Below, in pieces: positions 1 to 64,000 of a stretch of DNA of 64,000 bases. How positions within the stretch are numbered: the first letter of the stretch is position 1; every line of letters begins with the position of its first letter. The position numbers and the translations under genes were made by a program. Source of the stretch: Gammaproteobacteria bacterium (GTDB lineage: Bacteria; Pseudomonadota; Gammaproteobacteria; Pseudomonadales; Azotimanducaceae); NCBI GenBank assembly GCA_026706385.1, contig JAPOYV010000035.1, forward strand, positions 1 to 64,000. The letters run 5' to 3'. Under the pieces are notes generated by a model. It saw only the letters and a list, made by a program, of their open reading frames with translations, was not told where the DNA came from and ran no database searches.

Positions 1-1
1 C

Positions 2-922
2 GGCTACGACACCATCTGGGCACCGGAGATCTACGGTGCCGACTGCTTCACGCCGCTCACCTGGATCGCCGCGCATACCGAGCGGATCAACGTCGGGTCG
101 TCGATCATGCAGATTTCCGCGCGCACGCCCGCCAGTGCGGCGATGCACGCGGTGTCCCTCGACTACCTGTCCAACGGCCGTCTGATCCTCGGCATCGGCG
201 TATCCGGCCCCCAGGTCGTTGAAGGCTGGTACGGCCAGCCCTATCCCAAGCCGCTGGCGCGAACCCGGGAGTGGGTCGCGATCTTCCGCAAGATCGTCTC
301 CCGCGACGGCCCGGTGTCCTTCGACGGAAAGCACTACCAGCTTCCCATGCCCGGCGGCACGGGCCTCGGCAAGCCCCTGAAGCTCATCCTGCATCCTGTG
401 CGTGAGCGAATCCCGGTCTACCTCGGCGCCGAGGGCCCGAAGAACGTCGCGATGGGCGCCGAAATCTGCGACGGCTGGATTCCGATGTTCCTGTCGCCGT
501 ACCGCATGATGGACATGTACGCGGACGCCATGCGCATCAAGAACATGGACTTCGAGATCGCCGCCTCCGTGCCGGTCATCGTCGACGACGACGTCGACCG
601 CGCACTGATGCAGATCAAGCAGAACGTCGGTTTCTACGTCGGCGGAATGGGTGCCAAGTCCTTCAACGTCCACAAGGACCACATCTCCCGCATGGGATTC
701 GGCGACGAGGCGCAGCATGTCCAGGACCTCTTCATGGCCGGGCGCCGGGACGAGGCGATGGCGGCCGTGCCCGATCAGCTCTGCGACGAGATATCGCTCG
801 TCGGTCCCAAGGACCGAATCCGCGACCGACTCGCCGCTTGGAAGGAGAGCCCGGTCACGATGCTGAACGTCGGCGCCGGGGACCCCGACACGCTGCGCTT
901 CATGGCTGAAGAGCTGCTTTAA
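2..922 (+). CDS. LLM-class flavin/F420-dependent oxidoreductase, 5' end outside window
   Basis: The frame is open from the first bases of the window, so the N-terminus is missing; the ATG at 107 is internal. The product is a luciferase-like (TIM-barrel) oxidoreductase of the F420- or FMN-dependent type. Visible family features are the GYDTIWAPE segment at the truncated start, the strand IMQISARTP, the segment NGRLILGIGVSGPQV and the C-terminal SLVGPKDRIRDRLAAW helix. It presumably transfers hydride to or from a small organic substrate in the cytoplasm; the substrate cannot be read from the sequence. It is followed 29 bases later by a second LLM enzyme and then by dehydrogenases, which suggests one catabolic operon. 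Whether the cofactor is F420 or FMN is unresolved. Confidence 0.85.
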   Translation, partial: GYDTIWAPEIYGADCFTPLTWIAAHTERINVGSSIMQISARTPASAAMHAVSLDYLSNGRLILGIGVSGPQVVEGWYGQPYPKPLARTREWVAIFRKIVSRDGPVSFDGKHYQLPMPGGTGLGKPLKLILHPVRERIPVYLGAEGPKNVAMGAEICDGWIPMFLSPYRMMDMYADAMRIKNMDFEIAASVPVIVDDDVDRALMQIKQNVGFYVGGMGAKSFNVHKDHISRMGFGDEAQHVQDLFMAGRRDEAMAAVPDQLCDEISLVGPKDRIRDRLAAWKESPVTMLNVGAGDPDTLRFMAEELL

Positions 923-951
923 CCCGCAAATCAACCAACGAGGAGCACACG

Positions 952-2199
952 ATGGGCGACATCAAGTTCGGCGCCTTCCTGGCCCCCCACCACCCGATCG
1001 GCGAGAACCCGTTCCTGCAGATGCGCAGCGACCTCGACCTCGTCGAACACATGGACCGTCTCGGATTCGACGAATTCTGGTGCGGCGAACACCACTCGAC
1101 CGGTTGGGAGGTGATCGCCTCGCCCGAGCTGTTCCTGGCGGCCGCCGCGGAGCGCACCCACCGTATCCGGCTCGGTACCGGGGTCGTGTCGCTGCCGTAC
1201 CACCACCCGTTCATGGTGGCGCAGCGGATGGTACAGCTCGACTACCAGAGCGGCGGGCGGGTGATCTTCGGCTCCGGCCCGGGTGCCTTGCCGTCCGATG
1301 CGCACACCCTTGGCGTCGATCCGATGGTGCTGCGCGACCGGCAGGACGAGGCCATGGGCGTCATCCGCAGGTTGTTCGAAGGCGGCGACCGCTTCAGCTA
1401 CGAGAGCGAGTGGTTCCAATTGAACGAAGCCAAGCTGCAGTTGCTTCCCCTGCAGAAGGACATGGAATTCGCCGTCGCCTCCATGGTCAGCCCGTCCGGC
1501 ATGACGCTCGCCGGAAAGCACGGGGCCGGCGTGCTGTCCATCGGCTCGACGACCAAGGCGGGACTGCAGGCGCTGCCGCTGCAATGGAGCTTCGCGGAGG
1601 AATCCGCGGCCAAGCACGACCGCACCGTGGACCGAAGCACCTGGCGCATCGTGATGAGTTGGCACATCGCCGAGACCCGCGACAAGGCGCGCGAGCAAGC
1701 CAAGGAAGGCCTCTTCCGGCACAACAACGAATACACCGTGGGCACGTTGGCGGCGGGCGAGGGCACCATCTTCAAAACCCCGGACGAGGCCGTGGACGTC
1801 ACGGCGTACAGCGAAGACAGCGTGGCCGTCATCGGCACGCCTCGCGATCTCGTCGACCGCGTGGAGAAGATGATCGAGGTCACGGGCGGCTTCGGCACGG
1901 CGATCGGCTTCGTCCATGACTGGGCGAACCGCGCGGACACGTTGAACAGTTGGGATCTCGTGGCCCGCTACGTGATGCCCGAGGTCAACGGCATGCTCGA
2001 CAACTACCGCGAGTCCAACAAGTTCGTCATCGAGAACCGCGACACGTGGATGCGCGCCGGCGCGGCCATCATGAGCAAGATCCAGGAGAACAAGCGCGCG
2101 GCGGCCGCCATGGAAGCCGCGGCGGGCGCGGGACCGGCCAAGACGGCACTGTCGGCGCCCGTTCGGGCGAAGGCGGACGCCGAGGGGAAGGCCGAGTGA
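952..2199 (+). CDS. LLM-class flavin-dependent oxidoreductase (limonene monooxygenase-like)
   Basis: A 415-residue luciferase-like monooxygenase. The ATG follows the purine-rich AACGAGGAGC, a good ribosome site. Family features are the N-terminal strand FGAFLAPHHP, the EFWCGEHHST active-site loop near residue 45, the LGTGVVSLPYHHPF strand and the SGGRVIFGSGPGALPSDA segment that usually lies at the flavin phosphate. The last ~40 residues are Ala-rich and probably disordered. Proteins of this subgroup oxidise terpenoids or other hydrophobic substrates with FMNH2 and oxygen, but the substrate here is not deducible. Its TGA overlaps the GTG start of the next gene by four bases, which indicates translational coupling. 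Confidence 0.88.
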   Translation: MGDIKFGAFLAPHHPIGENPFLQMRSDLDLVEHMDRLGFDEFWCGEHHSTGWEVIASPELFLAAAAERTHRIRLGTGVVSLPYHHPFMVAQRMVQLDYQSGGRVIFGSGPGALPSDAHTLGVDPMVLRDRQDEAMGVIRRLFEGGDRFSYESEWFQLNEAKLQLLPLQKDMEFAVASMVSPSGMTLAGKHGAGVLSIGSTTKAGLQALPLQWSFAEESAAKHDRTVDRSTWRIVMSWHIAETRDKAREQAKEGLFRHNNEYTVGTLAAGEGTIFKTPDEAVDVTAYSEDSVAVIGTPRDLVDRVEKMIEVTGGFGTAIGFVHDWANRADTLNSWDLVARYVMPEVNGMLDNYRESNKFVIENRDTWMRAGAAIMSKIQENKRAAAAMEAAAGAGPAKTALSAPVRAKADAEGKAE

Positions 2200-3243
2200 A
2201 AGTCGCACTGCCGGCAAGTCCCTACAACCGCGTCGACCTCTTCGAGGCCGCGGGGTTCGAAGTCATCGAAGGTCCCGTGCGGAGCACGGAGGACTTCATC
2301 GCGTTGATGCGCGATGCCGACGGCGCCCAGGTGGGCGTGATGCCGCTGACTACGCGCGCGGTCATGGAAGCCTGTCCGAAGCTCAAGGTGGTCAGCCGCT
2401 TGGGCGTCGGCGTCGATTCCATCGACCTCGACGCGGCGACGGAACTCGGCGTGCTCGCCTGCAATACGCCGGGCGTCAACACCACCGAGGTCGCCGACCA
2501 CGCGGTCGCCCTGCTGCTCTCGCTGACACGTCACCTGCACGACGCGATCGCCACGACCCGCGAAGGCCATTGGCGGGACATCCCGGGCTCGAGCCGCACG
2601 TACCAGACGACAGTACGGCGGATCGCGGGCCACACCGTCGGGATCGTCGGCTTTGGCAACATCGGCCGCGCCTTCGCGACGCGCATCCGCCTTCGGCCCC
2701 GCGGAGATCGTCGCCCACGACCCCTACGTCGAGCAGACCATCGCCGATCTGTACGGCGTGCGCATGGTGAGCTTCGAGGAACTGCTGGAGCGCGCGGACT
2801 ACATCACCATCCACTGCGCCGCCACCAGCGAGACGACGCACATGTTCGATTCGAACGCGCTCGGCAAGCTGAAGTCGACGGCGCTCCTGGTCAATACGGC
2901 CCGCGGCCCGATCATCGACGGCACGGCGTTGGCGGCCGCGCTTGAAGCGGGCCAACTCGAAGCAGCGGCGCTCGACGTCACTGAGGTCGAGCCGATCGAC
3001 AGCCAGGATCCGCTCCTGAAGTTGCCGAACTGCGTCGTGACACCGCACGTGGCCGGTTTCTCGCCGACCTTCCTCGAGGAGTGCCCGATCCGCCAGGCGG
3101 AGAACATCATCCGCGTGCTCAGCGGACAGAAACCGCACGGGCTCGCGAACCCCGAGGTGATCAAGACGATCGCGGTGATGCACGCGACCGATTCCGGACG
3201 CTGGGCGGGCGTGCCGGACTTTTCCACGGCGTTGGCCGTTTAA
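2196..3243 (+). pseudogene. D-2-hydroxyacid (phosphoglycerate-type) dehydrogenase, frameshifted
   Basis: Two adjoining frames together encode one NAD-dependent D-2-hydroxyacid dehydrogenase. The first frame starts at a GTG overlapping the previous stop and runs through substrate-domain residues (RLGVGVDSIDLDAA) and the nucleotide-binding GIVGFGNIGRAFATRIR. Reading then must change at about 2688-2692. The next frame continues FGPAEIVAHDPYVEQ, NTARGPIIDGTALAAAL (catalytic Arg region), DVTEVEP (Glu) and LPNCVVTPHVAG (catalytic His). CGCGCC collapsed to CGCC, a 2-base loss, would explain the shift. All catalytic residues are preserved on both sides, so the lesion is recent or is a sequencing or assembly error. 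If the error is real the enzyme is lost, because the break lies directly after the Rossmann glycines. Confidence 0.85.
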
Positions 3244-3253
3244 GGAGATATCG

Positions 3254-4000
3254 ATGGGCAAAGTCGCCATCGTCACCGGGGCGGGGACGGGCATCGGCAA
3301 GTACACGACGCTCGCGCTCCTGGCGAAGGACTACTCGGTCGCGTTGGCCGGACGACGAGCCGAGCTTCTCGAAGAGGTTGTCGAAGAATCCGGCGCCGGG
3401 GATCGCGCCATCGCCGTACCGGCGGACGTCAGCGACGCCGATTCGGTGGCGGCGCTCTTCGCGAAGACGAAGGAGGCCTTCGGGCGTCTCGATCTCCTGT
3501 TCAATAACGCCGGGACCGGTGGGCCGCCGGTCCCTATGGAAGAACTGACGTTGGAACAGTGGCAGCGCGTCGTCGACATCAACCTGACCGGATCCTTCCT
3601 GTGCACGCAGCACGCGATCCGGCTGATGAAGGACCAGGATCCCAAGGGCGGCCGAATCATCAACAACGGCTCGATCTCGGCGCACGTGCCGCGACCGAAC
3701 TCCGCGCCGTACACGTCGACCAAGCACGCACTGACGGGCCTCACCCGCTCGACATTCCTCGACGGCCGCGAGCACAACATCGTCTGCGGCCAGATCGACA
3801 TCGGCAACGCCTTGACGCCCATGACTGGGCGCATGGGCCGGGGTGCGAAACAGCCGGACGGTTCGATCCGTCCGGAACCGACCATGGCCGTCCAGAACGT
3901 CGCCGACGCCGTGGTCTACATGGACAGCCTGCCCTTAGACGCCAACGTGCCGTTTATCACGGTCATGGCGTCGTCGATGCCGTACATCGGCCGAGGTTAG
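3254..4000 (+). CDS. Short-chain dehydrogenase/reductase (SDR)
   Basis: A 248-residue classical SDR, a cytoplasmic NAD(P)-dependent oxidoreductase. Visible motifs are the cofactor glycines TGAGTGIG (residues 8-15), NNAG (84-87), the structural Asn at 110, the catalytic Ser near 140-142 and the YxxxK pair Tyr153/Lys157 in APYTSTKHA. The length is normal for the family. The ATG is preceded by AAGGAGATATCG, a strong ribosome site, 10 bases after the stop of the dehydrogenase reading frame. It sits between a hydroxyacid dehydrogenase and a quinone-type reductase, so it probably acts on the same alcohol/ketone intermediates; the substrate is not evident. Confidence 0.92.
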
Positions 4001-4013
4001 CGAGGACTCACAC

Positions 4014-5117
4014 ATGCTGCAGATGCAATCCACGGTGACCGCCGATGGGCACGTCGAACTGGCCATCGCGGACGTCCCCGAGCCATCGCCACGGTCGGAC
4101 CAGGTGCTGATTCGGGTCGAAGCGGCACCGATCAATCCATCCGACCTGGGACTGCTCTTCAGCGGCGCCGACATGACCACCGCGCAAGCGATCGATGCGG
4201 GTGTCCGCGCTGAAATCCCTCCGGAGGCCATGGCCATGATGGGTCCACGGGTGGGGCAGTCCATGCCGTGCGGGAACGAAGGCGCGGGCGTGGTCGTCGC
4301 TGCGGGAGACGATCCGGCTGCGCAGGCGCTCGTCGGCAAGACGGTCGCCACCTTGGGTGGCTCGATGTACTCCCAGCTCAAGGTTGCAAGGGTGGAACAG
4401 TGCCTCGTCCTGCACGAAGGCACGACGCCCGCTGAGGGCGCATCGTGCTTCGTCAATCCGCTGACCGTGCTCGGCATGATCGGCACGATGCGCATGGAAG
4501 GCCACACGGCGCTGGCGCACACCGCCGCCGCGTCCAACCTAGGCCAGATGTTGCAGAAGGTCTGTACGAACGAGGGCATCCCCCTGGTCAACATCGTCCG
4601 GCGCGAGGAGCACGTCGACCTGCTCCGCGGCATCGGTGCTACGCATGTCGTCAACTCGAGCGCCGACTCGTTCGCCGACGACCTGACCGCCGCGCTCAAG
4701 GACACCGGCGCCACCCTGGCGTTCGACGCCACCGGCGGCGGTCGCCTGGCGGGCCAGTTGCTCGCGTCCATGGAGGCGGCGTTGGCGGGCGCCGGTGCCG
4801 CCGGCAACCGCTACGGCACCGCCACGCACAAGCAGGTCTACATCTACGGTGGCCTCGAACGCGGCCCGACGGTCCTCGATCGCGCCTTCGGCATGGCGTG
4901 GGGCCTCGGTGGATGGCTGCTGCCGATCTTCCTGGATCGCGTCGGCCCCGAGGAGAGCGAGAAGCTGCGCCAGCGGGTGGCCGACGAGATCAAGACGACG
5001 TTCGCGAGCAGTTACTCCAAGGTCGTGTCGCTGAAGGAGGCCACGTCGCTAGAGGCTGTCGCTGACTACGGCCGAATGGCGACGGGCGAGAAGTACTTGA
5101 TCAATCCGCAGTTGTAA
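4014..5117 (+). CDS. Medium-chain dehydrogenase/quinone-oxidoreductase-like protein
   Basis: A 367-residue MDR-superfamily protein. The N-terminal GroES-like domain carries DQVLIRVEAAPINPSDLG, followed by GNEGAGVVVAAG near residue 85. The Rossmann domain begins around residue 165 with AHTAAASNLGQM in place of the usual AxGxxG, followed by VVNSSAD and AFDATGGG. Catalytic-zinc cysteine/histidine signatures are not apparent, which favours an NADPH:quinone or enoyl reductase type over zinc alcohol dehydrogenase. It begins 13 bases after the SDR stop and is the last gene of the operon; tRNA-Ser follows 178 bases downstream. Confidence 0.82.
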   Translation: MLQMQSTVTADGHVELAIADVPEPSPRSDQVLIRVEAAPINPSDLGLLFSGADMTTAQAIDAGVRAEIPPEAMAMMGPRVGQSMPCGNEGAGVVVAAGDDPAAQALVGKTVATLGGSMYSQLKVARVEQCLVLHEGTTPAEGASCFVNPLTVLGMIGTMRMEGHTALAHTAAASNLGQMLQKVCTNEGIPLVNIVRREEHVDLLRGIGATHVVNSSADSFADDLTAALKDTGATLAFDATGGGRLAGQLLASMEAALAGAGAAGNRYGTATHKQVYIYGGLERGPTVLDRAFGMAWGLGGWLLPIFLDRVGPEESEKLRQRVADEIKTTFASSYSKVVSLKEATSLEAVADYGRMATGEKYLINPQL

Positions 5118-5295
5118 CGCCCCTTGGTGAGTCGACCACCCGCGCGGGCAGCGCGTGCCGGTGCGCGGACGTCCACGAACGGGTACTCCCGTTCGCGTTC
5201 GCCATTCCGGCCTTGGACGAGGGCTATTGCGCCCCTATCGTCGCCGCGCCCGGATGGTGGACTTACCGTCTGCGCTGACCGACAATCGCCGCCCC

Positions 5296-5385
5296 GGAGA
5301 GGTGCCAGAGCGGCCGAATGGGCCTGACTCGAAATCAGGTGTGTCCTTGCGGGCACCCAGGGTTCGAATCCCTGCCTCTCCGCCA
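5296..5385 (+). tRNA. tRNA-Ser(CGA)
   Basis: Folds by eye into a complete class II tRNA of 90 nt. It has a 7-bp acceptor GGAGAGG/CCTCTCC with discriminator G and an encoded CCA, and an anticodon arm CCTGA-CTCGAAA-TCAGG giving anticodon CGA for UCG. There is a long variable arm, as expected for serine, and a T-arm CAGGG-TTCGAAT-CCCTG. A decayed integrase gene lies about 650 bp downstream. The 3' half of a tRNA gene is a classic integration target, so this gene may be the attachment site of an old island; no second copy of the 3' end was found within the window. Confidence 0.96.
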
Positions 5386-6030
5386 CATATGTCCATAACC
5401 TATTGAAAAATATAAATAAAATGTGGATTTGTCGCGTCGATACCACTCTAGGTATCAGATTCGCGGTACGGTGGTGTCGGCTTGGGCGGGGTGAGCGGTG
5501 ACGTCGGCAACCGCTTGACGGCGACAGAGCTTCCGGGGCTTTTCTTGAGCACTGGCGCCGGGTGTTACGCAGTGCTACTTGCGTGGACGGCTAGCTGAAC
5601 TGGGATAGTCGGGCGCCTTCCGCCGGCGACGAGCCACCAGCATGGCCAAGGCCGCGTGAGCCGAACCTCGATAGCGGCTTCGCTTTGGTTAGATCCTTGC
5701 GCGAGCACCGTTCTGCGTCGTCGCTTGGAACCCGGAGCCGTCCCGCCGGGGCAGACGTCGGCTTCGGACGGTTCAGTGCATCGCCGATAGACGTCCAGGT
5801 CGTTGCCGAACGCGGACCGGAGTACGGCACGTGACCCCCAGGCCCAGACGTCGTGTGCCTTGTTGAGGATGATGCCGTCGGCGGCGGCCATGGCTTCGCG
5901 GCGGTGGTGCCAGTCCTTCGTCTCCGTGAGGGACAGGGAATGGCAGCGCTCGGGGAGCGCGAGGATCGGGAGGGCGGCGACGCGCATCAGGCGGCAGGCC
6001 GACGCGGTGGCGGAGCGCTTCTAGGTCGAT
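5386..6030. other. Stretch without a supported gene between tRNA-Ser and the integrase remnant
   Basis: Directly after the tRNA is a short AT-rich patch (about 5390-5430) that contrasts with the GC-rich surroundings. The remainder is GC-rich. On the minus strand, 5987 down to 5565 is an open frame of 140 codons. Its first half (SLTETKDWHHRREAMAAADG and AWGSRAVLRSAFGND) reads like genuine protein, but its second half is low-quality, so it may be the end of a broken gene. I do not recognise the family and do not call it as a gene. Confidence 0.4.
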
Positions 6031-6039
6031 CTGGCCGCT

Positions 6040-6325
6040 GGCGCGAACACGATCAAGATCAAGGGGACGGCTGAGGACACCGTCACAGCCATCTACGCCG
6101 CCACCTGGAAGAACGGCGGCGAGTCTGCGGACCAGTGGGGCGTCAGCCTGCGCGACTACGTCCTGCCGATCCTCGGCGCCAAACGCGTCAACGCCGTAGC
6201 CACCGCGGACGTCATGCGCGTCCTGCTGCCGATCTGGCCAACAGGCGCGAGACCGCCGCCGTGTCGGGCAACGCATCGGCGCCGTCTGCAAGTGGGCGAT
6301 CGCCCAGGGCATCCGGGGCGGTTGC
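6040..6325 (+). pseudogene. Tyrosine-type phage integrase, N-terminal/core-binding remnant
   Basis: Three frames in succession encode pieces of one integrase. The first (to about 6240) reads AATWKNGGESADQWGVSL and DYVLPILGAKRVNAVATAD, typical of the SAM-like core-binding domain. A second frame supplies RRETAA, and a third, from 6272, IGAVCKWAIAQGIRG. The catalytic domain with the R-H-R-Y residues is absent. At least two frameshifts plus the C-terminal loss make this a dead gene. It follows tRNA-Ser, the usual target of such enzymes, and precedes a ParB-like gene, consistent with a decayed integrative element. Confidence 0.75.
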
Positions 6326-6744
6326 CGGTCCGCCAGCGCCGCACGGAGCCAGCGGCGTTCGGCGTTCGGCGCTCGGGTTTCGAGCCGAGCGCCGCGACGC
6401 GGGAGCGGATAGGGTCGTGCGCCGAGGATTGGCTGCGCGCGACATTGTAGTGCGCGCACGACAGGAGCTTGCCGATCACGCCGCCGCGGCGCGCGAGCCC
6501 GAAGGCGGGGCTGCGGACTTGCGGGCCCGGCAGCGGAAGTCCGGGCAACCGACCGCCGCCGGCGGGCACCACGCACCCGGCTCGACGATTCCGCCGTCGA
6601 AGGCGCGAGCTGCGCGAAGCGATCGACAAATGACGATTGGACAACGCTTGCCGTGGACGCTGCGCCGAGCGCACCGTATGATCCGGTCCGCCTCGACATC
6701 CGCGCTGCCAACGCTCCACGCTGAGTACACAAAGGAGAATCGCA
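6326..6744. other. No gene seen; leader of the ParB-like gene
   Basis: GC-rich sequence with only fragmentary frames of atypical composition. The last bases contain AAAGGAGAATCGCA immediately before the ATG at 6745, a clear ribosome site for the ParB-like gene. No convincing promoter, repeat or RNA gene was found. Confidence 0.4.
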
Positions 6745-7905
6745 ATGCCGCATGATCAGGACACGGAAAACGCGGTCGCCCCGTCGCCCGACCGTCGTTC
6801 CGGCGACATCGTCGTCGTCGAGTCGTTCGACGCGGCGCAGGTCCGACCCTGGGAATACCACAACCGGGCGGCGTCCGGCCTGGACGACGAGTCGCTCGAC
6901 GCCCTGGCGACGTCGATCCGGCGCGACGGCCAGCAGCAGCTCGGTCTTGCGCGCCGCTTGGCGCCGGGCGGACCGCACGCGGTGGAAGCCATCTACGGTG
7001 TCCGCCGCCTTGAGGCTTGCCGCCGTGCCGACGTCCCCTGGCGCGCCGAGGTCCTCGACGCCTCCACGCCCGACTCCCGCTGCGCGGTTCTCATGCACAG
7101 CGAGAACGAGTGGTCCGAGGGCGTCTCCCCGCTCGAGAACGCTGCGCAATGGAAGGCGATGCTCGACGCCGGCGTGTTCGCCAACCAGTCCGCGCTCGCG
7201 GTGGACCTCGGCTGCCATCGCGGCACGGTCTCCCGCGCGGTCCGCACCGTCACCGCGCTGTTCGACGAGGAATGGCTGGAGCGCCTGGTGCGCCCCGTCA
7301 TGCACGAGTTCACCGGGCGTTCCGCCGACCGCCTCGCCGACGCCTGCGCCGACCGAACGAGCCTGCGGCGGGCCCGGGGCCGCGCGGCCGATCTGGTACC
7401 GGGAACGGTGGCCGCTGCGGAGCTCTACGGCATCCTCTTCGGCCCGGACCGGCCCGCCGCCGAGCGGCGCACGGTTTTCGTCCGCCGCAAGGGGCGCGGG
7501 GGCGGGGGTGGCGCGGTCGCCGCCAAGATAGAACGCGACGGCGGCGGCGGCTTCAGCGTGAACGTACGCCCGCACGACCAGACGCTCGCGGAGCTCGCGG
7601 AACTCGCCGAGCAGATCGAAGCGCTCGTCGATGCCGAGACCGCGACAGCGTCCGGCGTCCGCCTCGGTCGGCGGCTTGCCGCCTCGCTGACCGGCGAGGA
7701 CGCCAAGAACGCCGAGCGCTCGTGGCTCGAGGGATGCGTCTGGTCCGCGGCACGGGCCAGCGGCCTCCGCTGGGACCGCTGGAAGTGCGCGGCCGTTGCC
7801 GACGTCCTCCGCTCGCAGCCCGGGGGCTGGCAACGCGCAGTGGCGCGGGCCGCGGCGGCCGACGACGGCCGCGCGGCCGACGGCAACGCCCCGGTTGACG
7901 ACTGA
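6745..7905 (+). CDS. ParB/Spo0J-like DNA-binding partition protein
   Basis: A 386-residue protein. The N-terminal ParB/Srx domain shows a VESFDAAQVRPWEYHNR strand (residues ~30-45) and LDALATSIRRDGQQQL. The motif YGVRRLEACRRADVPWRAEV corresponds to the GxRRxxA CTP-binding box, and SENEWSEGVSPLENAAQW to the usual (E)NxxRxxLxPxE segment. A helix-turn-helix follows (NQSALAVDLGCHRGTVSRAV, ~150-170). The C-terminal half is Gly/Ala-rich and not recognisable. ParB proteins bind parS-type sites and load as clamps to segregate plasmids or integrative elements. No parA is next to it, so it is either an orphan survivor of an integrated element or a transcriptional ParB-type regulator. Confidence 0.8.
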   Translation: MPHDQDTENAVAPSPDRRSGDIVVVESFDAAQVRPWEYHNRAASGLDDESLDALATSIRRDGQQQLGLARRLAPGGPHAVEAIYGVRRLEACRRADVPWRAEVLDASTPDSRCAVLMHSENEWSEGVSPLENAAQWKAMLDAGVFANQSALAVDLGCHRGTVSRAVRTVTALFDEEWLERLVRPVMHEFTGRSADRLADACADRTSLRRARGRAADLVPGTVAAAELYGILFGPDRPAAERRTVFVRRKGRGGGGGAVAAKIERDGGGGFSVNVRPHDQTLAELAELAEQIEALVDAETATASGVRLGRRLAASLTGEDAKNAERSWLEGCVWSAARASGLRWDRWKCAAVADVLRSQPGGWQRAVARAAAADDGRAADGNAPVDD

Positions 7906-8552
7906 GCAGCAACCCGACCATACGGGCACTTACGACGCCGGCGCTCGTCCAAGGGGCCATGGTGCCGGACTACCTACGAGCCCGGACGAGGACGGCGGCC
8001 CGCCCGCTGGGGGCCGACACCCACGGACGTGCCGACCCCGGTCGGCAACGCCCTGCGGCACCCGCACGGGACGCGGCGTCGTGCGAAGATTGACTAGCTC
8101 AAAAAAGCTAGTGCATTTTATGTACGTTGCTAGTTCATGCGCGGTCGCCATGCGGTCGGCCGGGCGGTTCACCGACGACAGGTCTCGCCGCGACTTTTTC
8201 CAGCACGTCGCGGTCGTGCACACCGGTCTCAATCGTCTTCGGCCCCGAATCCGCGATTGGCATGCTCCAGCACCACCTCGATCTCGTCGACCACGACGTG
8301 ATGAGGGATTCCCTTGTCCACCAGCTCGTTGGTTAGTGCAGCCAGCACAGGCTTGGCGACCACCTCGACCTTCGCGGCGTCGGCGTGTCTCGCGCGGCCG
8401 GTCCGCGCCACGGTCCTTCCGATTGGCGACGGGCGAAGCTGCCCGCACGCGCCGTCGTCGGTTCGGGTGCGGGCGCGTCCCGCCGCTGTCTTCCGGCGCC
8501 GCCCCGGGCGGCGCGGCACGCCGGCTACCGGTTCCGGCCGGAGCGTCCCCGT
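7906..8552. other. Intergenic stretch between converging genes, with a hairpin
   Basis: No gene is firmly supported. A perfect 7-bp hairpin, ACTAGCT-caaaaa-AGCTAGT, lies at 8093-8112 and begins a longer block resembling sequence near 51.5 kb (entered separately). On the minus strand a short frame ending at 8229 contains VVAKPVLAALTNELVDKGIP, which looks like a fragment of a real but unrecognised protein; its upstream part is low-complexity. The flanking ParB-like and LuxR-type genes converge here, so terminators would be expected. Confidence 0.4.
8093..8145 (+). repeat. Copy A of a dispersed hairpin/palindrome block
   Basis: AAAAAGCTAGT (8102-8112), then 18 bases, then TAGTTCATGCGCG (8131-8143). 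The reverse complement of 51467-51513 has the same two parts with the same 24-base distance between GCTAGT and the TAGTxCATGC start. The right part resembles the exact 19-bp element at 12857-12875 and 51467-51485 (12 of 16 aligned bases). It could be a recombination end or an operator; function unknown. Confidence 0.4.
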
Positions 8553-11390
8553 TCAGCCGTCCTGCGGGGAGGGCACCCCGGGTCCGCGCGACGGCGGCGC
8601 GGGACTGTCGGCCCCCCGGGCGTGGTGCGGTATGCCGAGCGAGCGGGCGCGCGCGACGGCTTCCCGGCGGTTCCGTACGCCGAGCTTCCTGAGGATCTTG
8701 CCGACGTGGTAGCGCACACCGTGGCGGGATATGCCGAGAGCGTCCGCGATGTGGTCGTCGCGGTAGTCGAGCAGGTCGAGGACTTCCACTTCGCGACCGG
8801 TCAGGCCGTAGTGCGCGGCTGCGTCCAACGCGTCCGCGGACGCGAGTAGGAGTTCGGCGACCTCTCCGCGGCCGGGGTCGGCGGCGGCGCATTGCCGGAG
8901 CAGCGCGGTCGCGAGGTCGCCTTCCCGCAACAAGGGGCGCGCGTAGTCAGTCTCGGCGAACAGGTCGAGGAACGCGCCGAGTTGGGCAAGCGCCCCGTCC
9001 CGCGAGCCGGCCCGGTCCTCGAGTTTCATGCGCAGCACCAGGACGCGCATCTCGGTCCGGCGCAACCTGTGCGAGGCGGCGACGCCGAGCACGGCGCGGC
9101 TGAAGCACCGGCCGTCCCGGAAGCGGCGCTGGACGGTCAGCAGGCGCAGCCGCGCGCAGGAGACGGATTCGAGCTCACGCCAGCTCTGTGCGTCGAGATC
9201 CAGGCAGCCGGCATCCGTGTCGGGGAGCGCGGCGGCCCGCCAGGCGCGCTCGGCCTGACCGGCGCGGCCGGCGTCGGCGAGCAGCGACACCCGCTGCGCG
9301 CCGAGGTGGCGCACCACGGACGGGAGGCCGGTCTGCCGGGCCTCCACGGCCATGGCGGTCGCCGCCGCAACCGCGGCGTCGACGCCCTCCGCCGCCAGCG
9401 TCTGCTCGACCGCGAGGTCGCACACGGCCAAGTACGTGGCGAGCGAGCTGCCGGCGCGGATGCCGTCCCGGGGCCCGGCCCGGTGCGCCGGGGCGTGGTT
9501 CCTCTCGAGCCGCAGTTCGCGGGCGAGGACGTCGGATGCCTGCATCAGCCTGGGCGCGTGGACGAGACTGCCCTGCGCGAGCCGCTGGGCGCTGCGGTAG
9601 CGCGCCGTGGCGTCGTCGACGCGGCCCTGGGCCATGGCGGCCAGGCCGAGCTCGATCTCGACAGCCGGGACCAGGAACGGCGCGTGGACGGCCCGCAGGC
9701 CGCGCAGCCGGCGTGCGTGATCGGCGGCGGCGTCGAAGTCGGCGCGGATTCCGGCGTGCACGCACAGGAGGAAGTCGACGCCGATGCCGACCACGGAGTC
9801 GGTGGACGGTAGGGCGGCGAGCGCCGGCCCGTTCGCGAGCAGGTGGCGGGTCTCGGCCGTGTGCGCGGACTCCGCGCCGAAGTGGGCGACGACGGCGCGC
9901 GCCAGCCAGCGGTCGAGGTAGACGTCGGCGGCCTCGGGCGGGGATTCAGCCGGCGCGCTCGCGGGCAGCGGTGGCATGGTGGCCAGCACGCGTCGCGCGT
10001 CGTGCAGGCGACCGCACGAGGCGAGCGCCGCGCCGCGCGCGGCGACGAGCCGCGGATCGTTCCCGTCCCCGTCGCCGAGCAGGCGTGTCGCGGCGACGAG
10101 CTGGTCGAATCCCTGGTGCAGGCACAGCCGCACCCCGCCGGCCTCGACGAGGATGCGCTCGGGCAGCCGCGGGTCCTCCGCCTCCGCGGCGTGCCGCATG
10201 GCCTCCACGGGGCGTCCGCGGGCGTGCAGGGCCTGCGCGATGCGCCCGTGCACCGACCGGAAGCGGGCGGGGGAGTCGCGGCGCAGCCGCCGGGCGCAGT
10301 GGTCGCGGATCAGCGGATGGAGGGCGCGGACGCCGGACCCGTCCTCGCCGACCGGTCCGAGCAGACCGTCCAAGGCGCGGATGGACTCCAAGCGCTCTGC
10401 GCCGCCCTGGACGCCGAGGACGACGTCGAGGAGGGCCGGATCGAACCAGTCGAAAAGGCCGAGGTCGAGCACGAAGGCGCCGTCCTCGCCCGAGAAGCTG
10501 TGCCACAGGCGGGACCCCACCCAGTTCCCGACCAGGTCGGAGAGCACGCGCGAGCGCTCCGTCCCTCCGGTGTCGTTGCGCCGGATCTGCAGGGCGATCG
10601 GCCAGCCCTGGGAAGCCGAGGCGATGCTCTCGAGTTCGGCCGGAGACAGCGTCCGGTCGAAGAAGAGCGCCATGTCGTCGCGGGTGAAGCGCAGGTCCGC
10701 AGCGGAGACGACGGCGATGTCCGCGGCGAGGCCCGGTGCGGCGAGGTCGACCCCGGAGGGCAGTTCGCGCCCGGCGATGGCGACGTGGAGGTTGCCGGGC
10801 GCCAGCCGGAGGAACTCGCTGAGCACGGCCGCAGCCGACGGGTCGGCGAGCCGCTCGGCCTCGTCCAGGGCCAGCACGAACGGTCCATCGAGTCCGGCCA
10901 GCGCGCTGCCGAGCAGGCCGATGTGCGTGTAGGCCGCGTCGTGCCGCGGACCGTCGGACCGCAGCGGCCCGAGGACGTCCAGACCCGCTTCCTGGAAGGC
11001 GTGCGCGAGGTGCACCCCGAGGGTCTCCGCGTCGTCCTCGGCGAGGGTGAGCCACGCGACCGGCACGCCGCTCTCCCGCGCGTCGTGGCAGGACTCCACC
11101 AGGACGGTCGTCTTGCCGAATCCGCCGGGCGCGACGAGAAGCGTCAGGCGGTGACCTGTCGGTGCACACCGCTCGGCCAGGGCGGCGCGCCGGAGGTACC
11201 CGGGCGACCGGTCCGGCAGGGCGACGCGGTGGTGCAGGAGCCAAGGCGGCAAGCCCCCGGCGTCGGGGGCCTTGTCCGTCTGCCGGTCCACGGCGGTGCC
11301 GGGTTCTCCTTGCCCGGCATGCCGGGACGGATTTCCCCGGGACTGCCGTCCGCGTGCCATCGAGTCACCCGATCCAATGACCTGGGACAT
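8553..11390 (-). CDS. Large ATP-binding LuxR-family regulator (MalT/LAL type)
   Basis: A 945-residue STAND-type transcription factor. A P-loop LLVAPGGFGKTTVLVESC lies near residue 88, with a Walker B-like segment FVLALDEAERLADP near 173. A long helical middle region rich in Ala/Leu/Arg resembles the TPR-like sensor arm of MalT-type activators. The C-terminus holds a LuxR helix-turn-helix: LTGREVEVLDLLDYRDDHIA, then ISRHGVRYHVGKILRKLGV. Such proteins bind an inducer, oligomerise with ATP and activate sigma70 promoters. It lies at the edge of the T6SS locus and could control it, but that is inference from position only. A second start 30 bases inside (MARGRQSRG) is possible. Its start region overlaps the end of a broken small gene upstream. 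Confidence 0.88.
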   Translation of the reverse strand: MSQVIGSGDSMARGRQSRGNPSRHAGQGEPGTAVDRQTDKAPDAGGLPPWLLHHRVALPDRSPGYLRRAALAERCAPTGHRLTLLVAPGGFGKTTVLVESCHDARESGVPVAWLTLAEDDAETLGVHLAHAFQEAGLDVLGPLRSDGPRHDAAYTHIGLLGSALAGLDGPFVLALDEAERLADPSAAAVLSEFLRLAPGNLHVAIAGRELPSGVDLAAPGLAADIAVVSAADLRFTRDDMALFFDRTLSPAELESIASASQGWPIALQIRRNDTGGTERSRVLSDLVGNWVGSRLWHSFSGEDGAFVLDLGLFDWFDPALLDVVLGVQGGAERLESIRALDGLLGPVGEDGSGVRALHPLIRDHCARRLRRDSPARFRSVHGRIAQALHARGRPVEAMRHAAEAEDPRLPERILVEAGGVRLCLHQGFDQLVAATRLLGDGDGNDPRLVAARGAALASCGRLHDARRVLATMPPLPASAPAESPPEAADVYLDRWLARAVVAHFGAESAHTAETRHLLANGPALAALPSTDSVVGIGVDFLLCVHAGIRADFDAAADHARRLRGLRAVHAPFLVPAVEIELGLAAMAQGRVDDATARYRSAQRLAQGSLVHAPRLMQASDVLARELRLERNHAPAHRAGPRDGIRAGSSLATYLAVCDLAVEQTLAAEGVDAAVAAATAMAVEARQTGLPSVVRHLGAQRVSLLADAGRAGQAERAWRAAALPDTDAGCLDLDAQSWRELESVSCARLRLLTVQRRFRDGRCFSRAVLGVAASHRLRRTEMRVLVLRMKLEDRAGSRDGALAQLGAFLDLFAETDYARPLLREGDLATALLRQCAAADPGRGEVAELLLASADALDAAAHYGLTGREVEVLDLLDYRDDHIADALGISRHGVRYHVGKILRKLGVRNRREAVARARSLGIPHHARGADSPAPPSRGPGVPSPQDG

Positions 11391-11693
11391 GCAACCCGCT
11401 GGAAGCCCGCCTTCTCAAGCCCTCCATTGACTGCTTGAGGTCGTCAACAGTCTCCGCGGTGATGGCCGCTCCTCCGCTGTGCCCGTTGTAGATGACGTTC
11501 ATCCTACCATTGCCTTCGGCGCTGACCTGCCACGTTCCACCGGGCGAGCCAGCTTCCCCATCTCCTCTTGAAAGTGAGCGCGCATCGCTTCACGCCGCCT
11601 GTCCAAGTCGGCCGGGTCGTCCGCCGAGCTTGTCGATAACGAAGCCAGCGGGAACGCCAGCACAGCTGCTGCCTTTGCCAGGCCCAAGGTCAT
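11365..11693 (-). pseudogene. Small exported protein, frameshifted
   Basis: The ATG at 11693 follows AAGGAGACGGGAGA, a strong ribosome site, and starts a signal-peptide-like MTLGLAKAAAVLAFPLASL. A charged stretch ending QEEMG follows. The frame then stops at 11499, but a shift near 11540-11550 opens a continuation, SPGGTWQVSAEGNGRMNVIY then NGHSGGAAITAETVDDLKQS, which ends at 11365. Both halves look like real protein of one gene of about 108 residues. It lies directly upstream of the regulator gene, overlapping its start, and would have been co-transcribed with it. The family is not recognised. Confidence 0.5.
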
Positions 11694-12245
11694 TCTCCCG
11701 TCTCCTTCTGCGGTTGCCTTTGTTCACGTTCGACATCCAACGTCGACATTGTGTGGTCGTCTACCCTAGCCCCGCCTCAGATCGCCTCCCCGCCCAGCAC
11801 CTCCTGCCGAGGATCCTGGTCTCGTTCTCGTGCGTAACCTCGATGTCGGGCCACCCGGCGTTCGCCGCCTGCGGCGCGCGCCGACCGTCCTCCACGACCA
11901 GCGGGCGCACCAGCGTTCCGGCGTCCGGGCCGCCGTCGCCGCGCACGACGTTCCGCGACCGTCGAACAGCCAAATCCTCTACCGGACCGGCCTCGCCGCG
12001 CCCATGCGCTCGCGCCGGCCGCGAGTGGCACCATCGCCTCGACATGGACGCTCCTTCCACCCGCTCAAGCCAAACCGCATGCCCGGTCCCGGAATGGCTT
12101 CCGGTTCGCGCACGCTTCGAACTATAGGAAACCTGCGGCCCCATCCGCGTCCCCAAAACTAGGGTCGTTCGCGGTCTCCCCGACCGTCGGGGGCGCCTCC
12201 ACCGCGACCGCGCGCCAACATCCCGGGCTGCCGTCAACCACGGCG
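11694..12245. other. No gene recognised
   Basis: GC-rich sequence with an open minus-strand frame around 11761-12034 whose residues (for example PDIEVTHENETRILGRR) hint at a broken coding fragment. No start, ribosome site or recognisable domain supports a gene. This segment presumably contains the promoter for the minus-strand small gene and regulator, but no convincing -35/-10 pair was found. Confidence 0.35.
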
Positions 12246-12253
12246 TGTCAAGC

Positions 12254-12297
12254 GACATCGAAAAATTGACCCGGTGGCGACACTGAAAACCGACCCC
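12254..12297 (-). repeat. IS21-type terminal repeats
   Basis: Two imperfect direct repeats follow each other: GACATCGAAAAATTGACCC (12254-12272) and GACACTGAAAACCGACCCC (12279-12297). IS21-family elements carry multiple such transposase-binding repeats just inside a TG-starting end, and an istB remnant of the right orientation lies about 110 bases further in. This marks the outer end of the decayed element, close to 12246. Confidence 0.6.
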
Positions 12298-12404
12298 CCT
12301 GCGGGTCGTGTCGTTGACGGGTAGTACGTGGGTCGGCGTCGGCGCGTGGCACGGCGCTGGCGGGGTGGGCAACCCACGTCCGCCTCGGCCCGTGGACCCG
12401 CCGG

Positions 12405-12630
12405 TCATGCCGACACCTGCGCGATCGGCGTCGCGGCCGCCGCGGGCACGTTGAGCACGCCGGCGCGGCGCTTCTCGCGCAGCCGGTAGCTCTCGCCGGT
12501 GTCGTCAGCACGTGGCTGTGGTGCAGCAGCCGGTCGAGGATCGCGGTGGCCACCACGGCGTCGCCGAACACCTCGCCCCACTCGCCCACCGAGCGGTTCG
12601 ACGTCACCATGATGCTGCCGCCCTCATTAG
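12405..12630 (-). pseudogene. istB: IS21-family helper ATPase IstB, C-terminal remnant
   Basis: The minus strand reads VTSNRSVGEWGEVFGDAVVA, then TAILDRLLHHSHVL, the highly conserved sensor and C-terminal region of IstB. After HSHVLT a one-base shift near 12505 is needed to continue SYRLREKRRAGVLNV and end at 12405. IstB is the AAA+ target-selection partner of the IS21 transposase. Walker motifs and the istA transposase are missing from the window, so only the 3' end of the element survives. Confidence 0.82.
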
Positions 12631-12991
12631 CGCCGCGACACCAGCTGGAGGAACAGGTGCGCCGCGTGGCGCTCGAGCGGGGCGGGCGCGAGACTTGGGT
12701 TCGGGCTTCCCTACGCTAGAGGTGGTTGGCGTCGTCGGAAGGTTTGGACCTCAGATTGCTCTCAGGGCCTGGAGGATCCTATGCGGCCCGATGCACGTCG
12801 CACGCCCGCGCCATCGGCGAGACTAGCGGTAAATTAATAGGTAATGTCCAAGAAGTTTGTAGTGCATGCACGACACACGGTCGGTTGACGGAAGGGGCAC
12901 GAAGAGCGTCGGAAGCCGCAGTACCAAGCGTTCAGCCAGGCAAGAACCGGGAGAAGTGCCAGCTTGTCTTCGTGGCACAGCCGACGGTCGG
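12631..12991. other. Stretch without a gene between the IS21 remnant and the T6SS locus
   Basis: The left part is GC-rich and featureless. Around 12830-12860 there is a short AT-rich patch followed by the 19-bp palindromic element at 12857-12875. No open frame has convincing start signals. Confidence 0.4.
12857..12875 (+). repeat. 19-bp palindromic element, copy B
   Basis: TTGTAGTGCATGCACGACA is the exact reverse complement of TGTCGTGCATGCACTACAA at 51467-51485. The core GTGCATGCAC is a perfect 10-bp palindrome. The two copies lie on opposite sides of the whole T6SS locus, about 38.6 kb apart and in opposite orientation. It sits about 120 bases beyond the stop of the IS607-like gene. Confidence 0.7.
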
Positions 12992-13600
12992 TCAGGGAGC
13001 GTATTCCAGTGCGCGCCGCGCCGCTGCGGCGCCGTTCTTGGGGCCGTGCAGCAATTTGCACTGATGGATGATGGCGAAGCGCAGGTCGTCGGTGCGGGTC
13101 CGCCGACCGTCCCGAACTGCCGCGGTGATGGTCCGGCCCTGGGGGGCGAGAGCCGCGACGAGCAGCTGGAACAGGCCCTCGCCGACCACGGTCGGGCTCG
13201 CCACCGCGATCTCCGTGATGCGTTGGTCGGCCAGCAGCTGCGCCAGCTTCGGCATGTTGTCGGTGAGGGGGGCGGCTATCTCCTTGATCACGATGTAAGC
13301 GCGCTGTCGTCGGCCTGCGGACCACTCGGAGAGCGTGGCGATCTGCTCGTTGATGACGATCGCCTGGTCGGGACTCGGCGTGGCGCGCGTGTAGAACGCC
13401 ATCCGGTCCGTGCGCGTATCCGGCAGAAGGACGTACCAGCGGCCGGTGGGCGAGCGCTCGGTCGGCACGGGTAGGATGCCGCGCTGCAGCATGCGGTAGG
13501 CCGTGATCCTGGCGATGCCCCGGGCGCGTGCCCAATCCGCGAGGCGCACGCGTCTGAGGCCATCGGCTTGGAGATCGGGCTGCGATGATCCGGCATCCAT
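12992..13600 (-). CDS. IS607 TnpA-like serine recombinase homologue with degenerate active site
   Basis: A 202-residue protein with IS607 transposase architecture. An N-terminal MerR-like helix-turn-helix (RLADWARARGIARITAYRML, with GRWYVLLPD as the wing) is followed by a resolvase-type domain (RMAFYTRATPSPDQ, IVIKEIAAPLTDNMPKLAQL, ITEIAVASPTVVGEGLFQ, LRFAIIHQCKLLHG). In active enzymes YARVSS supplies the nucleophilic serine and DRLTRFG supplies arginines. Here the first is YTRAT (Ser to Thr) and the second is SPTVVGE, so catalysis is probably lost while the DNA-binding part is intact. No tnpB accompanies it. It follows tssG by 83 bases on the same strand, so it may be the last gene of the tssEFG operon and act as a DNA-binding regulator. 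Confidence 0.65.
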   Translation of the reverse strand: MDAGSSQPDLQADGLRRVRLADWARARGIARITAYRMLQRGILPVPTERSPTGRWYVLLPDTRTDRMAFYTRATPSPDQAIVINEQIATLSEWSAGRRQRAYIVIKEIAAPLTDNMPKLAQLLADQRITEIAVASPTVVGEGLFQLLVAALAPQGRTITAAVRDGRRTRTDDLRFAIIHQCKLLHGPKNGAAAARRALEYAP

Positions 13601-13683
13601 CGGCGATCACTCCATGGTTGAAAGCGGGCTAGCCACCGGCTGCACGATACCACCGAGTCCGTATGGCCTCTGGCGCGGGGCGC

Positions 13684-14718
13684 TCATCCGATCGGCAGCC
13701 GAACGGGCTCGCTGCTGCGCCCGAGGACGGCGAGGCCACCGAAGGCCGTCGCGCCGTCGAGCGCGGCCCGCGGCGCATTGTCCGGATCCAGCCAGAGATA
13801 GACCCGGGCTTCCGGGGACGGCCCACCGATGTACGACTCTGCGAGCAGATGCAGGGACCGGCGGCGGCGGGGGCCGTGCGCCCATACGAGGGCCGCGGGG
13901 TCGCCGCCGCCACGGATGTGGATCGCGATGCCGGCGCTCGGCAGCTCGCAGCTCGACCCGAGCATCCTTCCGAATGCCAGACCGACGCGGGCCGGTCGCG
14001 CGACGGACACGGTCCCGCCCGCGAACTCCTCCACGTCCGTGGTCAACCCGGTGAAGGCGCGGAACAGGGCCCGGAGTCCGGACGCGGACGCGGTTCCCAG
14101 GAAGGCGCCCGAAAACGCCAGCGCGCCGGACGGCTGGTCGTCGCCGGGCGCTCTCAGCTCGCCGCCGGCCGCGGCGGTCAGCGGGGCGGAGCGACCGACC
14201 AGGTCGGCCGCCAGCGTGAGCATCTCCATGTGGTCGCCGGCCATGAGCGCGTACGCCGGGCTGTTCCGGAGCTGGGCGTCCTCGAGCAGGTGCATGAAGC
14301 GGTCGCCGGGACCGTCCAGCCAGGCCGCCAGAGCGCCGCCGCCGAGATAGTCGGTGACGACGCGGGCGATGTCGGCCGCGGGCAGCGCCGATCCGGATGC
14401 GGCGAGCCCGGGCGCGTTGAGCACGAGGTCGAAGTGCTCCGCGCGGAGTTGGATGTCGTGCACCTCGGAGCCCGCGAAGCCGAGGGACGGTCGCGATCGG
14501 AAGACGAGGCGGGGCGTGGCCGAGCGCATGCGACGCTGCAGCCAGCGCAGGACGGCGACCGCGGGCCAGATCCGCCAGCGCCCGGGATTCAGGACCAGGT
14601 CCTGCACCAGCGGGTGCCCCACGGGATCGGCCGCGTCCCGCGTCTCGACGACCTCGGCCGCGTCACGCGTCTCGTCGACCTCGGCCGCGTCGGCCGACCT
14701 GGTCTGCTCAGGCGGCAA
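13684..14718 (-). CDS. tssG: T6SS baseplate protein TssG
   Basis: A 344-residue TssG (ImpH/VasB family). The match includes RWRIWPAVAVLRWLQRRM, the RSRPSLGFAGSEVHDIQL segment, and the C-terminal RRSLHLLAESYIGGPSPEAR. TssG forms the baseplate wedge with TssF2, TssE and TssK in the cytoplasm. The proposed start is a TTG that overlaps the end of tssF by 11 bases; the first ~30 residues are repetitive (AAEVDETRDAAEVVETRDAA) and a later start cannot be excluded. It is the third gene of the minus-strand group tssE-tssF-tssG. Confidence 0.88.
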   Translation of the reverse strand: MPPEQTRSADAAEVDETRDAAEVVETRDAADPVGHPLVQDLVLNPGRWRIWPAVAVLRWLQRRMRSATPRLVFRSRPSLGFAGSEVHDIQLRAEHFDLVLNAPGLAASGSALPAADIARVVTDYLGGGALAAWLDGPGDRFMHLLEDAQLRNSPAYALMAGDHMEMLTLAADLVGRSAPLTAAAGGELRAPGDDQPSGALAFSGAFLGTASASGLRALFRAFTGLTTDVEEFAGGTVSVARPARVGLAFGRMLGSSCELPSAGIAIHIRGGGDPAALVWAHGPRRRRSLHLLAESYIGGPSPEARVYLWLDPDNAPRAALDGATAFGGLAVLGRSSEPVRLPIG

Positions 14719-16333
14719 CGACGGCGACCTCTTCGACCCGGTTGAGGCCGCGTTGGCTGTCGAACAGCTCCGCGAGAACCCGCCGGAGCGTGGCGCGGCT
14801 GGTGGTGCGGGACCGGAGCGCGTCGAACGCGACGTACGCGCGCAGCGCAGGCTGCGCGAAACCGTTGCGCTGGGTCGCGAACGGGCGCAGCTCCACGCGC
14901 CCTAGGGCGTCGATCCACGGGGCCTCGTCGCCGCCGGGGAACTGCCGAAGATAGTGCCGCAGCGAACCGCGGCGGTCGGTCGCCGCAAGATGGCCGAGCG
15001 AGCTCTGCATGTGCGCGATCAGCGCGCGCATCGCCCGGGACTGCGCCAATGCCGGGCGGTACGCCGTCGGCACGCTGGCCAGCGCCGAACGCCAGTCGCC
15101 CATGCCGTCGACCGGGTACAGGGGTTCGCCTGCGCGGGCCCGCTGCGGCAGTTCGCCGTTGCTGGCCAGCACGCGCGGCGAGACGAGGTGGGTGTGCTGG
15201 CCGAGCATCCGGTAGTCCAGACCCTGAAAGTACAGGTTGACCTCGCCGCCCGCCCGCGAGACCGACCGCCGCGTGCCCCATCGAATGGCCGTGTCGAGGA
15301 TGTCGCCGGCTGCCAGGATGGGGTCGAGGCGGACCGGCTGTCCTCCCTCCGGCCCGTACAGACTCACTTCCTCGACCGAGTGGCACTCGACGATGCGGTA
15401 GCGCTGCGCATCCACGCGAACGGGGTACTCGAGCTGCCTGCCGCTGATGTCGAACGGGGTCGCCGTAGTCGCCCAGAGATTGACCGCCGGCACGCGGTTC
15501 ACCGTGATCAGGTCGCGTGGCAGGTCGCGGGCCAGGTTGATCGGACGGGAGAACAGGAAGCGCACCTCCGTGCCGTTCTGGAACCGCGCGCCGGTCAGCG
15601 AGGCGAAGCGGAACTTTTCCGGGAACACCATGAACTCGGTGACGATCCGATGCGCCTGGTGCACCGCGCGACGTCGCGGCAGGGCGGCCTCGTCGGTGGC
15701 GAACCCGCGCATGCGCAACTGCCCCGGCGCAAGGAACTCCGAGCCCCCGTTGCGCGGCTGCACGACTTCGATCAGGGCCAGGTCCTCGGCGAAGGCGTCG
15801 AGCATCGTGGCCGCGTTGAGGGCGTTGTTGCCGACGTAGAGCGTGAGCGTCGTCGGCGGCTTGCCGGTCAGCCTGAGCGATACGATGTCGGCGTAGCCGC
15901 CTTGCGCGCCGAGGCGCCGCGCATCGACCGAGAACGGCGCGGCCGTGACGCTCATGGTCGTCGCGAAGCACACCAGCGCGTGGCCCCCGAACTGGTGGTC
16001 GAAGCGCGTCCCCCGGGCGATCTGCTGGGCCTCCGATCCGTTCCTCAGTTCGACCACCGCCATCGACGGGACCGGTTCGAGCAGCGTCGGTGCGAGCATG
16101 GAGAGCAGCGCCGTAGGCAACTCGGTCGACTGGTCCTCGAGGAGCATCCTCAGCCGCGCCGCCAGGAAGGCGGCGCTCTCGACGAGGCGCTCGACATGGG
16201 GGTCGCGCGACCGGCGGGGGCCGATGTCGAGCCGGGCGGCGACGTCCGGGAAGGCCTCCGCCAGTTCCCGTCCGTGGACGCGGAGCGCCTCGAGCTCGGC
16301 GACGTAGGCGTTCAGGAGCTTGGCGTCGATCAC
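14708..16333 (-). CDS. tssF: T6SS baseplate protein TssF
   Basis: A 541-residue TssF (ImpG/VasA family, usually about 580). The N-terminus, VIDAKLLNAYVAELEALRVH, followed by LAEAFPDVAARLD, is diagnostic. Other family segments are ESAAFLAARLRMLLEDQSTE, ELPTALLSMLAPTLLEPVPS and the C-terminal LAELFDSQRGLNRVEEVAVV. The GTG at 16333 is chosen because it overlaps the tssE stop by four bases (GTGA) and matches the family start; the frame is open far upstream without meaning. TssF makes two copies per baseplate wedge and contacts the VgrG spike. Confidence 0.92.
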   Translation of the reverse strand: MIDAKLLNAYVAELEALRVHGRELAEAFPDVAARLDIGPRRSRDPHVERLVESAAFLAARLRMLLEDQSTELPTALLSMLAPTLLEPVPSMAVVELRNGSEAQQIARGTRFDHQFGGHALVCFATTMSVTAAPFSVDARRLGAQGGYADIVSLRLTGKPPTTLTLYVGNNALNAATMLDAFAEDLALIEVVQPRNGGSEFLAPGQLRMRGFATDEAALPRRRAVHQAHRIVTEFMVFPEKFRFASLTGARFQNGTEVRFLFSRPINLARDLPRDLITVNRVPAVNLWATTATPFDISGRQLEYPVRVDAQRYRIVECHSVEEVSLYGPEGGQPVRLDPILAAGDILDTAIRWGTRRSVSRAGGEVNLYFQGLDYRMLGQHTHLVSPRVLASNGELPQRARAGEPLYPVDGMGDWRSALASVPTAYRPALAQSRAMRALIAHMQSSLGHLAATDRRGSLRHYLRQFPGGDEAPWIDALGRVELRPFATQRNGFAQPALRAYVAFDALRSRTTSRATLRRVLAELFDSQRGLNRVEEVAVVAA

Positions 16334-16746
16334 AGGCCCGGCGCGCTCTGGAACTCGTTGTGGACGGTGACGACGTCCACCCTGGCGCCGAGGCCCCCGC
16401 CGACGTAGGGCGAGAGGATGCGCAAGTGGATCGTCGACGAGTCGTCGGCCAACGTGGCCTCGATCGTGAAGGCGAAGTCGCTGGTCGTCTCGACGGGAGT
16501 CACCCTGACGCCTTCCAGGCGCGGCTGAAAGCGGTGGATCGCGTCGGCGATGCACTCGGCGACGTACTGCCGGTCGCCCGGCGAGCGGGCCACCAGATTG
16601 AGCGTGGACGGCAAGCCCCAGGACAGGACGCCGAGGTCGCGCCGCGCGTACGCCTGGCGTCCGCTCAGCATGTCCGCGAGCTCCGCCGCGATGCCCGCGG
16701 GCCCCGCCTCTTCGGATCCGAATCGGTCTAGGAGGTTGGCGTACAT
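16330..16746 (-). CDS. tssE: T6SS baseplate protein TssE (gp25-like)
   Basis: A 138-residue gp25-like protein. It reads MYANLLDRFGSEEAG, then YARRDLGVLSWGLPSTLNLV, VAECIADAIHRFQPRLEGVR and the C-terminal domain ending in EFQSAPGL. TssE initiates sheath polymerisation from the baseplate, contacting TssB/TssC. The ATG at 16746 is preferred because family members begin close to it and GAGG lies 11 bases upstream; an in-frame TTG at 16881 would add 45 atypical residues. The next gene, tssF, overlaps by four bases. It is transcribed divergently from tssC1. Confidence 0.85.
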   Translation of the reverse strand: MYANLLDRFGSEEAGPAGIAAELADMLSGRQAYARRDLGVLSWGLPSTLNLVARSPGDRQYVAECIADAIHRFQPRLEGVRVTPVETTSDFAFTIEATLADDSSTIHLRILSPYVGGGLGARVDVVTVHNEFQSAPGL

Positions 16747-17114
16747 GGCGGCGGTCCTCGCGGCAGGCAGGCGGCCAATCTGCCGGTACTGGCGCTCGAT
16801 TGCAACACGGCGCGGACGGGGTGCGCCATCGCGACGGCCCGGGAGATCCGCCTGCTCCGCGCGGCCCGGGGCGCGCTGCAATCCGGCTGTTGTCTCGCTG
16901 TCGAATCGGAACTATGCTGCGGCCGCAAGGGTCGAGGAGCCGGTCGCCACCTCGGATTCCGCGTCCGACGCGGGACCGCGAGGGCGGCGAAGGGCGTCGC
17001 CGCGCGCGGCCCGCGGCCATCCGACAGGATTCGCGCTGGTCGGCCGCGTGACGGACCGCAAGCGACCCGTTCTTGCGTGCGATTTGCACCTAGGGTGGCG
17101 ACAGGGAAGCGACG
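16747..17114. other. Divergent control region between tssE and tssC1
   Basis: 368 bases separate the start of the minus-strand tssEFG group from the plus-strand tssC1 group. It should hold promoters for both. A plausible plus-strand promoter (16890-16918) is entered separately. Apart from an extended in-frame reading of tssE there is no supported gene. Confidence 0.5.
16890..16918 (+). promoter_or_regulatory. Putative sigma70-type promoter for tssC1 group
   Basis: TTGTCT, a 17-base spacer and TATGCT. The same pattern (TTGTGT, 17 bases, TATGCT) occurs upstream of tssB at 30679. Both precede the sheath genes of the same secretion system with long leaders (about 190 and 30 bases to the start codon). 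The spacing is ideal, but the -35 box is only partly consensus. Confidence 0.4.
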
Positions 17115-18572
17115 TTGGCAGAGGTTGCGGAGCACAAGCCCGTCGGTGCCGGGGCGCCGACCATGCTGGAGCGCATATTCAACGACGGCCGCCTGGTCCG
17201 GGACGAGCACCAGGCGGCGGGCGCGCGACGCATGCTGCACGGCTTCGTCGACGAGGCGGCCGCGCTCGGCGCGTCGGCGGACGGCGGTGTCAAACGGGCG
17301 CTTGCGGCACGGATCGCCGCGCTCGACGTGCTCATCGCGCGGCAGGTCAACCAGGTCCTCCACCACGAGAAGTTCCAGCGCCTGGAGGCCAGTTGGCGCA
17401 ACCTGGACAAGCTCGTCGACGAGCACGACCTGACCAACGCCAAGGTCCGCGTCTTCAATACGCACCGGCGCGAGCTGGAGCGCGACTTCCGGCGCGCCGC
17501 GGGCTTCGACCAGTCGTACTTCTTCAAGAACGTCTACGAGAGCGAGTACGGCACGCTGGGCGGCTCGCCGTACACGTTCCTCGTCGGCGACATGGAGTTC
17601 GGCCGCTCGCCGCGCGACATCCAGTTCCTGCGCGACGCCTCGGCCGTGTCGGCGATGGCCCACGCCCCGTTCATCGCGGGCGCCGCGCCCGGCCTGCTCG
17701 ATCTCGACAGCTTCACCGAGCTGGACCGGCCGATCGACGTCGCCAAGATCCTGGCGACAAGCGAGATGGCCGGATGGAATGCGCTTCGCGACAGCCCGGA
17801 TTCTCGCTACCTCGTGCTCACCGCGCCGCGCGTCATGGTGCGGCCGCCGTGGTCGCCCGACGCCATGCCGACAGGCGGCGTCGGCTTCACGGAGGACGTG
17901 GACGGGGAGCATCGCAAGTACCTGTGGGGGCCGTCGTCCTGGGCGCTCGGCGGTCGGATCATGGCGTCGTTCGCCGGCAGCGGCTGGCCGTGCGCGATCC
18001 GCGGCGCGGAAACGGGCGGCAAGGTCGCGAACCTGCCGTTGCACGCGTACCGCGCCCCGACGGGCGCCAAGGTCGTGAAGTGCCCCACCGAAACGACGAT
18101 CACCGACCGGCGGGAGAAGGAACTGTCCGACGAGGGCATCGTCGCGCTGTGCAACGCGCGCAACACCGACTTCGCGGTCATCTTCTCCGGCGCGACCGTG
18201 AACCGGCCGCGCCGCTACGTCGAGGAGGAGGCGAACGCCAACGCGCGACTGTCGGCGAGTCTGCCGTACGTGCTGGCCTGCGCGCGTTTCGCCCACTACC
18301 TCAAGGCCATCATCCGGGACAAGGTCGGCGGCTTCCGGTCCGGCGCCGAGATCCAGGCCCTGCTCGGCAACTGGATCGCGCAGTACGTCACTTCCGACGA
18401 CAACGCCGCGCACGCCACCAAGGCGCGCTACCCGCTGCGCGAAGCCCACATCGAGATCCAGGAGGTCCCGGGCCGCCCCGGAGCCTACGCGGCGGTCGCC
18501 CGTCTGCGGCCGCACTTCCAGCTCGAGCAGCTGACGGCGTCGCTGCGCTTGGTGGCCGAGCTCCCCACTTGA
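17115..18572 (+). CDS. tssC: T6SS sheath large subunit TssC, copy 1
   Basis: A 485-residue TssC (VipB/EvpB family). Diagnostic parts are SWRNLDKLVDEHDLTNAKVR, SEYGTLGGSPYTFLVGDMEF, LDLDSFTELDRPIDVAKIL, LWGPSSWALGGRIMASFAGS and the C-terminal QYVTSDDNAAHATKARYPLR. TssC with TssB builds the contractile sheath. The start is a TTG after AGGGAAG; MLERIF at 17163 is a weaker alternative because the second TssC copy also has a leader of similar length. Unlike the second copy there is no tssB beside it. It is followed by tssH, whose product disassembles the sheath. Confidence 0.95.
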   Translation: MAEVAEHKPVGAGAPTMLERIFNDGRLVRDEHQAAGARRMLHGFVDEAAALGASADGGVKRALAARIAALDVLIARQVNQVLHHEKFQRLEASWRNLDKLVDEHDLTNAKVRVFNTHRRELERDFRRAAGFDQSYFFKNVYESEYGTLGGSPYTFLVGDMEFGRSPRDIQFLRDASAVSAMAHAPFIAGAAPGLLDLDSFTELDRPIDVAKILATSEMAGWNALRDSPDSRYLVLTAPRVMVRPPWSPDAMPTGGVGFTEDVDGEHRKYLWGPSSWALGGRIMASFAGSGWPCAIRGAETGGKVANLPLHAYRAPTGAKVVKCPTETTITDRREKELSDEGIVALCNARNTDFAVIFSGATVNRPRRYVEEEANANARLSASLPYVLACARFAHYLKAIIRDKVGGFRSGAEIQALLGNWIAQYVTSDDNAAHATKARYPLREAHIEIQEVPGRPGAYAAVARLRPHFQLEQLTASLRLVAELPT

Positions 18573-18707
18573 CGGCCGCGACGGGACCACGCCGTCGCCG
18601 GACAGCCCCGCGTTGCGTTTGCTACGATAACGCTCCCAGGGGCAGGCCGTAGGTACTCGGCCGGCGGGAGTGCAGCGTCCCCGGCGGACATGAGGGGCGG
18701 GCTCGAC

Positions 18708-20999
18708 ATGAACCTGAAGAAACTCTACGAACACCTGGACCTGGACGCGCGTCGCGTGCTGTCGGACACGGCCGAGGCCGCCGCACGGGACCGACGGCCG
18801 CGGATCACGATCGAGCTGTTCCTGCTCGCGCTCCTGCGCGACCGCGGGGTCGGAGCGACGGTCATGCAGGCCCTCGACCGGGCCGGCGCCGACTCGCCGG
18901 CGGTCGAGTCCGCGCTGGCGCAAAGCACGGCTGCGGAGCCGCGCGGCACCGTGGGCGCACTGCCGTCCTTCGACGAGTCGCTCGCCCATCTGCTCCGCGA
19001 AGCGTGGTCGCTGTCGTTCGACGAGTACGGCGAAGCGTCGGTGTCGCCGGCGCGCTTCTTCGAGACCGTGGCGCGCCGCGGGGACGCCTGGCCGCGCCTC
19101 GTGGCGATGCTGCCGAGCTTCGACCGGGTCGACTTGGCGGCCCTGGCCGCGGGCGCGAAGGCCGGGGCGGAGCCGGCCGTGAGTGCGGCGAGGCCCGCGA
19201 GCGACGCGCAGTATCCCGAACTGTCGCGCTACGGCTACGACATGGTGGCGGCCGCCCGGGCGGGGCGGTTCGATCCGGTCATCGGCTTCGAGTCGCAGAT
19301 GCAGGCGATCGCGTCGATCCTACTGCGCCGTCGCCAGAACTCGGTGACGGTCGTCGGCGAAGCCGGCGTCGGCAAGTCGGCGTGCGCCTACGGTTTCGTG
19401 ACCGCGCTGGCCGAGGAATCGGAACGCGTCGCGACGGCGCTTCACGGGACGCGGGTCTGGTCGCTGGACATCTCGGCCCTGCGCGCGGGCGCGGTCGTCC
19501 GGGGCGCCATCGAGGAGCGCCTACAGGCCATCGTCGGCGAGATCGAGGAGGCCGGGATGATCCTGTTCATGGACGACCTGCACCTGCTCTTCGGCGACCA
19601 GAGCCAGGGCGGCGACGCGTTGCGCAGCGTCCTCACGAGCGGTGACGTGCGCATCCTCGGGACCTGCGGGTGGCGGGAGTGGCGGCGCTACGTCGAGCCG
19701 GATCCGGGGCTCGCGAGACGGGTCGCGCCCGTTCGGATCGCGGAGCCCGGCGACGCCGCGTCGCTGCGCATCGTCGAGGGGATCGCGCCCGTGCTCGCGG
19801 AGCACCACGGCACCGTGCTCGGCGATGCCGTGCTGGAATCCTCGGTCGCGCTCGCCCGCCGCTACATCGTCGGCCGGCAACTGCCGGACAAGGCCATCGT
19901 CGTGCTCGACTCGGCGTGCGCACGGGCGCGCATGGCCCCGGGTGCCGAAGCCGAAGAAGCCGTGCGCGTCGAGGAAACCGACGTGGCGGGCGTGGTGTCG
20001 GACCTGACCGGCGTGCCGATCGGCGGCATGCTGTCCGACGTCAGCCGGATGGCGGGACGACTCGAGCAGGTTCTCGCGGAACGCGTTGTCGGCCAGGACG
20101 ACGCGCTCGCCCGGTGCGCGGCGCAAGCGCGGGCGTATCTCGCCGGCCTGTCGGACCGTCGCCGCCCGGTCGGCGCGCTGATGTTCTGCGGCCCGTCGGG
20201 GGTCGGCAAGACCGAGACGGCGCATGCGATCGCCGATGCCCTGTTCGGCGGGCGGCTGCTCAACATCAACATGTCCGAGTACCAGGAGGCGCACACCGTC
20301 TCCGGCCTCAAGGGCGCACCTGCCGGCTACGTGGGTTACGGCGAAGGGGGCGTGTTGACAGAGGGCATCCGCCGCACGCCCTACTGCGTGGTGCTGCTCG
20401 ACGAGATCGAGAAGGCCCACGGCGACGTGATCGAAATGCTCTACCAGGTCCTCGACCGGGGCTGGATGGAGGACGCGGAAGGCATCGAGGCCGACTTCTC
20501 CAACGCACTGATCATCCTCACGACGAACGCGGGCGACACCGTGGTCGAGAAGGCGGCCATGGCGGACCCTCCGCCCTACGAGGACGACTTCCACCGGGCG
20601 TTGACGGCGGCGCTGGGTAGGCACTTCCCTGCCGCCTTCATCGGCCGCCTGCAGCTCGTGCCTTACTGGCCCCTCGGCGACGACACCCTGGCGAAGATCG
20701 CCGGCATGCGCCTGGAGCGGCTGGCCGACGCCTACGCGGCGTCCCACCGCGCTCGTCTGACCTTCGACGACGAGGTCCGGGACTGGCTCGCGGAGCGTGT
20801 CAAGACGACGCCGCAGGGGGCGCGGTTCCTTGACGGGATCATCGCGCGCTCGATCCGGCCGGCGGTGGCCGAGCACGTGCTGGACAAGCTGGCCGCGACC
20901 GCCGCGCCGGGGGACGCCGCGGTCGCCATCGACGACGGCGCGTTCGCCGTGCGCCCCGCCGCGCCGACGGTCGGCGGCGACGACGCCGGGGAGGACTGA
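18708..20999 (+). CDS. tssH: T6SS AAA+ ATPase TssH/ClpV without middle domain
   Basis: A 763-residue Hsp100 ATPase that recycles contracted sheaths. An N-terminal Clp_N domain (MNLKKLYEHLDLDARRVLSD) is followed by AAA1 with Walker A GEAGVGKS (~217) and Walker B ILFMDDLHLL, and AAA2 with Walker A GPSGVGKT (~496) and Walker B VVLLDEIEKAH. Between AAA1 (VLDSACARARM) and the SDLTGVPIG start of AAA2 only about 25 residues remain. ClpV/ClpB proteins normally carry a coiled-coil middle domain of roughly 100 residues there, which explains the short length. ATG 18708 is preferred over 18690 by family fit. It overlaps the next gene (TGATG). Confidence 0.92.
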   Translation: MNLKKLYEHLDLDARRVLSDTAEAAARDRRPRITIELFLLALLRDRGVGATVMQALDRAGADSPAVESALAQSTAAEPRGTVGALPSFDESLAHLLREAWSLSFDEYGEASVSPARFFETVARRGDAWPRLVAMLPSFDRVDLAALAAGAKAGAEPAVSAARPASDAQYPELSRYGYDMVAAARAGRFDPVIGFESQMQAIASILLRRRQNSVTVVGEAGVGKSACAYGFVTALAEESERVATALHGTRVWSLDISALRAGAVVRGAIEERLQAIVGEIEEAGMILFMDDLHLLFGDQSQGGDALRSVLTSGDVRILGTCGWREWRRYVEPDPGLARRVAPVRIAEPGDAASLRIVEGIAPVLAEHHGTVLGDAVLESSVALARRYIVGRQLPDKAIVVLDSACARARMAPGAEAEEAVRVEETDVAGVVSDLTGVPIGGMLSDVSRMAGRLEQVLAERVVGQDDALARCAAQARAYLAGLSDRRRPVGALMFCGPSGVGKTETAHAIADALFGGRLLNINMSEYQEAHTVSGLKGAPAGYVGYGEGGVLTEGIRRTPYCVVLLDEIEKAHGDVIEMLYQVLDRGWMEDAEGIEADFSNALIILTTNAGDTVVEKAAMADPPPYEDDFHRALTAALGRHFPAAFIGRLQLVPYWPLGDDTLAKIAGMRLERLADAYAASHRARLTFDDEVRDWLAERVKTTPQGARFLDGIIARSIRPAVAEHVLDKLAATAAPGDAAVAIDDGAFAVRPAAPTVGGDDAGED

Positions 21000-21913
21000 T
21001 GCGCCTGTGCTGGGCACGGCTGACGGCGCTGCTCGCCGGGGTGGTCCTGGCCGGGGCGTGCGCCGGGCGCGGCGGCGACGACGGGATCGACGAGCCGCTC
21101 CGCCTCCACCGGATCTCGTTCGCGACGGCGAGCGGCGTCAACGGTAACCGGCCGGTGCGCGTCGATCTGGTGCGCGTGGCCCGCGAGGCGGACGCCGCCG
21201 ACCTCGCCGGAGCGGCGTCGAGCGACTGGTTCGGCGGCGACGGGGACGCCTTCCTGGCGGCCAACCCCGAGGCCGTGCTCGATCGCTGGGAACTCGTGCC
21301 CGGGCGGTCGGCGGGGCCGTTCGACGTGCGCCTGGGCGGCGACTACGCGGGCCTGCTGTTCTGCGACGCCGGGGGCGGGGCGCCGCATCGGCTCGGACGC
21401 GGCGGCCACGTGGCCGTGACGATCGACGCCGGAGGCTGCACGGTCTCGGGCGGCAAGCGCCGGGAGTCCCTGCTGAACCGGGCGCGCCGCTCGAAGCTGG
21501 CAGGCTTGCAGTTCGCGATGCCTGCCGAGTCGAACGACAACCGACCGATGCGCCTGGAGCTGGTGCGCGTTGGCAATGCGGATCTGGTGGCCGGGCTGGT
21601 CCGGCACGACAGCGACGGCTGGTTCGGGCTCGCAGGGCGCGCCTTCCGGGAGGACAACCCGGACGCCCTGTACGACGAGTGGGAGCTGGTCCCGGGCCGC
21701 ACGTACGGGCCGTTCCGGCTCGCGGTGAACAGAAAGGTGGCGGGCGTGCTGTTCTGCGCGGCGGCGGGCGCGCCGGCGCTTAAGCTGGCGTGGAAGGACC
21801 ACGTTGAGGTCGAGGTCGACCGCGACGGCTGCCGGCTGGCGACGCCGCGCACGCGTGCGTCCCGCACGGGCGAGTGGCGCTGGAATCCGCTCACGTGGGG
21901 AGGCTGGCAGTGA
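20999..21913 (+). CDS. TssJ-like outer-membrane lipoprotein with tandem domains
   Basis: A 304-residue lipoprotein with N-terminal signal MRLCWARLTALLAGVVLAG and lipobox LAGAC (Cys21). The mature part is two copies of one domain. Repeat 1 (~45-150) contains NRPVRVDLVRV, DRWELVPGRSAGPF and AGLLFCDAGG. Repeat 2 (~170-285) contains NRPMRLELVRV, DEWELVPGRTYGPF and AGVLFCAAAG. The position between tssH and tssK, the lipobox and the (V)RVxLVRV strand suggest TssJ, which anchors TssM to the outer membrane; known TssJ proteins have a single such domain. The assignment is by context and weak motif, so duplicated TssJ is an inference. Confidence 0.6.
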   Translation: MRLCWARLTALLAGVVLAGACAGRGGDDGIDEPLRLHRISFATASGVNGNRPVRVDLVRVAREADAADLAGAASSDWFGGDGDAFLAANPEAVLDRWELVPGRSAGPFDVRLGGDYAGLLFCDAGGGAPHRLGRGGHVAVTIDAGGCTVSGGKRRESLLNRARRSKLAGLQFAMPAESNDNRPMRLELVRVGNADLVAGLVRHDSDGWFGLAGRAFREDNPDALYDEWELVPGRTYGPFRLAVNRKVAGVLFCAAAGAPALKLAWKDHVEVEVDRDGCRLATPRTRASRTGEWRWNPLTWGGWQ

Positions 21914-23184
21914 CCGTGCCCGAGATTCCGGCGGCCGTGCCGTGGCGCAACGGCATGGTGCTCGAACCGTCGCACTTCCACGAAACCGACCGCCGCGCGG
22001 CGGCGTTGTCGCATCTCGCCGCCATGGCCGCGGAACCTTGGCCGTGGGGATTCGCGAACGTCGTCGTGGACGACGTGGCCCTGGCGTCCGCGCAGTTGAA
22101 CGTCGACTGCGACGGCATCCTGCCCAGCGGCGAGCCGTTCAAGGCGCAGCGGCTGACCCGGGCGCTCCCGGCGGGGGAGGAGGGCGACCGCGCGGACTTC
22201 CACGTCCAAGGCGCCGAGGACGGGACGGTCGTGCTGTCGTCCGGAACCGAGGCCCCGGCGAGCGAGACGCTGCCCGTGGCGCGGCTCGTCTTCCACGGCG
22301 GCGTGTGGTCGCATCTGGCGGACTGGTCGCCGCCGGCCTACCTGCTGGGGCCCGAACACCCTATGCGGGCCGACATGGCGCAGCAGCTCGGCGCCCTAGC
22401 GGCGCTCTGCGCGGGCTTCATGGCCACCCTGCGCCTTCCCGGTGCCGAAGAGCGACCGGCCGCCCGCGTGATTGGCCAGGTGGCGGCGGCGTTGGCCCAA
22501 GGCGTCGGCGTCATGGAGGCGTTGCTAGCGGCGCCGGCCGTCTCCCCGGCCAGGCTGGGTGTCGAGGCGTTGCGTCTGGCGCTCGGCGTGCGCGCTGCCG
22601 CGGGGGTCCTGGAACAGCTCGAGGCCGCGTGGGATCCGGCCGACCAGCGCGGTTCCATGCGTCGGCTTCTCTACGCGTCCGAGACCACGGCGTCCGGCAT
22701 CGGGCTGCCATTCCGCGCGAGCCCCTTCCGGCGCAACGAAGACGGCTTGCTCGTCGTCGAGGGCATGCCGCTCGACCCGCTGCTGCTTGCGATCGAAGCC
22801 GGACGGCCCGCCGACCTGATCGCCGCGCGGTCCTGGCTGGAGGGCGCGGCAATGGCGGCGCCGGAGCGCATCCAGGACGCCTTCGGCCGACGGGTGGCCG
22901 GATGCCGCCGACAAGCGATCGATCGGGATCCGCGAATCGGCGTCTCGAGCGGTCCGTTGCTCGCGCTCTACCAAGTGGCGAACGACGCGTCGTGGCGCGG
23001 CTCGAGCGGGGATCTCGCTCTCGCGGCGACGACGCCGCCGCCGCCCAACACGACGTTCTCCGTGTTCGTTCCGGACGATCCGCAGGGTGCCCGGTCGCCG
23101 CCGCGGGCGCCTGGACGGCGCACCAGCTCGTTCGCATCCGCCAGCTGGGCAGGCGGCGACCGGAGCGGCGGGCCGTCGCGGTGA
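21910..23184 (+). CDS. tssK: T6SS baseplate protein TssK
   Basis: A 424-residue TssK. Typical N-terminus VPWRNGMVLEPSHFHETDRR, then the shell domain and LARLVFHGGVW-like strands, and QLGALAALCAGFMATLRLPG in the helical region. TssK trimers join the baseplate wedge to the membrane complex. The GTG at 21910 overlaps the previous stop by four bases; the frame is open upstream but without homology. The last ~30 residues (after FSVFVPDDPQG) are Ser/Arg/Pro-rich and less family-like, and the alternative frame there is cleaner, so a small frame error at the 3' end is possible. Confidence 0.85.
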   Translation: MTVPEIPAAVPWRNGMVLEPSHFHETDRRAAALSHLAAMAAEPWPWGFANVVVDDVALASAQLNVDCDGILPSGEPFKAQRLTRALPAGEEGDRADFHVQGAEDGTVVLSSGTEAPASETLPVARLVFHGGVWSHLADWSPPAYLLGPEHPMRADMAQQLGALAALCAGFMATLRLPGAEERPAARVIGQVAAALAQGVGVMEALLAAPAVSPARLGVEALRLALGVRAAAGVLEQLEAAWDPADQRGSMRRLLYASETTASGIGLPFRASPFRRNEDGLLVVEGMPLDPLLLAIEAGRPADLIAARSWLEGAAMAAPERIQDAFGRRVAGCRRQAIDRDPRIGVSSGPLLALYQVANDASWRGSSGDLALAATTPPPPNTTFSVFVPDDPQGARSPPRAPGRRTSSFASASWAGGDRSGGPSR

Positions 23185-23981
23185 GCATCGGTTTCCAGGT
23201 CGCCGTCGCCGCTGTGCCGTTCCTCGACCTGCTCGACCAGGAAGAGGACGCGCTTGCGCGCCAGGTCGCCGAGGCCGGCGATCCGGCCGCCGCGGCGGCG
23301 GCAATGGAGTCGGCGCGGCGGCGCCTCGCGCAGGGCGTCGACGCTGTCGTGCGATCCCTGCCGGCCGTCGTCCGCGGCGACCTGGCTGCTTCCCGGGCAG
23401 TGGCCTACGCCCTGGTCGGGCTCGTGGACGGCCGCATGCTGCACCACCCGGCCGGCGGGCTCGATGCCTGGCGCGAACACCTGCTCGAGTCGGACCTCTA
23501 CGGCTCGGCCCTCGCGGGGCAGGAAGTCGTCGCGCGCGCGCAATCGGCCGCCCAGGGGCTCCCCGACGGCAGCGGGGGGATCGACGACGCGGCGCTGGCG
23601 CCGTTCTATCTCGCCGTGTTCCGGGCCGGCTTCGAAGGTTCGCTGCGCGGCGACACCGTCGGCTTGGCTTCTCTCACGGCGTCCCTGGAGGAAGCGGTCG
23701 GGGCGCGGCGCGAACAGCCGCTGGCGGCCGCGCCGGACGTCCGCCCGCGACGACTCGGCCTCTCGCCCGTGCCCCTGTCGGCGCTGGGTCTGACGGTCTG
23801 GCTGGCGAGCGGCTTCGCGGTGTGGTTCGCGCTGGCCGGCGACGCGTTGGCGGATAGCGCGCGGATGGCCGAGCGGATCGCGGCGGGGCTGCCCGCCGGC
23901 GGCGCCGCCGATCCGCTGGAGCGCAGCATCGGGCCGTCCGGTCTCGAGCCGGTCGAGGTCGAACGTCCGGACGAGCGTTGA
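23181..23981 (+). CDS. tssL: T6SS membrane protein TssL (DotU-type)
   Basis: A 266-residue DotU/TssL. The N-terminal cytoplasmic helical domain has AAVPFLDLLDQEEDALARQV, AVAYALVGLVDGRML and GLDAWREHLLESDLYGSALA. It is followed by a C-terminal membrane segment near residues 200-220 (LSALGLTVWLASGFAVWFAL) and a short periplasmic tail, as expected. There is no peptidoglycan-binding OmpA domain. TssL partners TssM in the inner membrane and binds the baseplate. The GTG start overlaps the tssK stop (GTGA) and the TGA overlaps the tssM ATG, so tssK, tssL and tssM are tightly coupled. Confidence 0.85.
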   Translation: MSIGFQVAVAAVPFLDLLDQEEDALARQVAEAGDPAAAAAAMESARRRLAQGVDAVVRSLPAVVRGDLAASRAVAYALVGLVDGRMLHHPAGGLDAWREHLLESDLYGSALAGQEVVARAQSAAQGLPDGSGGIDDAALAPFYLAVFRAGFEGSLRGDTVGLASLTASLEEAVGARREQPLAAAPDVRPRRLGLSPVPLSALGLTVWLASGFAVWFALAGDALADSARMAERIAAGLPAGGAADPLERSIGPSGLEPVEVERPDER

Positions 23982-26900
23982 TGTCGGACTTCCTCACCCG
24001 GACCGCCGAGTTCGCGGCCGCCCTCCTGGCCGGGGGCACGCTGGAGATCGTGCTGCTGATCGTGCTCGTGGTCGTCGCCCTCGTCCTCCTGCTCGTCGCC
24101 CTGTGGATCCTGTGGAAGCTCTTGGTTCTGCTCGGGAAGGGTCTGCTCTGGGTCTTCCGCACCGGGGGGGATGTCGCGAAGCGCCAGTCGGCGGCCAAGC
24201 GGGAAGCGCGCCTGGCCGCCCCACCGGCCGTGTCGACGGGGTGGGGCGCGTCGCCGCGCATCAGGCTCGGGAGCGCGCTCGCGCAGGCGCGACGGCTGTC
24301 CGGACCCGACGCGCTGACCATCGTGGTCGTCGCCGGCGACGGCGCGGGCGACCTGTGCCGCGGCCTGGGACTGACGCCGCCCGGCGCGGGGAACATCGGC
24401 ATCGCCGCGGGTGCGGGCGTCGTCCTGGTCGACGCGTCGAAGGCGGATGCGCGACGCCTGCGCGCCCTTGCGACCGCGCTGCCGTGGCGACGTCCGGCCG
24501 ACGGGGTGGCGGCGGTGGTCGACGCGTCGGGCATTCCGAGCGAGACGCTTGTGCGCAGCGCCGCGTTCGCCCGGGCGGCCGGAATGCGCGTGGCGCTCCA
24601 CTTCGTGCTCGGCGCCACGAGCACTACGGGCTCTTGGCGCATCGTGGACGCGGCCAACCGCGACGGCGCGGATCTGTGCACGCAACTCGCGCAGGACGGT
24701 GCGCGGGTCTGGCTCGCGGGGGGCTCGAGGGAGGGCTTGCGCGAGCTGTCGGCGGCGCAGTCCACGGAACTGTCCACCGCGCTCGACCGGGCCCTGGCTG
24801 CCGCGCCGTCGTCGACCGTCGACGTGGCGTCGCTGTGCCTCGGCGGTCCCGGGCTCCGTTCGGCGGCGGCGCAGGCGGCCGTGCGGACCCGGCCCGCCGA
24901 GACGCCGGGACTGTCCATGTGGTTCGGCCTGGGCGGGCTGGCGGCGGGCCTTGCCTTGGCGGCGCTGGTGGCCGTGAAGGGCATCGACCAGGGCGGCGAG
25001 TTGCGCAGTGCCGTGACGACAGCGGGCCGCGAAGCGCAGACGCCGTGGCTGGCAAGCGGCATCGACGCGGTACCGAGCGGCAGCCGGGTGCGTCGCGTCG
25101 CGGGAGTGGGCGCGCGTCTCGCGACCTTCTCGGAGACGTCGCTGCTGGCGCCGCTGGCGTCGGTGGTGCCGGACTACAACGCGCCCGCCCGTTTGGGGGG
25201 CACGTTGCTGACGGCCTATGTTCTCCGCCCGCTGGCGGCGGCGCTCGACCGTCGCGCGCGCGAGGGTCTCCGGCCGATCGACGATCCGGTGCGGTGGCTG
25301 GCGGAGGCGCAGCTGGTCGGCGAGTGGCTGGCCGCCTGGGAGGAGCTGTCGACCGACCCGCACGAGGTCGACCTGCGGCGCCTGCTGTCCGACGCGTTCG
25401 GCGGCGAGGCGGGCTCGTGGCCGGAAGGGCTGGATCTTGCGCTGACCATGACCGAAGCGGAGCCGCCCGGGCCCGCGCGGGGCGGACTGGACGTCGATGG
25501 CTTGACCGAGCTGGCGCAGCGGAACTTCGTGGCAACCATGCAGCGGTGGGCGGAGACGGTCTACACCAACGGGCCGGTCGCGCGCGCGGCGCGCCGCGCG
25601 ACGGACCGCAGCGCCCCTTGGCAGGCGCAACACGACGCGCTCGTGGAGTTGCGCACCGCCCTGCAGGATCCAGGGCAGGCCTGGTTGACGGCCGCCGAGG
25701 ACCGGCCGGACTACGGTTTCGAGCTGCGCATGCTCGGTCGCGCGCTTGGACTGTCGCTGATCGGACAGACGACCACCCTGGAGGCGAAGGCCGCGGTCAG
25801 TCGAATCCGCATCGACGCTCGCGAGGCGGCGGAGTACTTCATCATCCCGGACGTCGGTCCGGTGATGGTGCGGTCGAGCAGCGGCAGCCAGGGCGGCGGC
25901 GGCGGGCCGTCGCTCGCCCTGTCGCCGTCCGCCAAGGCGTGGCTCGCCTTCCTCGACCGGGTGCGGAGCGCCGGATTCGCGGACCTGCCGAAGGCCGGCG
26001 GCGCGCCCATCGCGGGACCGGTCACCGTCGACGCCGCGGCGGCGACCGCCACCGTGGACAAGGTGCGCACGTTCGACCGCTTCGCAGCGGACCTGCCCGT
26101 CGATCTGCCGCCGGCGGTCGCCGGCGACCTCCTGCAGGAGGTCGGCAACGAGCTGGTCATGGGCGTTGCCGCGAGCGTCGAACTGGGCCTGCGGCCGGTC
26201 GCGGTGGCGAGTCTGGTCGGCGACGGCGCCGAACGACTGACGCGGGTGGCACCCGCATTGGCGGACCTGGCGGAAACCGAGGCGTGGCTGCGCGGCCGCG
26301 GGGCGAACGGCGAGGCGGACCGGGTGCAAGGAGTCCGGGCGCGGGTCGCCGAGGACGTGCTGGCGGCCGGCGCCGAAGCGCTGGCGGAGGAGGATCCGAT
26401 CGGCGTCCTCCTGGATCCGGCGGCGGACGCCAACGCGCTGGTGCGCCGCTTCGAACGCGGCGTGGTCCGGCTGCGGCGGCTCTTCGCGCAGTACGGCGAG
26501 CCCTACATGGACCCGGGACTGCTCGCGGGCAGCACCTTCGCGTACCGGTGGCGCGACATCGGCGAGGACATCGCGGGCTTCGACCGGGGAGACGCCGGGT
26601 CGGCGCTGTCCGGCCTCGAAGGCATGTTGCGCGCCTACGCGGACGACGCCAGCGCGGCCTGCGCCGCGCCCCGCGCCGCCGCGGCGGCCGCGCGCGACGA
26701 TTACGTCGCCCAGGCTCTGCACCGGCTGCGCGTCCAGGTCGACCGGGCTTGCGCGGAACGGGCCGGCGTCCGCGCCCGGGAGCTGTACCGGAATCTACGA
26801 TCCTACTTCGACCGCAACGTCGCCTGGACGTGGCCGTACTCGGCGGACGCGGCGGCGCCGGAGCTGCCGGGTTCGACGCTCGGCGAGTTCGTGGCGCGAC

Positions 26901-27427
26901 TGCACGCGAGCGCGGATGCGCTGCGCGACGTCGACGGCGCCTTCGCGAAGGTCTTCCGGGACAGCGCCGCGTTCTGGGACCGGGACGACGACGGCGCGCC
27001 CGGGCTGCGCTTCCGCGTCGAGTGGCGCGCCCGTCCCGGCGAGGAACGCCTAGCCGAGCACGTCATCGAGTTCGCCTTCGATGGCGTGCCGCAGGACGAC
27101 GGCGGGGTCTACCATTGGCGCTACGGGACGCCCGCCGCCCTGCGTGCGAGGCTCGCCAAGAACTCGCCGTACCGCTTCGCGGCCGCGGCCGACGCGGAAG
27201 GACTCGAGACCGTCCTGGAGGAACGCAGCAACGGATCCGTGCTGCGGCTCTTCGACGGCCTGTCCAACGGCGCCTTCGCCTTCTCGGCGGAACTCGTCGA
27301 CGCTGCGGGCGACCGCTACGAACTGACGGCCACGGCGCGGGTCGGCGACGAGACGGGGGCGCCGTTGACGGTGCCGGACTTCCACACATTTCCGACGGCC
27401 GGCGCGGACTCGGGCCTCGGGCTTTGA
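23981..27427 (+). CDS. tssM: T6SS membrane protein TssM (IcmF-like), no P-loop
   Basis: 1148 residues. Two adjoining membrane segments lie at residues ~17-55 (LEIVLLIVLVVVALVLLLVA, then KLLVLLGKGLLWVF), and a third near 310-335 (GLGGLAAGLALAALVA) precedes the large periplasmic domain. The cytoplasmic domain has TIVVVAGDGAGDLC where IcmF/TssM proteins often carry a GxxGxGK(S/T) P-loop, so nucleotide binding is unlikely. The C-terminus (FAFDGVPQDDGGVYHWRYGT, LLRLFDGLSNGAFAF-like) matches the TssM C-terminal domain. It forms the trans-envelope channel with TssL and the lipoprotein. Confidence 0.88.
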   Translation: MSDFLTRTAEFAAALLAGGTLEIVLLIVLVVVALVLLLVALWILWKLLVLLGKGLLWVFRTGGDVAKRQSAAKREARLAAPPAVSTGWGASPRIRLGSALAQARRLSGPDALTIVVVAGDGAGDLCRGLGLTPPGAGNIGIAAGAGVVLVDASKADARRLRALATALPWRRPADGVAAVVDASGIPSETLVRSAAFARAAGMRVALHFVLGATSTTGSWRIVDAANRDGADLCTQLAQDGARVWLAGGSREGLRELSAAQSTELSTALDRALAAAPSSTVDVASLCLGGPGLRSAAAQAAVRTRPAETPGLSMWFGLGGLAAGLALAALVAVKGIDQGGELRSAVTTAGREAQTPWLASGIDAVPSGSRVRRVAGVGARLATFSETSLLAPLASVVPDYNAPARLGGTLLTAYVLRPLAAALDRRAREGLRPIDDPVRWLAEAQLVGEWLAAWEELSTDPHEVDLRRLLSDAFGGEAGSWPEGLDLALTMTEAEPPGPARGGLDVDGLTELAQRNFVATMQRWAETVYTNGPVARAARRATDRSAPWQAQHDALVELRTALQDPGQAWLTAAEDRPDYGFELRMLGRALGLSLIGQTTTLEAKAAVSRIRIDAREAAEYFIIPDVGPVMVRSSSGSQGGGGGPSLALSPSAKAWLAFLDRVRSAGFADLPKAGGAPIAGPVTVDAAAATATVDKVRTFDRFAADLPVDLPPAVAGDLLQEVGNELVMGVAASVELGLRPVAVASLVGDGAERLTRVAPALADLAETEAWLRGRGANGEADRVQGVRARVAEDVLAAGAEALAEEDPIGVLLDPAADANALVRRFERGVVRLRRLFAQYGEPYMDPGLLAGSTFAYRWRDIGEDIAGFDRGDAGSALSGLEGMLRAYADDASAACAAPRAAAAAARDDYVAQALHRLRVQVDRACAERAGVRARELYRNLRSYFDRNVAWTWPYSADAAAPELPGSTLGEFVARLHASADALRDVDGAFAKVFRDSAAFWDRDDDGAPGLRFRVEWRARPGEERLAEHVIEFAFDGVPQDDGGVYHWRYGTPAALRARLAKNSPYRFAAAADAEGLETVLEERSNGSVLRLFDGLSNGAFAFSAELVDAAGDRYELTATARVGDETGAPLTVPDFHTFPTAGADSGLGL

Positions 27428-27443
27428 CTTCAGCGAGCGGACG

Positions 27444-28307
27444 ATGCCGAACCCCATCTTCCTGACGCCCGTATCCGAGGACGACCCGTGCGGACCGGAC
27501 CTGCGCTGGGACGCGGACTTCCTCGCGTTAGGCGACAAGTTCGCGGCCGCTGCGGCGCAGGGCGCGGCAGCCGTCGTGGACGGCGAAGTCGAGGCGGCTC
27601 CGGAGGGCGCATTCGACGAGGTTGCGGAGCTCGCGCGCTCGCTGTCGGAGAGGACCAAGGATGTCCGGGTGCTGGCTATCCACGCCGAGGCCAGTTGGCA
27701 CCAGGGCGGGCTGGTGGCCTTCGCGGACGCCATGGAGGACTTGTCGGGCGCGTTGGAGACGTGGCCCGGCGGCGAGGACGGGGTCCACCCGCGCGCCGAC
27801 GAGGCCGACGGCGACCTCGGCGAGCGCGCGGCGGCCCTCGGCAAGCTGCTCAACCAGATCCCCCCGCTGTGCGCGACGGTGGGCTGGGGCGGCCAGGTCG
27901 GCGATGCCGAGCGGGTGGCCAGTGCCGGGGTGCTGAAGGGCGTCTTCGGATCCTGGACGGCGCGGCTCGAGCCGGCGTTCGGCACCGACCTGCCGTCGTC
28001 GGTCGATGCCTGGCGTGCTCTGCAGGGGCTCGTTGGCACGGTCGCGGCGCCTGTGGCCGCGGCCGACGACGAGACGGCCGGGGATGCCGTCGCGGTGCCG
28101 CCGCCGACGGACGCGTGGGACCTCGTCGACCAGGCCTTGGAGCGCATGGTCGAGCAGGACCACCATTCGCCCGCGCTGCCGCTGCTGCGGCTGCTGTCGT
28201 CGTGGCGCACGCTCGGCATCATCGACATCGCGGACCGGATGCGCGGCTCGGGCGTGACGCTCGAGCAGCTGCTGGCGTCGGTCAAGCAGCAGACGCAGGA
28301 CGCGTAG
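27444..28307 (+). CDS. tssA: T6SS baseplate/cap protein TssA (ImpA N-terminal type)
   Basis: A 287-residue protein with the ImpA-related N-terminal domain: FLTPVSEDDPCGPDLRWDAD, DVRVLAIHAEASWHQGGLVA and FADAMEDLSGALETWPGGED. A C-terminal helical segment, ALERMVEQDHHSPALPLLRL, ends EQLLASVKQQTQDA. The short C-terminus indicates a priming-type TssA that recruits the baseplate and does not form a distal cap, though this is inferred from length. It starts 16 bases after tssM and closes the tssC1-tssA run. Confidence 0.85.
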   Translation: MPNPIFLTPVSEDDPCGPDLRWDADFLALGDKFAAAAAQGAAAVVDGEVEAAPEGAFDEVAELARSLSERTKDVRVLAIHAEASWHQGGLVAFADAMEDLSGALETWPGGEDGVHPRADEADGDLGERAAALGKLLNQIPPLCATVGWGGQVGDAERVASAGVLKGVFGSWTARLEPAFGTDLPSSVDAWRALQGLVGTVAAPVAAADDETAGDAVAVPPPTDAWDLVDQALERMVEQDHHSPALPLLRLLSSWRTLGIIDIADRMRGSGVTLEQLLASVKQQTQDA

Positions 28308-28468
28308 CGTCCGGCCTCGCGTTGCCGGTTGCGCGCGTCGGCGGGGTGGGTGCACAATCGGCTCAAGCAAGGCAGGTGGTCGGATGACGGGGAACATGCG
28401 CAGCTGCGGAATCCCGGTCGAACGGTTCGGCGGCGGCGCGGTCCGGACCATGGCGAGCGAGGCACATC

Positions 28469-29107
28469 GTGGCGGCCGTCCCTGAGGAGGACGCCATCGA
28501 GGCGGACGTCCCCGCCGAGGACTACTCGCATCTGTTTCGCATGGAGGGCCTCGTGCTGGATGTCGACTTGCGCGTTGACGTGGCCGAGAACTTCAGCCGC
28601 TACGTCGCGGGCAACGAGGACATCGAGCTGGACAGCGACACGGTTCTGGCCGGCGAGTCGATTACCATCACGCGCGGCGCGCGGACCCGGCGCGCCGGCG
28701 CGTACCAGCGCCACACCCACGAGGAGGAGATCCTCGCCATAGGCGAGCGCTTTACGGAAACCGTCCACGGCGGCGTCCACCAGAAAGCGCTGTTCGCGGC
28801 CGAAGCGATCGTCGGCGGCGCCTACACGAACACGATCGCCGGGCCGTATCTGCGCCTTGCGGGCTGGGTGGACTTCCTGGCCTGGGGCGGCTGGGCGGAG
28901 GTCGACATGATTCGGTCCGAACTCTCCCTGCTCATGATCCGCTCGCACGTCGGCTACGCCCACGCGGCCGGCGTCCGGATGGTCGTCGCCTCGAGGCTCG
29001 TCGACGACTTCTGGAACCGCACCGAGGACTTCATGATGATGTCCGACAGGACCGGCGCCTACAACGACACGGGCGCGCCGGGAGGCGGCATTACCAACGA
29101 GGCATGA
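28469..29107 (+). CDS. Uncharacterised T6SS-linked protein, spike-module family member 1
   Basis: 212 residues, beginning at a GTG. I do not recognise a named family. The middle and end (FTETVHGGVHQKALFAAEAI, VGGAYTNTIAGPYLRLAGWV, then GWAEVDMIRSELSLLMI) are rich in short hydrophobic/glycine strands and resemble parts of the next gene and of the 1617-residue protein at 41405. This pattern fits a beta-helix or stacked-strand structure as found near VgrG spikes. A possible promoter, TTGCGC-18-CACAAT, lies at 28329-28358. Its stop region overlaps an alternative start of the next gene. The role as spike-associated or effector-carrier protein is inferred from context. Confidence 0.6.
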   Translation: MAAVPEEDAIEADVPAEDYSHLFRMEGLVLDVDLRVDVAENFSRYVAGNEDIELDSDTVLAGESITITRGARTRRAGAYQRHTHEEEILAIGERFTETVHGGVHQKALFAAEAIVGGAYTNTIAGPYLRLAGWVDFLAWGGWAEVDMIRSELSLLMIRSHVGYAHAAGVRMVVASRLVDDFWNRTEDFMMMSDRTGAYNDTGAPGGGITNEA

Positions 29108-29157
29108 CGACTGCGCGGCTTAAGGGGTGGCCGCGACGAAGCGTAGAGGAGGCGACC

Positions 29158-30120
29158 ATGGCTGAAGCAGTGAAGGACGACCCGGCCGCATGGTGGGATT
29201 TCGACGCCAACGACGCGCCGGAGTCCTGGCGGCCGGAGGGGACGCCGATCCTCAACGGTCTGATGCAGCATGTCCCGACGGCGACCGACCGGCGACCCTG
29301 GCAGAAGGGCCACGAACTGCACATGCAAGGCCTGGGCGGCCTGGTCGGCAAGGAACGTCGCCATTTCACGATCCTCGGCCACGGCGACTACTCCAACCAC
29401 ATCGGCGGATGCCGCAAGCTGATCGCCAACACCCAAAGCCTGCGAACCCAGAAGCACCTGACGGTCAGCGTCGCGAAAGGGGACAACGCCCCCGACGTTG
29501 ACGCCCCCTGGGGCCGCGACTCGTTGACCGTCGAGGGCGACGCCGTGATGAACTTCGGCTCGCGCACCCTGATGATGGCCGGCTTCGTGACCCGGAACTG
29601 GAACGGCGGCGTCATGCGGCTTGCGTCCATGGAGGGCGTGATCTGCGGCGGCGCCTTCCTGCGTCTGATCGCATCGCCGTCGGCGACGCTGTCGGGGTTG
29701 ATGACGGGCGACGTCTACGGCGGCTGCGCCCGCGTCGCCGGCGTGCGGACCTACCTCGCGGTCTTGCACTACCGCGCGGCCGCAACGGCGGCCTGGGCGT
29801 CGGGAGTCTACGTGCGCAACACCACGTTCACGATCGACCCGGTGATCAACGTGCCGACCCAGGGGCTGCCGATGACCGACATCGGCAAGATACTGGCGCG
29901 TCTTGGCAAGATGCTGGCGATCGCGCGCATGCTGTGCCCGGTCTTGGACATCTTCCTTGGTCTCGTGATGCTGATTCCGATGGGGATCTACGCGCTGGCC
30001 GCCCTGATCGCGGGAATCGTGAAGAGCCCGAACCCGCTGCCGCCCGCGGGACCGCCGCGGCTGCGCACGATGAACGTGGGCACGAATCTCGAGGACTACG
30101 GCTCCTTCCTCGCCGTTTGA
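29158..30120 (+). CDS. Uncharacterised T6SS-linked membrane-segment protein, spike-module family member 2
   Basis: 320 residues. The ATG at 29158 follows GTAGAGGAGGCGACC, a strong ribosome site, and is preferred to an upstream in-frame ATG at 29104. The central part (LTVSVAKGD, RDSLTVEGDAVMNFGSRTLM, MEGVICGGAFLRLIASPSAT, GLMTGDVYGGCARVAGV) matches the glycine-rich strand pattern of the neighbouring gene and of the large protein at 41405. A hydrophobic hairpin near 265-300 (CPVLDIFLGLVMLIPMGIYA, LAALIAGIV) looks like two membrane-inserting helices. It may be a pore-forming effector or an effector carrier, but no known toxin domain was recognised. A PAAR-like gene follows. Confidence 0.55.
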   Translation: MAEAVKDDPAAWWDFDANDAPESWRPEGTPILNGLMQHVPTATDRRPWQKGHELHMQGLGGLVGKERRHFTILGHGDYSNHIGGCRKLIANTQSLRTQKHLTVSVAKGDNAPDVDAPWGRDSLTVEGDAVMNFGSRTLMMAGFVTRNWNGGVMRLASMEGVICGGAFLRLIASPSATLSGLMTGDVYGGCARVAGVRTYLAVLHYRAAATAAWASGVYVRNTTFTIDPVINVPTQGLPMTDIGKILARLGKMLAIARMLCPVLDIFLGLVMLIPMGIYALAALIAGIVKSPNPLPPAGPPRLRTMNVGTNLEDYGSFLAV

Positions 30121-30153
30121 GCCGCGCAAGGCGCAGAGGATCCGGGGCGGAGG

Positions 30154-30540
30154 ATGTTCACGTCGACTTTCGGCATCGGCATGTCGCAAGGCGTTCCGGA
30201 CGTGTGCATGACGCCGCCGCTCGCCATTCCGGCCCCGTTTCCGAACCTGGGCCAGAACGCCCTGGCCGTGCCGTCCTACTTCACGATCTGCATCAACGCC
30301 ATGCCGGAGCTCAACATGACCGCGATGTACGCGATCACCAGCGGGGACGAAGGAGGCACGCTCGGTGGCGTGGCATCGGGCATGGTCATGGGGCCGGGGC
30401 GCTGCATGCTGGGCTCCCAGGCGTATTTCGTCGCAGGCCAGCCCACCTGGCGGCTGACCGCGATGACCCTGCAGAACCTGTCCAACGTGCCGGGCGTCAC
30501 GTCCGTGCCGAGCCAGAACGTCAAGCAGGTGCTGCGCTAG
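30154..30540 (+). CDS. PAAR-like DUF4150 spike-tip protein
   Basis: 128 residues. The GVPDVCMTPPLAIPAPFPNL segment near residue 12 is the DUF4150 signature, and the rest (MTAMYAITSGDEGG, MGPGRCMLGSQAYFVAGQPT, QNLSNVPGVTSVPSQNV) matches that family. DUF4150 proteins are PAAR-like caps that sharpen the VgrG tip and often carry toxins; this copy is the bare domain without a C-terminal toxin. It is 34 bases after the membrane-segment protein and is probably delivered with it. A hairpin lies downstream. Confidence 0.85.
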   Translation: MFTSTFGIGMSQGVPDVCMTPPLAIPAPFPNLGQNALAVPSYFTICINAMPELNMTAMYAITSGDEGGTLGGVASGMVMGPGRCMLGSQAYFVAGQPTWRLTAMTLQNLSNVPGVTSVPSQNVKQVLR

Positions 30541-30593
30541 GCGCAGCGAAGGACGCTGGCGGGTCTGGGCGGCAGAGCCTTCAGCGGGGGAGC

Positions 30594-30613
30594 GCGAGGG
30601 GCCAGCCCCTCGC
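30594..30613 (+). terminator. GC-rich hairpin after the PAAR-like gene
   Basis: GCGAGGGG-CCAG-CCCCTCGC forms a perfect 8-bp stem with a 4-base loop in the 205-base gap between the DUF4150 gene and tssB. There is no T-run, so it is not a textbook intrinsic terminator. It may be a terminator or RNA-stability element separating the two transcription units. Confidence 0.4.
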
Positions 30614-30678
30614 AAGGGGAGCACGGACGCCCTCCGCCCGGCACGACGCGACCCGCCGGACCGCGTCCGCGGGCAGGA

Positions 30679-30707
30679 TTGTGTACGGTGGGGTTAACGA
30701 CTATGCT
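30679..30707 (+). promoter_or_regulatory. Putative sigma70-type promoter for tssB-tssC2
   Basis: TTGTGT, a 17-base spacer and TATGCT, ending 38 bases before the tssB ATG and located after the hairpin. It is near-identical in form to the candidate in front of tssC1. The recurrence in front of both sheath genes supports a real shared promoter type. Confidence 0.45.
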
Positions 30708-30745
30708 TCGCCGCGTACTGAACACGGCTCCGTGCAGGAGGTCCG

Positions 30746-31258
30746 ATGGCGGACTCAAGCCAGCAGCGCCTAGGGCGGGTGCGCCCGCCGCGCGTGCAGA
30801 TTACCTACGACGTCGAAGACGGGGGAGCAACGACGACCAGGGAGCTACCGCTGGTGGCGGGTGTCGTGAGCGACCTCTCGGGCGATGGCGACGACCCGGT
30901 CGAGTACGCTCAGCGCGAGTTTGTGGAGGTCGAACAAGGTGGCGTGGACAACCTGATGAAGCGCATCGCGCCGACGCTCAAGTTCACGGTGGCCGACGAG
31001 ATCTCCGGCGAGGAGGACAAGGAGATCGGGGTCGATCTCAGGTTCGAGTCGATCGAGGACTTCTCGCCCATGGGGGTCGCCGCCCAGATTCCGCAGACGG
31101 CGAAGTTGCTCGATGCGCGTCGGCGGCTGGCGGACCTGTACGGGAAGATCGAGTCCAACGAGAAGCTCGACGGCATTCTCGGCGAAATCCTGGCGGACGA
31201 CGAGAAGCAGGCGCAACTTCGTTCGGAACTCGGACTCGACGACGACAGCGAAGGCTGA
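30746..31258 (+). CDS. tssB: T6SS sheath small subunit TssB
   Basis: A 170-residue TssB (VipA family). It reads VRPPRVQITYDVEDGGATTT, ELPLVAGVVSDLSG, IAPTLKFTVADEI, VDLRFESIEDFSPMGVAAQI and ends in an acidic tail. TssB intertwines with TssC to form the contractile sheath. The ATG follows GCAGGAGGTCCG. It is the only tssB in the window although there are two tssC genes. tssC2 begins 43 bases downstream. Confidence 0.95.
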   Translation: MADSSQQRLGRVRPPRVQITYDVEDGGATTTRELPLVAGVVSDLSGDGDDPVEYAQREFVEVEQGGVDNLMKRIAPTLKFTVADEISGEEDKEIGVDLRFESIEDFSPMGVAAQIPQTAKLLDARRRLADLYGKIESNEKLDGILGEILADDEKQAQLRSELGLDDDSEG

Positions 31259-31301
31259 GGGCGCGGCAGCGGGAGCTGGACAAGGGACGGGAGGAACGGA
31301 G

Positions 31302-32765
31302 ATGGCAGACGCAACGCAAACCGACGCCGGCGCGGCGGACGCTGCCCCGAGCATCCTGGAACGGATCTTCGACGACGGTCGCCTGGTCCGCGACGAACAC
31401 CAGGTCGACAGCGCGCGGCGCATGCTGCACGGCTTCATCGAGGAAGCCACCAAGGCGGGCGTGCAGATCCAGGGCGGGGCGAAGCAGGCGCTCGCCGCGC
31501 GGATTGCCGCCCTGGACCGGCTGATTTCGCAACAGGTCAACGAAGTCCTGCACCACGACAAGTTCCAGCGGCTGGAGTCCAGTTGGCGCAACCTGGACAG
31601 GCTCGTCACCGAGAACGAGCTGACCACGTCGCGGGTCCGCGTATTCAACTGCCATCGCGCCGAAATGGAGCGCGACTTCCGCCGCGCTCCGGGCTTCGAC
31701 CAGTCGGTGTTTTTCAAGCACGTCTACGAGAGCGAGTACGGGACGCTCGGCGGTTCGCCGTACACGTTCCTGGTCGGCGACATGGAGTTCGGCCGCTCGC
31801 CGATGGACATCCAATTCCTGCGCGACATCTCCGCGGTGGCGGCCATGGCCCATGCGCCGTTTCTCGCCAGTTCGGCCCCGGCGCTGTTCGACCTCGACAG
31901 CTTCACCGAGTTCGACCGGCCCATCGATATCGCGAAGATCTTCGACACGAGCGAAATGGCGAGTTGGAATTCGTTGCGCGACGGTCCCGACTCGCGCTAT
32001 CTGGCGCTGACGGCGCCGAGAACGCTGGTACGACTGCCGTGGGGTCCCGACACCGCCCCGGTGGAAGGGATGGACTTCGTGGAGGACGTGGACGGCGAGG
32101 ACCACGGCAAGTACCTGTGGGGACCGTCCTCGTGGTCGCTGGCCGGGCAGGTCATGAAGTCGTTCTCGGAGTTCGGCTGGCCGTCGGCGATTCGCGGCAC
32201 GGAAACCGGCGGCAAGGTCGCGAACCTGCCCCTGCACACGTTCCCGTCGCTGGCCGGGGCGAACATCACCAAGTGCCCGACCGAGACGACGATCACCGAC
32301 CGGCGCGAGAAGGAGCTGTCCGACCAGGGCATCATCTCGCTATGCCACGCCCGGAACACGGACTACGCCGTGATCTTCTCGGGCTCGACGGTGAACAGGC
32401 CGCAGCGCTACGTCGAGGAGGAGGCGAATGCCAACGCCCGCTTGTCGGCGAGCCTGCCGTACATTCTGGCCTGCGCCCGGTTTGCGCACTACCTGAAGGC
32501 GATCATGCGCGACAAGATCGGGGGTTTCACATCGCGCGACGAGGTGCAGCGGTTCCTGAACGGATGGATCGCGCAGTACGTCACCTCCGACGACTCGGCG
32601 TCCCACGCGACCAAGGCGCGCTATCCTCTGCGCGAAGCGCGGGTGGAAGTGCAGGACATCCCCGGCAAACCCGGCGCGTACACGGCCATCGCCCACCTGC
32701 GCCCGCATTTCCAGCTCGAGGAACTCACCGCGTCTCTGCGGCTGGTGGCCGAACTGCCGTCCTGA
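31302..32765 (+). CDS. tssC: T6SS sheath large subunit TssC, copy 2
   Basis: A 487-residue TssC paralogue collinear with the copy at 17115. It has the same landmarks: SEYGTLGGSPYTFLVGDMEF, DLDSFTEFDRPIDIAKIF, KYLWGPSSWSLAGQVMKSF and QYVTSDDSASHATKARYPLR. The ATG at 31302 follows GGGAGGAACGGAG and is chosen over the longer open frame, which overlaps tssB. Pairing directly with tssB suggests this is the main sheath subunit. Copy 1 differs mostly in the N-terminal helices and scattered surface positions. Confidence 0.95.
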   Translation: MADATQTDAGAADAAPSILERIFDDGRLVRDEHQVDSARRMLHGFIEEATKAGVQIQGGAKQALAARIAALDRLISQQVNEVLHHDKFQRLESSWRNLDRLVTENELTTSRVRVFNCHRAEMERDFRRAPGFDQSVFFKHVYESEYGTLGGSPYTFLVGDMEFGRSPMDIQFLRDISAVAAMAHAPFLASSAPALFDLDSFTEFDRPIDIAKIFDTSEMASWNSLRDGPDSRYLALTAPRTLVRLPWGPDTAPVEGMDFVEDVDGEDHGKYLWGPSSWSLAGQVMKSFSEFGWPSAIRGTETGGKVANLPLHTFPSLAGANITKCPTETTITDRREKELSDQGIISLCHARNTDYAVIFSGSTVNRPQRYVEEEANANARLSASLPYILACARFAHYLKAIMRDKIGGFTSRDEVQRFLNGWIAQYVTSDDSASHATKARYPLREARVEVQDIPGKPGAYTAIAHLRPHFQLEELTASLRLVAELPS

Positions 32766-32891
32766 CCGCGTGAATCCGGCCGCTGCCATGCGTGGACGGC
32801 GCCCCCCTGCCGGAGCCCCCCGGGGCCGGCCGATCCGCCGCCGGCGCCTTGCCGGCGGCGCTGGATTCCTGCGTGCCCGGGCGCAGCCGGC

Positions 32892-34397
32892 ATGTACGTA
32901 GACCGTTTGCTCGCCGCCGGCGGACGCGCCAGGACGGCGCGGGACCATGGCGTCGACATCGTCCTCGACGCGTGGAGTGGGTCGTCGCGTGACCGGCGGG
33001 CCGCCATGATCGCCGCGCAAGGCGACCTGCCGCGCGCGGCGTCGTATGCCGGCGGCGGCTGGTCGAAACTGTTGGAAGGCGATGTCAACGCGGCCCTGCA
33101 GGCCGCCCGCGGAGCGATCCGATCGCCCGGCATGGCATTCCTCGAAGCCGAAGCCCTGTTCGCGGCAGGCGCTGTGGTCGCCGGCCTCGAATGCCTCGAA
33201 GCCCTGCACCGGCGAGGCGAACCCGAGGGCACGCTGGCCCTGGCCCGTCGTCGCCACCAGCTAGGCGACCATCCGGGCACGGTACGCGTCGCCCAGACCT
33301 TGCCGTGGCATGCCCACGCGGCGTTGACGGGCGCGCGGTCGGCGCTGACGGGGAACCGGCCGGGCGTCGCCTTGCGCCTGGTCGAACCGTACCTGCAGGG
33401 GTTTGCACCCTTGCCCGAGCCCGCGGTGGCGGCAGCGTTCGTGGCGACGACGGCGGCGACCCTGGCGAGATTCCGGGAAGCCGCGCAGCTCCAGCGTTTC
33501 GTGGACCGCGTCGTCGCGGCCGGCGACCTTCCGGAGGACATGATGCCTGCCGTCGCACGGGCGGCGTGGATCGCGGGGCGGGGTCGCGAGGCGTGGCATC
33601 GCTTCGATGTCGAAAAGAGCCCCTGGTGCGTCGCGGCGCGCCTGGAACTGGCGATTCTCGCGGGCGATGCGGACCTGTCCGCGCAGTTGATGGCGCGGGC
33701 CGGTCCCCTGGGGGCGCCGTCGGATCCTGCCGTCAAGCTCCTTCGCGGGGAACCGGACGCCCGCGATGCGACGCCGGGCGAGCCGCTTACGGACAACGCT
33801 CGCGAGGTCTTCGGCGCGGACAAGGTGGTCCACCTTTGGCGTACACACCCGCACCGGTGGCGACCGTGGATCGACGCGGCCCTGCGCACGCCCGCCAACG
33901 TCGTGGTCTGCGACCTGAGCGCGGGGGAGTTGCCCGATCCCGAGGCGCTGCCGTGGGCGGTCATGGACGACGGCGCATTGGTGGAGGCAATCGCGCCGGT
34001 GGCGGCGCGTCCCGAGCAGCCCCCGGGCTACGGCGTGCACGTGGACCCCGAGCTGTGCACGGGCGTCGGGGTCGGCCACGACTGGCCCGACGCGGAGGCC
34101 GACGCGGTACGGGATGCGTTCCCGCGTGCGGCCGCGGAGCCCGCCGTCCAGGTGCTCGGCGCCGAGGCGGCGCTGGCGCACGCCGACCGGGGTCGGCCCA
34201 CGGCGGTCGTCGCCCCGCCGGGGGACCCGTTCTGGGCCGGGCCGCTGCCGGAGCGCGTCTGGCCGCACTTCAACGTTGTCCGGTCGAGCGCCCATGCGGG
34301 CTGGGAAGGCGGCGGGGCGCGTCTGGTCGCGACGGTGCAGGAACTCCTGCAGCCGGGCGGCGATGGCGCACGTGCACCGGACGAGCCGCAGGCCTGA
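32892..34397 (+). CDS. Ala-rich helical-repeat protein of the T6SS locus, function unknown
   Basis: 501 residues, no named family recognised. The N-terminal two thirds are Ala/Leu/Arg-rich helices with TPR-like spacing (LLEGDVNAALQAARGAIRSP, AEALFAAGAVVAGLECLEAL, LALARRRHQLGDHPGTVRVA). The C-terminal third (FGADKVVHLWRTHPHRWRPW, VQVLGAEAALAHADRGRPTA) could be a separate alpha/beta domain. There is no signal peptide or membrane segment, so it is cytoplasmic. It begins 127 bases after tssC2 and is followed one base later by the pentapeptide protein, suggesting co-translation and a shared role, perhaps as chaperone or adaptor for secreted proteins. Confidence 0.6.
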   Translation: MYVDRLLAAGGRARTARDHGVDIVLDAWSGSSRDRRAAMIAAQGDLPRAASYAGGGWSKLLEGDVNAALQAARGAIRSPGMAFLEAEALFAAGAVVAGLECLEALHRRGEPEGTLALARRRHQLGDHPGTVRVAQTLPWHAHAALTGARSALTGNRPGVALRLVEPYLQGFAPLPEPAVAAAFVATTAATLARFREAAQLQRFVDRVVAAGDLPEDMMPAVARAAWIAGRGREAWHRFDVEKSPWCVAARLELAILAGDADLSAQLMARAGPLGAPSDPAVKLLRGEPDARDATPGEPLTDNAREVFGADKVVHLWRTHPHRWRPWIDAALRTPANVVVCDLSAGELPDPEALPWAVMDDGALVEAIAPVAARPEQPPGYGVHVDPELCTGVGVGHDWPDAEADAVRDAFPRAAAEPAVQVLGAEAALAHADRGRPTAVVAPPGDPFWAGPLPERVWPHFNVVRSSAHAGWEGGGARLVATVQELLQPGGDGARAPDEPQA

Positions 34398-34398
34398 C

Positions 34399-35448
34399 GT
34401 GGCGTTCAAGGACCCCGTAGGGGCGCATCGCACGGCCGGGATCCCCGTCGTCGGCGCACTTTGGCGGGACCAGGAGATCGACGGCGACGACATCGCCGGG
34501 ATGATCTTCAAGGACTGCACGCTCGAACGCGTGCGCCTCGTGCGGACATCGCTTTGGCAGACCCTGTTCGTGAACACGCGCTTCGAGGATTGCGTCTTCG
34601 AGGATTGCCGGCTGTTCCGTACCCAGTGGATCGAGTGTTCGGGCTCGGGCTTCCGCATCGTCGAGGGCGAGTTCGCCGAGGCGATGTTCGCCAAGTGCAC
34701 CTTTCGCGAGATCGCCGTGGAGCGAGCCGGGGACCGCATCACGTTCGCCGATTGCCGACTGGGCCGGTTGGCGTTCAACGGCGACGGCTGCCAGCAGCGC
34801 GGTCTGACCGTGTCCGAATGCACGTTCGACGCCGTGGCCGCGGAGAACGTCTCGTGGCAGTCCGCAACGGCCGTGGCGTTGGACTTCGCCCCCTGGACGC
34901 TGACCAACGCGGTCTTCGAACGCGGCATGTTCGTGCAAGCGCAAGCACCCGGATTGGATTTCTCGAGCGTGCGCTTCGAGCAGTGCAATCTCGTCAAGGG
35001 CAACTATCGGGAAACCAGGTTCCGCCACGCGCCGGGAACGATCCTGGCCGAAACGGATTGCGCGGGCGCGGATTTCGTCGGCGCGGAACTGACCGGCGCG
35101 TTGTTCGCGAAGGCCCACGCGCCGGGTGCCCGATTCCGCGGCGCGACGCTGACCAACGCGATGTTCCCCGAGGCTAACCTCGTGGAGGCGGACTTCAGCG
35201 GCGCCAAAGCCCGACAGAGCGTCTGGATCGGCGCGGATCTGACGGATGCCAATTTCGAACGCGTGGACGCCTACCGGTCGAGCTTCCGTAACGGCATTCT
35301 CGCCCGGACGCGGATGGACGGGGCGCGGTTGGTCCAAGCCGACTTGCACGGCGTCGAACAGTCCCTGGACGGCGCGGACCTGACCGGTTCCCGCAAGACG
35401 ACGGGCTGGCGGGCGGAACGCGAGGCCGAGGCCCGGCGACCACCGTAA
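34399..35448 (+). CDS. Pentapeptide-repeat protein
   Basis: 349 residues, almost entirely pentapeptide repeats of the A(D/N)LxX type, forming a right-handed quadrilateral beta-helix. Examples are DCVFEDCRLFRTQWIECSG, GADFVGAELTGALFAKAHA, GATLTNAMFPEANLVEADFS and GADLTDANFERVDAYRSSF. The GTG at 34399, directly after the preceding stop, is the likely start; an ATG at 34363 would overlap the upstream gene. Pentapeptide proteins recur in T6SS loci of this type beside DUF2169 and DUF4150 genes, where they are thought to assist effector loading. A second pentapeptide domain occurs in the protein at 46283. Confidence 0.8.
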   Translation: MAFKDPVGAHRTAGIPVVGALWRDQEIDGDDIAGMIFKDCTLERVRLVRTSLWQTLFVNTRFEDCVFEDCRLFRTQWIECSGSGFRIVEGEFAEAMFAKCTFREIAVERAGDRITFADCRLGRLAFNGDGCQQRGLTVSECTFDAVAAENVSWQSATAVALDFAPWTLTNAVFERGMFVQAQAPGLDFSSVRFEQCNLVKGNYRETRFRHAPGTILAETDCAGADFVGAELTGALFAKAHAPGARFRGATLTNAMFPEANLVEADFSGAKARQSVWIGADLTDANFERVDAYRSSFRNGILARTRMDGARLVQADLHGVEQSLDGADLTGSRKTTGWRAEREAEARRPP

Positions 35449-35827
35449 GTCGACTCGACACGAGGCGGGACGAACTGGGCGTGCATGGGTACCGCCCGGG
35501 GTCCGAGCCGGAATCGAAGAGCCGCCGCGGGCGGTCGCGGATCGGTGGCGCCCGTTTCGACCCTCGGGGACGGATCCTCCACTCCCGCAACCTCCACTTC
35601 GCAGACGCCCGTCCCGGACCCGCCCGTCTTCCCTCACCACCCTTGTCCGCGGGGTACCCGCCCGGTTGCGCGGACCGCTCGACCCCGACAATGGGCGACA
35701 CATTGATCTAATTGATATCGGTTGATACCAATTGATACGAAGAGGATGGCGCACCGATTGTCTCCACGGGTCCGAACGACCAGTATCGCAGGCACCGACC
35801 AGCAACTGGGACGTTGAGGAGGAAGTC
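35449..35827. other. Control region upstream of hcp1
   Basis: 379 bases without a gene. The left 250 bases are GC-rich and featureless. At 35700-35740 the composition changes abruptly to AT-rich with four helically phased TTGAT(A/C) repeats (entered separately). The last bases hold GAGGAGGAAGTC, the hcp1 ribosome site. Confidence 0.5.
35703..35737 (+). promoter_or_regulatory. Phased TTGATA repeat array upstream of hcp1
   Basis: TTGATC at 35703 and TTGATA at 35712, 35722 and 35732, spaced 9, 10 and 10 bases, about one DNA turn. This is the only AT-rich patch for several kilobases. It lies about 95 bases before the hcp1 ATG. Such an array is typical of cooperative binding by an activator or silencer on one DNA face. 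The binding protein is unknown; the LuxR-type regulator and the IS607-like protein are candidates by position only. Confidence 0.5.
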
Positions 35828-36466
35828 ATGCAGATCACGGTGAAAGTCGAAAAGACCGCTGGGACGATCTCGATCCCGGGCGAGTCGACGGTCACGGGCC
35901 ACGCGGGGGAGTTCGACGCGATCGCCGTCCGCGATCTGATCCAGGCCCCCACGGGGTCGGCGACGGCCAAGGTTTCGGAGATCTTCCTGACCCGCGAGCG
36001 GGACAAGGCGAGCCCGAAACTGGCCGAGGCGTGCGCCATGGGCGAGAACATCGGCACGGTGACCATCTACCTGCTCAAAAACGTCAACGGCGAACCCAAG
36101 CCGTTCCTGACGTACACGCTGAGCGAAACCTTCGTGTCGCGGATCGAGCACGAGACGGCGGAATCCAACGGCGGCGCCTACCTGCCGCACCAGGGCTTCA
36201 GCGGCACCGCCGGTAACGTGTTCGGAGCGTTGTGGCGTGCCGCTGGCCTGAACCAGAACGCGGATAGGAGTTATTCCAGGGACCGCGCGAACCCCAATCC
36301 GGTCTATGCGATGCCCTTGGGCGCAGCGACCGACAAGGAGATCGAACGCGTCTGGTTCAGCCCCGCCTCGATCAAGTGGCAGTACTCGTCCTACGACGCC
36401 GTGGGCACGGCCACGAACATCGAAAAGGGCTGGAACCTCCAGACCAGCGCCGAGTTGACGGCGTAA
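35828..36466 (+). CDS. hcp: T6SS tube protein Hcp (TssD), copy 1
   Basis: A 212-residue Hcp-family protein. It reads MQITVKVEKTAGTISIPGES, then IFLTRERDKASPKLAEACA, a signature of Hcp1, and TVTIYLLKNVNGEPKPFLTY. A C-terminal extension (PVYAMPLGAATDKEIERVWF) makes it longer than the usual 160-170 residues and carries SIKWQYSSYD near the end, equivalent to the IxWxYx end of the tube fold. The ATG is set by GAGGAGGAAGTC; an in-frame upstream ATG at 35732 lacks a site. Hcp hexamers form the inner tube expelled with effectors. Confidence 0.9.
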   Translation: MQITVKVEKTAGTISIPGESTVTGHAGEFDAIAVRDLIQAPTGSATAKVSEIFLTRERDKASPKLAEACAMGENIGTVTIYLLKNVNGEPKPFLTYTLSETFVSRIEHETAESNGGAYLPHQGFSGTAGNVFGALWRAAGLNQNADRSYSRDRANPNPVYAMPLGAATDKEIERVWFSPASIKWQYSSYDAVGTATNIEKGWNLQTSAELTA

Positions 36467-36493
36467 CCACCTACCCGCTTAAGGAGATTCGAA

Positions 36494-36994
36494 ATGTCTC
36501 GTTTCGCAGTGGAGATCACAGACATCGAGGGTGAGGAGACGCTCACCGACTACGCCAATCAGATCAAGTGCAGTTCGATGCAGCACGGGGTCGACCTTCC
36601 GGTTGTCGCGACGGGCACGGACCGCACGGACGGGGCGTCGATGCACGGCAGCATCGTCCTTGAGCACGGGGTCGACAAGGCGTCCCCGGCGCTGCGCTTG
36701 GCGTGCGCCCAGTCGACCAACATCACGGACGTCAAGATCACGCGTTTGACGGGCGCGAACAACCAGGCGAGCGACATCACGACGCTCAAGACCTGCAAGA
36801 TCGTCAACGTGTACATGGACACGCCGCTCGACGCATCGAGTGGTGAACCGGCCGACATGCCCTCGGAGTTCTTCGTGATCGACTACGAGGAAATCAAATG
36901 GGAGCACAAGACCTATGTGGACGGCGTCCCCAGCGACACAATCTCGGGCGAGTACGACACGACGACGATGTCGAGGACCACGAGCATCAGCTAG
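36494..36994 (+). CDS. hcp: T6SS tube-like protein Hcp (TssD), copy 2
   Basis: 166 residues of Hcp type: MSRFAVEITDIEGEETLTDY, a conserved SIVLEHGVDKASPALRLACA, VKITRLTGANNQASDITTLK and a C-terminal EFFVIDYEEIKWEHKTYVDG. This is the standard length of Hcp, in contrast to the longer first copy. The ribosome site is TTAAGGAGATTCGAA. The two genes are 27 bases apart and differ strongly, so they may form mixed tubes or serve different effectors. Confidence 0.85.
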   Translation: MSRFAVEITDIEGEETLTDYANQIKCSSMQHGVDLPVVATGTDRTDGASMHGSIVLEHGVDKASPALRLACAQSTNITDVKITRLTGANNQASDITTLKTCKIVNVYMDTPLDASSGEPADMPSEFFVIDYEEIKWEHKTYVDGVPSDTISGEYDTTTMSRTTSIS

Positions 36995-37067
36995 CGTCGC
37001 CTTGCGGCCTGCCCGGGCAGCGACGTGAAAGCTCCCCGGGCAAGCCCTTCCCACCCGTGGCCTCGAA

Positions 37068-39527
37068 ATGGCAGTCCGTTACCGCGCTAACCTGACGCAC
37101 CTTGGCGCTGAAGGCGTCGAAGTTCGCGTGGTCGCCTTCGGCATGCAGGAGGGCTACAGCACCGGATGGAACGGCACGGCGGTCGTCGTCGGCAGCGGTG
37201 GCGACGAGCCGCTCACGCCGGGCGGCATGATGAGCGCCGTCATGGCGAGCGGCGTCCTCGCCGGTACGGCCGTATCGCTCAACCTCCTGGTATCGGGCGG
37301 ACCGATCGACGGCACCGGCGTCCGGGCGTTCCCCTCGGTGGTCAGCGGCCTGAGTCCCTATCCGCTCGACGAGTACAGCGCCGCCTGCAACGTCCACCTC
37401 GTCGATCCGATCGGCTTCCTCGCGGACCAGCCGATCCGGGGCGCCTACCGCGGCGTCTCCGCGGCCGAGGTCGTCGGCGGCGCCCTGTCGTTGGCGGTTG
37501 GCGGCGACGGCAAGCCGACGGTGGACCCGATCATGCCGGGTTTGCCCGCGGTCCGCGTTGTCGGCCACTACCGCGATGCGCTGGAAAGGATTCCGTACGT
37601 CATCGCGGCTGGCCAGACCCTGGGCGACTGGTTGGCCGAGTTCCTGGCGATGCTGGGACTGCGCGCGGAGTTGCGCGGATTCGACGATGGCCGGTTGCGG
37701 ATCACGTTGTCCGACGCGAAGCCCTGGCGGGCTCCGCTCGAGATGTCGGCCGTCACGTCGTCCGGCGTCGATCCCGGCGATTCGGACAGCTACGGCCCGA
37801 TCCTGATCCAGGGGCACTCGGCGTTTCCGGGGACCCCGACGCGGGGCGCGCTGCTGGACGATCCGACGAAGGGATCGGCCCGGCCGCTCGTTGCCCACGG
37901 CGCCATCGGGACCGTGTTGACGGATACGGAACTCGACGTCGACGAGGCGAGCGGCCGGGTGTACCGGTCGACGCTCGGAGCGTTCACCGAGATGTTCATG
38001 CTGTCGGCCCTGTCGCGGCAGCCCCGCTTCCGTCCGGGCGAACTCGTGCGGCTGAGCCGGCCGAGCCACGGCATCGCCGACTGGCAGATCTCCTCGGTGA
38101 CGCACTGGCTGCGGTCCGCCGTCTACGACAACGACGCCACGTTGATCCGCGGCGACTTCGCGTGGCACCCCGAGCTGCCGCTGTACCGCGCGCCCGTCTA
38201 CGTCTCGGCCGTCGTGGACGGCGGCGTCGGCTACGACTTCCACCAGCCCGTCCCCAGGGACCGCCTCGGCCGCATCAAGGTCACGTTCCCGTTCACGCCC
38301 ACCCCGTCGCCGGAGGAGTCCATGGAACTGGCCGCCGCCGACACCGACCGCGACGGCCGCGTGACGCTCGAGGACTTCGACGAGGAGCAGGTGGAAGCCT
38401 TCACCGACGAAAGCGTCGACTGGGCCGCCGAGCAGGCGAAGTACGACGCCGGGGAGTACAACGACCCGTATCCGAACAGGAAGGACGACGACCTCACGGT
38501 AGAGGAGATGAGCATGCGCGAGGAAATGCTCGGCAAACGCAAGCACGTGCTCGGCTATCGCGCCTATCAGAAGGCGATCGGCTTCGACCGGGCGGACGCG
38601 GACCACGACGGCGTTCTGTCGTCGCGCGATGCCTTGGTGTCCGACGAGCTGCGAGAGGCGTTGCGCGACGACGAGCAGAGACGGGAACTCGAGGAGCAAT
38701 GGGCCGATCGGGCTGAGACGCCGGTCGAGGAAGGCAGCCTCGCGGAACAGTACGGCGAGTTGTTCGGCACCGACGACGAGAACGTGGCGGACGACGTGCT
38801 CGCGGCCCGCGTCGACGCCGCCGAGGAAGCGGATCGGTGGCCTGCGCGAATCGCGCTGCCGGTCGTCAAGCCGATGGCCGGCGCGTTGCACGGATTCATC
38901 GTCGCCCACCGGCATGGCGACAGTTGCCGGGTCGCCGTGCACAGCCCGTTCATGGCCGAGATCGTCGGGTTCCAGTATCGCGACGATCGGCGCATCAACG
39001 CTGACCTCCGCCGGTCGGTGGCGGGCTTGGTGGTGGAGCACAACTACGCAGAAGCCTGGTCGGGCCTGGTGTTCCGACGCACCGAAGACATGGAAGGCGA
39101 CATGCCGGTGGCCCTGGACGACGTCGAAGACGAAGAAGGGGAGGACGAGGATTCCGACAAGGACACCGGCAGGCTGTTCAACGTCGCACCGCCTAAGGAG
39201 GACGAGGGAGGGGAGGACGCCTCGGACGACGCGCGGACGTCGGCCACGAGCCCCACCCCGCCCCCGCAAACCCAGTTCGATCCGTCGCGGCCGGCCGGCA
39301 CGCCGTTGGGAAGCACGGGTTCGCAACCCACGCCGTCACCGTCCGCGCCGCCGCCGGGCGGCAATACGCCGGGGGGCAACCCGCCGGGAGGCAATCCGCC
39401 GGGGGGCAACCCGCCGGGAGGCAATCCGCCGGGGGGCAATCCGCCGGGAGGCAATCCGCCGGGGGGCAATCCGCCGGGGGGCAATCCGCCGGGGGGCAAT
39501 CCGCCGGGCGGCAGTCCGCCGCCGTAG
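37068..39527 (+). CDS. vgrG: VgrG-like spike protein with EF-hand insertion and repeat tail
   Basis: An 819-residue gp27/gp5-type spike. The gp27-like part includes HYRDALERIPYVIAAGQTLG and WLAEFLAMLGLRAELRGF. The OB-fold starts at QPVPRDRLGRIKVTFPF (~400-416), is interrupted by an acidic segment (~417-590), and resumes at WPARIALPVVKPMAG and SCRVAVHSPFMAEIVGF. The insertion has two EF-hand-like loops, D425-x-D-x-D-G430 to D436 and D510-x-D-x-D-G515 to D521. The acidic stretch EDEEGEDEDSDKD follows, then a Pro/Gly/Asn tail of GGNPP repeats. No gp5C needle repeats are seen. A second, shorter homologue follows 20 bases downstream. Confidence 0.8.
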   Translation: MAVRYRANLTHLGAEGVEVRVVAFGMQEGYSTGWNGTAVVVGSGGDEPLTPGGMMSAVMASGVLAGTAVSLNLLVSGGPIDGTGVRAFPSVVSGLSPYPLDEYSAACNVHLVDPIGFLADQPIRGAYRGVSAAEVVGGALSLAVGGDGKPTVDPIMPGLPAVRVVGHYRDALERIPYVIAAGQTLGDWLAEFLAMLGLRAELRGFDDGRLRITLSDAKPWRAPLEMSAVTSSGVDPGDSDSYGPILIQGHSAFPGTPTRGALLDDPTKGSARPLVAHGAIGTVLTDTELDVDEASGRVYRSTLGAFTEMFMLSALSRQPRFRPGELVRLSRPSHGIADWQISSVTHWLRSAVYDNDATLIRGDFAWHPELPLYRAPVYVSAVVDGGVGYDFHQPVPRDRLGRIKVTFPFTPTPSPEESMELAAADTDRDGRVTLEDFDEEQVEAFTDESVDWAAEQAKYDAGEYNDPYPNRKDDDLTVEEMSMREEMLGKRKHVLGYRAYQKAIGFDRADADHDGVLSSRDALVSDELREALRDDEQRRELEEQWADRAETPVEEGSLAEQYGELFGTDDENVADDVLAARVDAAEEADRWPARIALPVVKPMAGALHGFIVAHRHGDSCRVAVHSPFMAEIVGFQYRDDRRINADLRRSVAGLVVEHNYAEAWSGLVFRRTEDMEGDMPVALDDVEDEEGEDEDSDKDTGRLFNVAPPKEDEGGEDASDDARTSATSPTPPPQTQFDPSRPAGTPLGSTGSQPTPSPSAPPPGGNTPGGNPPGGNPPGGNPPGGNPPGGNPPGGNPPGGNPPGGNPPGGNPPGGSPPP
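39355..39518 (+). repeat. 15-bp coding tandem repeats (GGNPP tail)
   Basis: About eleven units of 15 bp encode GGNPP (first unit GGNTP, last GGSPP) at the C-terminus of the first VgrG-like protein. Units differ mainly by silent changes (GGAGGCAAT versus GGGGGCAAC). The tract is prone to slippage, so its length may vary among strains and could be mis-assembled. Confidence 0.9.
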
Positions 39528-39547
39528 GCCTGGCCGACAGTCTTCGC

Positions 39548-41218
39548 ATGGCTGCAACCGGTCCACCGAGCAACGCGGTCACGCAATTCAGCGCCGTACT
39601 CGAGACGCCGTGGCGTGCGGGCTTCGTGCTGCCGATCCTGACGCTCATGCTCTACGAGGGTCGCAGCGGCGGTTGGTCGGGCACCATCCACATCAACCCG
39701 CGCCGCACTCTGCCCGAGGACGCGTTGCAGACGTTGATGGCCGACGGCCTGGTTCCGGGAACGGCCGCGACCGTGAAGCTCGTCATCGCGGGAAGCACGG
39801 GCCACGCGGGCGTCGCGGCCCGGGTCTGGCCGTCGGTCGTCACCTCGGTGAACTGCACGACGTCGTCGGACGTCAACTCCGCGGACGCGGTGTGCGTAGT
39901 CACCTTCCGCGACCCCGTGACATACCTGCGCAACCGACCGATCTGGACAGCGTTCGCCGACTGCCCCTTGAGCGAGATGGTGGGTGGGGCGTTGTCCGTC
40001 GCGGCGGGCGGCGACGGCAAGCCGACGCGCATGCCGCTCTTGCCGGGCTTGTCGGCGATCCAGCTCGAGGAGAGCGTGCGTGACGAACTGGCCGCGATCC
40101 CTTACGCGATAGCGGCCGGCGAACCATTCGGCTACTGGCTCAATCGGGTCTTCGGCCGCCTCGGGACACGCCTGGAAATGCTGGGCGAACCGAGCGGGGT
40201 CCTGAAGGCGTCGGTGGTGGACTGCGTGCCCACGAAAACGGTGCTCAACCGCGATGGCGGCGTGGACATGACGTTCGACCCGGACTTGCCGGCAAGTGCC
40301 ACGAACCTGACGCTCTCCGGACTGGACGCGAGTTCGGGAATCCTGCGCCGCGGCGGCATGCTGGACAATCCGTCGGGCGGGGGCGTCCGCCGCTTCGGGC
40401 CGCCCGGCGCCTTGGAGTCGGTGACCATCGCGTCGGAAACGGACGTTCAGGAGGCCGAGTTTCGCGCTGGATTCCCGCAGACGAACCGCAGACTCTCGCA
40501 GGTGCGCACCACCATCACGTCGTGCCAGCCCGGACTGCTGCCGGGTCGTGTCGTCAACTTGCGTGCGCCGGCGAACCTTGATGTCGGCGCGGACTCCGAC
40601 GGCCCGCACCACGAGGCGGACCAAGAGGGCTACCTGTCCATCCTCGGCGCGCGGCGCTGGCAAGTGATCGATGTGGCGCACCTGTTCCTGCAGGGACGGT
40701 ACTGGAACCAGGCGTCGTTCGAGAAAATCGGCCTGGCATGGCATCCCGGGCTGCCCGACGAGCAGGGCCCCGTGATCGTGTCCGGCGTCGTCGACGACGG
40801 CAACGCGGACGCGGGGGAACTGATCGACCGGGACCGCTTAGGACGGGTGCCGATACGTTTTCCGTTCGTCGTCGACGTCGAGAGCGAAGGTGCCGGCGAC
40901 GACCTCGCGGCGACCGGCGATGCTCCCGACACACCTTGGCCGCCTTGCGTGCCCCTGTCGCCGATCGCGCCCGGCGCGGGCAATCTCCACGGCTTCGTGT
41001 CGGACCACCGGCAGGGCGACTGGTGCCGGGTGGCCGTTGTCAACCCGTTGTATGCCGAGATCGTCGGGTTCTGCCACCGGGACGACCGCTACCTCAGCGA
41101 GCGCGTGCGGGACGCAACGGTGGGAATCGTCGTCCGGGAAGGAGAGGACGAGTGGCGGGGCATGGTGTTCCGCCCGGATGAGGATCTCGAGGACGAGCTG
41201 GAACCCGACGACGAGTGA
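39548..41218 (+). CDS. vgrG: VgrG-like spike protein 2
   Basis: A 556-residue homologue of the preceding spike protein. It shares the gp27-like part (RDELAAIPYAIAAGEPFGYW, LNRVFGRLGTRLEMLGEP) and the OB-fold start GELIDRDRLGRVPIRFPF. A short linker replaces the EF-hand insertion, then HGFVSDHRQGDWCRVAVVNP and LYAEIVGFCHRDDRY follow. It ends in an acidic tail without the GGNPP repeat. Two such proteins in tandem may form a heterotrimeric spike or serve different cargo. The very large effector candidate begins 186 bases downstream. Confidence 0.78.
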   Translation: MAATGPPSNAVTQFSAVLETPWRAGFVLPILTLMLYEGRSGGWSGTIHINPRRTLPEDALQTLMADGLVPGTAATVKLVIAGSTGHAGVAARVWPSVVTSVNCTTSSDVNSADAVCVVTFRDPVTYLRNRPIWTAFADCPLSEMVGGALSVAAGGDGKPTRMPLLPGLSAIQLEESVRDELAAIPYAIAAGEPFGYWLNRVFGRLGTRLEMLGEPSGVLKASVVDCVPTKTVLNRDGGVDMTFDPDLPASATNLTLSGLDASSGILRRGGMLDNPSGGGVRRFGPPGALESVTIASETDVQEAEFRAGFPQTNRRLSQVRTTITSCQPGLLPGRVVNLRAPANLDVGADSDGPHHEADQEGYLSILGARRWQVIDVAHLFLQGRYWNQASFEKIGLAWHPGLPDEQGPVIVSGVVDDGNADAGELIDRDRLGRVPIRFPFVVDVESEGAGDDLAATGDAPDTPWPPCVPLSPIAPGAGNLHGFVSDHRQGDWCRVAVVNPLYAEIVGFCHRDDRYLSERVRDATVGIVVREGEDEWRGMVFRPDEDLEDELEPDDE

Positions 41219-41404
41219 CGCCGTCGGCGCCGGCAACGCGTCGTCCGTTGCCGCGACGTGGCGGAATCGAACGAGCGGGCACGGCCGCCACCGTGGTTCG
41301 AGCTGCCTCGCGCCGAGGTTGCGTGTCTGGTAGGGTGTGCCACAGTTGAGAAGCCCGGGCCGCAGCGGTCATCGCGTGACCGCCCGGGCGTCGGGGAGGA
41401 AGCA

Positions 41405-44400
41405 GTGGGACCGTTCGATCCCCCCAAGGAGTCGTCGCCGTTCGACGGACCGTTAGGCGGCTCGAACGGCAACGGTATGTCGTCGCCGACCCCACCGGGC
41501 GGGAGTCCTCCACCGCAAGACCGCACCGATCCGGGAGGCAACTCGCCGGCCCCCGATCCGCTTCCGCCCTCGGCTCCGTTCCCGGGCACGGCGTCGACCG
41601 GCAACGGCATGGCGCCCGCCGCGCCGGGCGATGCCGCCGAGACGCCGAACGGCATGGGGGAGGGCGACCTGCCGCAGGCGAGCCTGCCGTCGATCAGCAT
41701 GGACTTGCGCAACCCGATGCAGTCGTCGGCCGACCTCGAGTGGTCGGTGCCGACGTACGAGGTGGCGGACGCCGAGGGCGACCACTACGCGCTGGAGTCG
41801 CGGGCGGAGACGATGAACGTGATGGCGTACGGCGACGCGACGCGGCGCGGCGAGATCGACTACCTGCGCACGGGCAAGGGCGAGCGCTTCATCGACAGCG
41901 TCGCGGGGGAGGAGCAGACGGACGTCGAGGGCCTGCTGATCGAGCGGATCGGTCGTGGATCGCGGATGGTGGCGGCGAAGTCGGAGACGACGGTGCGGGG
42001 GCGGATGTCGATCACGGCGGGCGGCTGGAAGGGCAACTGGATGAGCGGCGAGGACAGCATTCTGCTCGGCGGCGCGCTGACGGACACCTGGACGGGCGGT
42101 CTGATGATCGTCTCCGCGATGAGCGACGACATGGCGATAGGCGCGGGGGCGCGGCTCTCGGGGCCGGTGGACATGTGGTTGAACCAGTTGACGGGCATGG
42201 AGGAACGTCCGGGCACGGCGGCGGCGGACGGGATCATGATCGACCTCGCGGGTACGTTGTTCGAGCGCGAGTACGGTGCCGGGGTTCACAAAGCGGCGCT
42301 GGCGGTGTTCTCGGGAACGGTGTACCAGACGCAGCGCCAAGGATTCTGGCCGATGATGCGTGTGGCGGTGGGGGTGCGCAACCTACTGCCGGGTGCCGGG
42401 ACGGCGGCGTCGGAGCAAGCGCCACCGGCACCGCCGCCGCTGCCGCCGCCGGGCGCGGAGGCCGCGCTGCTCGCCACCGGCGCGGTCGGCGGAGCGGCCG
42501 GCGGCCTGCGCAGCGGCGACACGTTGCCCGACGCGATGCGCGCGGCGCGCGCCGCGGAGGACCTGGAGGAGGTCTCGAACCTGCGCCATATGGACAACAC
42601 TGCGCTACAGCTCGACGAACTGTCGACGGTCGCGCGGGCCAACAACGTCGAGGCCCCCAACGGCATGGGCGCCGCCAACGACCTGCCGCCGGCGAGCCCG
42701 CCGCCACCGGCGTGGGAGTCGCCGATGAGCGCCGAGCAGCTCCAGGCTGCGGTGCTGCGGCCCGGCGTCGACGCCGAGGATGCGCTGCGCCGCGTCGACG
42801 AGTTGATCGCGGACCGCCTCGCGCGGATCGCGGCGGCCACGCCCGAACAGATCGACCAGATCAACACGATGATGGCCCAGAAGCTGCAGGAGATAGCCGG
42901 TGCCGGTGGCGAGGTATACCGGGCGGAGGACATCCTGGGCCAAGTGGACAAGGGTGGCAGCAGCTTCATCGGGATGCGGCGCGGCGAGTCCGTGCCGGTG
43001 ACTTGGCCGGGGACGCCGCTGGTCGGCGACGAGGCGCGGCAGGCCCAGCTTTACGCCGAGCTCGACGCCCTCGCGACGATCAAGCGCGCGCTCGAGGAAA
43101 GCCAGGATCCGGCCCGCGCCCTCGCCGACGCGCTGGCGGAACTCGAGGCGCTGCACGGCGGCGTGCCGACCCCGGACAGCGCGGCCTTCGCGCAGTGGCA
43201 GGCGCTCACCGACGCACAGGTCTACCTCAGGGGGCTGTCGTCCGTCGGCGCCAAGGCCGAGATGACGGTCGACCTCGATTTCTACATGCTGGTGCGCTCG
43301 GAGCTGGTCGCGGGACGCGACCCGCGGGTCGCCGTGCAGGCCGCGCTCGACGGCCTCGAGGAGGGCTCCGACGCCCAGCGCTACGCCCAGAACGTGCTCG
43401 ACGGTCTCGGCAGGGGGGGATTCAACTTCGACGGCCAGGTCCCGGAGGGGCTGGACACGTCGGCGCTGCGCGACCATTGGACCGAACTCGCGAGCCAACT
43501 GGACGCGGCCGCGCGGCAGCTCGACGACGGCACCGAGGAGGGCTGGGAGCGGGCGCGCGCGCTTCGGGACGTGTCGGGCCAGCTCTCTCTGGCGCGGATG
43601 AACATGATGTCGGGCTACGACCCGCGCGACGCGCTGGAGACGCTTGCCAAGCAGCTCGAGGCGCGCACGTTCATGGACGGCGCGGACGGCGCCGGCGAGG
43701 CGTCGATCCTGCGCGCGGCGATCGCCGAGTACGCTACCCTGCTCGACGACTTCACCTCCGGCGCGGCGGCGGCGTCCGGGTTGGACGAGGGCCTCTCCCC
43801 GACCGCGGCGGCGGGCGTCGGACGCGTGGGCGACACGCTGACCGATCCGTCGCCCCCGTACCCGGGCCTGCCCGACGAGTTCACGCCCGGGGAGGATCTG
43901 CGGCTGACGATCGAGCCGCCGAGCTACTCGGAGGCGTTCCCGGGCGGCGTGCCGGACGAGATCCGGCTGCTGCTCGACACGCAGCCCGAGCAGCTTGGCG
44001 GCGGCGCTGAGGAGGGCGCCACGCTGGGCTCGCGCCTGGAGACGAGGGTCGCCGCCGAGGGCGCGGCCACGCCGATGCAGCCGGAAATGGACGAGTTCGG
44101 CACGCGCTGGGTGCGCGTGGAGGAAGGCGAACTCCCCGTGCCGCAGACGTTCGAGCGGGTGGTCGTCCTCGACGGCACCCACGTTCCGGTGCCCGACAAC
44201 TACGAGACGGTCCGGTTGACCGAAGACCCCGGCACGCAGACGGTGACGGTCTCCAGCGACACCACGGCGGTGGTGGAGTCGATGGCCGTGCGGCCGGCAC
44301 CGCAGTCAACGGACTGGGGAAGCACGTTCGATGCGCTGAACGACGACTATATGCATTATCGGCGAGACTCCACGTGGCGGGTGATGGCGGAATACGAGAA

Positions 44401-46258
44401 CTCGATCGAAGTGCTTCGCGACGACCTGCGGCGGGCGATCACGGACTTCGGGGGCGACGCCAGCCAATACACGTCCGAGACACCTGTCGCGCAGCTCTAC
44501 AACCGCGTCCAGGAGCTTCTCGGACAAGCCGACAACGCCGACGACGCGCGCCGGATCCAGGAATTCCTGGACGGTTTCAACTCGCGAACCTACGACGTCT
44601 ACAGCGACTTCGTGCAACGTGCCGACGAGTTTGAAGGCGTCAGGACCGGCGCTTCCTTCCCACTCGACAAGCATATCGACCAGGATGCGCTTCGCGATTG
44701 GCTCGACAAGCGGTTCACGGACGCGATGGCGACGGCCGATCCGGCCAACCAGGCGTCGCGCGATGAGGTGGCGTTCTGGCAACAGGCCCACGTTGCGGTG
44801 AAGGAGGGTCGCAATCCGCTGCAGGACTTGGGCGATCAGATTGCCTACCTGTTGGGGAAGATCGACCCGAACGTCCCGATCGAGGAGCTTCCCGAGAACC
44901 AGCAGGTCATCGCTAGGCAGATCCAGAACTTTCGGATCCAGCAGCAGGAACTCATCGACATCCTGGGCGACCCCGCGTTCCACAGGTCGGCAGCGACCAT
45001 GGGCGACGACACCTATGCGCCCGTCCATTTTGTCCGCCCGGAGCTTGGCGACCCGCCACCCGTTGGTACGGGGGTCATCCAGACCCAGATTTTCGATCCC
45101 GAGGCGGTGCAGGAGCCGACACAACTCAGCGGTGGCATCGACGCGGCCTCCGGCAACTATGCGGCCAACCAGGAGGCCATCAACGACCGTATCGGCGGCA
45201 ACGACTTCGCGCAGGTGCCGCAAGAGCAGCCTGCGGGGCTTGAGCCGTCGCGGCCGCAACCGGTCGAGCAGGCACAGCCGCAAGGCCCGCGCGGCATCCT
45301 GAGGAACGCCGATGCGGGCGGTGGCCCCGTTGGCCTCGAGAACAGCCGCATCGTCAATAGGGGCCCGGACGGCGAAAACGTGCCGGACGAGATCATGGAA
45401 CTCTGGACCCAACGGATGCTGACCGAGTCGAACGAAGAGGCCGCCAGGAGGCAGGGCGACTTCGCCAACTACATGGACCAGATGGCGGGTTTGCGCACAC
45501 CGACCCAGCAGATGGAGGACGGGGTATCGCTGAATCCCTACGCGGCCTCGCGCGTGGAGGCGGCGAACCAGGTGTGGGACACGCAGCGGGGACTGGAACT
45601 CAGTCCGCCCTCGGAGTGGGAGCGCATGCCAGACACCGACGGCACGCGCAGCTGGGACCACCGGGGCTGGCAATTGCCGCCGACCGACCGGCCGCGCATG
45701 CGCAAGTCCGTCCGCTTCGGCGACGCCGAGGTGCTGACCGTGGCGGCGGATGCGGAGGACGTGCGCAAGATCCAGAACCAGTGGCGCGACCTGGACAACG
45801 GCAACGCCATCATGCCTTGGTGGACGGGCAGCGGCATCAACCGGACCACCGACCCATTGAACACGGGCGAGGCGGTGCGCCACGTCCCGACGCCTCGGCT
45901 GCCAACGGACCGCAAGTGCTACCCGAGCAGTTGGCGGGCGTCGCGGCAGCCGGGCTTCGGTCGCCTCGCCGATGCGCCCGGGGCGTTCCCGTTCAACGCC
46001 CGCGAGCAGATGATCACCGAACTGATGCAGGGCAAGCGCGTGGACGCGAGCCACATCGACCTGCTGCAGGGCGGGCTTAACGACGCGGTGCGTGCCGAGC
46101 GGGTGCAGCACAAGGAGTGGGTGAAGATGACCGCGCTGATCCGGCACCTCAAGTACGGGGTCGTGCTCGGCGACAGTCGGCCGTACGCGCGGGCGCTCGA
46201 TTCGAGGACGCTCCAGATCATGCTGGACATGGCCGACGCCGCGTCCGCGGTCGTCTAG
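41405..46258 (+). CDS. 1617-residue spike-linked effector candidate, function unknown
   Basis: The largest T6SS-locus protein. The GTG at 41405 is preferred (GGGGAGGAAGCA upstream); an ATG at 41258 would add 49 atypical residues. Residues ~1-100 are Pro/Gly/Asn-rich with a recurring NGM tripeptide. Residues ~105-330 (FIDSVAGEEQTDVEGLLIE, IERIGRGSRMVAAKSETTVR, SILLGGALTDTWTGGLMIVS) share the glycine-strand pattern of the proteins at 28469 and 29158. A long helical and Pro-rich region follows, including DPSPPYPGLP and IEPPSYSEAF. The C-terminal ~120 residues (SSWRASRQPGFGRLADAPGA onward) form a compact helical end. No known toxin active site was recognised. Position after vgrG and before a DUF2169 adaptor favours a secreted effector. 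Confidence 0.6.
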   Translation: MGPFDPPKESSPFDGPLGGSNGNGMSSPTPPGGSPPPQDRTDPGGNSPAPDPLPPSAPFPGTASTGNGMAPAAPGDAAETPNGMGEGDLPQASLPSISMDLRNPMQSSADLEWSVPTYEVADAEGDHYALESRAETMNVMAYGDATRRGEIDYLRTGKGERFIDSVAGEEQTDVEGLLIERIGRGSRMVAAKSETTVRGRMSITAGGWKGNWMSGEDSILLGGALTDTWTGGLMIVSAMSDDMAIGAGARLSGPVDMWLNQLTGMEERPGTAAADGIMIDLAGTLFEREYGAGVHKAALAVFSGTVYQTQRQGFWPMMRVAVGVRNLLPGAGTAASEQAPPAPPPLPPPGAEAALLATGAVGGAAGGLRSGDTLPDAMRAARAAEDLEEVSNLRHMDNTALQLDELSTVARANNVEAPNGMGAANDLPPASPPPPAWESPMSAEQLQAAVLRPGVDAEDALRRVDELIADRLARIAAATPEQIDQINTMMAQKLQEIAGAGGEVYRAEDILGQVDKGGSSFIGMRRGESVPVTWPGTPLVGDEARQAQLYAELDALATIKRALEESQDPARALADALAELEALHGGVPTPDSAAFAQWQALTDAQVYLRGLSSVGAKAEMTVDLDFYMLVRSELVAGRDPRVAVQAALDGLEEGSDAQRYAQNVLDGLGRGGFNFDGQVPEGLDTSALRDHWTELASQLDAAARQLDDGTEEGWERARALRDVSGQLSLARMNMMSGYDPRDALETLAKQLEARTFMDGADGAGEASILRAAIAEYATLLDDFTSGAAAASGLDEGLSPTAAAGVGRVGDTLTDPSPPYPGLPDEFTPGEDLRLTIEPPSYSEAFPGGVPDEIRLLLDTQPEQLGGGAEEGATLGSRLETRVAAEGAATPMQPEMDEFGTRWVRVEEGELPVPQTFERVVVLDGTHVPVPDNYETVRLTEDPGTQTVTVSSDTTAVVESMAVRPAPQSTDWGSTFDALNDDYMHYRRDSTWRVMAEYENSIEVLRDDLRRAITDFGGDASQYTSETPVAQLYNRVQELLGQADNADDARRIQEFLDGFNSRTYDVYSDFVQRADEFEGVRTGASFPLDKHIDQDALRDWLDKRFTDAMATADPANQASRDEVAFWQQAHVAVKEGRNPLQDLGDQIAYLLGKIDPNVPIEELPENQQVIARQIQNFRIQQQELIDILGDPAFHRSAATMGDDTYAPVHFVRPELGDPPPVGTGVIQTQIFDPEAVQEPTQLSGGIDAASGNYAANQEAINDRIGGNDFAQVPQEQPAGLEPSRPQPVEQAQPQGPRGILRNADAGGGPVGLENSRIVNRGPDGENVPDEIMELWTQRMLTESNEEAARRQGDFANYMDQMAGLRTPTQQMEDGVSLNPYAASRVEAANQVWDTQRGLELSPPSEWERMPDTDGTRSWDHRGWQLPPTDRPRMRKSVRFGDAEVLTVAADAEDVRKIQNQWRDLDNGNAIMPWWTGSGINRTTDPLNTGEAVRHVPTPRLPTDRKCYPSSWRASRQPGFGRLADAPGAFPFNAREQMITELMQGKRVDASHIDLLQGGLNDAVRAERVQHKEWVKMTALIRHLKYGVVLGDSRPYARALDSRTLQIMLDMADAASAVV

Positions 46259-46282
46259 CCGAAGTCTCGAGGGTGCGTTCGG

Positions 46283-48775
46283 ATGGCTGAGGCACGGGCT
46301 TTGGTCTTCCCCCGGGCGATCGCGCTGGGTGCTCGACCGCTCACCGTGCCGGGCGGGGAGAACGTGCTCGTGGCGTCCGCACTGTTTCCCTTCCGGCTTT
46401 CCGACGGTTCGCCGGTGCTGCCTGCGACCTGGTACGAGACGGTGTCCACCCACGCCGGGCCGGACGTGGTCCCCGACACCATGGCGCCGTTGCCCGGGGC
46501 GGAACTGCTGGTTCTCGGGATGGTGCCGCCGGTGACCGACGGCGATGTACGGCCGGCGCACGTTCAATGCGGCGCGGTGTCGCGCAACGTCGTGTTCCGA
46601 GCCGACCCGGAACACCCGGACGATCCCTTCCTGCCGGACGCGCATGCTGCGGCCTGGCACGAGCAGGACAACCCGATCGGCCGTGGCGGGCCGGACGACG
46701 AACGCCCACCCCTCATCGTCCGCGACCGCGACCGGGAACAGCCGATCTGGCTGGGCCATACGCCGTTCGACCACGCGTCGCGGCTGAAACGCGTCGGCAC
46801 GCCGGACGTGACGTCGGGAACGGGGTGGCCGTCGGACGCGGACCCGTCTGTGCTCTACGAGGCGCATCCGGCGTTCTGGGGCGAGCGCTTCCAGCCAGGC
46901 GATCCCGTTGCATTCGACGGATTTGGCGCGACGCGGCTCGACGGCCGGCTGCCGCCCTACCGGATCACCGTCACGTCGGGCCGGGAGGACGGTCGTTTCA
47001 TCGTCGAGACCGCGCGCATCCACGCCGTGACGATCATTCCGAGCGCCGACGTGGGCGCGATGATCTGGCGAGCCGTGATCCCGGTCGGGGACGACATTCT
47101 CGGTGAGAAGGTGCAAGCGCTTGTCGCGGCTCTGGAAGACGCCGACAGCGAGCCGAAGGACTTCGAACACTGGGGCCGTATCGCCGTGGATCGGTGGCTC
47201 GACCCGAACACGGCCATGGACGACCGGCCCTTGCTGCCCGCTGCGCTCGCCGCCGCCGTGGTGTTGCCGTTCGCCATGGCGGCGGACGATCCGATCAAGG
47301 AGCGGCATGCCGCCGCCGAAGAGTGGATGAAGGGCGAGGTCGGCATTGGCGAGACGAACCCGTTCGGCGAACTCGCGCCCGAAGAGCAGACCGGACTCGC
47401 GGAGCAGGCGATCGAGGCATCCGACTCAGACGATGCGTCGCCGGATCCGAACGAGATCGACGACATCGCCCAGGCGGCCCTGGCGGCGGGCAGGGAGCGC
47501 CACGCGCAGGCCGGCTTCAAGGAACGCACGCCCGAGGAGCAGAATGCGCCGCAGGTCCGCGGCGAACGCCTGGACCACGAAATCGAGCAGCGCCTCGCCG
47601 CGCCCTACCAGTCGTTGCGGGACCGTAGCATCGTCGACGCCATCCGCGACCACGAGGTCGAAGGCATGGATTCGGAAGACGTCATGGAAAAGCTGGCAAC
47701 CGCGCGCCACATCAACCCGGATCCGCCGCCGGTTTGGCCGGCGCTCGACGAGAACGAAGCGCCGCGTTTCGGCAACGCGCTCTACGAACGGCTCGCCGAA
47801 GGCGATCTCGACCGCCACGTCGACGTCTCCGGCGCGACTCTCGTTGCGGCGCCCGCGGACGGCGGCGCGCGCCGGATCGCAGATCGCCGTTTCGAGGGCG
47901 TGTTCGCGGAGGACACCCGGTGGGAAGGGACCGAGTTCCTGCGTTGCGAATTCGTCGATGCGAGCTTCGCCCGGGCCAGCTTCCAGGCCTGCGAGTTCCG
48001 CGACTGCACGTTCCGGAACACCAACCTGTCCAAGGCGGAGCTTGTCGAGTGCACGGTGGCCGACGGCCTGTTCGCCGAGTTGCGCCTCGTCGAACCCACG
48101 TGGCGGGAGACTCGTTTCGAACGCTGCGCGTTCGACGATGTTCAACTCTCGAGCGCTGCGATGAGCGACACCACCTTCGCCGGCGGTTCGTGGAGGAAAT
48201 TCCAGGTCTCCGGCGGCCTGTTGATGGACATGACCTACCTCGACATCGAGATGGAGGAGGTGACGCTGTCGGAGGCGATGCTGCCCCAGAACCGGTTCGA
48301 GCGGATTTCCATGACCAAGGTGTGGGTGATGGGCAAGGGACCGGCGGCGAGCACGTTCGACGACGTCGAGGCGCACACGTGCGGCTTCCTGGGGAACGTC
48401 CGCTTCGACCAGTCGACCTTCAACAACGTCCGTTTCACCATGACCGGGTTCACCAGCGCCGTGTTCGCGGACACCAGGTTCTCCCCGGACTGCCGGTTCG
48501 ATCGCTGCGACTTCTCGAACGCGGTCTTCTTCAATGCCGCGATGGAAGGCATCCGGTTCATCGAATGTTCGATGACGGGGAGTCGGTGGATGAACGTGAC
48601 GGCGCCGAACGCCTGGTTCTACGGCTGCCTGTTGCGCGGGGTGAACTTCGGCGATGCGGAACTGGCTAACGTGGTGTTCGCCGATGCGGATCTCGAAGGG
48701 ACGCAGTTCCTCCCGGACAAGACGATCAACGCCGATTTCCGCGGTACGGTCAGGGCGGATCCGGGGCCGTCGTAG
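46283..48775 (+). CDS. DUF2169 T6SS adaptor fused to pentapeptide repeats
   Basis: 830 residues. The N-terminal ~330 residues fit DUF2169 (LVASALFPFRLSDGSPVLPA, AHVQCGAVSRNVVF, HPAFWGERFQPGDPVAFDGF, RLPPYRITVTSGREDGRFIV). A helical acidic linker follows, and the last ~280 residues are pentapeptide repeats (FRNTNLSKAELVECTVADGL, FNNVRFTMTGFTSAVFADTR). DUF2169 proteins are adaptors that load effectors onto VgrG/PAAR tips; fusion to pentapeptide repeats is found in some families. It starts 25 bases after the giant protein's stop, so that protein is its likely cargo. Confidence 0.8.
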   Translation: MAEARALVFPRAIALGARPLTVPGGENVLVASALFPFRLSDGSPVLPATWYETVSTHAGPDVVPDTMAPLPGAELLVLGMVPPVTDGDVRPAHVQCGAVSRNVVFRADPEHPDDPFLPDAHAAAWHEQDNPIGRGGPDDERPPLIVRDRDREQPIWLGHTPFDHASRLKRVGTPDVTSGTGWPSDADPSVLYEAHPAFWGERFQPGDPVAFDGFGATRLDGRLPPYRITVTSGREDGRFIVETARIHAVTIIPSADVGAMIWRAVIPVGDDILGEKVQALVAALEDADSEPKDFEHWGRIAVDRWLDPNTAMDDRPLLPAALAAAVVLPFAMAADDPIKERHAAAEEWMKGEVGIGETNPFGELAPEEQTGLAEQAIEASDSDDASPDPNEIDDIAQAALAAGRERHAQAGFKERTPEEQNAPQVRGERLDHEIEQRLAAPYQSLRDRSIVDAIRDHEVEGMDSEDVMEKLATARHINPDPPPVWPALDENEAPRFGNALYERLAEGDLDRHVDVSGATLVAAPADGGARRIADRRFEGVFAEDTRWEGTEFLRCEFVDASFARASFQACEFRDCTFRNTNLSKAELVECTVADGLFAELRLVEPTWRETRFERCAFDDVQLSSAAMSDTTFAGGSWRKFQVSGGLLMDMTYLDIEMEEVTLSEAMLPQNRFERISMTKVWVMGKGPAASTFDDVEAHTCGFLGNVRFDQSTFNNVRFTMTGFTSAVFADTRFSPDCRFDRCDFSNAVFFNAAMEGIRFIECSMTGSRWMNVTAPNAWFYGCLLRGVNFGDAELANVVFADADLEGTQFLPDKTINADFRGTVRADPGPS

Positions 48776-48910
48776 CCGTGTCGGCGGCTTCGCCCGGCAA
48801 GAGGCACGGACCCCCGGCGGCCAGGGGGATGCGACCCGACCGCCTTCGGTGCCGGCACGGCGGCGCCGGTCGCGCGAGGCCGCGGCCGCGCGAGCCGGCC
48901 GGGCAATCGC

Positions 48911-49498
48911 CTAGTCGAACAGGAACGCCTTGGCGTGGAGTCGCGCCTCGCGCAGCGTGTTGGAGATCCACGTGCCGGCCCGCTGCAGCACTGTGCCTTC
49001 GACCTCGTCGCTGGCGTGACTGGCGCGGCGGATATCGGTTCCGATTTGTGCAACGCGCGTCTGCACGGATTCCGTGCGCAAGTGCTCCACGGCATGACGG
49101 TTCCGCGCGCTGGTCAGAAAGTCCTCGGCGTGGATGTGCACGGCCTCGGCGGTCAACGCCACCCGCGGCGCCTTGATGGTCAGCGGGCCTGTTGTGGCGA
49201 CCACCGACGGTCCTTCCTGGCCTCGCTCGAGGACATTCAGAATCCACCGTTTCCCGTCTTCGCCGGACCAGATAAGCACACGGTCGCCGGGCGTGGGGCG
49301 CAACAGGCAGGATGCGCCCAGGCGGACAGCCCGCCCGTCGGCAAGAGTTCCGTGGGTCTCCGCCCAGGTCGCCACCTCGCCGTCGGCCAGGGAGCCGACG
49401 CCCGACTGGTCCGGAGTGCCGAGCATGCGGTCGAGGACCGTCGCGGCCTCGGCAGGCGCCGCGTCGCCGGCACGGCTTTGGTTCGGGTTCGCGGGCAC
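48911..49498 (-). CDS. DUF3540 T6SS-associated protein
   Basis: 195 residues on the minus strand. It reads EVATWAETHGTLADGRAVRL, ASCLLRPTPGDRVLIWSGED, KRWILNVLERG and GPLTIKAPRVALTAEAVHIH, then ends with helices (NTLREARLHAKAFLF). This is the DUF3540 pattern, an OB-like domain followed by a short beta-prism, found with DUF2169 and DUF4150 genes in T6SS clusters. It probably interacts with the spike. The OMP gene ends 14 bases upstream of its start and runs in the same direction, so the two may share a transcript. Confidence 0.75.
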   Translation of the reverse strand: MPANPNQSRAGDAAPAEAATVLDRMLGTPDQSGVGSLADGEVATWAETHGTLADGRAVRLGASCLLRPTPGDRVLIWSGEDGKRWILNVLERGQEGPSVVATTGPLTIKAPRVALTAEAVHIHAEDFLTSARNRHAVEHLRTESVQTRVAQIGTDIRRASHASDEVEGTVLQRAGTWISNTLREARLHAKAFLFD

Positions 49499-49511
49499 CG
49501 CTTGACGACGG

Positions 49512-50168
49512 TCAGAATTCCAGACCGAAGGCCAGCGTAACGGCCGTCGAGGCGAAGTCTTCGAACTGCAGGCCGCTCGCGGCGTCGTTGTGGCCGTCGG
49601 ACTGGAAGCGGCTGACGCGCAGGCCGACGTAGCCGATGGGGTCGATCGGGTAGCGTGCGCCGAGTTGGATCACGAACCCGGAGCGCAGGTCGGATTCGAT
49701 CGAGGCGATCCCGTAGCCGAGGCCGAGATAGGCCACAAGACCCTCTTCGTCCCCGAGTTCGTAGTAGGCGTTGCCGCTCAACACGGTCACGCGGTCGTCG
49801 AAGTTGTAGCCGAGGTCGCGCACGCCGTCGGCGTCCAGCGCGACCTGGGTGCCCTGGCCGCCGGCGGGCGACTCCGCGGCCGCGCCCGTTTGCGACAGGG
49901 TGGCCTCGCCAAGCCGGCCGCGGAATCCATCGAGCGCCAATGCAAGGGCGAACGGGGTTCCGGCGATCGCGCGCATGCCGCCTTCGGCGCCGATGGTCTT
50001 CTTGGCGTCGTAGGTGAACTCCGCCTCCAGCACGCCGCCGCCTCGGTCGGCCGTGCCGCTCAAGTCGTCCATCTGGCTCAGCCCGCCGCGGATTTCCGCG
50101 TAGGGAGCGGCATGGACCGCGACGGCACCGGAAGCGAGGCAGGCGCAAAGGCCAAGGCGTGCGAACAT
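49512..50168 (-). CDS. Outer-membrane beta-barrel protein
   Basis: 218 residues with a signal peptide (MFARLGLCACLASGAVAVHA, cleavage near AHA/APY). Alternating-residue strands follow (VLSGNAYYELGDEEGLVAYL, LGLGYGIASIES, GFVIQLGARYPI, GYVGLRVSRFQS), ending AVTLAFGLEF with the terminal Phe recognised by the BAM machinery. The size and strand number suggest an 8-stranded OmpA/OmpX-like barrel. No function can be assigned. It is divergently oriented to the SPOR/CBM9-like gene. Confidence 0.8.
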   Translation of the reverse strand: MFARLGLCACLASGAVAVHAAPYAEIRGGLSQMDDLSGTADRGGGVLEAEFTYDAKKTIGAEGGMRAIAGTPFALALALDGFRGRLGEATLSQTGAAAESPAGGQGTQVALDADGVRDLGYNFDDRVTVLSGNAYYELGDEEGLVAYLGLGYGIASIESDLRSGFVIQLGARYPIDPIGYVGLRVSRFQSDGHNDAASGLQFEDFASTAVTLAFGLEF

Positions 50169-50283
50169 GGTCGTGCTTCGCCATGCGGATCAGGCATCCG
50201 CATCATAGCAGTTTCGCTTGGGTTACGACCGACGACCCACTCGTTTCCGCGGCTTTTGGGCGGCCCGGCGCGATCGCCGTGCT

Positions 50284-51306
50284 ATGCTCCCGGCCGGGAT
50301 TTCGGTGTTGGCGGGAAGCGTGCTGGGTTGTCCACGTTGCTCACGGACCACCGGGGCCAGGGGAAAGGGGCTTGTGGCGGTGCTTGGCCTCGCCCTGGGC
50401 ACGCCGGTCGCGCTGGCGGATGATCTGGTCTTCGGTAGTTTCGCCGAGGAGGAGGTCGCGCGTCGCTTCGCCAGCGGTGTTGGGGAGCGCCTTGGCCTGG
50501 ATACCCGGGTGGTGGTCGTGGACGTCGGCGGCATTCTCTATTCACGCGTTGCCGCCAAGTTCGGATCCGAACGAGAGGCGCGTGCTGCCCTGGTCGAGGC
50601 ACACGCCGCTGGATTCGTCGACGCATGGTACTTGCCGGGCGAGGACGTCCCGGCTGGCCGGAAGGGTGGCGACCCAGGGGAGGCGGTGGCGACCAGGCGC
50701 GAAGTGTCTGCACGACCCTCGAAAGACTGGCGACTCACGTTCGTGGTGCCGGGGGAGACGCCCGAGACCATCGTGGTGCCGCGACGCGAAGCCGTCGTGC
50801 GCATGGACGGCCGGTTGGACGAGCCCTTTTGGGCGGCGCTGCCGGGCTACGACAACATGGTGCTTGTGGAACCCGGTACGTTGGCAAACACGCGCCACGA
50901 GACGATCGCGCGGTACTTCCATAGCGACGCCGGTCTGCACATCGGCGTCTGGAACGAACAGCCCCCCGATACGCTCAGGCGACGTTCGTCGAGGTCCGGA
51001 CAGGCCCGCGGCGACGCGTGGGGGATCACGCTCGACACGTCCGGTCGCGGCCGCTACGGCCACTGGTTCAGTGTCGGACTTGGCGACGCGGTCGGGGATG
51101 CGCCCAAGGGGTGGGATAGCGCCACGGCGGAGTTGGCCGACGGCTGGAGCCTGGAGGTGTTCGTGCCGTGGAGCATGCTTGCTCTGCCACCGGCGCAGGA
51201 CGTGCGATCAATGGGAATCTACGTGAACCGCACCGTGGCCTACATTGGCGAGCGCTGGGGTTGGCCCGCGCGGGTCGTACCGGCCCGGGGCGCCCCGAAA
51301 CGCTGA
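50284..51306 (+). CDS. Exported SPOR-like plus CBM9-like protein, probably truncated
   Basis: 340 residues from ATG 50284; the start is uncertain because a signal-peptide-like VAVLGLALGTPVALADD lies about 30 residues in. The first mature domain (LVFGSFAEEEVARRFASGVG, ARAALVEAHAAGFVDAWYL) resembles a SPOR/sporulation-related repeat. The second (VRMDGRLDEPFWAALPGYDN, IARYFHSDAGLHIGVWNEQ, SVGLGDAVGD) resembles the CBM9-like N-terminal domain of DUF5916 outer-membrane proteins. In that family a large barrel follows; here the frame ends soon after WGWPARVV, so the C-terminus is missing or shifted. Confidence 0.6.
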   Translation: MLPAGISVLAGSVLGCPRCSRTTGARGKGLVAVLGLALGTPVALADDLVFGSFAEEEVARRFASGVGERLGLDTRVVVVDVGGILYSRVAAKFGSEREARAALVEAHAAGFVDAWYLPGEDVPAGRKGGDPGEAVATRREVSARPSKDWRLTFVVPGETPETIVVPRREAVVRMDGRLDEPFWAALPGYDNMVLVEPGTLANTRHETIARYFHSDAGLHIGVWNEQPPDTLRRRSSRSGQARGDAWGITLDTSGRGRYGHWFSVGLGDAVGDAPKGWDSATAELADGWSLEVFVPWSMLALPPAQDVRSMGIYVNRTVAYIGERWGWPARVVPARGAPKR

Positions 51307-51466
51307 TGCGACGGTTCGCCCCGATCGGCGACCGAACGGGGCGACGGATGGACGAGCTCCGCCTGGCCGGCGCGCGGCGCACCTACGGTCGCGGGGTCCT
51401 CTGCAGTTGCAGCGGGGCGGGGGCGTTCGCCTTCGGCGGGTCGAGCGCCGTGAGCGCGGGGGCCGA

Positions 51467-51485
51467 TGTCGTGCATGCACTACAA
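51467..51485 (-). repeat. 19-bp palindromic element, copy C
   Basis: TGTCGTGCATGCACTACAA on the plus strand, exactly the reverse complement of 12857-12875. It lies about 160 bases after the SPOR/CBM9-like gene and directly before a terminator-like hairpin. The extended block to 51513, read on the minus strand, also resembles 8102-8143 with conserved 24-base spacing. Confidence 0.7.
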
Positions 51486-51512
51486 GTTAGTCCCCGGCGG
51501 ACTAGCCTTTTT
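51486..51512 (+). terminator. Hairpin with T-run
   Basis: GTTAGTCC-CCGGC-GGACTAGC forms a 7-of-8 bp stem followed by CCTTTTT, an intrinsic-terminator form. It could end transcription of the SPOR/CBM9-like gene, although it adjoins the palindromic element and may belong to that structure. Confidence 0.5.
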
Positions 51513-51599
51513 CAAGTAGGAGTGAGCCTGCCCACGGGCGGAGGCGGTTGCCGGCGCACCGGCGCCACCCGGCCGGCCTCGGCAGGCTAGGAACCGGCT

Positions 51600-51825
51600 G
51601 GAGCCCTTTCCTGGAGGCGCACCGCGCGGACTGCCGACGCGGCGTTCGCGCTCGAGCACAGGATCGACGCGCGTGGCGCCGTAGGTGACCTGCCGGTTCT
51701 CGAAGAGGATGAACGGTCGCTCGCCGCGTCGGGCCGTTTGCCGGTCGATGTAGTCGGCGTTCGTATAGCGCGAGACGCGGTTCGAGCCCTCGTGGGGGGC
51801 GCGTCCTTCGGGGATCGCCTACGGA
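51600..51825 (-). pseudogene. Acyl-CoA synthetase (AMP-binding) N-terminal fragment
   Basis: The minus strand in one frame reads SNRVSRYTNADYIDRQTARR, then GERPFILFENRQVTYGATRV. This resembles the extreme N-terminus of AMP-dependent acyl-CoA ligases, where a bound-enzyme segment is followed by FxxxxR(T/V)TYG. No downstream AMP-binding motifs exist, so this is a small orphan fragment next to the palindromic element and the AT-rich patch at 51850-51905. Confidence 0.4.
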
Positions 51826-52478
51826 AAGAACCGGCGGAACGTCGGGACACCTAAAGATGATCTTTAATTCTATATAAATCAGTAAGTTAATTTAAAATAT
51901 TGCACCGTTGAGAGGCCCGGGGAGCCAAGGGGCGGCTGCCACTCCGCCACCTAACCCCTGTTCACCGATGGAGCAGGGCCGACAGGCTGTGTTCCCGGGA
52001 TGCGCCCCGCCGCCTTAATGCCGCGGTCCTGGGCGGCCGATCAGCCCTTTCCGGCGTCCATCGATCGTGGATGCGCGACCTCGGCTGGCTGTCGCGCATG
52101 GGCCTCGAGTTCGCGCACTCGCGCCTGCAAATCTGGAACGCCGACTCGACTGGCCTCCATCGACTGCTCAACGACACGTAGGCGTGCATCGAGCCCGGCG
52201 ATCTGCGCGCCGAGTTCCCTGCGTACGTCCTCGATCCGAGCGGTCAGTTCCGTGCGCACACTCTCGATCCGAACGGTCAGTTCGGTGCGCAGGCCGTTCA
52301 TCTCGGCCCTCAGCCCTGAAGTGGACGCGAGGATCATCGCGCCGATGCCAACGCCGACCGTGAGCACCGTGCCGATGATCGCGATGGGACCTTTGTACTT
52401 GACTAGACCATAGGTCATTTCACCCTGTCTTTACCCGTCCAAAGCCTGTAAACCACAGTTGGCTGGCGGGAGTGCCTC

Positions 52479-52573
52479 TGGCGGGAGCAGCAGGATTCGA
52501 ACCTGCGGCCCGAGGTGTTGTCTCGGACGCCAGAGCCTAAATCTGGTGCAATAGACCGCTCTGCCATGCTCCC
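52479..52573 (-). tRNA. tRNA-Leu(UAG) carried on the transposon
   Basis: Folds by eye into a complete class II tRNA. The acceptor is GGGAGCA/TGCTCCC (7 perfect pairs) with discriminator G and an encoded CCA. The anticodon arm is CCAGA-TTTAGGC-TCTGG, giving UAG (reads CUA leucine codons). The variable stem is CCGAG/CTCGG, and the T-arm is GCAGG-TTCGAAT-CCTGC. Bacterial leucine tRNAs normally have A73; G73 is unusual and more typical of serine. It lies 70 bases inside the left transposon end. Confidence 0.88.
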
Positions 52574-52876
52574 GCCAGCCCTTTACAGTTCCACCTCGGA
52601 TTTCTAGCCGAACCCTTAGACCGTGTTGTCCTAAGGTTAGAACCGGGTGAATCACGTTGACTTTCACGACCGCCTTGTGTAGACGCTGCCGCTAGCAAAG
52701 CGGTTCATCGGTATGCCCGTTGTCGGGCTAGCCGCTGAATACCACAGCCATACTCGGCCCGAGGGAGTCATGACCCAAGGGTAGGCGAATAGGCGGCAAA
52801 CCCTCATCGTACTGGTGAGCCGTTTTGCATGGCCCGGCACTACTCGTGCCGCCAAAGTGCAAAACGGAGATACACC
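52574..52876. other. Non-coding stretch inside the transposon
   Basis: About 300 bases between the tRNA and the first cargo protein gene, transcribed divergently. A CGGAGATACACC ribosome site precedes the ATG at 52877. No open frame with start signals was found; promoters for the tRNA (minus) and the cargo genes (plus) are expected here but were not resolved. Confidence 0.4.
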
Positions 52877-53437
52877 ATGACCAAGATCCCCTTAGGGTGC
52901 TTAGCCCTATCCGTTGCCTTGGTCTTGCCTATCTACGGGCAGACCATCCCAAAGGAACCACCGCCGCCTATCCCGGATTACGAATACGGGCTGCACGTGT
53001 TCGTCGTGATGGAGATAGGGCGGAAGTACCGCCATACCCATGACAACGCACGTCCTGTATCAAGAGAGGACAGGCAAAGAATGGCCGCGTTGGCTTCCGC
53101 CCTTGCGCTTTGCGCGAGCAAACATAGCGCGATACGAAAACAAGCGCTCGTCATACCGAGCCGCAAGTGGGGTCTAGCCGTAGAGTTGGCGAGTGTCCCT
53201 GATGGCGGAGCTAACAAAGGCCAGCAGCGGGCCATCCAGCTAGCCCGGGAGAGGTTGCAGGACAGTCAGAGCTTGTTCCAAGACACGATCCGCAAGTGGC
53301 GATCAGTCAAGAACCAGTGCGTCCGGGACACCAACGAGATGGAACAACTCGTGACGTTCGCCTACTCGGACTACCAGCGGCGGTACAACGAGCTATGGGC
53401 GTATCGAATGAAGAGTGGCTACAGCGAGGGCTGGTAG
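52877..53437 (+). CDS. Transposon cargo: small exported protein, unknown function
   Basis: 186 residues. The N-terminus MTKIPLGCLALSVALVLPIY, then GQ, is a signal peptide with likely cleavage after YGQ. The mature part is helical and basic/charged (RQRMAALASALALCASKHSA, AIQLARERLQDSQSLFQDTI) with two or three Cys. ATG 52877 is set by CGGAGATACACC. It ends two bases before the JAMM protease gene, so they are likely co-transcribed. Family not recognised. Confidence 0.7.
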   Translation: MTKIPLGCLALSVALVLPIYGQTIPKEPPPPIPDYEYGLHVFVVMEIGRKYRHTHDNARPVSREDRQRMAALASALALCASKHSAIRKQALVIPSRKWGLAVELASVPDGGANKGQQRAIQLARERLQDSQSLFQDTIRKWRSVKNQCVRDTNEMEQLVTFAYSDYQRRYNELWAYRMKSGYSEGW

Positions 53438-53439
53438 GC

Positions 53440-54123
53440 ATGACACCATTCGACAAGGATGTGACGGTCCACGTTACGGACTCCGCTCTTATGCACCTGC
53501 TTCTGGCCGGAATGGAATCGTATCGAGCTAAACGTCATGGCGCGCTAGAAACCGGCGGCTTGTTGTGGGGCTTCATCAAAGACGAGACCGACAGCGAGAT
53601 GGATCACATTACGATCGAGCATGTCTCCACGGACACCTACGCCAAGCGCAAGCCGGACAGCGTAGCTCTCAGCGACCGGACGACCAGCGCCAAGCGAGAC
53701 GTGATTGAGCAACGCTGGCCGCACCTGTCCATGATCGGGGACTTTCACACTCACCCGTATACGAACTACACCGAAGCCGTGGACAACAAGGGTTGGGAGT
53801 TCTCGCGGGGCGATTTCGAGTGGTACGAGAACGGGCACACGGCGGAGTCCTGGGCGGGCCGTGTCGGGCTGGTCCTAGCGATAGCCGGACTCCAGCGCTA
53901 CCACAAGGACAACCACGCAACCACTCGGGTCCGATCCCGCTACGGCAACACGCTCCAATGGCAGCTAGGCCGTTACCGCTTTTGGTTGTCGGCGTATTCC
54001 GTCGATCCGTTGGAAGGGCGGCTAATCGTGTCTCCGCGGGGTGGTGCCAATCCGTCCCGGCGTTATGTCTACATCGACGTGCCGACAATCAACGGCACCG
54101 ATGCGTGGTTCACTTACGAGTGA
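53440..54123 (+). CDS. Transposon cargo: JAMM/MPN (Mov34) metalloprotease
   Basis: 227 residues with a complete JAMM zinc-metalloprotease motif. Glu37 lies in GALETGGLLWGF, the HxH pair His103/His105 in IGDFHTHPYTNY, and Ser122-xx-Asp125 in WEFSRGDFEWYE. JAMM enzymes hydrolyse isopeptide or peptide bonds next to ubiquitin-like tails, or process sulfur-carrier proteins. Bacterial members occur in ubiquitin-like antiviral operons and in cysteine/thiamine biosynthesis. No E1, E2 or ubiquitin-like gene is beside it, so the substrate is unknown. The ATG overlaps closely with the stop of the exported-protein gene. No secretion signal is present. Confidence 0.82.
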   Translation: MTPFDKDVTVHVTDSALMHLLLAGMESYRAKRHGALETGGLLWGFIKDETDSEMDHITIEHVSTDTYAKRKPDSVALSDRTTSAKRDVIEQRWPHLSMIGDFHTHPYTNYTEAVDNKGWEFSRGDFEWYENGHTAESWAGRVGLVLAIAGLQRYHKDNHATTRVRSRYGNTLQWQLGRYRFWLSAYSVDPLEGRLIVSPRGGANPSRRYVYIDVPTINGTDAWFTYE

Positions 54124-54263
54124 TAAGGTGAGGTGTGCAGGTTACGGTGTTCCCTAGCGGCATAGCCATGAAGAGTGAATACCAATGACCTTGAGCGTGA
54201 CGAGCACCGTACCCTGCACTTTCGGTTTACAGCATGGCAGATCGGAAAACTCTCGTGTGTCTA

Positions 54264-55283
54264 CTACCACTTGAGGGTCGCCGGTCGAACACGCCTCTTA
54301 GGTTGAACGAAACGCAACCCGGTCTTAACGACCACTGTCTCGGTCAGGTCTTGGTACATGAGGTGCTTCCCGATCAAGCCCGTCACCAAGTTCTGCATCA
54401 TGGTGAGGGCATCTAGACCTCGGGCATTGTGCCGTCCTTCAAACTCCTTGACGTATCGGTGAAGGTGCTTCTTGCTCAGCACATGGAAGGTCCCCTTGTG
54501 CGCTCTCTTGAGCGTGGACCAGAACGACTCGATGCCGTTGGTGTGGATCTTGCCCCGGACGTACTCGCCGACACTGTGGTTCACGGACTTCTGCTTGTGG
54601 GGTAGCTTCCCGTACACCCTTGCTCCATCCGAGTACACGGTCACGTCAGCATCAGTGAACTCGGATATGAAGGCGTCCAAAGTCTCGTAGTCGACGTTCT
54701 CGACAACCTTGGCCCGTACTTGTTTGGTGTTTCGGTCCTTCATGCCGACTACCGCGGTCTTGCCGACGGAGCCCCGGCCAGTGTTGCGTAGTTCCCATCG
54801 CTTGGCGTTAGACATGTTCTTGCGGAGTCCGCCGACATAGGTCTCGTCCACTTCGACTGGCCCCAGGAACTTGCCAACGCCAGTGTGATCCCACCCTTCG
54901 CGTAGGCGATGCAGCATGAACCAGGCGGTTTTGCCGGTGACGTCGATGTGTTGGGCCAACTCGGCGCTGCTGATGCTCTTGATCCGCGTAACGTAGATGT
55001 AGATAGCGACCGCCCACTTGTCCAAAGGCACGTGCGATCTCCGTAAGGCGGTGCCAGTTCGGACGCTGAAATACCCACGACAGTCCCGACACCAGTAGGG
55101 CATCGGTTTGCCGTTCGGAGTTTCCTTGGTGTTGATGCTGCCGCACTTGCCGCAAGCTCGAACATCGGGCCACAGGATCGACTCGAACCACTTGGTCGCC
55201 GCGTCCTCGTTCGGGAACATCCGGCCGAGTTCCATCATGTTGATCCGGCTTCTGGACTGGCCGGGTTTTGCTCTTGTAGTCAT
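54264..55283 (-). CDS. IS1595-family (ISXO2-like) transposase
   Basis: 339 residues. An N-terminal zinc ribbon (Cys44, Cys47, Cys65, Cys68: ACGKCGS and YWCRDCRGYF) is followed by a helix-turn-helix region (AELAQHIDVTGKTAWFMLHR). The ISXO2-like DDE domain has Asp146 in VEVDETYVGG, Asp219 in TVYSDGARVYG and the HTNGIESFWSTLKR motif (His247, Asn249, Glu252). The length is normal and no frameshift is seen, so the enzyme looks functional. It acts on the 24-bp terminal inverted repeats at 52386 and 57077. Confidence 0.95.
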   Translation of the reverse strand: MTTRAKPGQSRSRINMMELGRMFPNEDAATKWFESILWPDVRACGKCGSINTKETPNGKPMPYWCRDCRGYFSVRTGTALRRSHVPLDKWAVAIYIYVTRIKSISSAELAQHIDVTGKTAWFMLHRLREGWDHTGVGKFLGPVEVDETYVGGLRKNMSNAKRWELRNTGRGSVGKTAVVGMKDRNTKQVRAKVVENVDYETLDAFISEFTDADVTVYSDGARVYGKLPHKQKSVNHSVGEYVRGKIHTNGIESFWSTLKRAHKGTFHVLSKKHLHRYVKEFEGRHNARGLDALTMMQNLVTGLIGKHLMYQDLTETVVVKTGLRFVQPKRRVRPATLKW

Positions 55284-55346
55284 GGTTAACCTCCATGACT
55301 ACCACCATACCGAAGTTTACCCTAAATGTCAAGCAAAGTCATAGTC

Positions 55347-55661
55347 TTATGGATAATCATTTGCATTACGTTTAACGCGTTCCCACAAGGATGCCGGTAC
55401 GGTGAAACCCTTCTCTTCGAGTTCCGTGAGGCAGTCTATTGGCTCTAGCTCTTGCATTTCTGGCATTCTGTAGAGACCAGACCGAAGGATGTTTGTGGAC
55501 TGTGGGTCTACTTCTACGATCCAGATCAGCCCAGTTTGGCGTTCAGGTGGGACCCAACTCGGACAGTCGCCAGATCCATCTAGTATTCGACAGACTTCCT
55601 CTCGGAGAAGGCTTTGAGCTGTACTTTCCGCGATGGAAGGCTTGGGAATTTGCTCAGACAC
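55347..55661 (-). CDS. Transposon cargo: small protein of unknown function (conflicts with opposite frame)
   Basis: 104 residues: MSEQIPKPSIAESTAQSLLR, ILDGSGDCPSWVPPERQTGL, then IWIVEVDPQSTNILRSGLYR and a charged helical end. Composition is protein-like. The plus strand has a competing frame (core 55570-55852, RQIHLVFDRLPLGEGFELYF, PRWKAWEFAQTLLGSLREI) that also looks plausible. Only one may be real over the overlap 55570-55661, or both could be expressed with slightly different starts. No family recognised for either. Confidence 0.45.
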   Translation of the reverse strand: MSEQIPKPSIAESTAQSLLREEVCRILDGSGDCPSWVPPERQTGLIWIVEVDPQSTNILRSGLYRMPEMQELEPIDCLTELEEKGFTVPASLWERVKRNANDYP

Positions 55662-55852
55662 TGTTGGGCTCCTTGAGAGAGATCATGCCAGTAGTGAGTC
55701 TCGAAGGCTGCGACCAACACAACGAACAGGCATCGTTGGCCTTCAACGGCGAACAACTGACCGTATCCAGTCGTGGTTTACCCAACAGCGGATATTCATT
55801 CAGACTTGATGCGGATGTTGTTACGAGGTTAGCTCGCCTGCTAGTAGCGTGA
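55550..55852 (+). CDS. Transposon cargo: possible small protein on plus strand
   Basis: An open frame with internal GTG starts near 55550 encodes about 100 residues, containing SDSRQIHLVFDRLPLGEGFE, WKAWEFAQTLLGSLREIMPV and a C-terminal RLDADVVTRLARLLVA. The alternation of strands and helices is protein-like. No good ribosome site is evident and the start is not determined. It overlaps the beginning of the minus-strand gene at 55347-55661, so one of the two may be spurious. Confidence 0.4.
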   Translation, partial: GPNSDSRQIHLVFDRLPLGEGFELYFPRWKAWEFAQTLLGSLREIMPVVSLEGCDQHNEQASLAFNGEQLTVSSRGLPNSGYSFRLDADVVTRLARLLVA

Positions 55853-55856
55853 GCCT

Positions 55857-56045
55857 TCACTCGACAGGAATGGGCAGAGACTCTTCTAGCGCCTTCTGCT
55901 GTTGCTCAGCCTTCTTGCGGTCGGGCTTCCTAGTGCCAGTCTTCTTGCCGTCCGAGTCCTCGCCGGACCCGTCCGAGTCCATCACTTCGGCCAGGAGGCG
56001 TTGGGCAGTCTTGAGTTGTCTGCGAGTCAGCTTGATGGTTGGCAC
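55857..56045 (-). CDS. Transposon cargo: 62-residue basic/acidic small protein
   Basis: MPTIKLTRRQLKTAQRLLAE, then DSDGSGEDSDGKKTGTRKPD, then RKKAEQQQKALEESLPIPVE. A predicted helix, a disordered Asp/Ser/Gly/Lys linker and a second helix. No family recognised. The frame is closed and of reasonable composition, but at this size coding status is uncertain. Confidence 0.4.
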   Translation of the reverse strand: MPTIKLTRRQLKTAQRLLAEVMDSDGSGEDSDGKKTGTRKPDRKKAEQQQKALEESLPIPVE

Positions 56046-56156
56046 GGCGGCGTAGGTCCTCTATTGGTCTGCGTCACCACCAATTAGGTCGGCGCGGGGT
56101 CCGCAGGGAAGGTAAACTGCAACTGTCAAACAACACCAATCAGCTAGGGAACACCA

Positions 56157-56488
56157 ATGACAAAGACACTGACTGCACTCGCCCCACTGTGCTACTGGCT
56201 GGATGCGCTGCATCACCGGCTGCCGTCGCACCAGCCTTGGTTTCAGCCGAGCCCTACAGGGATTTGAAGTGTTCGACGCTGGCCGAAATGAAGGTGGCAA
56301 AGCAAGCCGATATCGACAAGCTCTATAAGTCGCAGAGCACAAAGCGGTGGGTGGACGGTGTCTCCAATGCTGTCATTCTGCCGGGCGTGGCTAGCATCTT
56401 CAAAGACTCGTCCAAGCCACTCGCGCAAGCGAAAGGTGAGATGCAAGCCATGATCCGGGAGTACGACAGGCGATGCTTGGATGATTAG
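56157..56488 (+). pseudogene. Transposon cargo: small lipoprotein, frameshifted in its signal peptide
   Basis: ATG 56157 follows CAGCTAGGGAACACC and starts MTKTLTALAP. A shift of frame within GCCCCACTG near 56180 is needed to continue TVLLAGCAASPAAVAPALVS, which contains a perfect lipobox LAGC. The rest, PYRDLKCSTLAEMKVAKQAD, IDKLYKSQSTKRWVDGVSNA and MQAMIREYDRRCLDD, is protein-like. With the shift a lipoprotein of about 110 residues results. In the frame as given, no start with a ribosome site precedes the lipobox. It overlaps the next gene by 8 bases. Confidence 0.6.
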
Positions 56489-56954
56489 CGAGTCACTACG
56501 GCATCTTGCGTTGCTGGCCATGTGCTGCTGTGCTGTAGGTGCCTTCGCTCACTCAGGAGGCACTGACAAGTATGGGTGCCACGCGGGCACGCAACCATAC
56601 CATTGTCACAATGGCGGTTCTGGCGTGGACGGGGAAACCGTCGGCATAGCTGCGGCTGCTATCGTAGGAGGATGGCTCGTCTACAAGGTCGCGAGGGCAG
56701 GCAAACGAGCCGTCAGCAAACGACCCTTTATGGGTACTAGGACGGTCGCCACCATCCCAACCAATACCAACGGCGGCACGGAGGCATTTGCTGACTTCGA
56801 CCTTAACGACAACGGGAAGATCAGTTGCCGTGAACTCCGCAAAGCCGGGGAGTCCACGCCAATCTACAAAACGCACCCGGCCTACCCGTACCTAAAGGAT
56901 CGGGACAATGACGGATGGGCTTGTGAGCCTTGGCTGCGGAAAGGTCCACAGTAG
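56481..56954 (+). CDS. Transposon cargo: exported YHYH/excalibur calcium-binding protein
   Basis: 157 residues. A signal peptide (LRHLALLAMCCCAVGAFAHS) is followed by AHSGGTDKYGCHAGTQPYHC, a histidine/cysteine-rich segment common in small exported proteins, and a hydrophobic helix (VGIAAAAIVGGWLVYKVA). An EF-hand-like loop DFDLNDNGKISCREL (~105-118) precedes a C-terminal excalibur domain, YLKDRDNDGWACEPW (DxDxDGxxCE). Such domains bind calcium outside the cell. It is translationally coupled to the preceding lipoprotein frame. Role on the transposon unknown. Confidence 0.75.
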   Translation: MISESLRHLALLAMCCCAVGAFAHSGGTDKYGCHAGTQPYHCHNGGSGVDGETVGIAAAAIVGGWLVYKVARAGKRAVSKRPFMGTRTVATIPTNTNGGTEAFADFDLNDNGKISCRELRKAGESTPIYKTHPAYPYLKDRDNDGWACEPWLRKGPQ

Positions 56955-57233
56955 CATCTTGCGTTGGCACACAAGACGCTCCCACTGGCCTCAAAGCGGT
57001 CGTAGGCGGGTTGTCAAGTCAACTACCATGCCAAAATCAGCCGAAGGGTTTAGGGTCTAGTCAAGTACAAGGGTCCCATCGCGATGGTCTGGCCGTCAAG
57101 CCATGCCGGCAACGTCCTCCCCACAGCTTGACTCGCTTCTTGCTGCATCTTTTGTACTCGATGCGCGCGATGATCCGTTGATCATACGGACAGCCGACCG
57201 TGATGTGAAGCGAGTTCGGGACTTTTTTTCTAG

Positions 57234-57266
57234 GATAACAATGCCTTATAGAACACATTTGTGCGA
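57234..57266 (-). repeat. Upstream block shared by the two coiled-coil genes, copy 1
   Basis: 33 bases starting GATAACAATGCCTTATAGAA differ at two positions from 59450-59482. Each copy lies about 85 bases upstream of the ATG of a coiled-coil membrane gene (57148 and 59367). Conservation exceeds that of the adjacent non-coding sequence, so it may contain their promoter or a binding site. Confidence 0.6.
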
Positions 57267-57355
57267 ATCGCCTGCCGATTGTCGCCGATCCCGCCGGGTC
57301 GCAATGCCCGCTGATCCGGTATGCTCGCGCATACACACTTCGACACCAATCGGCC

Positions 57356-58834
57356 ATGACCAAGCGCCTAAGTCTCCGGCATCGGGTCCCTTTTCTCGCT
57401 CTGGCGGCACTCCTCGGCGCCACGATCACCGCAGGAGAGTCCACCGACCGACCGAACGTCCTCAGGATCGACATCGACGACCAATCGCCCTGGTATTCGA
57501 GCTACGGGCACGACCTCGTCGAGACGCCCAACATCGACGCCTTGGCGAACGAAGGCGTGCTCTTCGAGCGAGCGTACGCGCCGACGCCGGTTTGCAGCCC
57601 GACCCGCTCGTCGCTGATCACCGGCAGCTACGCCATCCGTATTGGCGCCCACGACCATCGGTCGGGGCGTGTTCCCGGGTATCAGATCAGCCTGCCCGAA
57701 GGCGTCGTGACCGTTCCGGGGCTGTTCCGCCGCGCTGGCTACGAGACCTACAACGCCGGCAAGGACGACTTCAACTTCACCTATGATCGTTCGGCGCTCT
57801 ACTCGATCGGGGCATCTCAACAGTCAGCCGCAAGCTGGAAGGGGCCGCGGGGTACGGGTCATTGGCGCGACGTTCCTCCGGGCAAGCCGTTCTTCGGGCA
57901 GATGCCGGTGGCGGGCGGTAAGGTTGCCGCCAACATTGATGCCGAACTGCGCGAACTCGGTCTGACGCCGGTCGCGCCTGACGACGTCCGCGTGCCGGCC
58001 CAGTATCCGGACGTCCTCCAAGTGCGCCGGCACATCGCAACGCACTACAACACCATGATGCGCACCGACCACCAAGTCGGCCAGCTTGTGGCGCAACTCC
58101 AGGCGGACGGACTTTGGGAGAACACCGTCGTCGTCCTGTTCTCGGATCACGGGTCGGATTTGCCGCGCAGCAAGGAGTTCACCTACTCCGAAGGCTTGCA
58201 GATCCCATTGCTCGTCGTTGCGCCTGGTCTGACGGACACCGTTGTGCCCGGTACGCGGCGAACGGACCTTGTCAGCCTGATGGACGTCGCGGCGACCTCG
58301 TTGGCGCTCGCCGGGCTCGACGTGCCGGAGTTCATGGACGCCAAGAACGTGTTCGACGCTGACTACCGACGTGGCCACGTATTCGCCTCGGCCGACCGCA
58401 TGTCGAACGTCATCGACCGGGTCCGTTCCGTGATGGGTCGTCGCTTCCACTACATTCGCAACTACATGCTGGACCGGCCACTGATCAACTGGGGCCACCG
58501 CGAGATGCTCAGCCTGCCCGACCCGAACGCCAGCAGTTTTCTCACCATCCGCCGACTGGCGGAACAGGGGAAGCTGACGCGGGCTCAGGCCGCTCCCTAC
58601 GGGCCAAGGGTGGCCGAGGAACTCTACGACCTCGAGAATGACCCGGACGAGGCAGTCAACTTGGCCGAGGATCCCGCCTACAGCGCGGTGTTGGACGAGA
58701 TGCGCCAAGCGCTCGCCGGGTGGCTCACGGACACCGACGACAAGGGCCAGTACCCGAGATCACAGGCTGCGCTCGACGAAGTCACCGAACGGTATCCGGC
58801 GGACTGGCTGCGCAGTCCAGAGTTCGGCGGCTAA
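57356..58834 (+). CDS. Exported sulfatase (formylglycine-dependent)
   Basis: 492 residues. A signal peptide (RVPFLALAALLGATITAG) is followed by DRPNVLRIDIDDQS, where Asp41/Asp42 are metal ligands. The formylglycine signature C80-S-P-T-R84 lies in TPVCSPTRSSLITG, then NAGKDDFNF and VVVLFSDHGSD (metal-binding Asp/His). It hydrolyses sulfate esters in the periplasm after Cys80 is converted to formylglycine by an FGE-type enzyme or anSME, neither visible here. The length is normal. It is flanked on both sides by the two homologous coiled-coil genes on the opposite strand. Substrate unknown. Confidence 0.92.
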   Translation: MTKRLSLRHRVPFLALAALLGATITAGESTDRPNVLRIDIDDQSPWYSSYGHDLVETPNIDALANEGVLFERAYAPTPVCSPTRSSLITGSYAIRIGAHDHRSGRVPGYQISLPEGVVTVPGLFRRAGYETYNAGKDDFNFTYDRSALYSIGASQQSAASWKGPRGTGHWRDVPPGKPFFGQMPVAGGKVAANIDAELRELGLTPVAPDDVRVPAQYPDVLQVRRHIATHYNTMMRTDHQVGQLVAQLQADGLWENTVVVLFSDHGSDLPRSKEFTYSEGLQIPLLVVAPGLTDTVVPGTRRTDLVSLMDVAATSLALAGLDVPEFMDAKNVFDADYRRGHVFASADRMSNVIDRVRSVMGRRFHYIRNYMLDRPLINWGHREMLSLPDPNASSFLTIRRLAEQGKLTRAQAAPYGPRVAEELYDLENDPDEAVNLAEDPAYSAVLDEMRQALAGWLTDTDDKGQYPRSQAALDEVTERYPADWLRSPEFGG

Positions 58835-58896
58835 CGGGGCTACCCCCAGCAGAAGCACGAGGCTCCTCTGGCCCCAGCCATGTCGCGCCGCCGTCC

Positions 58897-59367
58897 TCAC
58901 GGCAGTTCCGCGTTTCCCGCGTCGGGCGACGGTGGATGTGCGGCTTTCGCCGGCTGCCGCGCATGCGCCTCGAGTCCGCGTACGCGGGCCTGCAAGTCGG
59001 GAACGCCGCCCCGGGTGGCCTCCATCGACTGCTCCACGACGCGCACACGGGCATCGAGTCCCGCGATCTGTGCGCCGAGTTCCTTGCGCACGTCCTCGAT
59101 CTTGGCCGTCAGTTCCTTGCGCACGTCTTCGATCTTGGCTGTCAGTTCCTTGCGCGCGTCCTCGATCTTGGCTGTGAGCTCCCGATGCCCATCGTCGATC
59201 CTGGCGTGGAGGCGGTCCGTTTCGGCCCTCATGGCTGACGTGGACGCGAGAACCATCGCGCCGATGCCAATGCCGACGGTCAATACGGTGCCGATGATCG
59301 CGATGGTCTGGCCGTCGAGCCAGGTTGGCAGCGTCCTTCCTGCTGCTTGACTCGCTTCCTGCGACAT
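58897..59367 (-). CDS. Small single-pass membrane protein with 11-residue coiled-coil repeats
   Basis: 156 residues from ATG 59367: MSQEASQAAGRTLPTWLDGQ, one membrane segment IAIIGTVLTVGIGIGAMVLA, then a coiled coil of near-identical 11-residue units (RKELTAKIEDV x3) and a variable C-terminus ending DAGNAELP. An upstream in-frame ATG at 59556 would add 63 atypical residues and is rejected. It is the intact paralogue of the gene split by the transposon; the copies differ in repeat number. Function unknown; the fold resembles small cell-envelope or effector-scaffold proteins. Confidence 0.75.
   Translation of the reverse strand: MSQEASQAAGRTLPTWLDGQTIAIIGTVLTVGIGIGAMVLASTSAMRAETDRLHARIDDGHRELTAKIEDARKELTAKIEDVRKELTAKIEDVRKELGAQIAGLDARVRVVEQSMEATRGGVPDLQARVRGLEAHARQPAKAAHPPSPDAGNAELP
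59080..59211 (-). repeat. 33-bp coding tandem repeats (coiled coil)
   Basis: Four 33-bp units at 59080, 59113, 59146 and 59179; units 1-3 are nearly identical (TTCCTTGCGCACGTCCTCGA at the start of each) and unit 4 has diverged. Each encodes 11 residues of the coiled coil. The paralogue at 52.2 kb has fewer, more diverged units, so the number changes by unequal exchange. Confidence 0.8.
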
Positions 59368-59449
59368 CCCTCGACCTCGGTGCGCGTTGAATAGGTGAGC
59401 ATACGCGCAGCCGTTCGGGGTTTGAAGCCTCTGTCGCTGTTTTTTAATA

Positions 59450-59482
59450 GATAACAAAGCCTTATAGAACACATCTGTGCGA
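59450..59482 (-). repeat. Upstream block shared by the two coiled-coil genes, copy 2
   Basis: GATAACAAAGCCTTATAGAA and following bases, two mismatches to 57234-57266. It lies about 85 bases upstream of the ATG at 59367. Together with the gene it marks a duplication unit on both sides of the sulfatase gene. Confidence 0.6.
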
Positions 59483-59548
59483 GGCTCGTGTATCGCGATC
59501 GCCCGCACAGCGTAAGACAACGTCGGGTGATCCCGCCTGACGCGTCGT

Positions 59549-60490
59549 TCACGCACCCTCGAAAGGTAAGCGCTTTCCTTCGAGCAGTTGGTCTACTAAC
59601 CGGGCCACGGCGTCGTTGAATTCGTAGGCCAGGACCGCTCGGCACATCAGGTAGAACTCGGCCTGGCGACACTGCTCGGCTTGTTTGTTCGCGCGCCGGT
59701 TGTACGTCGCATAGAAATCCGCCCACCCGTCGAGCTTGCCATTCAGCCACAGCCTCAGGTAGATCAACGTGATCGCGAAGATGCCGTCTCCCCTCGTGAC
59801 CCGTTCCCAATCGAGCATGCCCGTGATCTGGTACTCCTCGGGGTCCGCGAGAAAGTCGCGCAAGTCCTGGTCGGCCTTGACCAGTGACGGGATTGCGGTG
59901 ACGGCCAGCGCGGGCAGACGCGCATCGATGTAGCGTCGTATCGCTGCGGCGTCGAGTTCGTCCCTGCCGGGGCCCGGTGCGCCGGTCTGCTCAAGCACCC
60001 CCATCGAGCGGGCGTAGAGCCATTCGGCGAACCCGCCTCCGGTGTCGGGAACCGCGGCGAGGTGCACCGGATCGTGAAAGTTCGCCAGGCACGTCGCGAG
60101 GCTAGCGCACAACGTCTTCAGATCCTGGTCGTGGGCGGTGGCAAGGACCGTGCGAAGCTGCTCGCCGGGGAGCCATTCCATGATCATTAGGGGCAACCGG
60201 TCCCCTTTCCTAGCGCAACAGTAATGCTGTGGGATGGGAAGGTCGGTCGCGTCGCGGAGTGCGTTTGCGACCTCGAGTTGGTGGTCGAGCGTCTCAGCGT
60301 GCCTCTCGGTCACCTTGACGACGTACTTGCGTTCACTCGAGTGCGCGACCACGACGGGGTTGGCCGTGTCGCCGTCGGACACGGGTGCCAAGGCGTGGCA
60401 TGTTGGAAGCCCGTTCGTTGCCAACAGCAGGTTGGTTTCCTCAAGGAGCAACGCGAGGTCCGGTAGCGGCGTGCGGCTAGGGGCCCTCAT
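59549..60490 (-). CDS. APH-type phosphotransferase/kinase-like protein with altered catalytic loop
   Basis: 313 residues. An APH-family N-lobe has RKYVVKVTERHAETLDHQL with the ATP-binding Lys, and MIMEWLPGEQLRTVL as the hinge. The C-lobe contains PSLVKADQDLRDFLAD where aminoglycoside phosphotransferases have LxHGDxxxxNxL, and ITGMLDWERVTRGDGIF with the metal-binding DW(E) motif. The catalytic His-Gly-Asp is Lys-Ala-Asp and the Asn is Asp, so activity may be altered or absent, although Asp and DWE are present. Substrate unknown; similar proteins phosphorylate homoserine, choline or macrolides. The next gene upstream on the same strand is a cupin. Confidence 0.75.
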   Translation of the reverse strand: MRAPSRTPLPDLALLLEETNLLLATNGLPTCHALAPVSDGDTANPVVVAHSSERKYVVKVTERHAETLDHQLEVANALRDATDLPIPQHYCCARKGDRLPLMIMEWLPGEQLRTVLATAHDQDLKTLCASLATCLANFHDPVHLAAVPDTGGGFAEWLYARSMGVLEQTGAPGPGRDELDAAAIRRYIDARLPALAVTAIPSLVKADQDLRDFLADPEEYQITGMLDWERVTRGDGIFAITLIYLRLWLNGKLDGWADFYATYNRRANKQAEQCRQAEFYLMCRAVLAYEFNDAVARLVDQLLEGKRLPFEGA

Positions 60491-60511
60491 CGGTTCACCC
60501 GATGTGTCCCA

Positions 60512-60985
60512 CTACGTGGGATCCAGGATTCTGCTGAAGCCGTCAAAAACGCTGCGGTTCCCGTCCGGCGCCCAGCCGATGATGAGCGCTCGCAGCGGTT
60601 CGCTACTGGTCACGCGCATCGCGTGGGGCATGTTGGGAGGACAGTGGGTGACAGTTCCGGGCTCTGCCGTGAAGGTCTCGTCACCCCACTGACACTCCGC
60701 CGTCCCGGCGATGATGATGTAGATCTCGGGATGTTCGTGCGCGTGGGCGCTATAGATGGTCCCCGGGCCGAGCTGGAAGGCCGACACCCAGATGTCTTGC
60801 TCCGCTATGGCGCCCCGCGGCCCGATGAGGGTTCGGACCTGCATGGCTTTGAGAAGCGACTGGGGATAGTTGCTGTATGAGGACATGTGGGCGAGGGCGT
60901 AGTTCTTGATGAAATACTCTCCCTGTTCTTCCGTCACTGCGTTTGACTTCCTACGGTCGTTCGAAGAGCCGGTAATGTACGCCAT
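60512..60985 (-). CDS. Cupin-domain protein
   Basis: 157 residues with a single cupin barrel. Motif 1 is SAHAHEHPEIYIIIAGTAE (HxHxxxE...G, metal ligands), and motif 2 is PGTVTHCPPNMPHAM. The N-terminal helix region (YALAHMSSYSNYPQ) resembles small-molecule lyase or dioxygenase cupins, including dimethylsulfoniopropionate-lyase-like proteins, but the reaction is not determinable. It is 21 bases upstream of the phosphotransferase-like gene on the same strand and probably in one operon, suggesting they process the same compound. Confidence 0.78.
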   Translation of the reverse strand: MAYITGSSNDRRKSNAVTEEQGEYFIKNYALAHMSSYSNYPQSLLKAMQVRTLIGPRGAIAEQDIWVSAFQLGPGTIYSAHAHEHPEIYIIIAGTAECQWGDETFTAEPGTVTHCPPNMPHAMRVTSSEPLRALIIGWAPDGNRSVFDGFSRILDPT

Positions 60986-61103
60986 GCCGAGCGCCGAGGC
61001 TGCGCTGGCGCGCCAACGGCATCTCCCTTAGGAAGCTGCTTACATCGAGCGGATGCCTATATGATCCACGACCGCTGTCCGATGCCGAGTTTGGGTTCAA
61101 GTA

Positions 61104-61901
61104 GTGGACGAACTTAAGACGCCGACCGCGTCCAACGGATACGCGGTCTCCACGAGCAAGCTCTGCCGCGTCTTCGGAAGCCTCCGCGCCGTGCAGGATC
61201 TCGATCTGCGGGTCGAACCGGGGACTCTCTACGGTTTCCTAGGGCGGAACGGCGCGGGCAAGTCCACCACCATCAAGATGCTGACCGGGATTCTGGCGCC
61301 GAGTAGCGGCTCGATCGAATTGCTCGGCGTGGCGGCGACCGACGAGGCCCAGGCGACCGAGGTTCGACGGCGAATCGGTGTCGTTCCGGAAGATCTCGCG
61401 CTATTCGAACTGTTGACAGGGCGCGAGTACCTAGACTTCGTAGCCACGATCTACCTGCTCGACGAAGCGGAAGCCCGGGGACGTGTGGACGAGCTGCTTG
61501 AAGTACTCAACGTCGGTGCGGGCGAGAAGCAACTGGTTCTCGAGTACTCCCATGGCATGCGAAAAAAGCTGGCCCTTGCCGCGGCGCTGATCGGGGACCC
61601 CGCCTTGCTGTTCCTCGACGAACCCTTCGAGGGTGTCGATGCCGTCTCATCAAGGGTGATGCGCGACATCCTTGTGCGGTTCGTCGAGCGCGGCGGAACG
61701 GTCTTCATCACCTCCCATGTACTCGACGTCATCGAGCGCCTGTGTACCCACGTCGGCATCATCGATCAGGGGCGCCTGGTGTACGAGGCACCCTTGTCCT
61801 CGCTTGAGGGGCGAACCCTGGAATCCGTGTTCATCGAACGTGTCGGCGATGCGCAAGGCATACGCACCGAGCTGAGCTGGCTGCGCGAAGACGGCATCTA
61901 G
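61104..61901 (+). CDS. ABC transporter ATP-binding protein
   Basis: 265 residues. Walker A GRNGAGKST (~47-55), Q-loop near PEDLALFELLTGREYLD, a degenerate signature YSHGMRKKLALAAALIG in place of LSGGQ, Walker B LLFLDEPFEGVD and the switch His in FITSHVLDVIERL. The GTG start has weak context. It is the nucleotide-binding half of an exporter-type ABC system. The following membrane gene begins immediately after its stop (TAGGTG), so they form a two-gene operon. Substrate unknown. Confidence 0.9.
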   Translation: MDELKTPTASNGYAVSTSKLCRVFGSLRAVQDLDLRVEPGTLYGFLGRNGAGKSTTIKMLTGILAPSSGSIELLGVAATDEAQATEVRRRIGVVPEDLALFELLTGREYLDFVATIYLLDEAEARGRVDELLEVLNVGAGEKQLVLEYSHGMRKKLALAAALIGDPALLFLDEPFEGVDAVSSRVMRDILVRFVERGGTVFITSHVLDVIERLCTHVGIIDQGRLVYEAPLSSLEGRTLESVFIERVGDAQGIRTELSWLREDGI

Positions 61902-63617
61902 GTGAATCCTCGTCAACGCAACGCCGTGTTCGCGTTGTATCGGACGTTGCTCCGCCGCCGGTGGCACCGATTGGGTCCGGCAATGAAGAGCCTCGGCGCA
62001 TTCCTGATGGCGATTGGCGTCGTCGCGGCCGGTTTCGCTTTTCTGCTGGCGTTGTCGCTAGGGATCTTCCTGCTGCCGGACGCGTCGCCGGTGGGCGTCC
62101 TGTGGGCGTGGGACGGCGTGCTCATCGGGTTCCTGTTCTTTCGCGTCTGGGGCATCGCCACGGACCTGCGGGTGGACGACGTGCTCTCGATGCACAATTT
62201 CCTCCATCTGCCGCTTAACCCCGGCGACGTCTTCGTACTGAACGTCGTCGCCCTGCATGTGCAGCCGTCTCCGCTGATCTTCGGGGCCGCGCTTCTCGGC
62301 TTGTCACTCGCGTCGGTGTTCGCGCTGGGGCCCGCTCACGTGATCCTGTTGCCGCTCGCGCTAGCGGCGTTCTGGTGCGTGATCGCTGTGACCCGCCAAC
62401 TGCAGACGTTCGTCGCGGCCTTGATGGTGAACAAGCGTCGGCGCGGGACCATCGTGGCCGTCTCCTTTCTGGTTGCGATGCTGCTGATTCAGGCGCCGAA
62501 CATCTACGTGCAGGTGGGACTCTGGAGTGAACGCGATCAACCGGATCCTGTGCCTGCCGAGCAGGAGAATGGGGAAGCGTTGGCGCCCGGCGAGGTATCG
62601 CGATGGCTGCTGATCCCGACCTTGGCCGTGCCGCCGGGTTGGCTGGCCTACGGTGCCTACCAGGCGAAACAGGACCGCTATTGGCCAGCCGCTCTGGCGA
62701 CGCTCGGGTTTTTGGCGATTACCGGCTGGAGCTTGAGTCGGTCGTATCGATCGACGCTGCAGGTATACCGGCACACGGAGCGGGCGCGCGCCCGTCCCCG
62801 GCACCGGTCGGCGTCAAGTTCGGCGACTCGGCGCCGCCGGATCGCTGACGCCTACTGGGGTGTCTTCCCAACGGTACCCGCTGCGATCGGGCGGGCGTCG
62901 CTGCGACAGTGGTTTCGTTCGCCGCAGGGCAAGTACGGGTTCCTGGCCCCGATCATGGCCTTTGCGTTCGTGCTGGTGGCGGCATTGCGGTTCGAGGACA
63001 TGGCGCAAGCCCAGCCGTACCTCGGAGTGGGCCTCGCCGCGTTCTGTTGTGCGCCGGCCGGCTTCGCCAACAACGTCTTTGGCTGGGACCGGGGTGGGTT
63101 CCGTGTCCTGCTCGCCGCGGCCCCGCCCCGGCACCTGGTCCTGCTCGGAAAACACCTCGGGCTGATACCGATCACCCTGGGTCCCGGGTTCGCCGCGCTC
63201 GTCGTCGTGCAGTTGGGTTGGCCTCAGCCCGCGACGCACTTTTTCGCGTCCATGCTGCAACTGGCGCTGTTCTGCCTCGTGGTGTTCATGGTTGGCACCC
63301 ACTTCTCGATTACCGACCCTTGGGCCGCATCGTTCAACTCGCTGAAACAGCGCGGCGAGGCCATGGCATCGAATCTCGGCGCGTTCTTCGCCGCTGCCTT
63401 CGCCGTTGGTGTGATGATGCTGGCGATTGCGGCACTGCTGGCCGTCGAGCGCCTGCTGGCCGGGGCGGCGTGGACGATTCCCGTCTATCTAGTCGCCTCT
63501 ATGATCGAACTCGCGTTTGTCGCCGCGTGGTACCGCCGTGTCCTGCTGCGACAAGCGAGGGCGTTGCCAGCACAGGAAGACAGAATCCTGGAGGCGATCA
63601 CCACGCCGGTGGACTGA
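61902..63617 (+). CDS. ABC transporter permease (large multi-pass membrane protein)
   Basis: 571 residues starting at GTG directly after the ATPase stop. Many hydrophobic segments are visible (ALSLGIFLLPDASPVGVLWA, IFGAALLGLSLASVFALG, VILLPLALAAFWCVIAV, FLVAMLLIQAPNIYVQVGL, VAALRFEDMAQAQ with surrounding helices, MMLAIAALLAVERLLAGA), about 10-12 in total. It is not a fused ATPase. It resembles the uncharacterised ABC-2-like permeases of about 550 residues that accompany single ATPases. The charged centre (ERARARPRHRSASSSATRRR) is a cytoplasmic loop. Confidence 0.85.
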   Translation: MNPRQRNAVFALYRTLLRRRWHRLGPAMKSLGAFLMAIGVVAAGFAFLLALSLGIFLLPDASPVGVLWAWDGVLIGFLFFRVWGIATDLRVDDVLSMHNFLHLPLNPGDVFVLNVVALHVQPSPLIFGAALLGLSLASVFALGPAHVILLPLALAAFWCVIAVTRQLQTFVAALMVNKRRRGTIVAVSFLVAMLLIQAPNIYVQVGLWSERDQPDPVPAEQENGEALAPGEVSRWLLIPTLAVPPGWLAYGAYQAKQDRYWPAALATLGFLAITGWSLSRSYRSTLQVYRHTERARARPRHRSASSSATRRRRIADAYWGVFPTVPAAIGRASLRQWFRSPQGKYGFLAPIMAFAFVLVAALRFEDMAQAQPYLGVGLAAFCCAPAGFANNVFGWDRGGFRVLLAAAPPRHLVLLGKHLGLIPITLGPGFAALVVVQLGWPQPATHFFASMLQLALFCLVVFMVGTHFSITDPWAASFNSLKQRGEAMASNLGAFFAAAFAVGVMMLAIAALLAVERLLAGAAWTIPVYLVASMIELAFVAAWYRRVLLRQARALPAQEDRILEAITTPVD

Positions 63618-63696
63618 AGTGGAACGGTCCACCGGCTGGCCTATTACCGCCGCTGGTGTACATTCCTTGCCGACCGAGGCAAACCAAGAGACACTT

Positions 63697-64000
63697 ATGA
63701 CCGACAGTCCCATCACCGTCGTCGTGGAGTTCGAAGTCGAGACCCAGACGTCGAGCCGCGACGAGTGGCTTCAAGCGTGGAAGGGCCGGGCCGACGACGC
63801 CTTCGAGCACGAGCCGTTCGCGCCGGCCTATGAAGCGGCGGTGAGCGTCGAGGACGAGTCCCGGGTGTTGGTCTTCGAACGCTACGAGAACGGCGACGCG
63901 GGCCTGCAGACGCACATGGAGCGGCCGGCGCACAGGGAACTCGGCGAGTTGTTGGGCGCGCGGGGCATGATCAAGCGTCGTACGCTGGCGAACATCGCCG
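63697..64000 (+). CDS. Antibiotic biosynthesis monooxygenase-like (ABM) protein, 3' end outside window
   Basis: 101 codons from ATG 63697 before the window ends. It reads SPITVVVEFEVETQTSSRDE, WLQAWKGRADDAFEHEPFAP, YEAAVSVEDESRVLVFERYE and THMERPAHRELGELLGARGM. The pattern of a beta strand, a helix with catalytic-like residues, VLVFERYEN and a helix followed by a strand fits the dimeric ferredoxin-like ABM/quinol monooxygenase fold. The function (monooxygenase, stress or scavenging) is inferred. The C-terminal end is not visible. Confidence 0.6.
   Translation, partial: MTDSPITVVVEFEVETQTSSRDEWLQAWKGRADDAFEHEPFAPAYEAAVSVEDESRVLVFERYENGDAGLQTHMERPAHRELGELLGARGMIKRRTLANIA

Follow-up and report, generated by a model that had tools for sequence, protein, structure and literature searches.

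A serine-like tRNA with a leucine anticodon in an IS1595-family transposon, and recurrent identity-mismatched tRNAs in related elements

The locus described here raises the question of why a transposon should carry a tRNA gene whose body and anticodon point to different amino acids. The IS1595 family is known for passenger genes, and the window (the whole stretch of DNA analyzed, 64,000 nucleotides) holds a 4.69-kb passenger transposon of this family at positions 52386 to 57077. Its left terminal inverted repeat (52386 to 52409, plus strand) is the 24-bp GGGACCTTTGTACTTGACTAGACC, and its right repeat (57054 to 57077, minus strand, 24 bp) is the same sequence with one mismatch. With up to 3 mismatches allowed, these were the only two matches in the window (0.00 expected by chance over 100 shuffles), and the element's own 5.1-Mb genome likewise contained the sequence only at these two ends. 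An 8-bp target duplication, ATCGCGAT, lies at 52378 to 52385 and, as an exact copy, at 57078 to 57085; since it is a palindrome, the duplication also prolongs the inverted repeat. The element interrupts a host gene, of which the 3′ part lies at 52041 to 52377 (minus strand) and the 5′ part, on that same strand, past the right end of the element. About 2 kb from the element, a tandem paralog detected by tblastn (58912 to 59307, minus strand) is uninterrupted and offers a view of the empty site. Because the joined flanks and this paralog are identical across the target duplication, over LDGQTIAIIGTVLTVG, the insertion was precise. An IS1-type element is also present in this genome, at C84; its ends were looked for and not found.

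The transposase (54264 to 55283, minus strand) is a complete open frame of 339 amino acids that matched the ISXO2-like/IS1595 profiles PF12762 (131 bits, 4.9e-38) and NF033547 (179.9 bits, 6.2e-53), both above cut-off. A possible N-terminal zinc ribbon (PF12760) scored 19.7 bits, under its cut-off of 25.4, and four cysteines are invariant in an alignment of 15 sequences. Upstream lies a promoter-like site, TTGACA-17-TATGGT (55304 to 55332, minus strand), a consensus match only, with one such match in the region versus a mean of 2.0 in shuffles. In its DDE transposase, inverted ends (here starting GGG), 8-bp target duplication, and passengers, the element resembles other IS1595-family passenger transposons; it differs from them in a recurrent tRNA passenger of mismatched identity. 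A preliminary description of this DNA, which had reported a precisely inserted IS1595-type transposon with 24-bp ends bearing one mismatch, an 8-bp duplication, and a complete transposase, was thus confirmed.

That description had also called the cargo set unusual, which our analysis supports, and had listed a lipoprotein frame and a tRNA-Leu(UAG) within it. Both are present; the former appears broken and the latter is no ordinary tRNA-Leu. The lipoprotein-like gene (56157 to 56488, plus strand) looks broken because, as judged by eye, its start ATG (56157) and its lipobox are in different frames. It is followed by a gene encoding a protein with a C-terminal Excalibur calcium-binding domain (56481 to 56954, plus strand; PF05901, 37 bits, above cut-off) and a YHYH-like motif (28.9 bits, slightly below the cut-off of 30). 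A 186-amino-acid protein with an N terminus that looks signal-like by eye (52877 to 53437, plus strand) had no family match at a meaningful E value. Two small open reading frames (ORFs), of 104 amino acids (55347 to 55661, minus strand) and 62 amino acids (55857 to 56045, minus strand), have no assigned function; the first overlaps an ORF on the opposite strand (55439 to 55852, plus strand), and only one of this pair need be real.

The remaining cargo protein, a JAMM (Prok-JAB-like) protein of 227 amino acids (53440 to 54123, plus strand), had been proposed to form a functional unit with the secreted proteins, cooperating in defense or host interaction. Its Pfam Prok-JAB match is weak (18.7 bits, below the curated 25), and its profile matched no solved structure at an E value of 1. 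In favor of such a unit, the zinc site E … HxH … SxxD is complete, with E37, H103, H105, S122, and D125 invariant in a five-sequence alignment, and the best PADLOC match was to JAB proteins (1.8e-7). A PADLOC scan of eight element ORFs matched the JAMM protein alone, and E1, E2, and ubiquitin-like partners were not found. However, relatives of the JAMM protein (43 to 60% identity) occurred in 5 of the 293 other relatives' genomes, and the stretches around them, two of which are short contigs with partial surroundings (L285 and L286), contained no transposase, other cargo protein, or tRNA. Nor did the 140 sister transposase loci examined contain relatives of any of the window's cargo proteins (E value of 0.01). 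A search for the same ends and gene set elsewhere thus returned the ends only from this element within its own genome, and the JAMM relatives without their companions. Since relatives of the JAMM protein occur apart from the element, an outcome that the preliminary description had itself named as refuting, the association of the protein cargo with the element looks incidental. The JAMM-centered unit is not supported, and we regard it as highly improbable.

The tRNA gene (52479 to 52573, minus strand) presents a different picture. It encodes CCA, scores 56.2 bits in Rfam, and folds into a canonical 7/5 cloverleaf with U33 and a perfect anticodon stem. Its anticodon, UAG, reads the leucine codon CUA, as annotated previously; the anomaly in its identity had been overlooked. 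The long class II variable arm, Ser-type D-arm, and G73 are features of a serine tRNA: G73 occurs in each of the 13 native Ser tRNAs whose end could be read, whereas the 20 native Leu tRNAs from four genomes all have A73. With the anticodon loop masked, the nearest isotype was Ser (52.9), followed by Tyr (50.9), with Leu ranking 13th (33.5). Tyr bodies score only slightly lower than Ser bodies, so the probable serine identity depends in part on G73 and the D-arm. The host genome has its own tRNA-Leu(UAG) and four other Leu tRNAs. No relative of the window tRNA was found at 1e-6 in the 293 other relatives, plasmids yielded none, and three phage records gave partial matches alone (33% of the length, tRNA-Pro).

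The same kind of disagreement recurs in other IS1595 elements. Our end finder returned ends for 79 of 139 real loci but for none of the 139 controls in which the downstream side had been reversed. Among 92 elements with mapped ends, 11, from three phyla, carry 14 tRNA genes, each found by both ARAGORN and Rfam, and 81 had no tRNA by both methods. Two candidates lacking Rfam confirmation (L240 and L256) were left out of this conservative set, and L245, with ends set by hand, is the only tRNA in it from a locus without automatic ends. The anticodon-masked nearest isotype agreed with the anticodon in none of the 14 element tRNAs, compared with 140 of 159 native tRNAs (a set that excludes the window's own two tRNAs and two window host tRNAs of unclear anticodon, L127 and L128) and all 8 flanking tRNAs. 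Against natives of comparably low score the contrast persisted (59 of 77 matched versus 0 of 14; P = 4e-8; in this comparison the 14 tRNAs are those called by ARAGORN, which include L240 instead of L245). Mismatches include Arg-like bodies with the Ser anticodon GCU, a Leu body with the Glu anticodon CUC, and Cys bodies with Ala anticodons. Some need no scoring at all, being mismatches of class: class I bodies bear Ser GCU in L041, L042, L043, and L052, and class II bodies bear Asn GUU in L050 and Glu CUC in L045. ARAGORN tRNAs were also denser inside elements (14 in 264 kb) than in flanks (8 in 696 kb; P = 4e-4). On the tree, carriage of tRNAs requires 10 changes, 8 of them forced by well-supported branches. 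These counts use default matches alone, since a lower threshold (ps90) gave 27 inside and 45 outside, mainly chance matches. Loci without automatic ends held 11 further tRNAs, 5 nearest their own isotype (L076, L109, L232, and two in L262) and 6 not (L063, L082, L239, L245, L246, and L256). One element, L094, is weak, with end repeats identical at 15 of 20 positions and a phylum absent among the reference genomes. A check for A20 in the D-loop was unspecific, being positive in native Ala and Val tRNAs too.

We considered whether captured host tRNA genes merely hitchhike and decay, the mismatches being random anticodon mutations in dispensable copies. Most elements have no tRNA, bodies are varied, and some copies are poor (37.3 bits for the first tRNA of L042 and 42 bits for L057), as decay would predict. 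Fresh captures, however, would be expected to match still, and none of the 14 does. The five GCU tRNAs, moreover, covary in their stems: 98.1% of cells are paired, and in 11 of 21 pairs both bases have changed (0 of 500 shuffles), compensated changes that argue against decay. So does the finding that GCU recurs with Arg-like class I bodies on two or more separate branches of the tree (L041 to L043 and L052). We regard simple decay as unlikely.

Alternatively, the tRNA fold may be kept for an effect on RNA or on synthetases, with decoding irrelevant or selected against and anticodons free to drift; candidate roles include processing of read-through transcripts, protection of ends, and a decoy for tRNA-cutting nucleases. 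Consistent with this, acceptor stems (98 of 98 pairs) and T stems (69 of 70) are intact and anticodon stems are worn (61 of 70, versus 788 of 795 in natives), as though several element tRNAs were under less constraint to decode. Anticodons vary between elements, and in three cases (the window, L045, and L052) the tRNA sits no more than 300 bp from an end of its element. ARAGORN favors good acceptor and T stems, however, so part of the stem contrast may be detection bias. Retention of U33 in 12 of 14 element tRNAs, of GCU in three sister elements with bodies only 66 to 77% identical, and of a perfect anticodon arm in the window tRNA also speaks against this alternative. A nondecoding role seems to us possible, if rather improbable.

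A third explanation would have a leucine-charged tRNA aid the translation of CUA-rich element genes in a GC-rich host. Of the 76 Leu codons in five element ORFs, 16 are CUA; in eight long window ORFs outside the element, picked by eye as putative genes, the figure is 25 of 540. Yet in CUA use the window transposase is only 21st among 134, the host possesses its own tRNA-Leu(UAG), G73 and the Ser-type body speak against recognition by LeuRS, and the tRNAs of other elements mismatch their anticodons as well. The candidate was rejected, and we consider such supplementation very unlikely. Recoding of the element's own genes was not supported either: at conserved transposase columns in 12 elements (few columns being usable in some, and L245 being mixed), codons read by element tRNAs mostly encode the standard residue and hardly ever that of the tRNA body.

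The reading we prefer, which we hold with roughly even confidence and on sequence evidence, is that IS1595-family transposons recurrently mobilize identity-mismatched tRNAs that could in principle mistranslate one codon. Within a widespread set of passenger transposons, some would have acquired tRNA genes with disagreeing body and anticodon. The window tRNA, if expressed and charged with serine, would compete with the host tRNA-Leu(UAG) for CUA codons, a small proportion of which would then receive serine, perhaps to some benefit, so that the transposon would spread low-level, codon-specific mistranslation; the JAMM and remaining protein genes would be separate passengers. More tentatively, dual-identity tRNAs may be functional cargo of a class of transposons in several bacterial phyla, which would pass programmed, codon-specific mistranslation from host to host: Ser at Leu CUA in the present element and Arg at Ser AGY in several of its sisters.

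Known systems offer partial parallels. The tRNA-ProX of Streptomyces and Kitasatospora (PMC10365949, PMC11415595) are dual-identity tRNAs, with the body of one isotype and the anticodon of another, for which mistranslation was demonstrated. Unlike these Pro bodies, which accompany a ProRS variant, the element tRNAs have Ser-, Leu-, Arg-, and Cys-like bodies inside transposons; the window tRNA is Ser-like, and profile scans recognized no tRNA synthetase among its element's ORFs. Allo-tRNAs, as described in PMC7609411, similarly combine a suggested Ser identity with mostly non-Ser anticodons; their acceptor domains are 8/4 or 9/3, in contrast to 7/5 here. The Candida CUG tRNA (PMC10365949) is likewise a single tRNA through which a Leu codon is read as serine; it is fungal and reads CUG, whereas the window tRNA is bacterial and transposon borne and has an anticodon for CUA. 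Phage tRNA genes also lie on mobile DNA, and two IMG/VR contigs have a Ser-like tRNA with UAG according to ARAGORN, but no IS1595 link was seen. A full-text literature search returned no title or abstract describing a recurrent identity-mismatched tRNA passenger of IS1595 transposons.

The bacterial dual-identity tRNAs that we found described are a single Pro family from two genera of actinomycetes (PMC10365949, PMC11415595) and allo-tRNAs (PMC7609411). Should many other kinds prove to be carried by transposons, ambiguity in the genetic code would become a trait that is mobile and spreads horizontally, and annotation by anticodon, here as "tRNA-Leu," would conceal such tRNAs. The resulting prediction is simple and can be tested, involving a single codon, a single replacement amino acid, and a single small gene.

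The window element, an IS1595-family transposon with passenger genes (52386-57077), has 24-bp ends that differ at one position, carries ATCGCGAT on either flank, and encodes a complete IS1595-family transposase; the element and its ends are almost certainly real. The gene that it hit has an uninterrupted tandem paralogue within the window, and since this paralogue is identical to the joined flanks across LDGQTIAIIGTVLTVG, spanning the target duplication, the insertion was precise. The precise insertion, near-perfect ends, and complete transposase put forward in the preliminary description are confirmed. The leftover frame of the interrupted gene (52041-52418) opens just inside the element and runs through the left inverted repeat, where a start is possible. 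Each of the two ends was found once in the 5.1-Mb host genome (≤3 mismatches), and remaining transposase matches there were ≤45% identical, except for an 81-residue stretch at 58%. Two further IS1595 elements in the host genome (L260, 3867-6721; L261, 3788-6492) have perfect ends and exact target duplications, and no tRNA was detected in them. OY282460.1 ("uncultured Pseudomonadales bacterium") shares an identical transposase with genome G013 (contig C1), which belongs to the same genus; the element's host is probably a gammaproteobacterium.

The proposal that the JAMM protease and secreted proteins form a functional unit found no support. The JAMM protein retains its zinc-site residues, and a search of 293 other relatives revealed proteins 43 to 60% identical to it in 5. 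The five stretches around them were without an IS1595-family transposase, other cargo homologues, or a tRNA, although the view is limited for two of them, which come from short contigs of which 6.9 and 3.9 kb were fetched. Since the window element's cargo proteins also had no match at an E value of 0.01 among 140 sister transposase loci, the protein set is, as far as seen, not a conserved unit. In our reading, the lipoprotein frame looks broken, with start and lipobox in different frames.

A transposase scan returned 357 relatives, and the analysis retained the 80 best. Matches at 1e-60 or better occurred in 37 of 294 genomes (the window's own included), with 87 places listed; 60 of the 86 non-window places were taken, and the rest, chiefly weaker or broken, were omitted. 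Once 2 duplicates were dropped, 139 loci remained, including the window. Ends and target duplication were set automatically in 79 of these, compared with 0/139 in a control with the downstream side reversed. Adding L041, nine loci with good end repeats but without an intact duplication, and three with ends placed by hand (L059, L245, and L256) gave 92 mapped elements, 80 with target duplication, at a median length of 2.8 kb.

Among 89 elements with mapped ends (264 kb), ARAGORN at default settings detected 14 tRNAs, located in 11 of the elements, versus 8 in the flanks (696 kb; P = 4e-4). L245 and L256, mapped at a later stage, contribute one further tRNA each. Rfam support as an added condition removes L240 and L256, leaving 14 tRNAs in 11 of the 92 elements: one each in the window element, L043, L045, L050, L052, L057, L094, and L245 and two each in L041, L042, and L066. 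As judged by record title or kinship, most of the hosts belong to the Alphaproteobacteria or to the same family as the window, and Chloroflexota and Bacteroidota account for one host each. Further tRNAs that look mismatched lie in IS1595 transposase loci whose ends could not be set: an Arg-like body with GCU (L239, 5865-5939, oriented), a class II body with Ala UGC (L246, 527-622, oriented), and a Trp CCA tRNA with a body of unclear isotype (L063, 7268-7340, oriented).

We asked which native isotype each tRNA most resembles once the anticodon loop is cut out. Native references were drawn from the window's host and from the three genomes that harbor L043, L066, and L050. Excluded from this set were all element tRNAs, the two tRNAs of the window, and two more from its host whose anticodon is unclear; natives were scored leaving out one genome at a time. 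The correct isotype was given to 140/159 natives (35/37 class II) and to 8/8 flank tRNAs, while none of the 14 element tRNAs, in the ARAGORN or the Rfam-supported set, was nearest to the isotype of its own anticodon. An earlier two-genome run placed 32/37 and 32/43 natives correctly. Because element tRNAs are more divergent, they were also set against natives whose best scores were comparably low, and the difference persisted (59/77 versus 0/14 correct; P = 4e-8). Several assignments are ambiguous: the window tRNA (Ser 52.9 versus Tyr 50.9), the second tRNAs of L041 (Asp 73.8 versus Arg 70.0) and L066 (Met 74.5 versus Arg 68.0), L050 (top score Asp although class II with G73), and L094 (weak). 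Among tRNAs in loci without automatic ends, the body matched the anticodon in 5/11 and mismatched it in 6/11. The body is of class I in four GCU (Ser) tRNAs of mapped elements, whereas native Ser tRNAs are class II in 14/14 cases, a class mismatch that does not depend on scoring. We consider it very likely that the mismatch between body and anticodon is real.

On a tree of 91 transposases (13 tRNA-bearing rows, with L240 and L256 still among them), tRNA carriage requires 10 changes, 8 of them forced by well-supported branches, which implies repeated gain or loss of tRNAs. Shuffled labels gave a mean of 12.5 changes and as few as 10 in only 4/500 shuffles, and carriage is therefore somewhat clustered. 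The window's group (support 85/79) has tRNAs in 5/7 elements; a permissive Rfam scan detected none inside its tRNA-free pair, L040 and L217, either. L041 to L043 form one group (support 94/72) in which GCU is retained in tRNAs 66 to 77% identical. Both L041 and L042 have a tandem arrangement in which a tRNA nearest to Cys precedes a class I GCU tRNA. Across five Arg-like GCU tRNAs (L041, L042, L043, L052, and L239, the last with ends not set), pairing is kept in 98.1% of stem cells, and both sides changed in 11/21 pairs, with 0/500 shuffles as high, an excess inflated by the choice of sequences for their fold. Alternatively, element tRNAs may serve a non-decoding role, given that their anticodon stems are less perfect (61/70 paired versus 788/795 in natives) while acceptor and T stems are intact. 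However, since ARAGORN favors intact acceptor and T stems, detection bias may explain part of this contrast.

In the window's own genome (L172, contig C84), an IS1-family transposase (PF03400; 4566-5420) lies between two odd tRNAs (4368-4464 and 6067-6144). As drawn by ARAGORN, one combines a long variable arm with an anticodon loop of 8 nt, and the other is of class I with a 6-nt loop; element ends sought around this transposase were not found. Contig C2 of the same genome carries a tRNA-Pro with anticodon AGG (L173, 4596-4670), but Pro is not the nearest isotype for its body. Two viral IMG/VR contigs encode a Ser-like tRNA read as UAG by ARAGORN (L287, 1681-1770; L288, 5835-5924), and the best phage matches to the former (78.5% identity) are annotated tRNA-Ser.

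Dual-identity tRNAs (tRNA-ProX) and allo-tRNAs are already known, and an allo-tRNA pseudogene linked to a transposon-related ORF has been described (PMC7609411, PMC10365949, PMC11415595). Among the titles and abstracts listed by full-text searches, which cover few subscription papers, none dealt with IS1595 tRNA genes or transposon-borne mismatched tRNAs; this is weak evidence of absence.

The window tRNA (52479-52573, minus strand) is a 95-nt 7/5 cloverleaf with encoded CCA, a perfect anticodon stem, and the anticodon loop UUUAGGC, including U33. At 52461-52489 and 52567-52580, its acceptor stem is prolonged outwards by 12-bp inverted repeats, and a 10-bp direct repeat copies the 3' end of the tRNA. 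Described initially as tRNA-Leu(UAG), it keeps that anticodon, but Ser is its nearest body isotype and it has G73, as do 13/13 readable native Ser tRNAs, native Leu tRNAs having A73 in 20/20. By our own reading, its D-arm (GGCAGAGCGGUCUAUUGC) also appears closer to native Ser than to the Leu pattern with GGUAGAC/GGCAGAC. A normal Leu(UAG) tRNA is already present in the host. According to PMC7609411, SerRS recognizes the long arm and G73 and does not use the anticodon. On our preferred reading, which has about an even chance of being right, the window tRNA would be charged with serine and would occasionally insert Ser for Leu at CUA. The element's own genes do not appear to require altered codon reading. 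That mistranslation by element tRNAs is itself selected is a more tentative proposition, and we lean against it.
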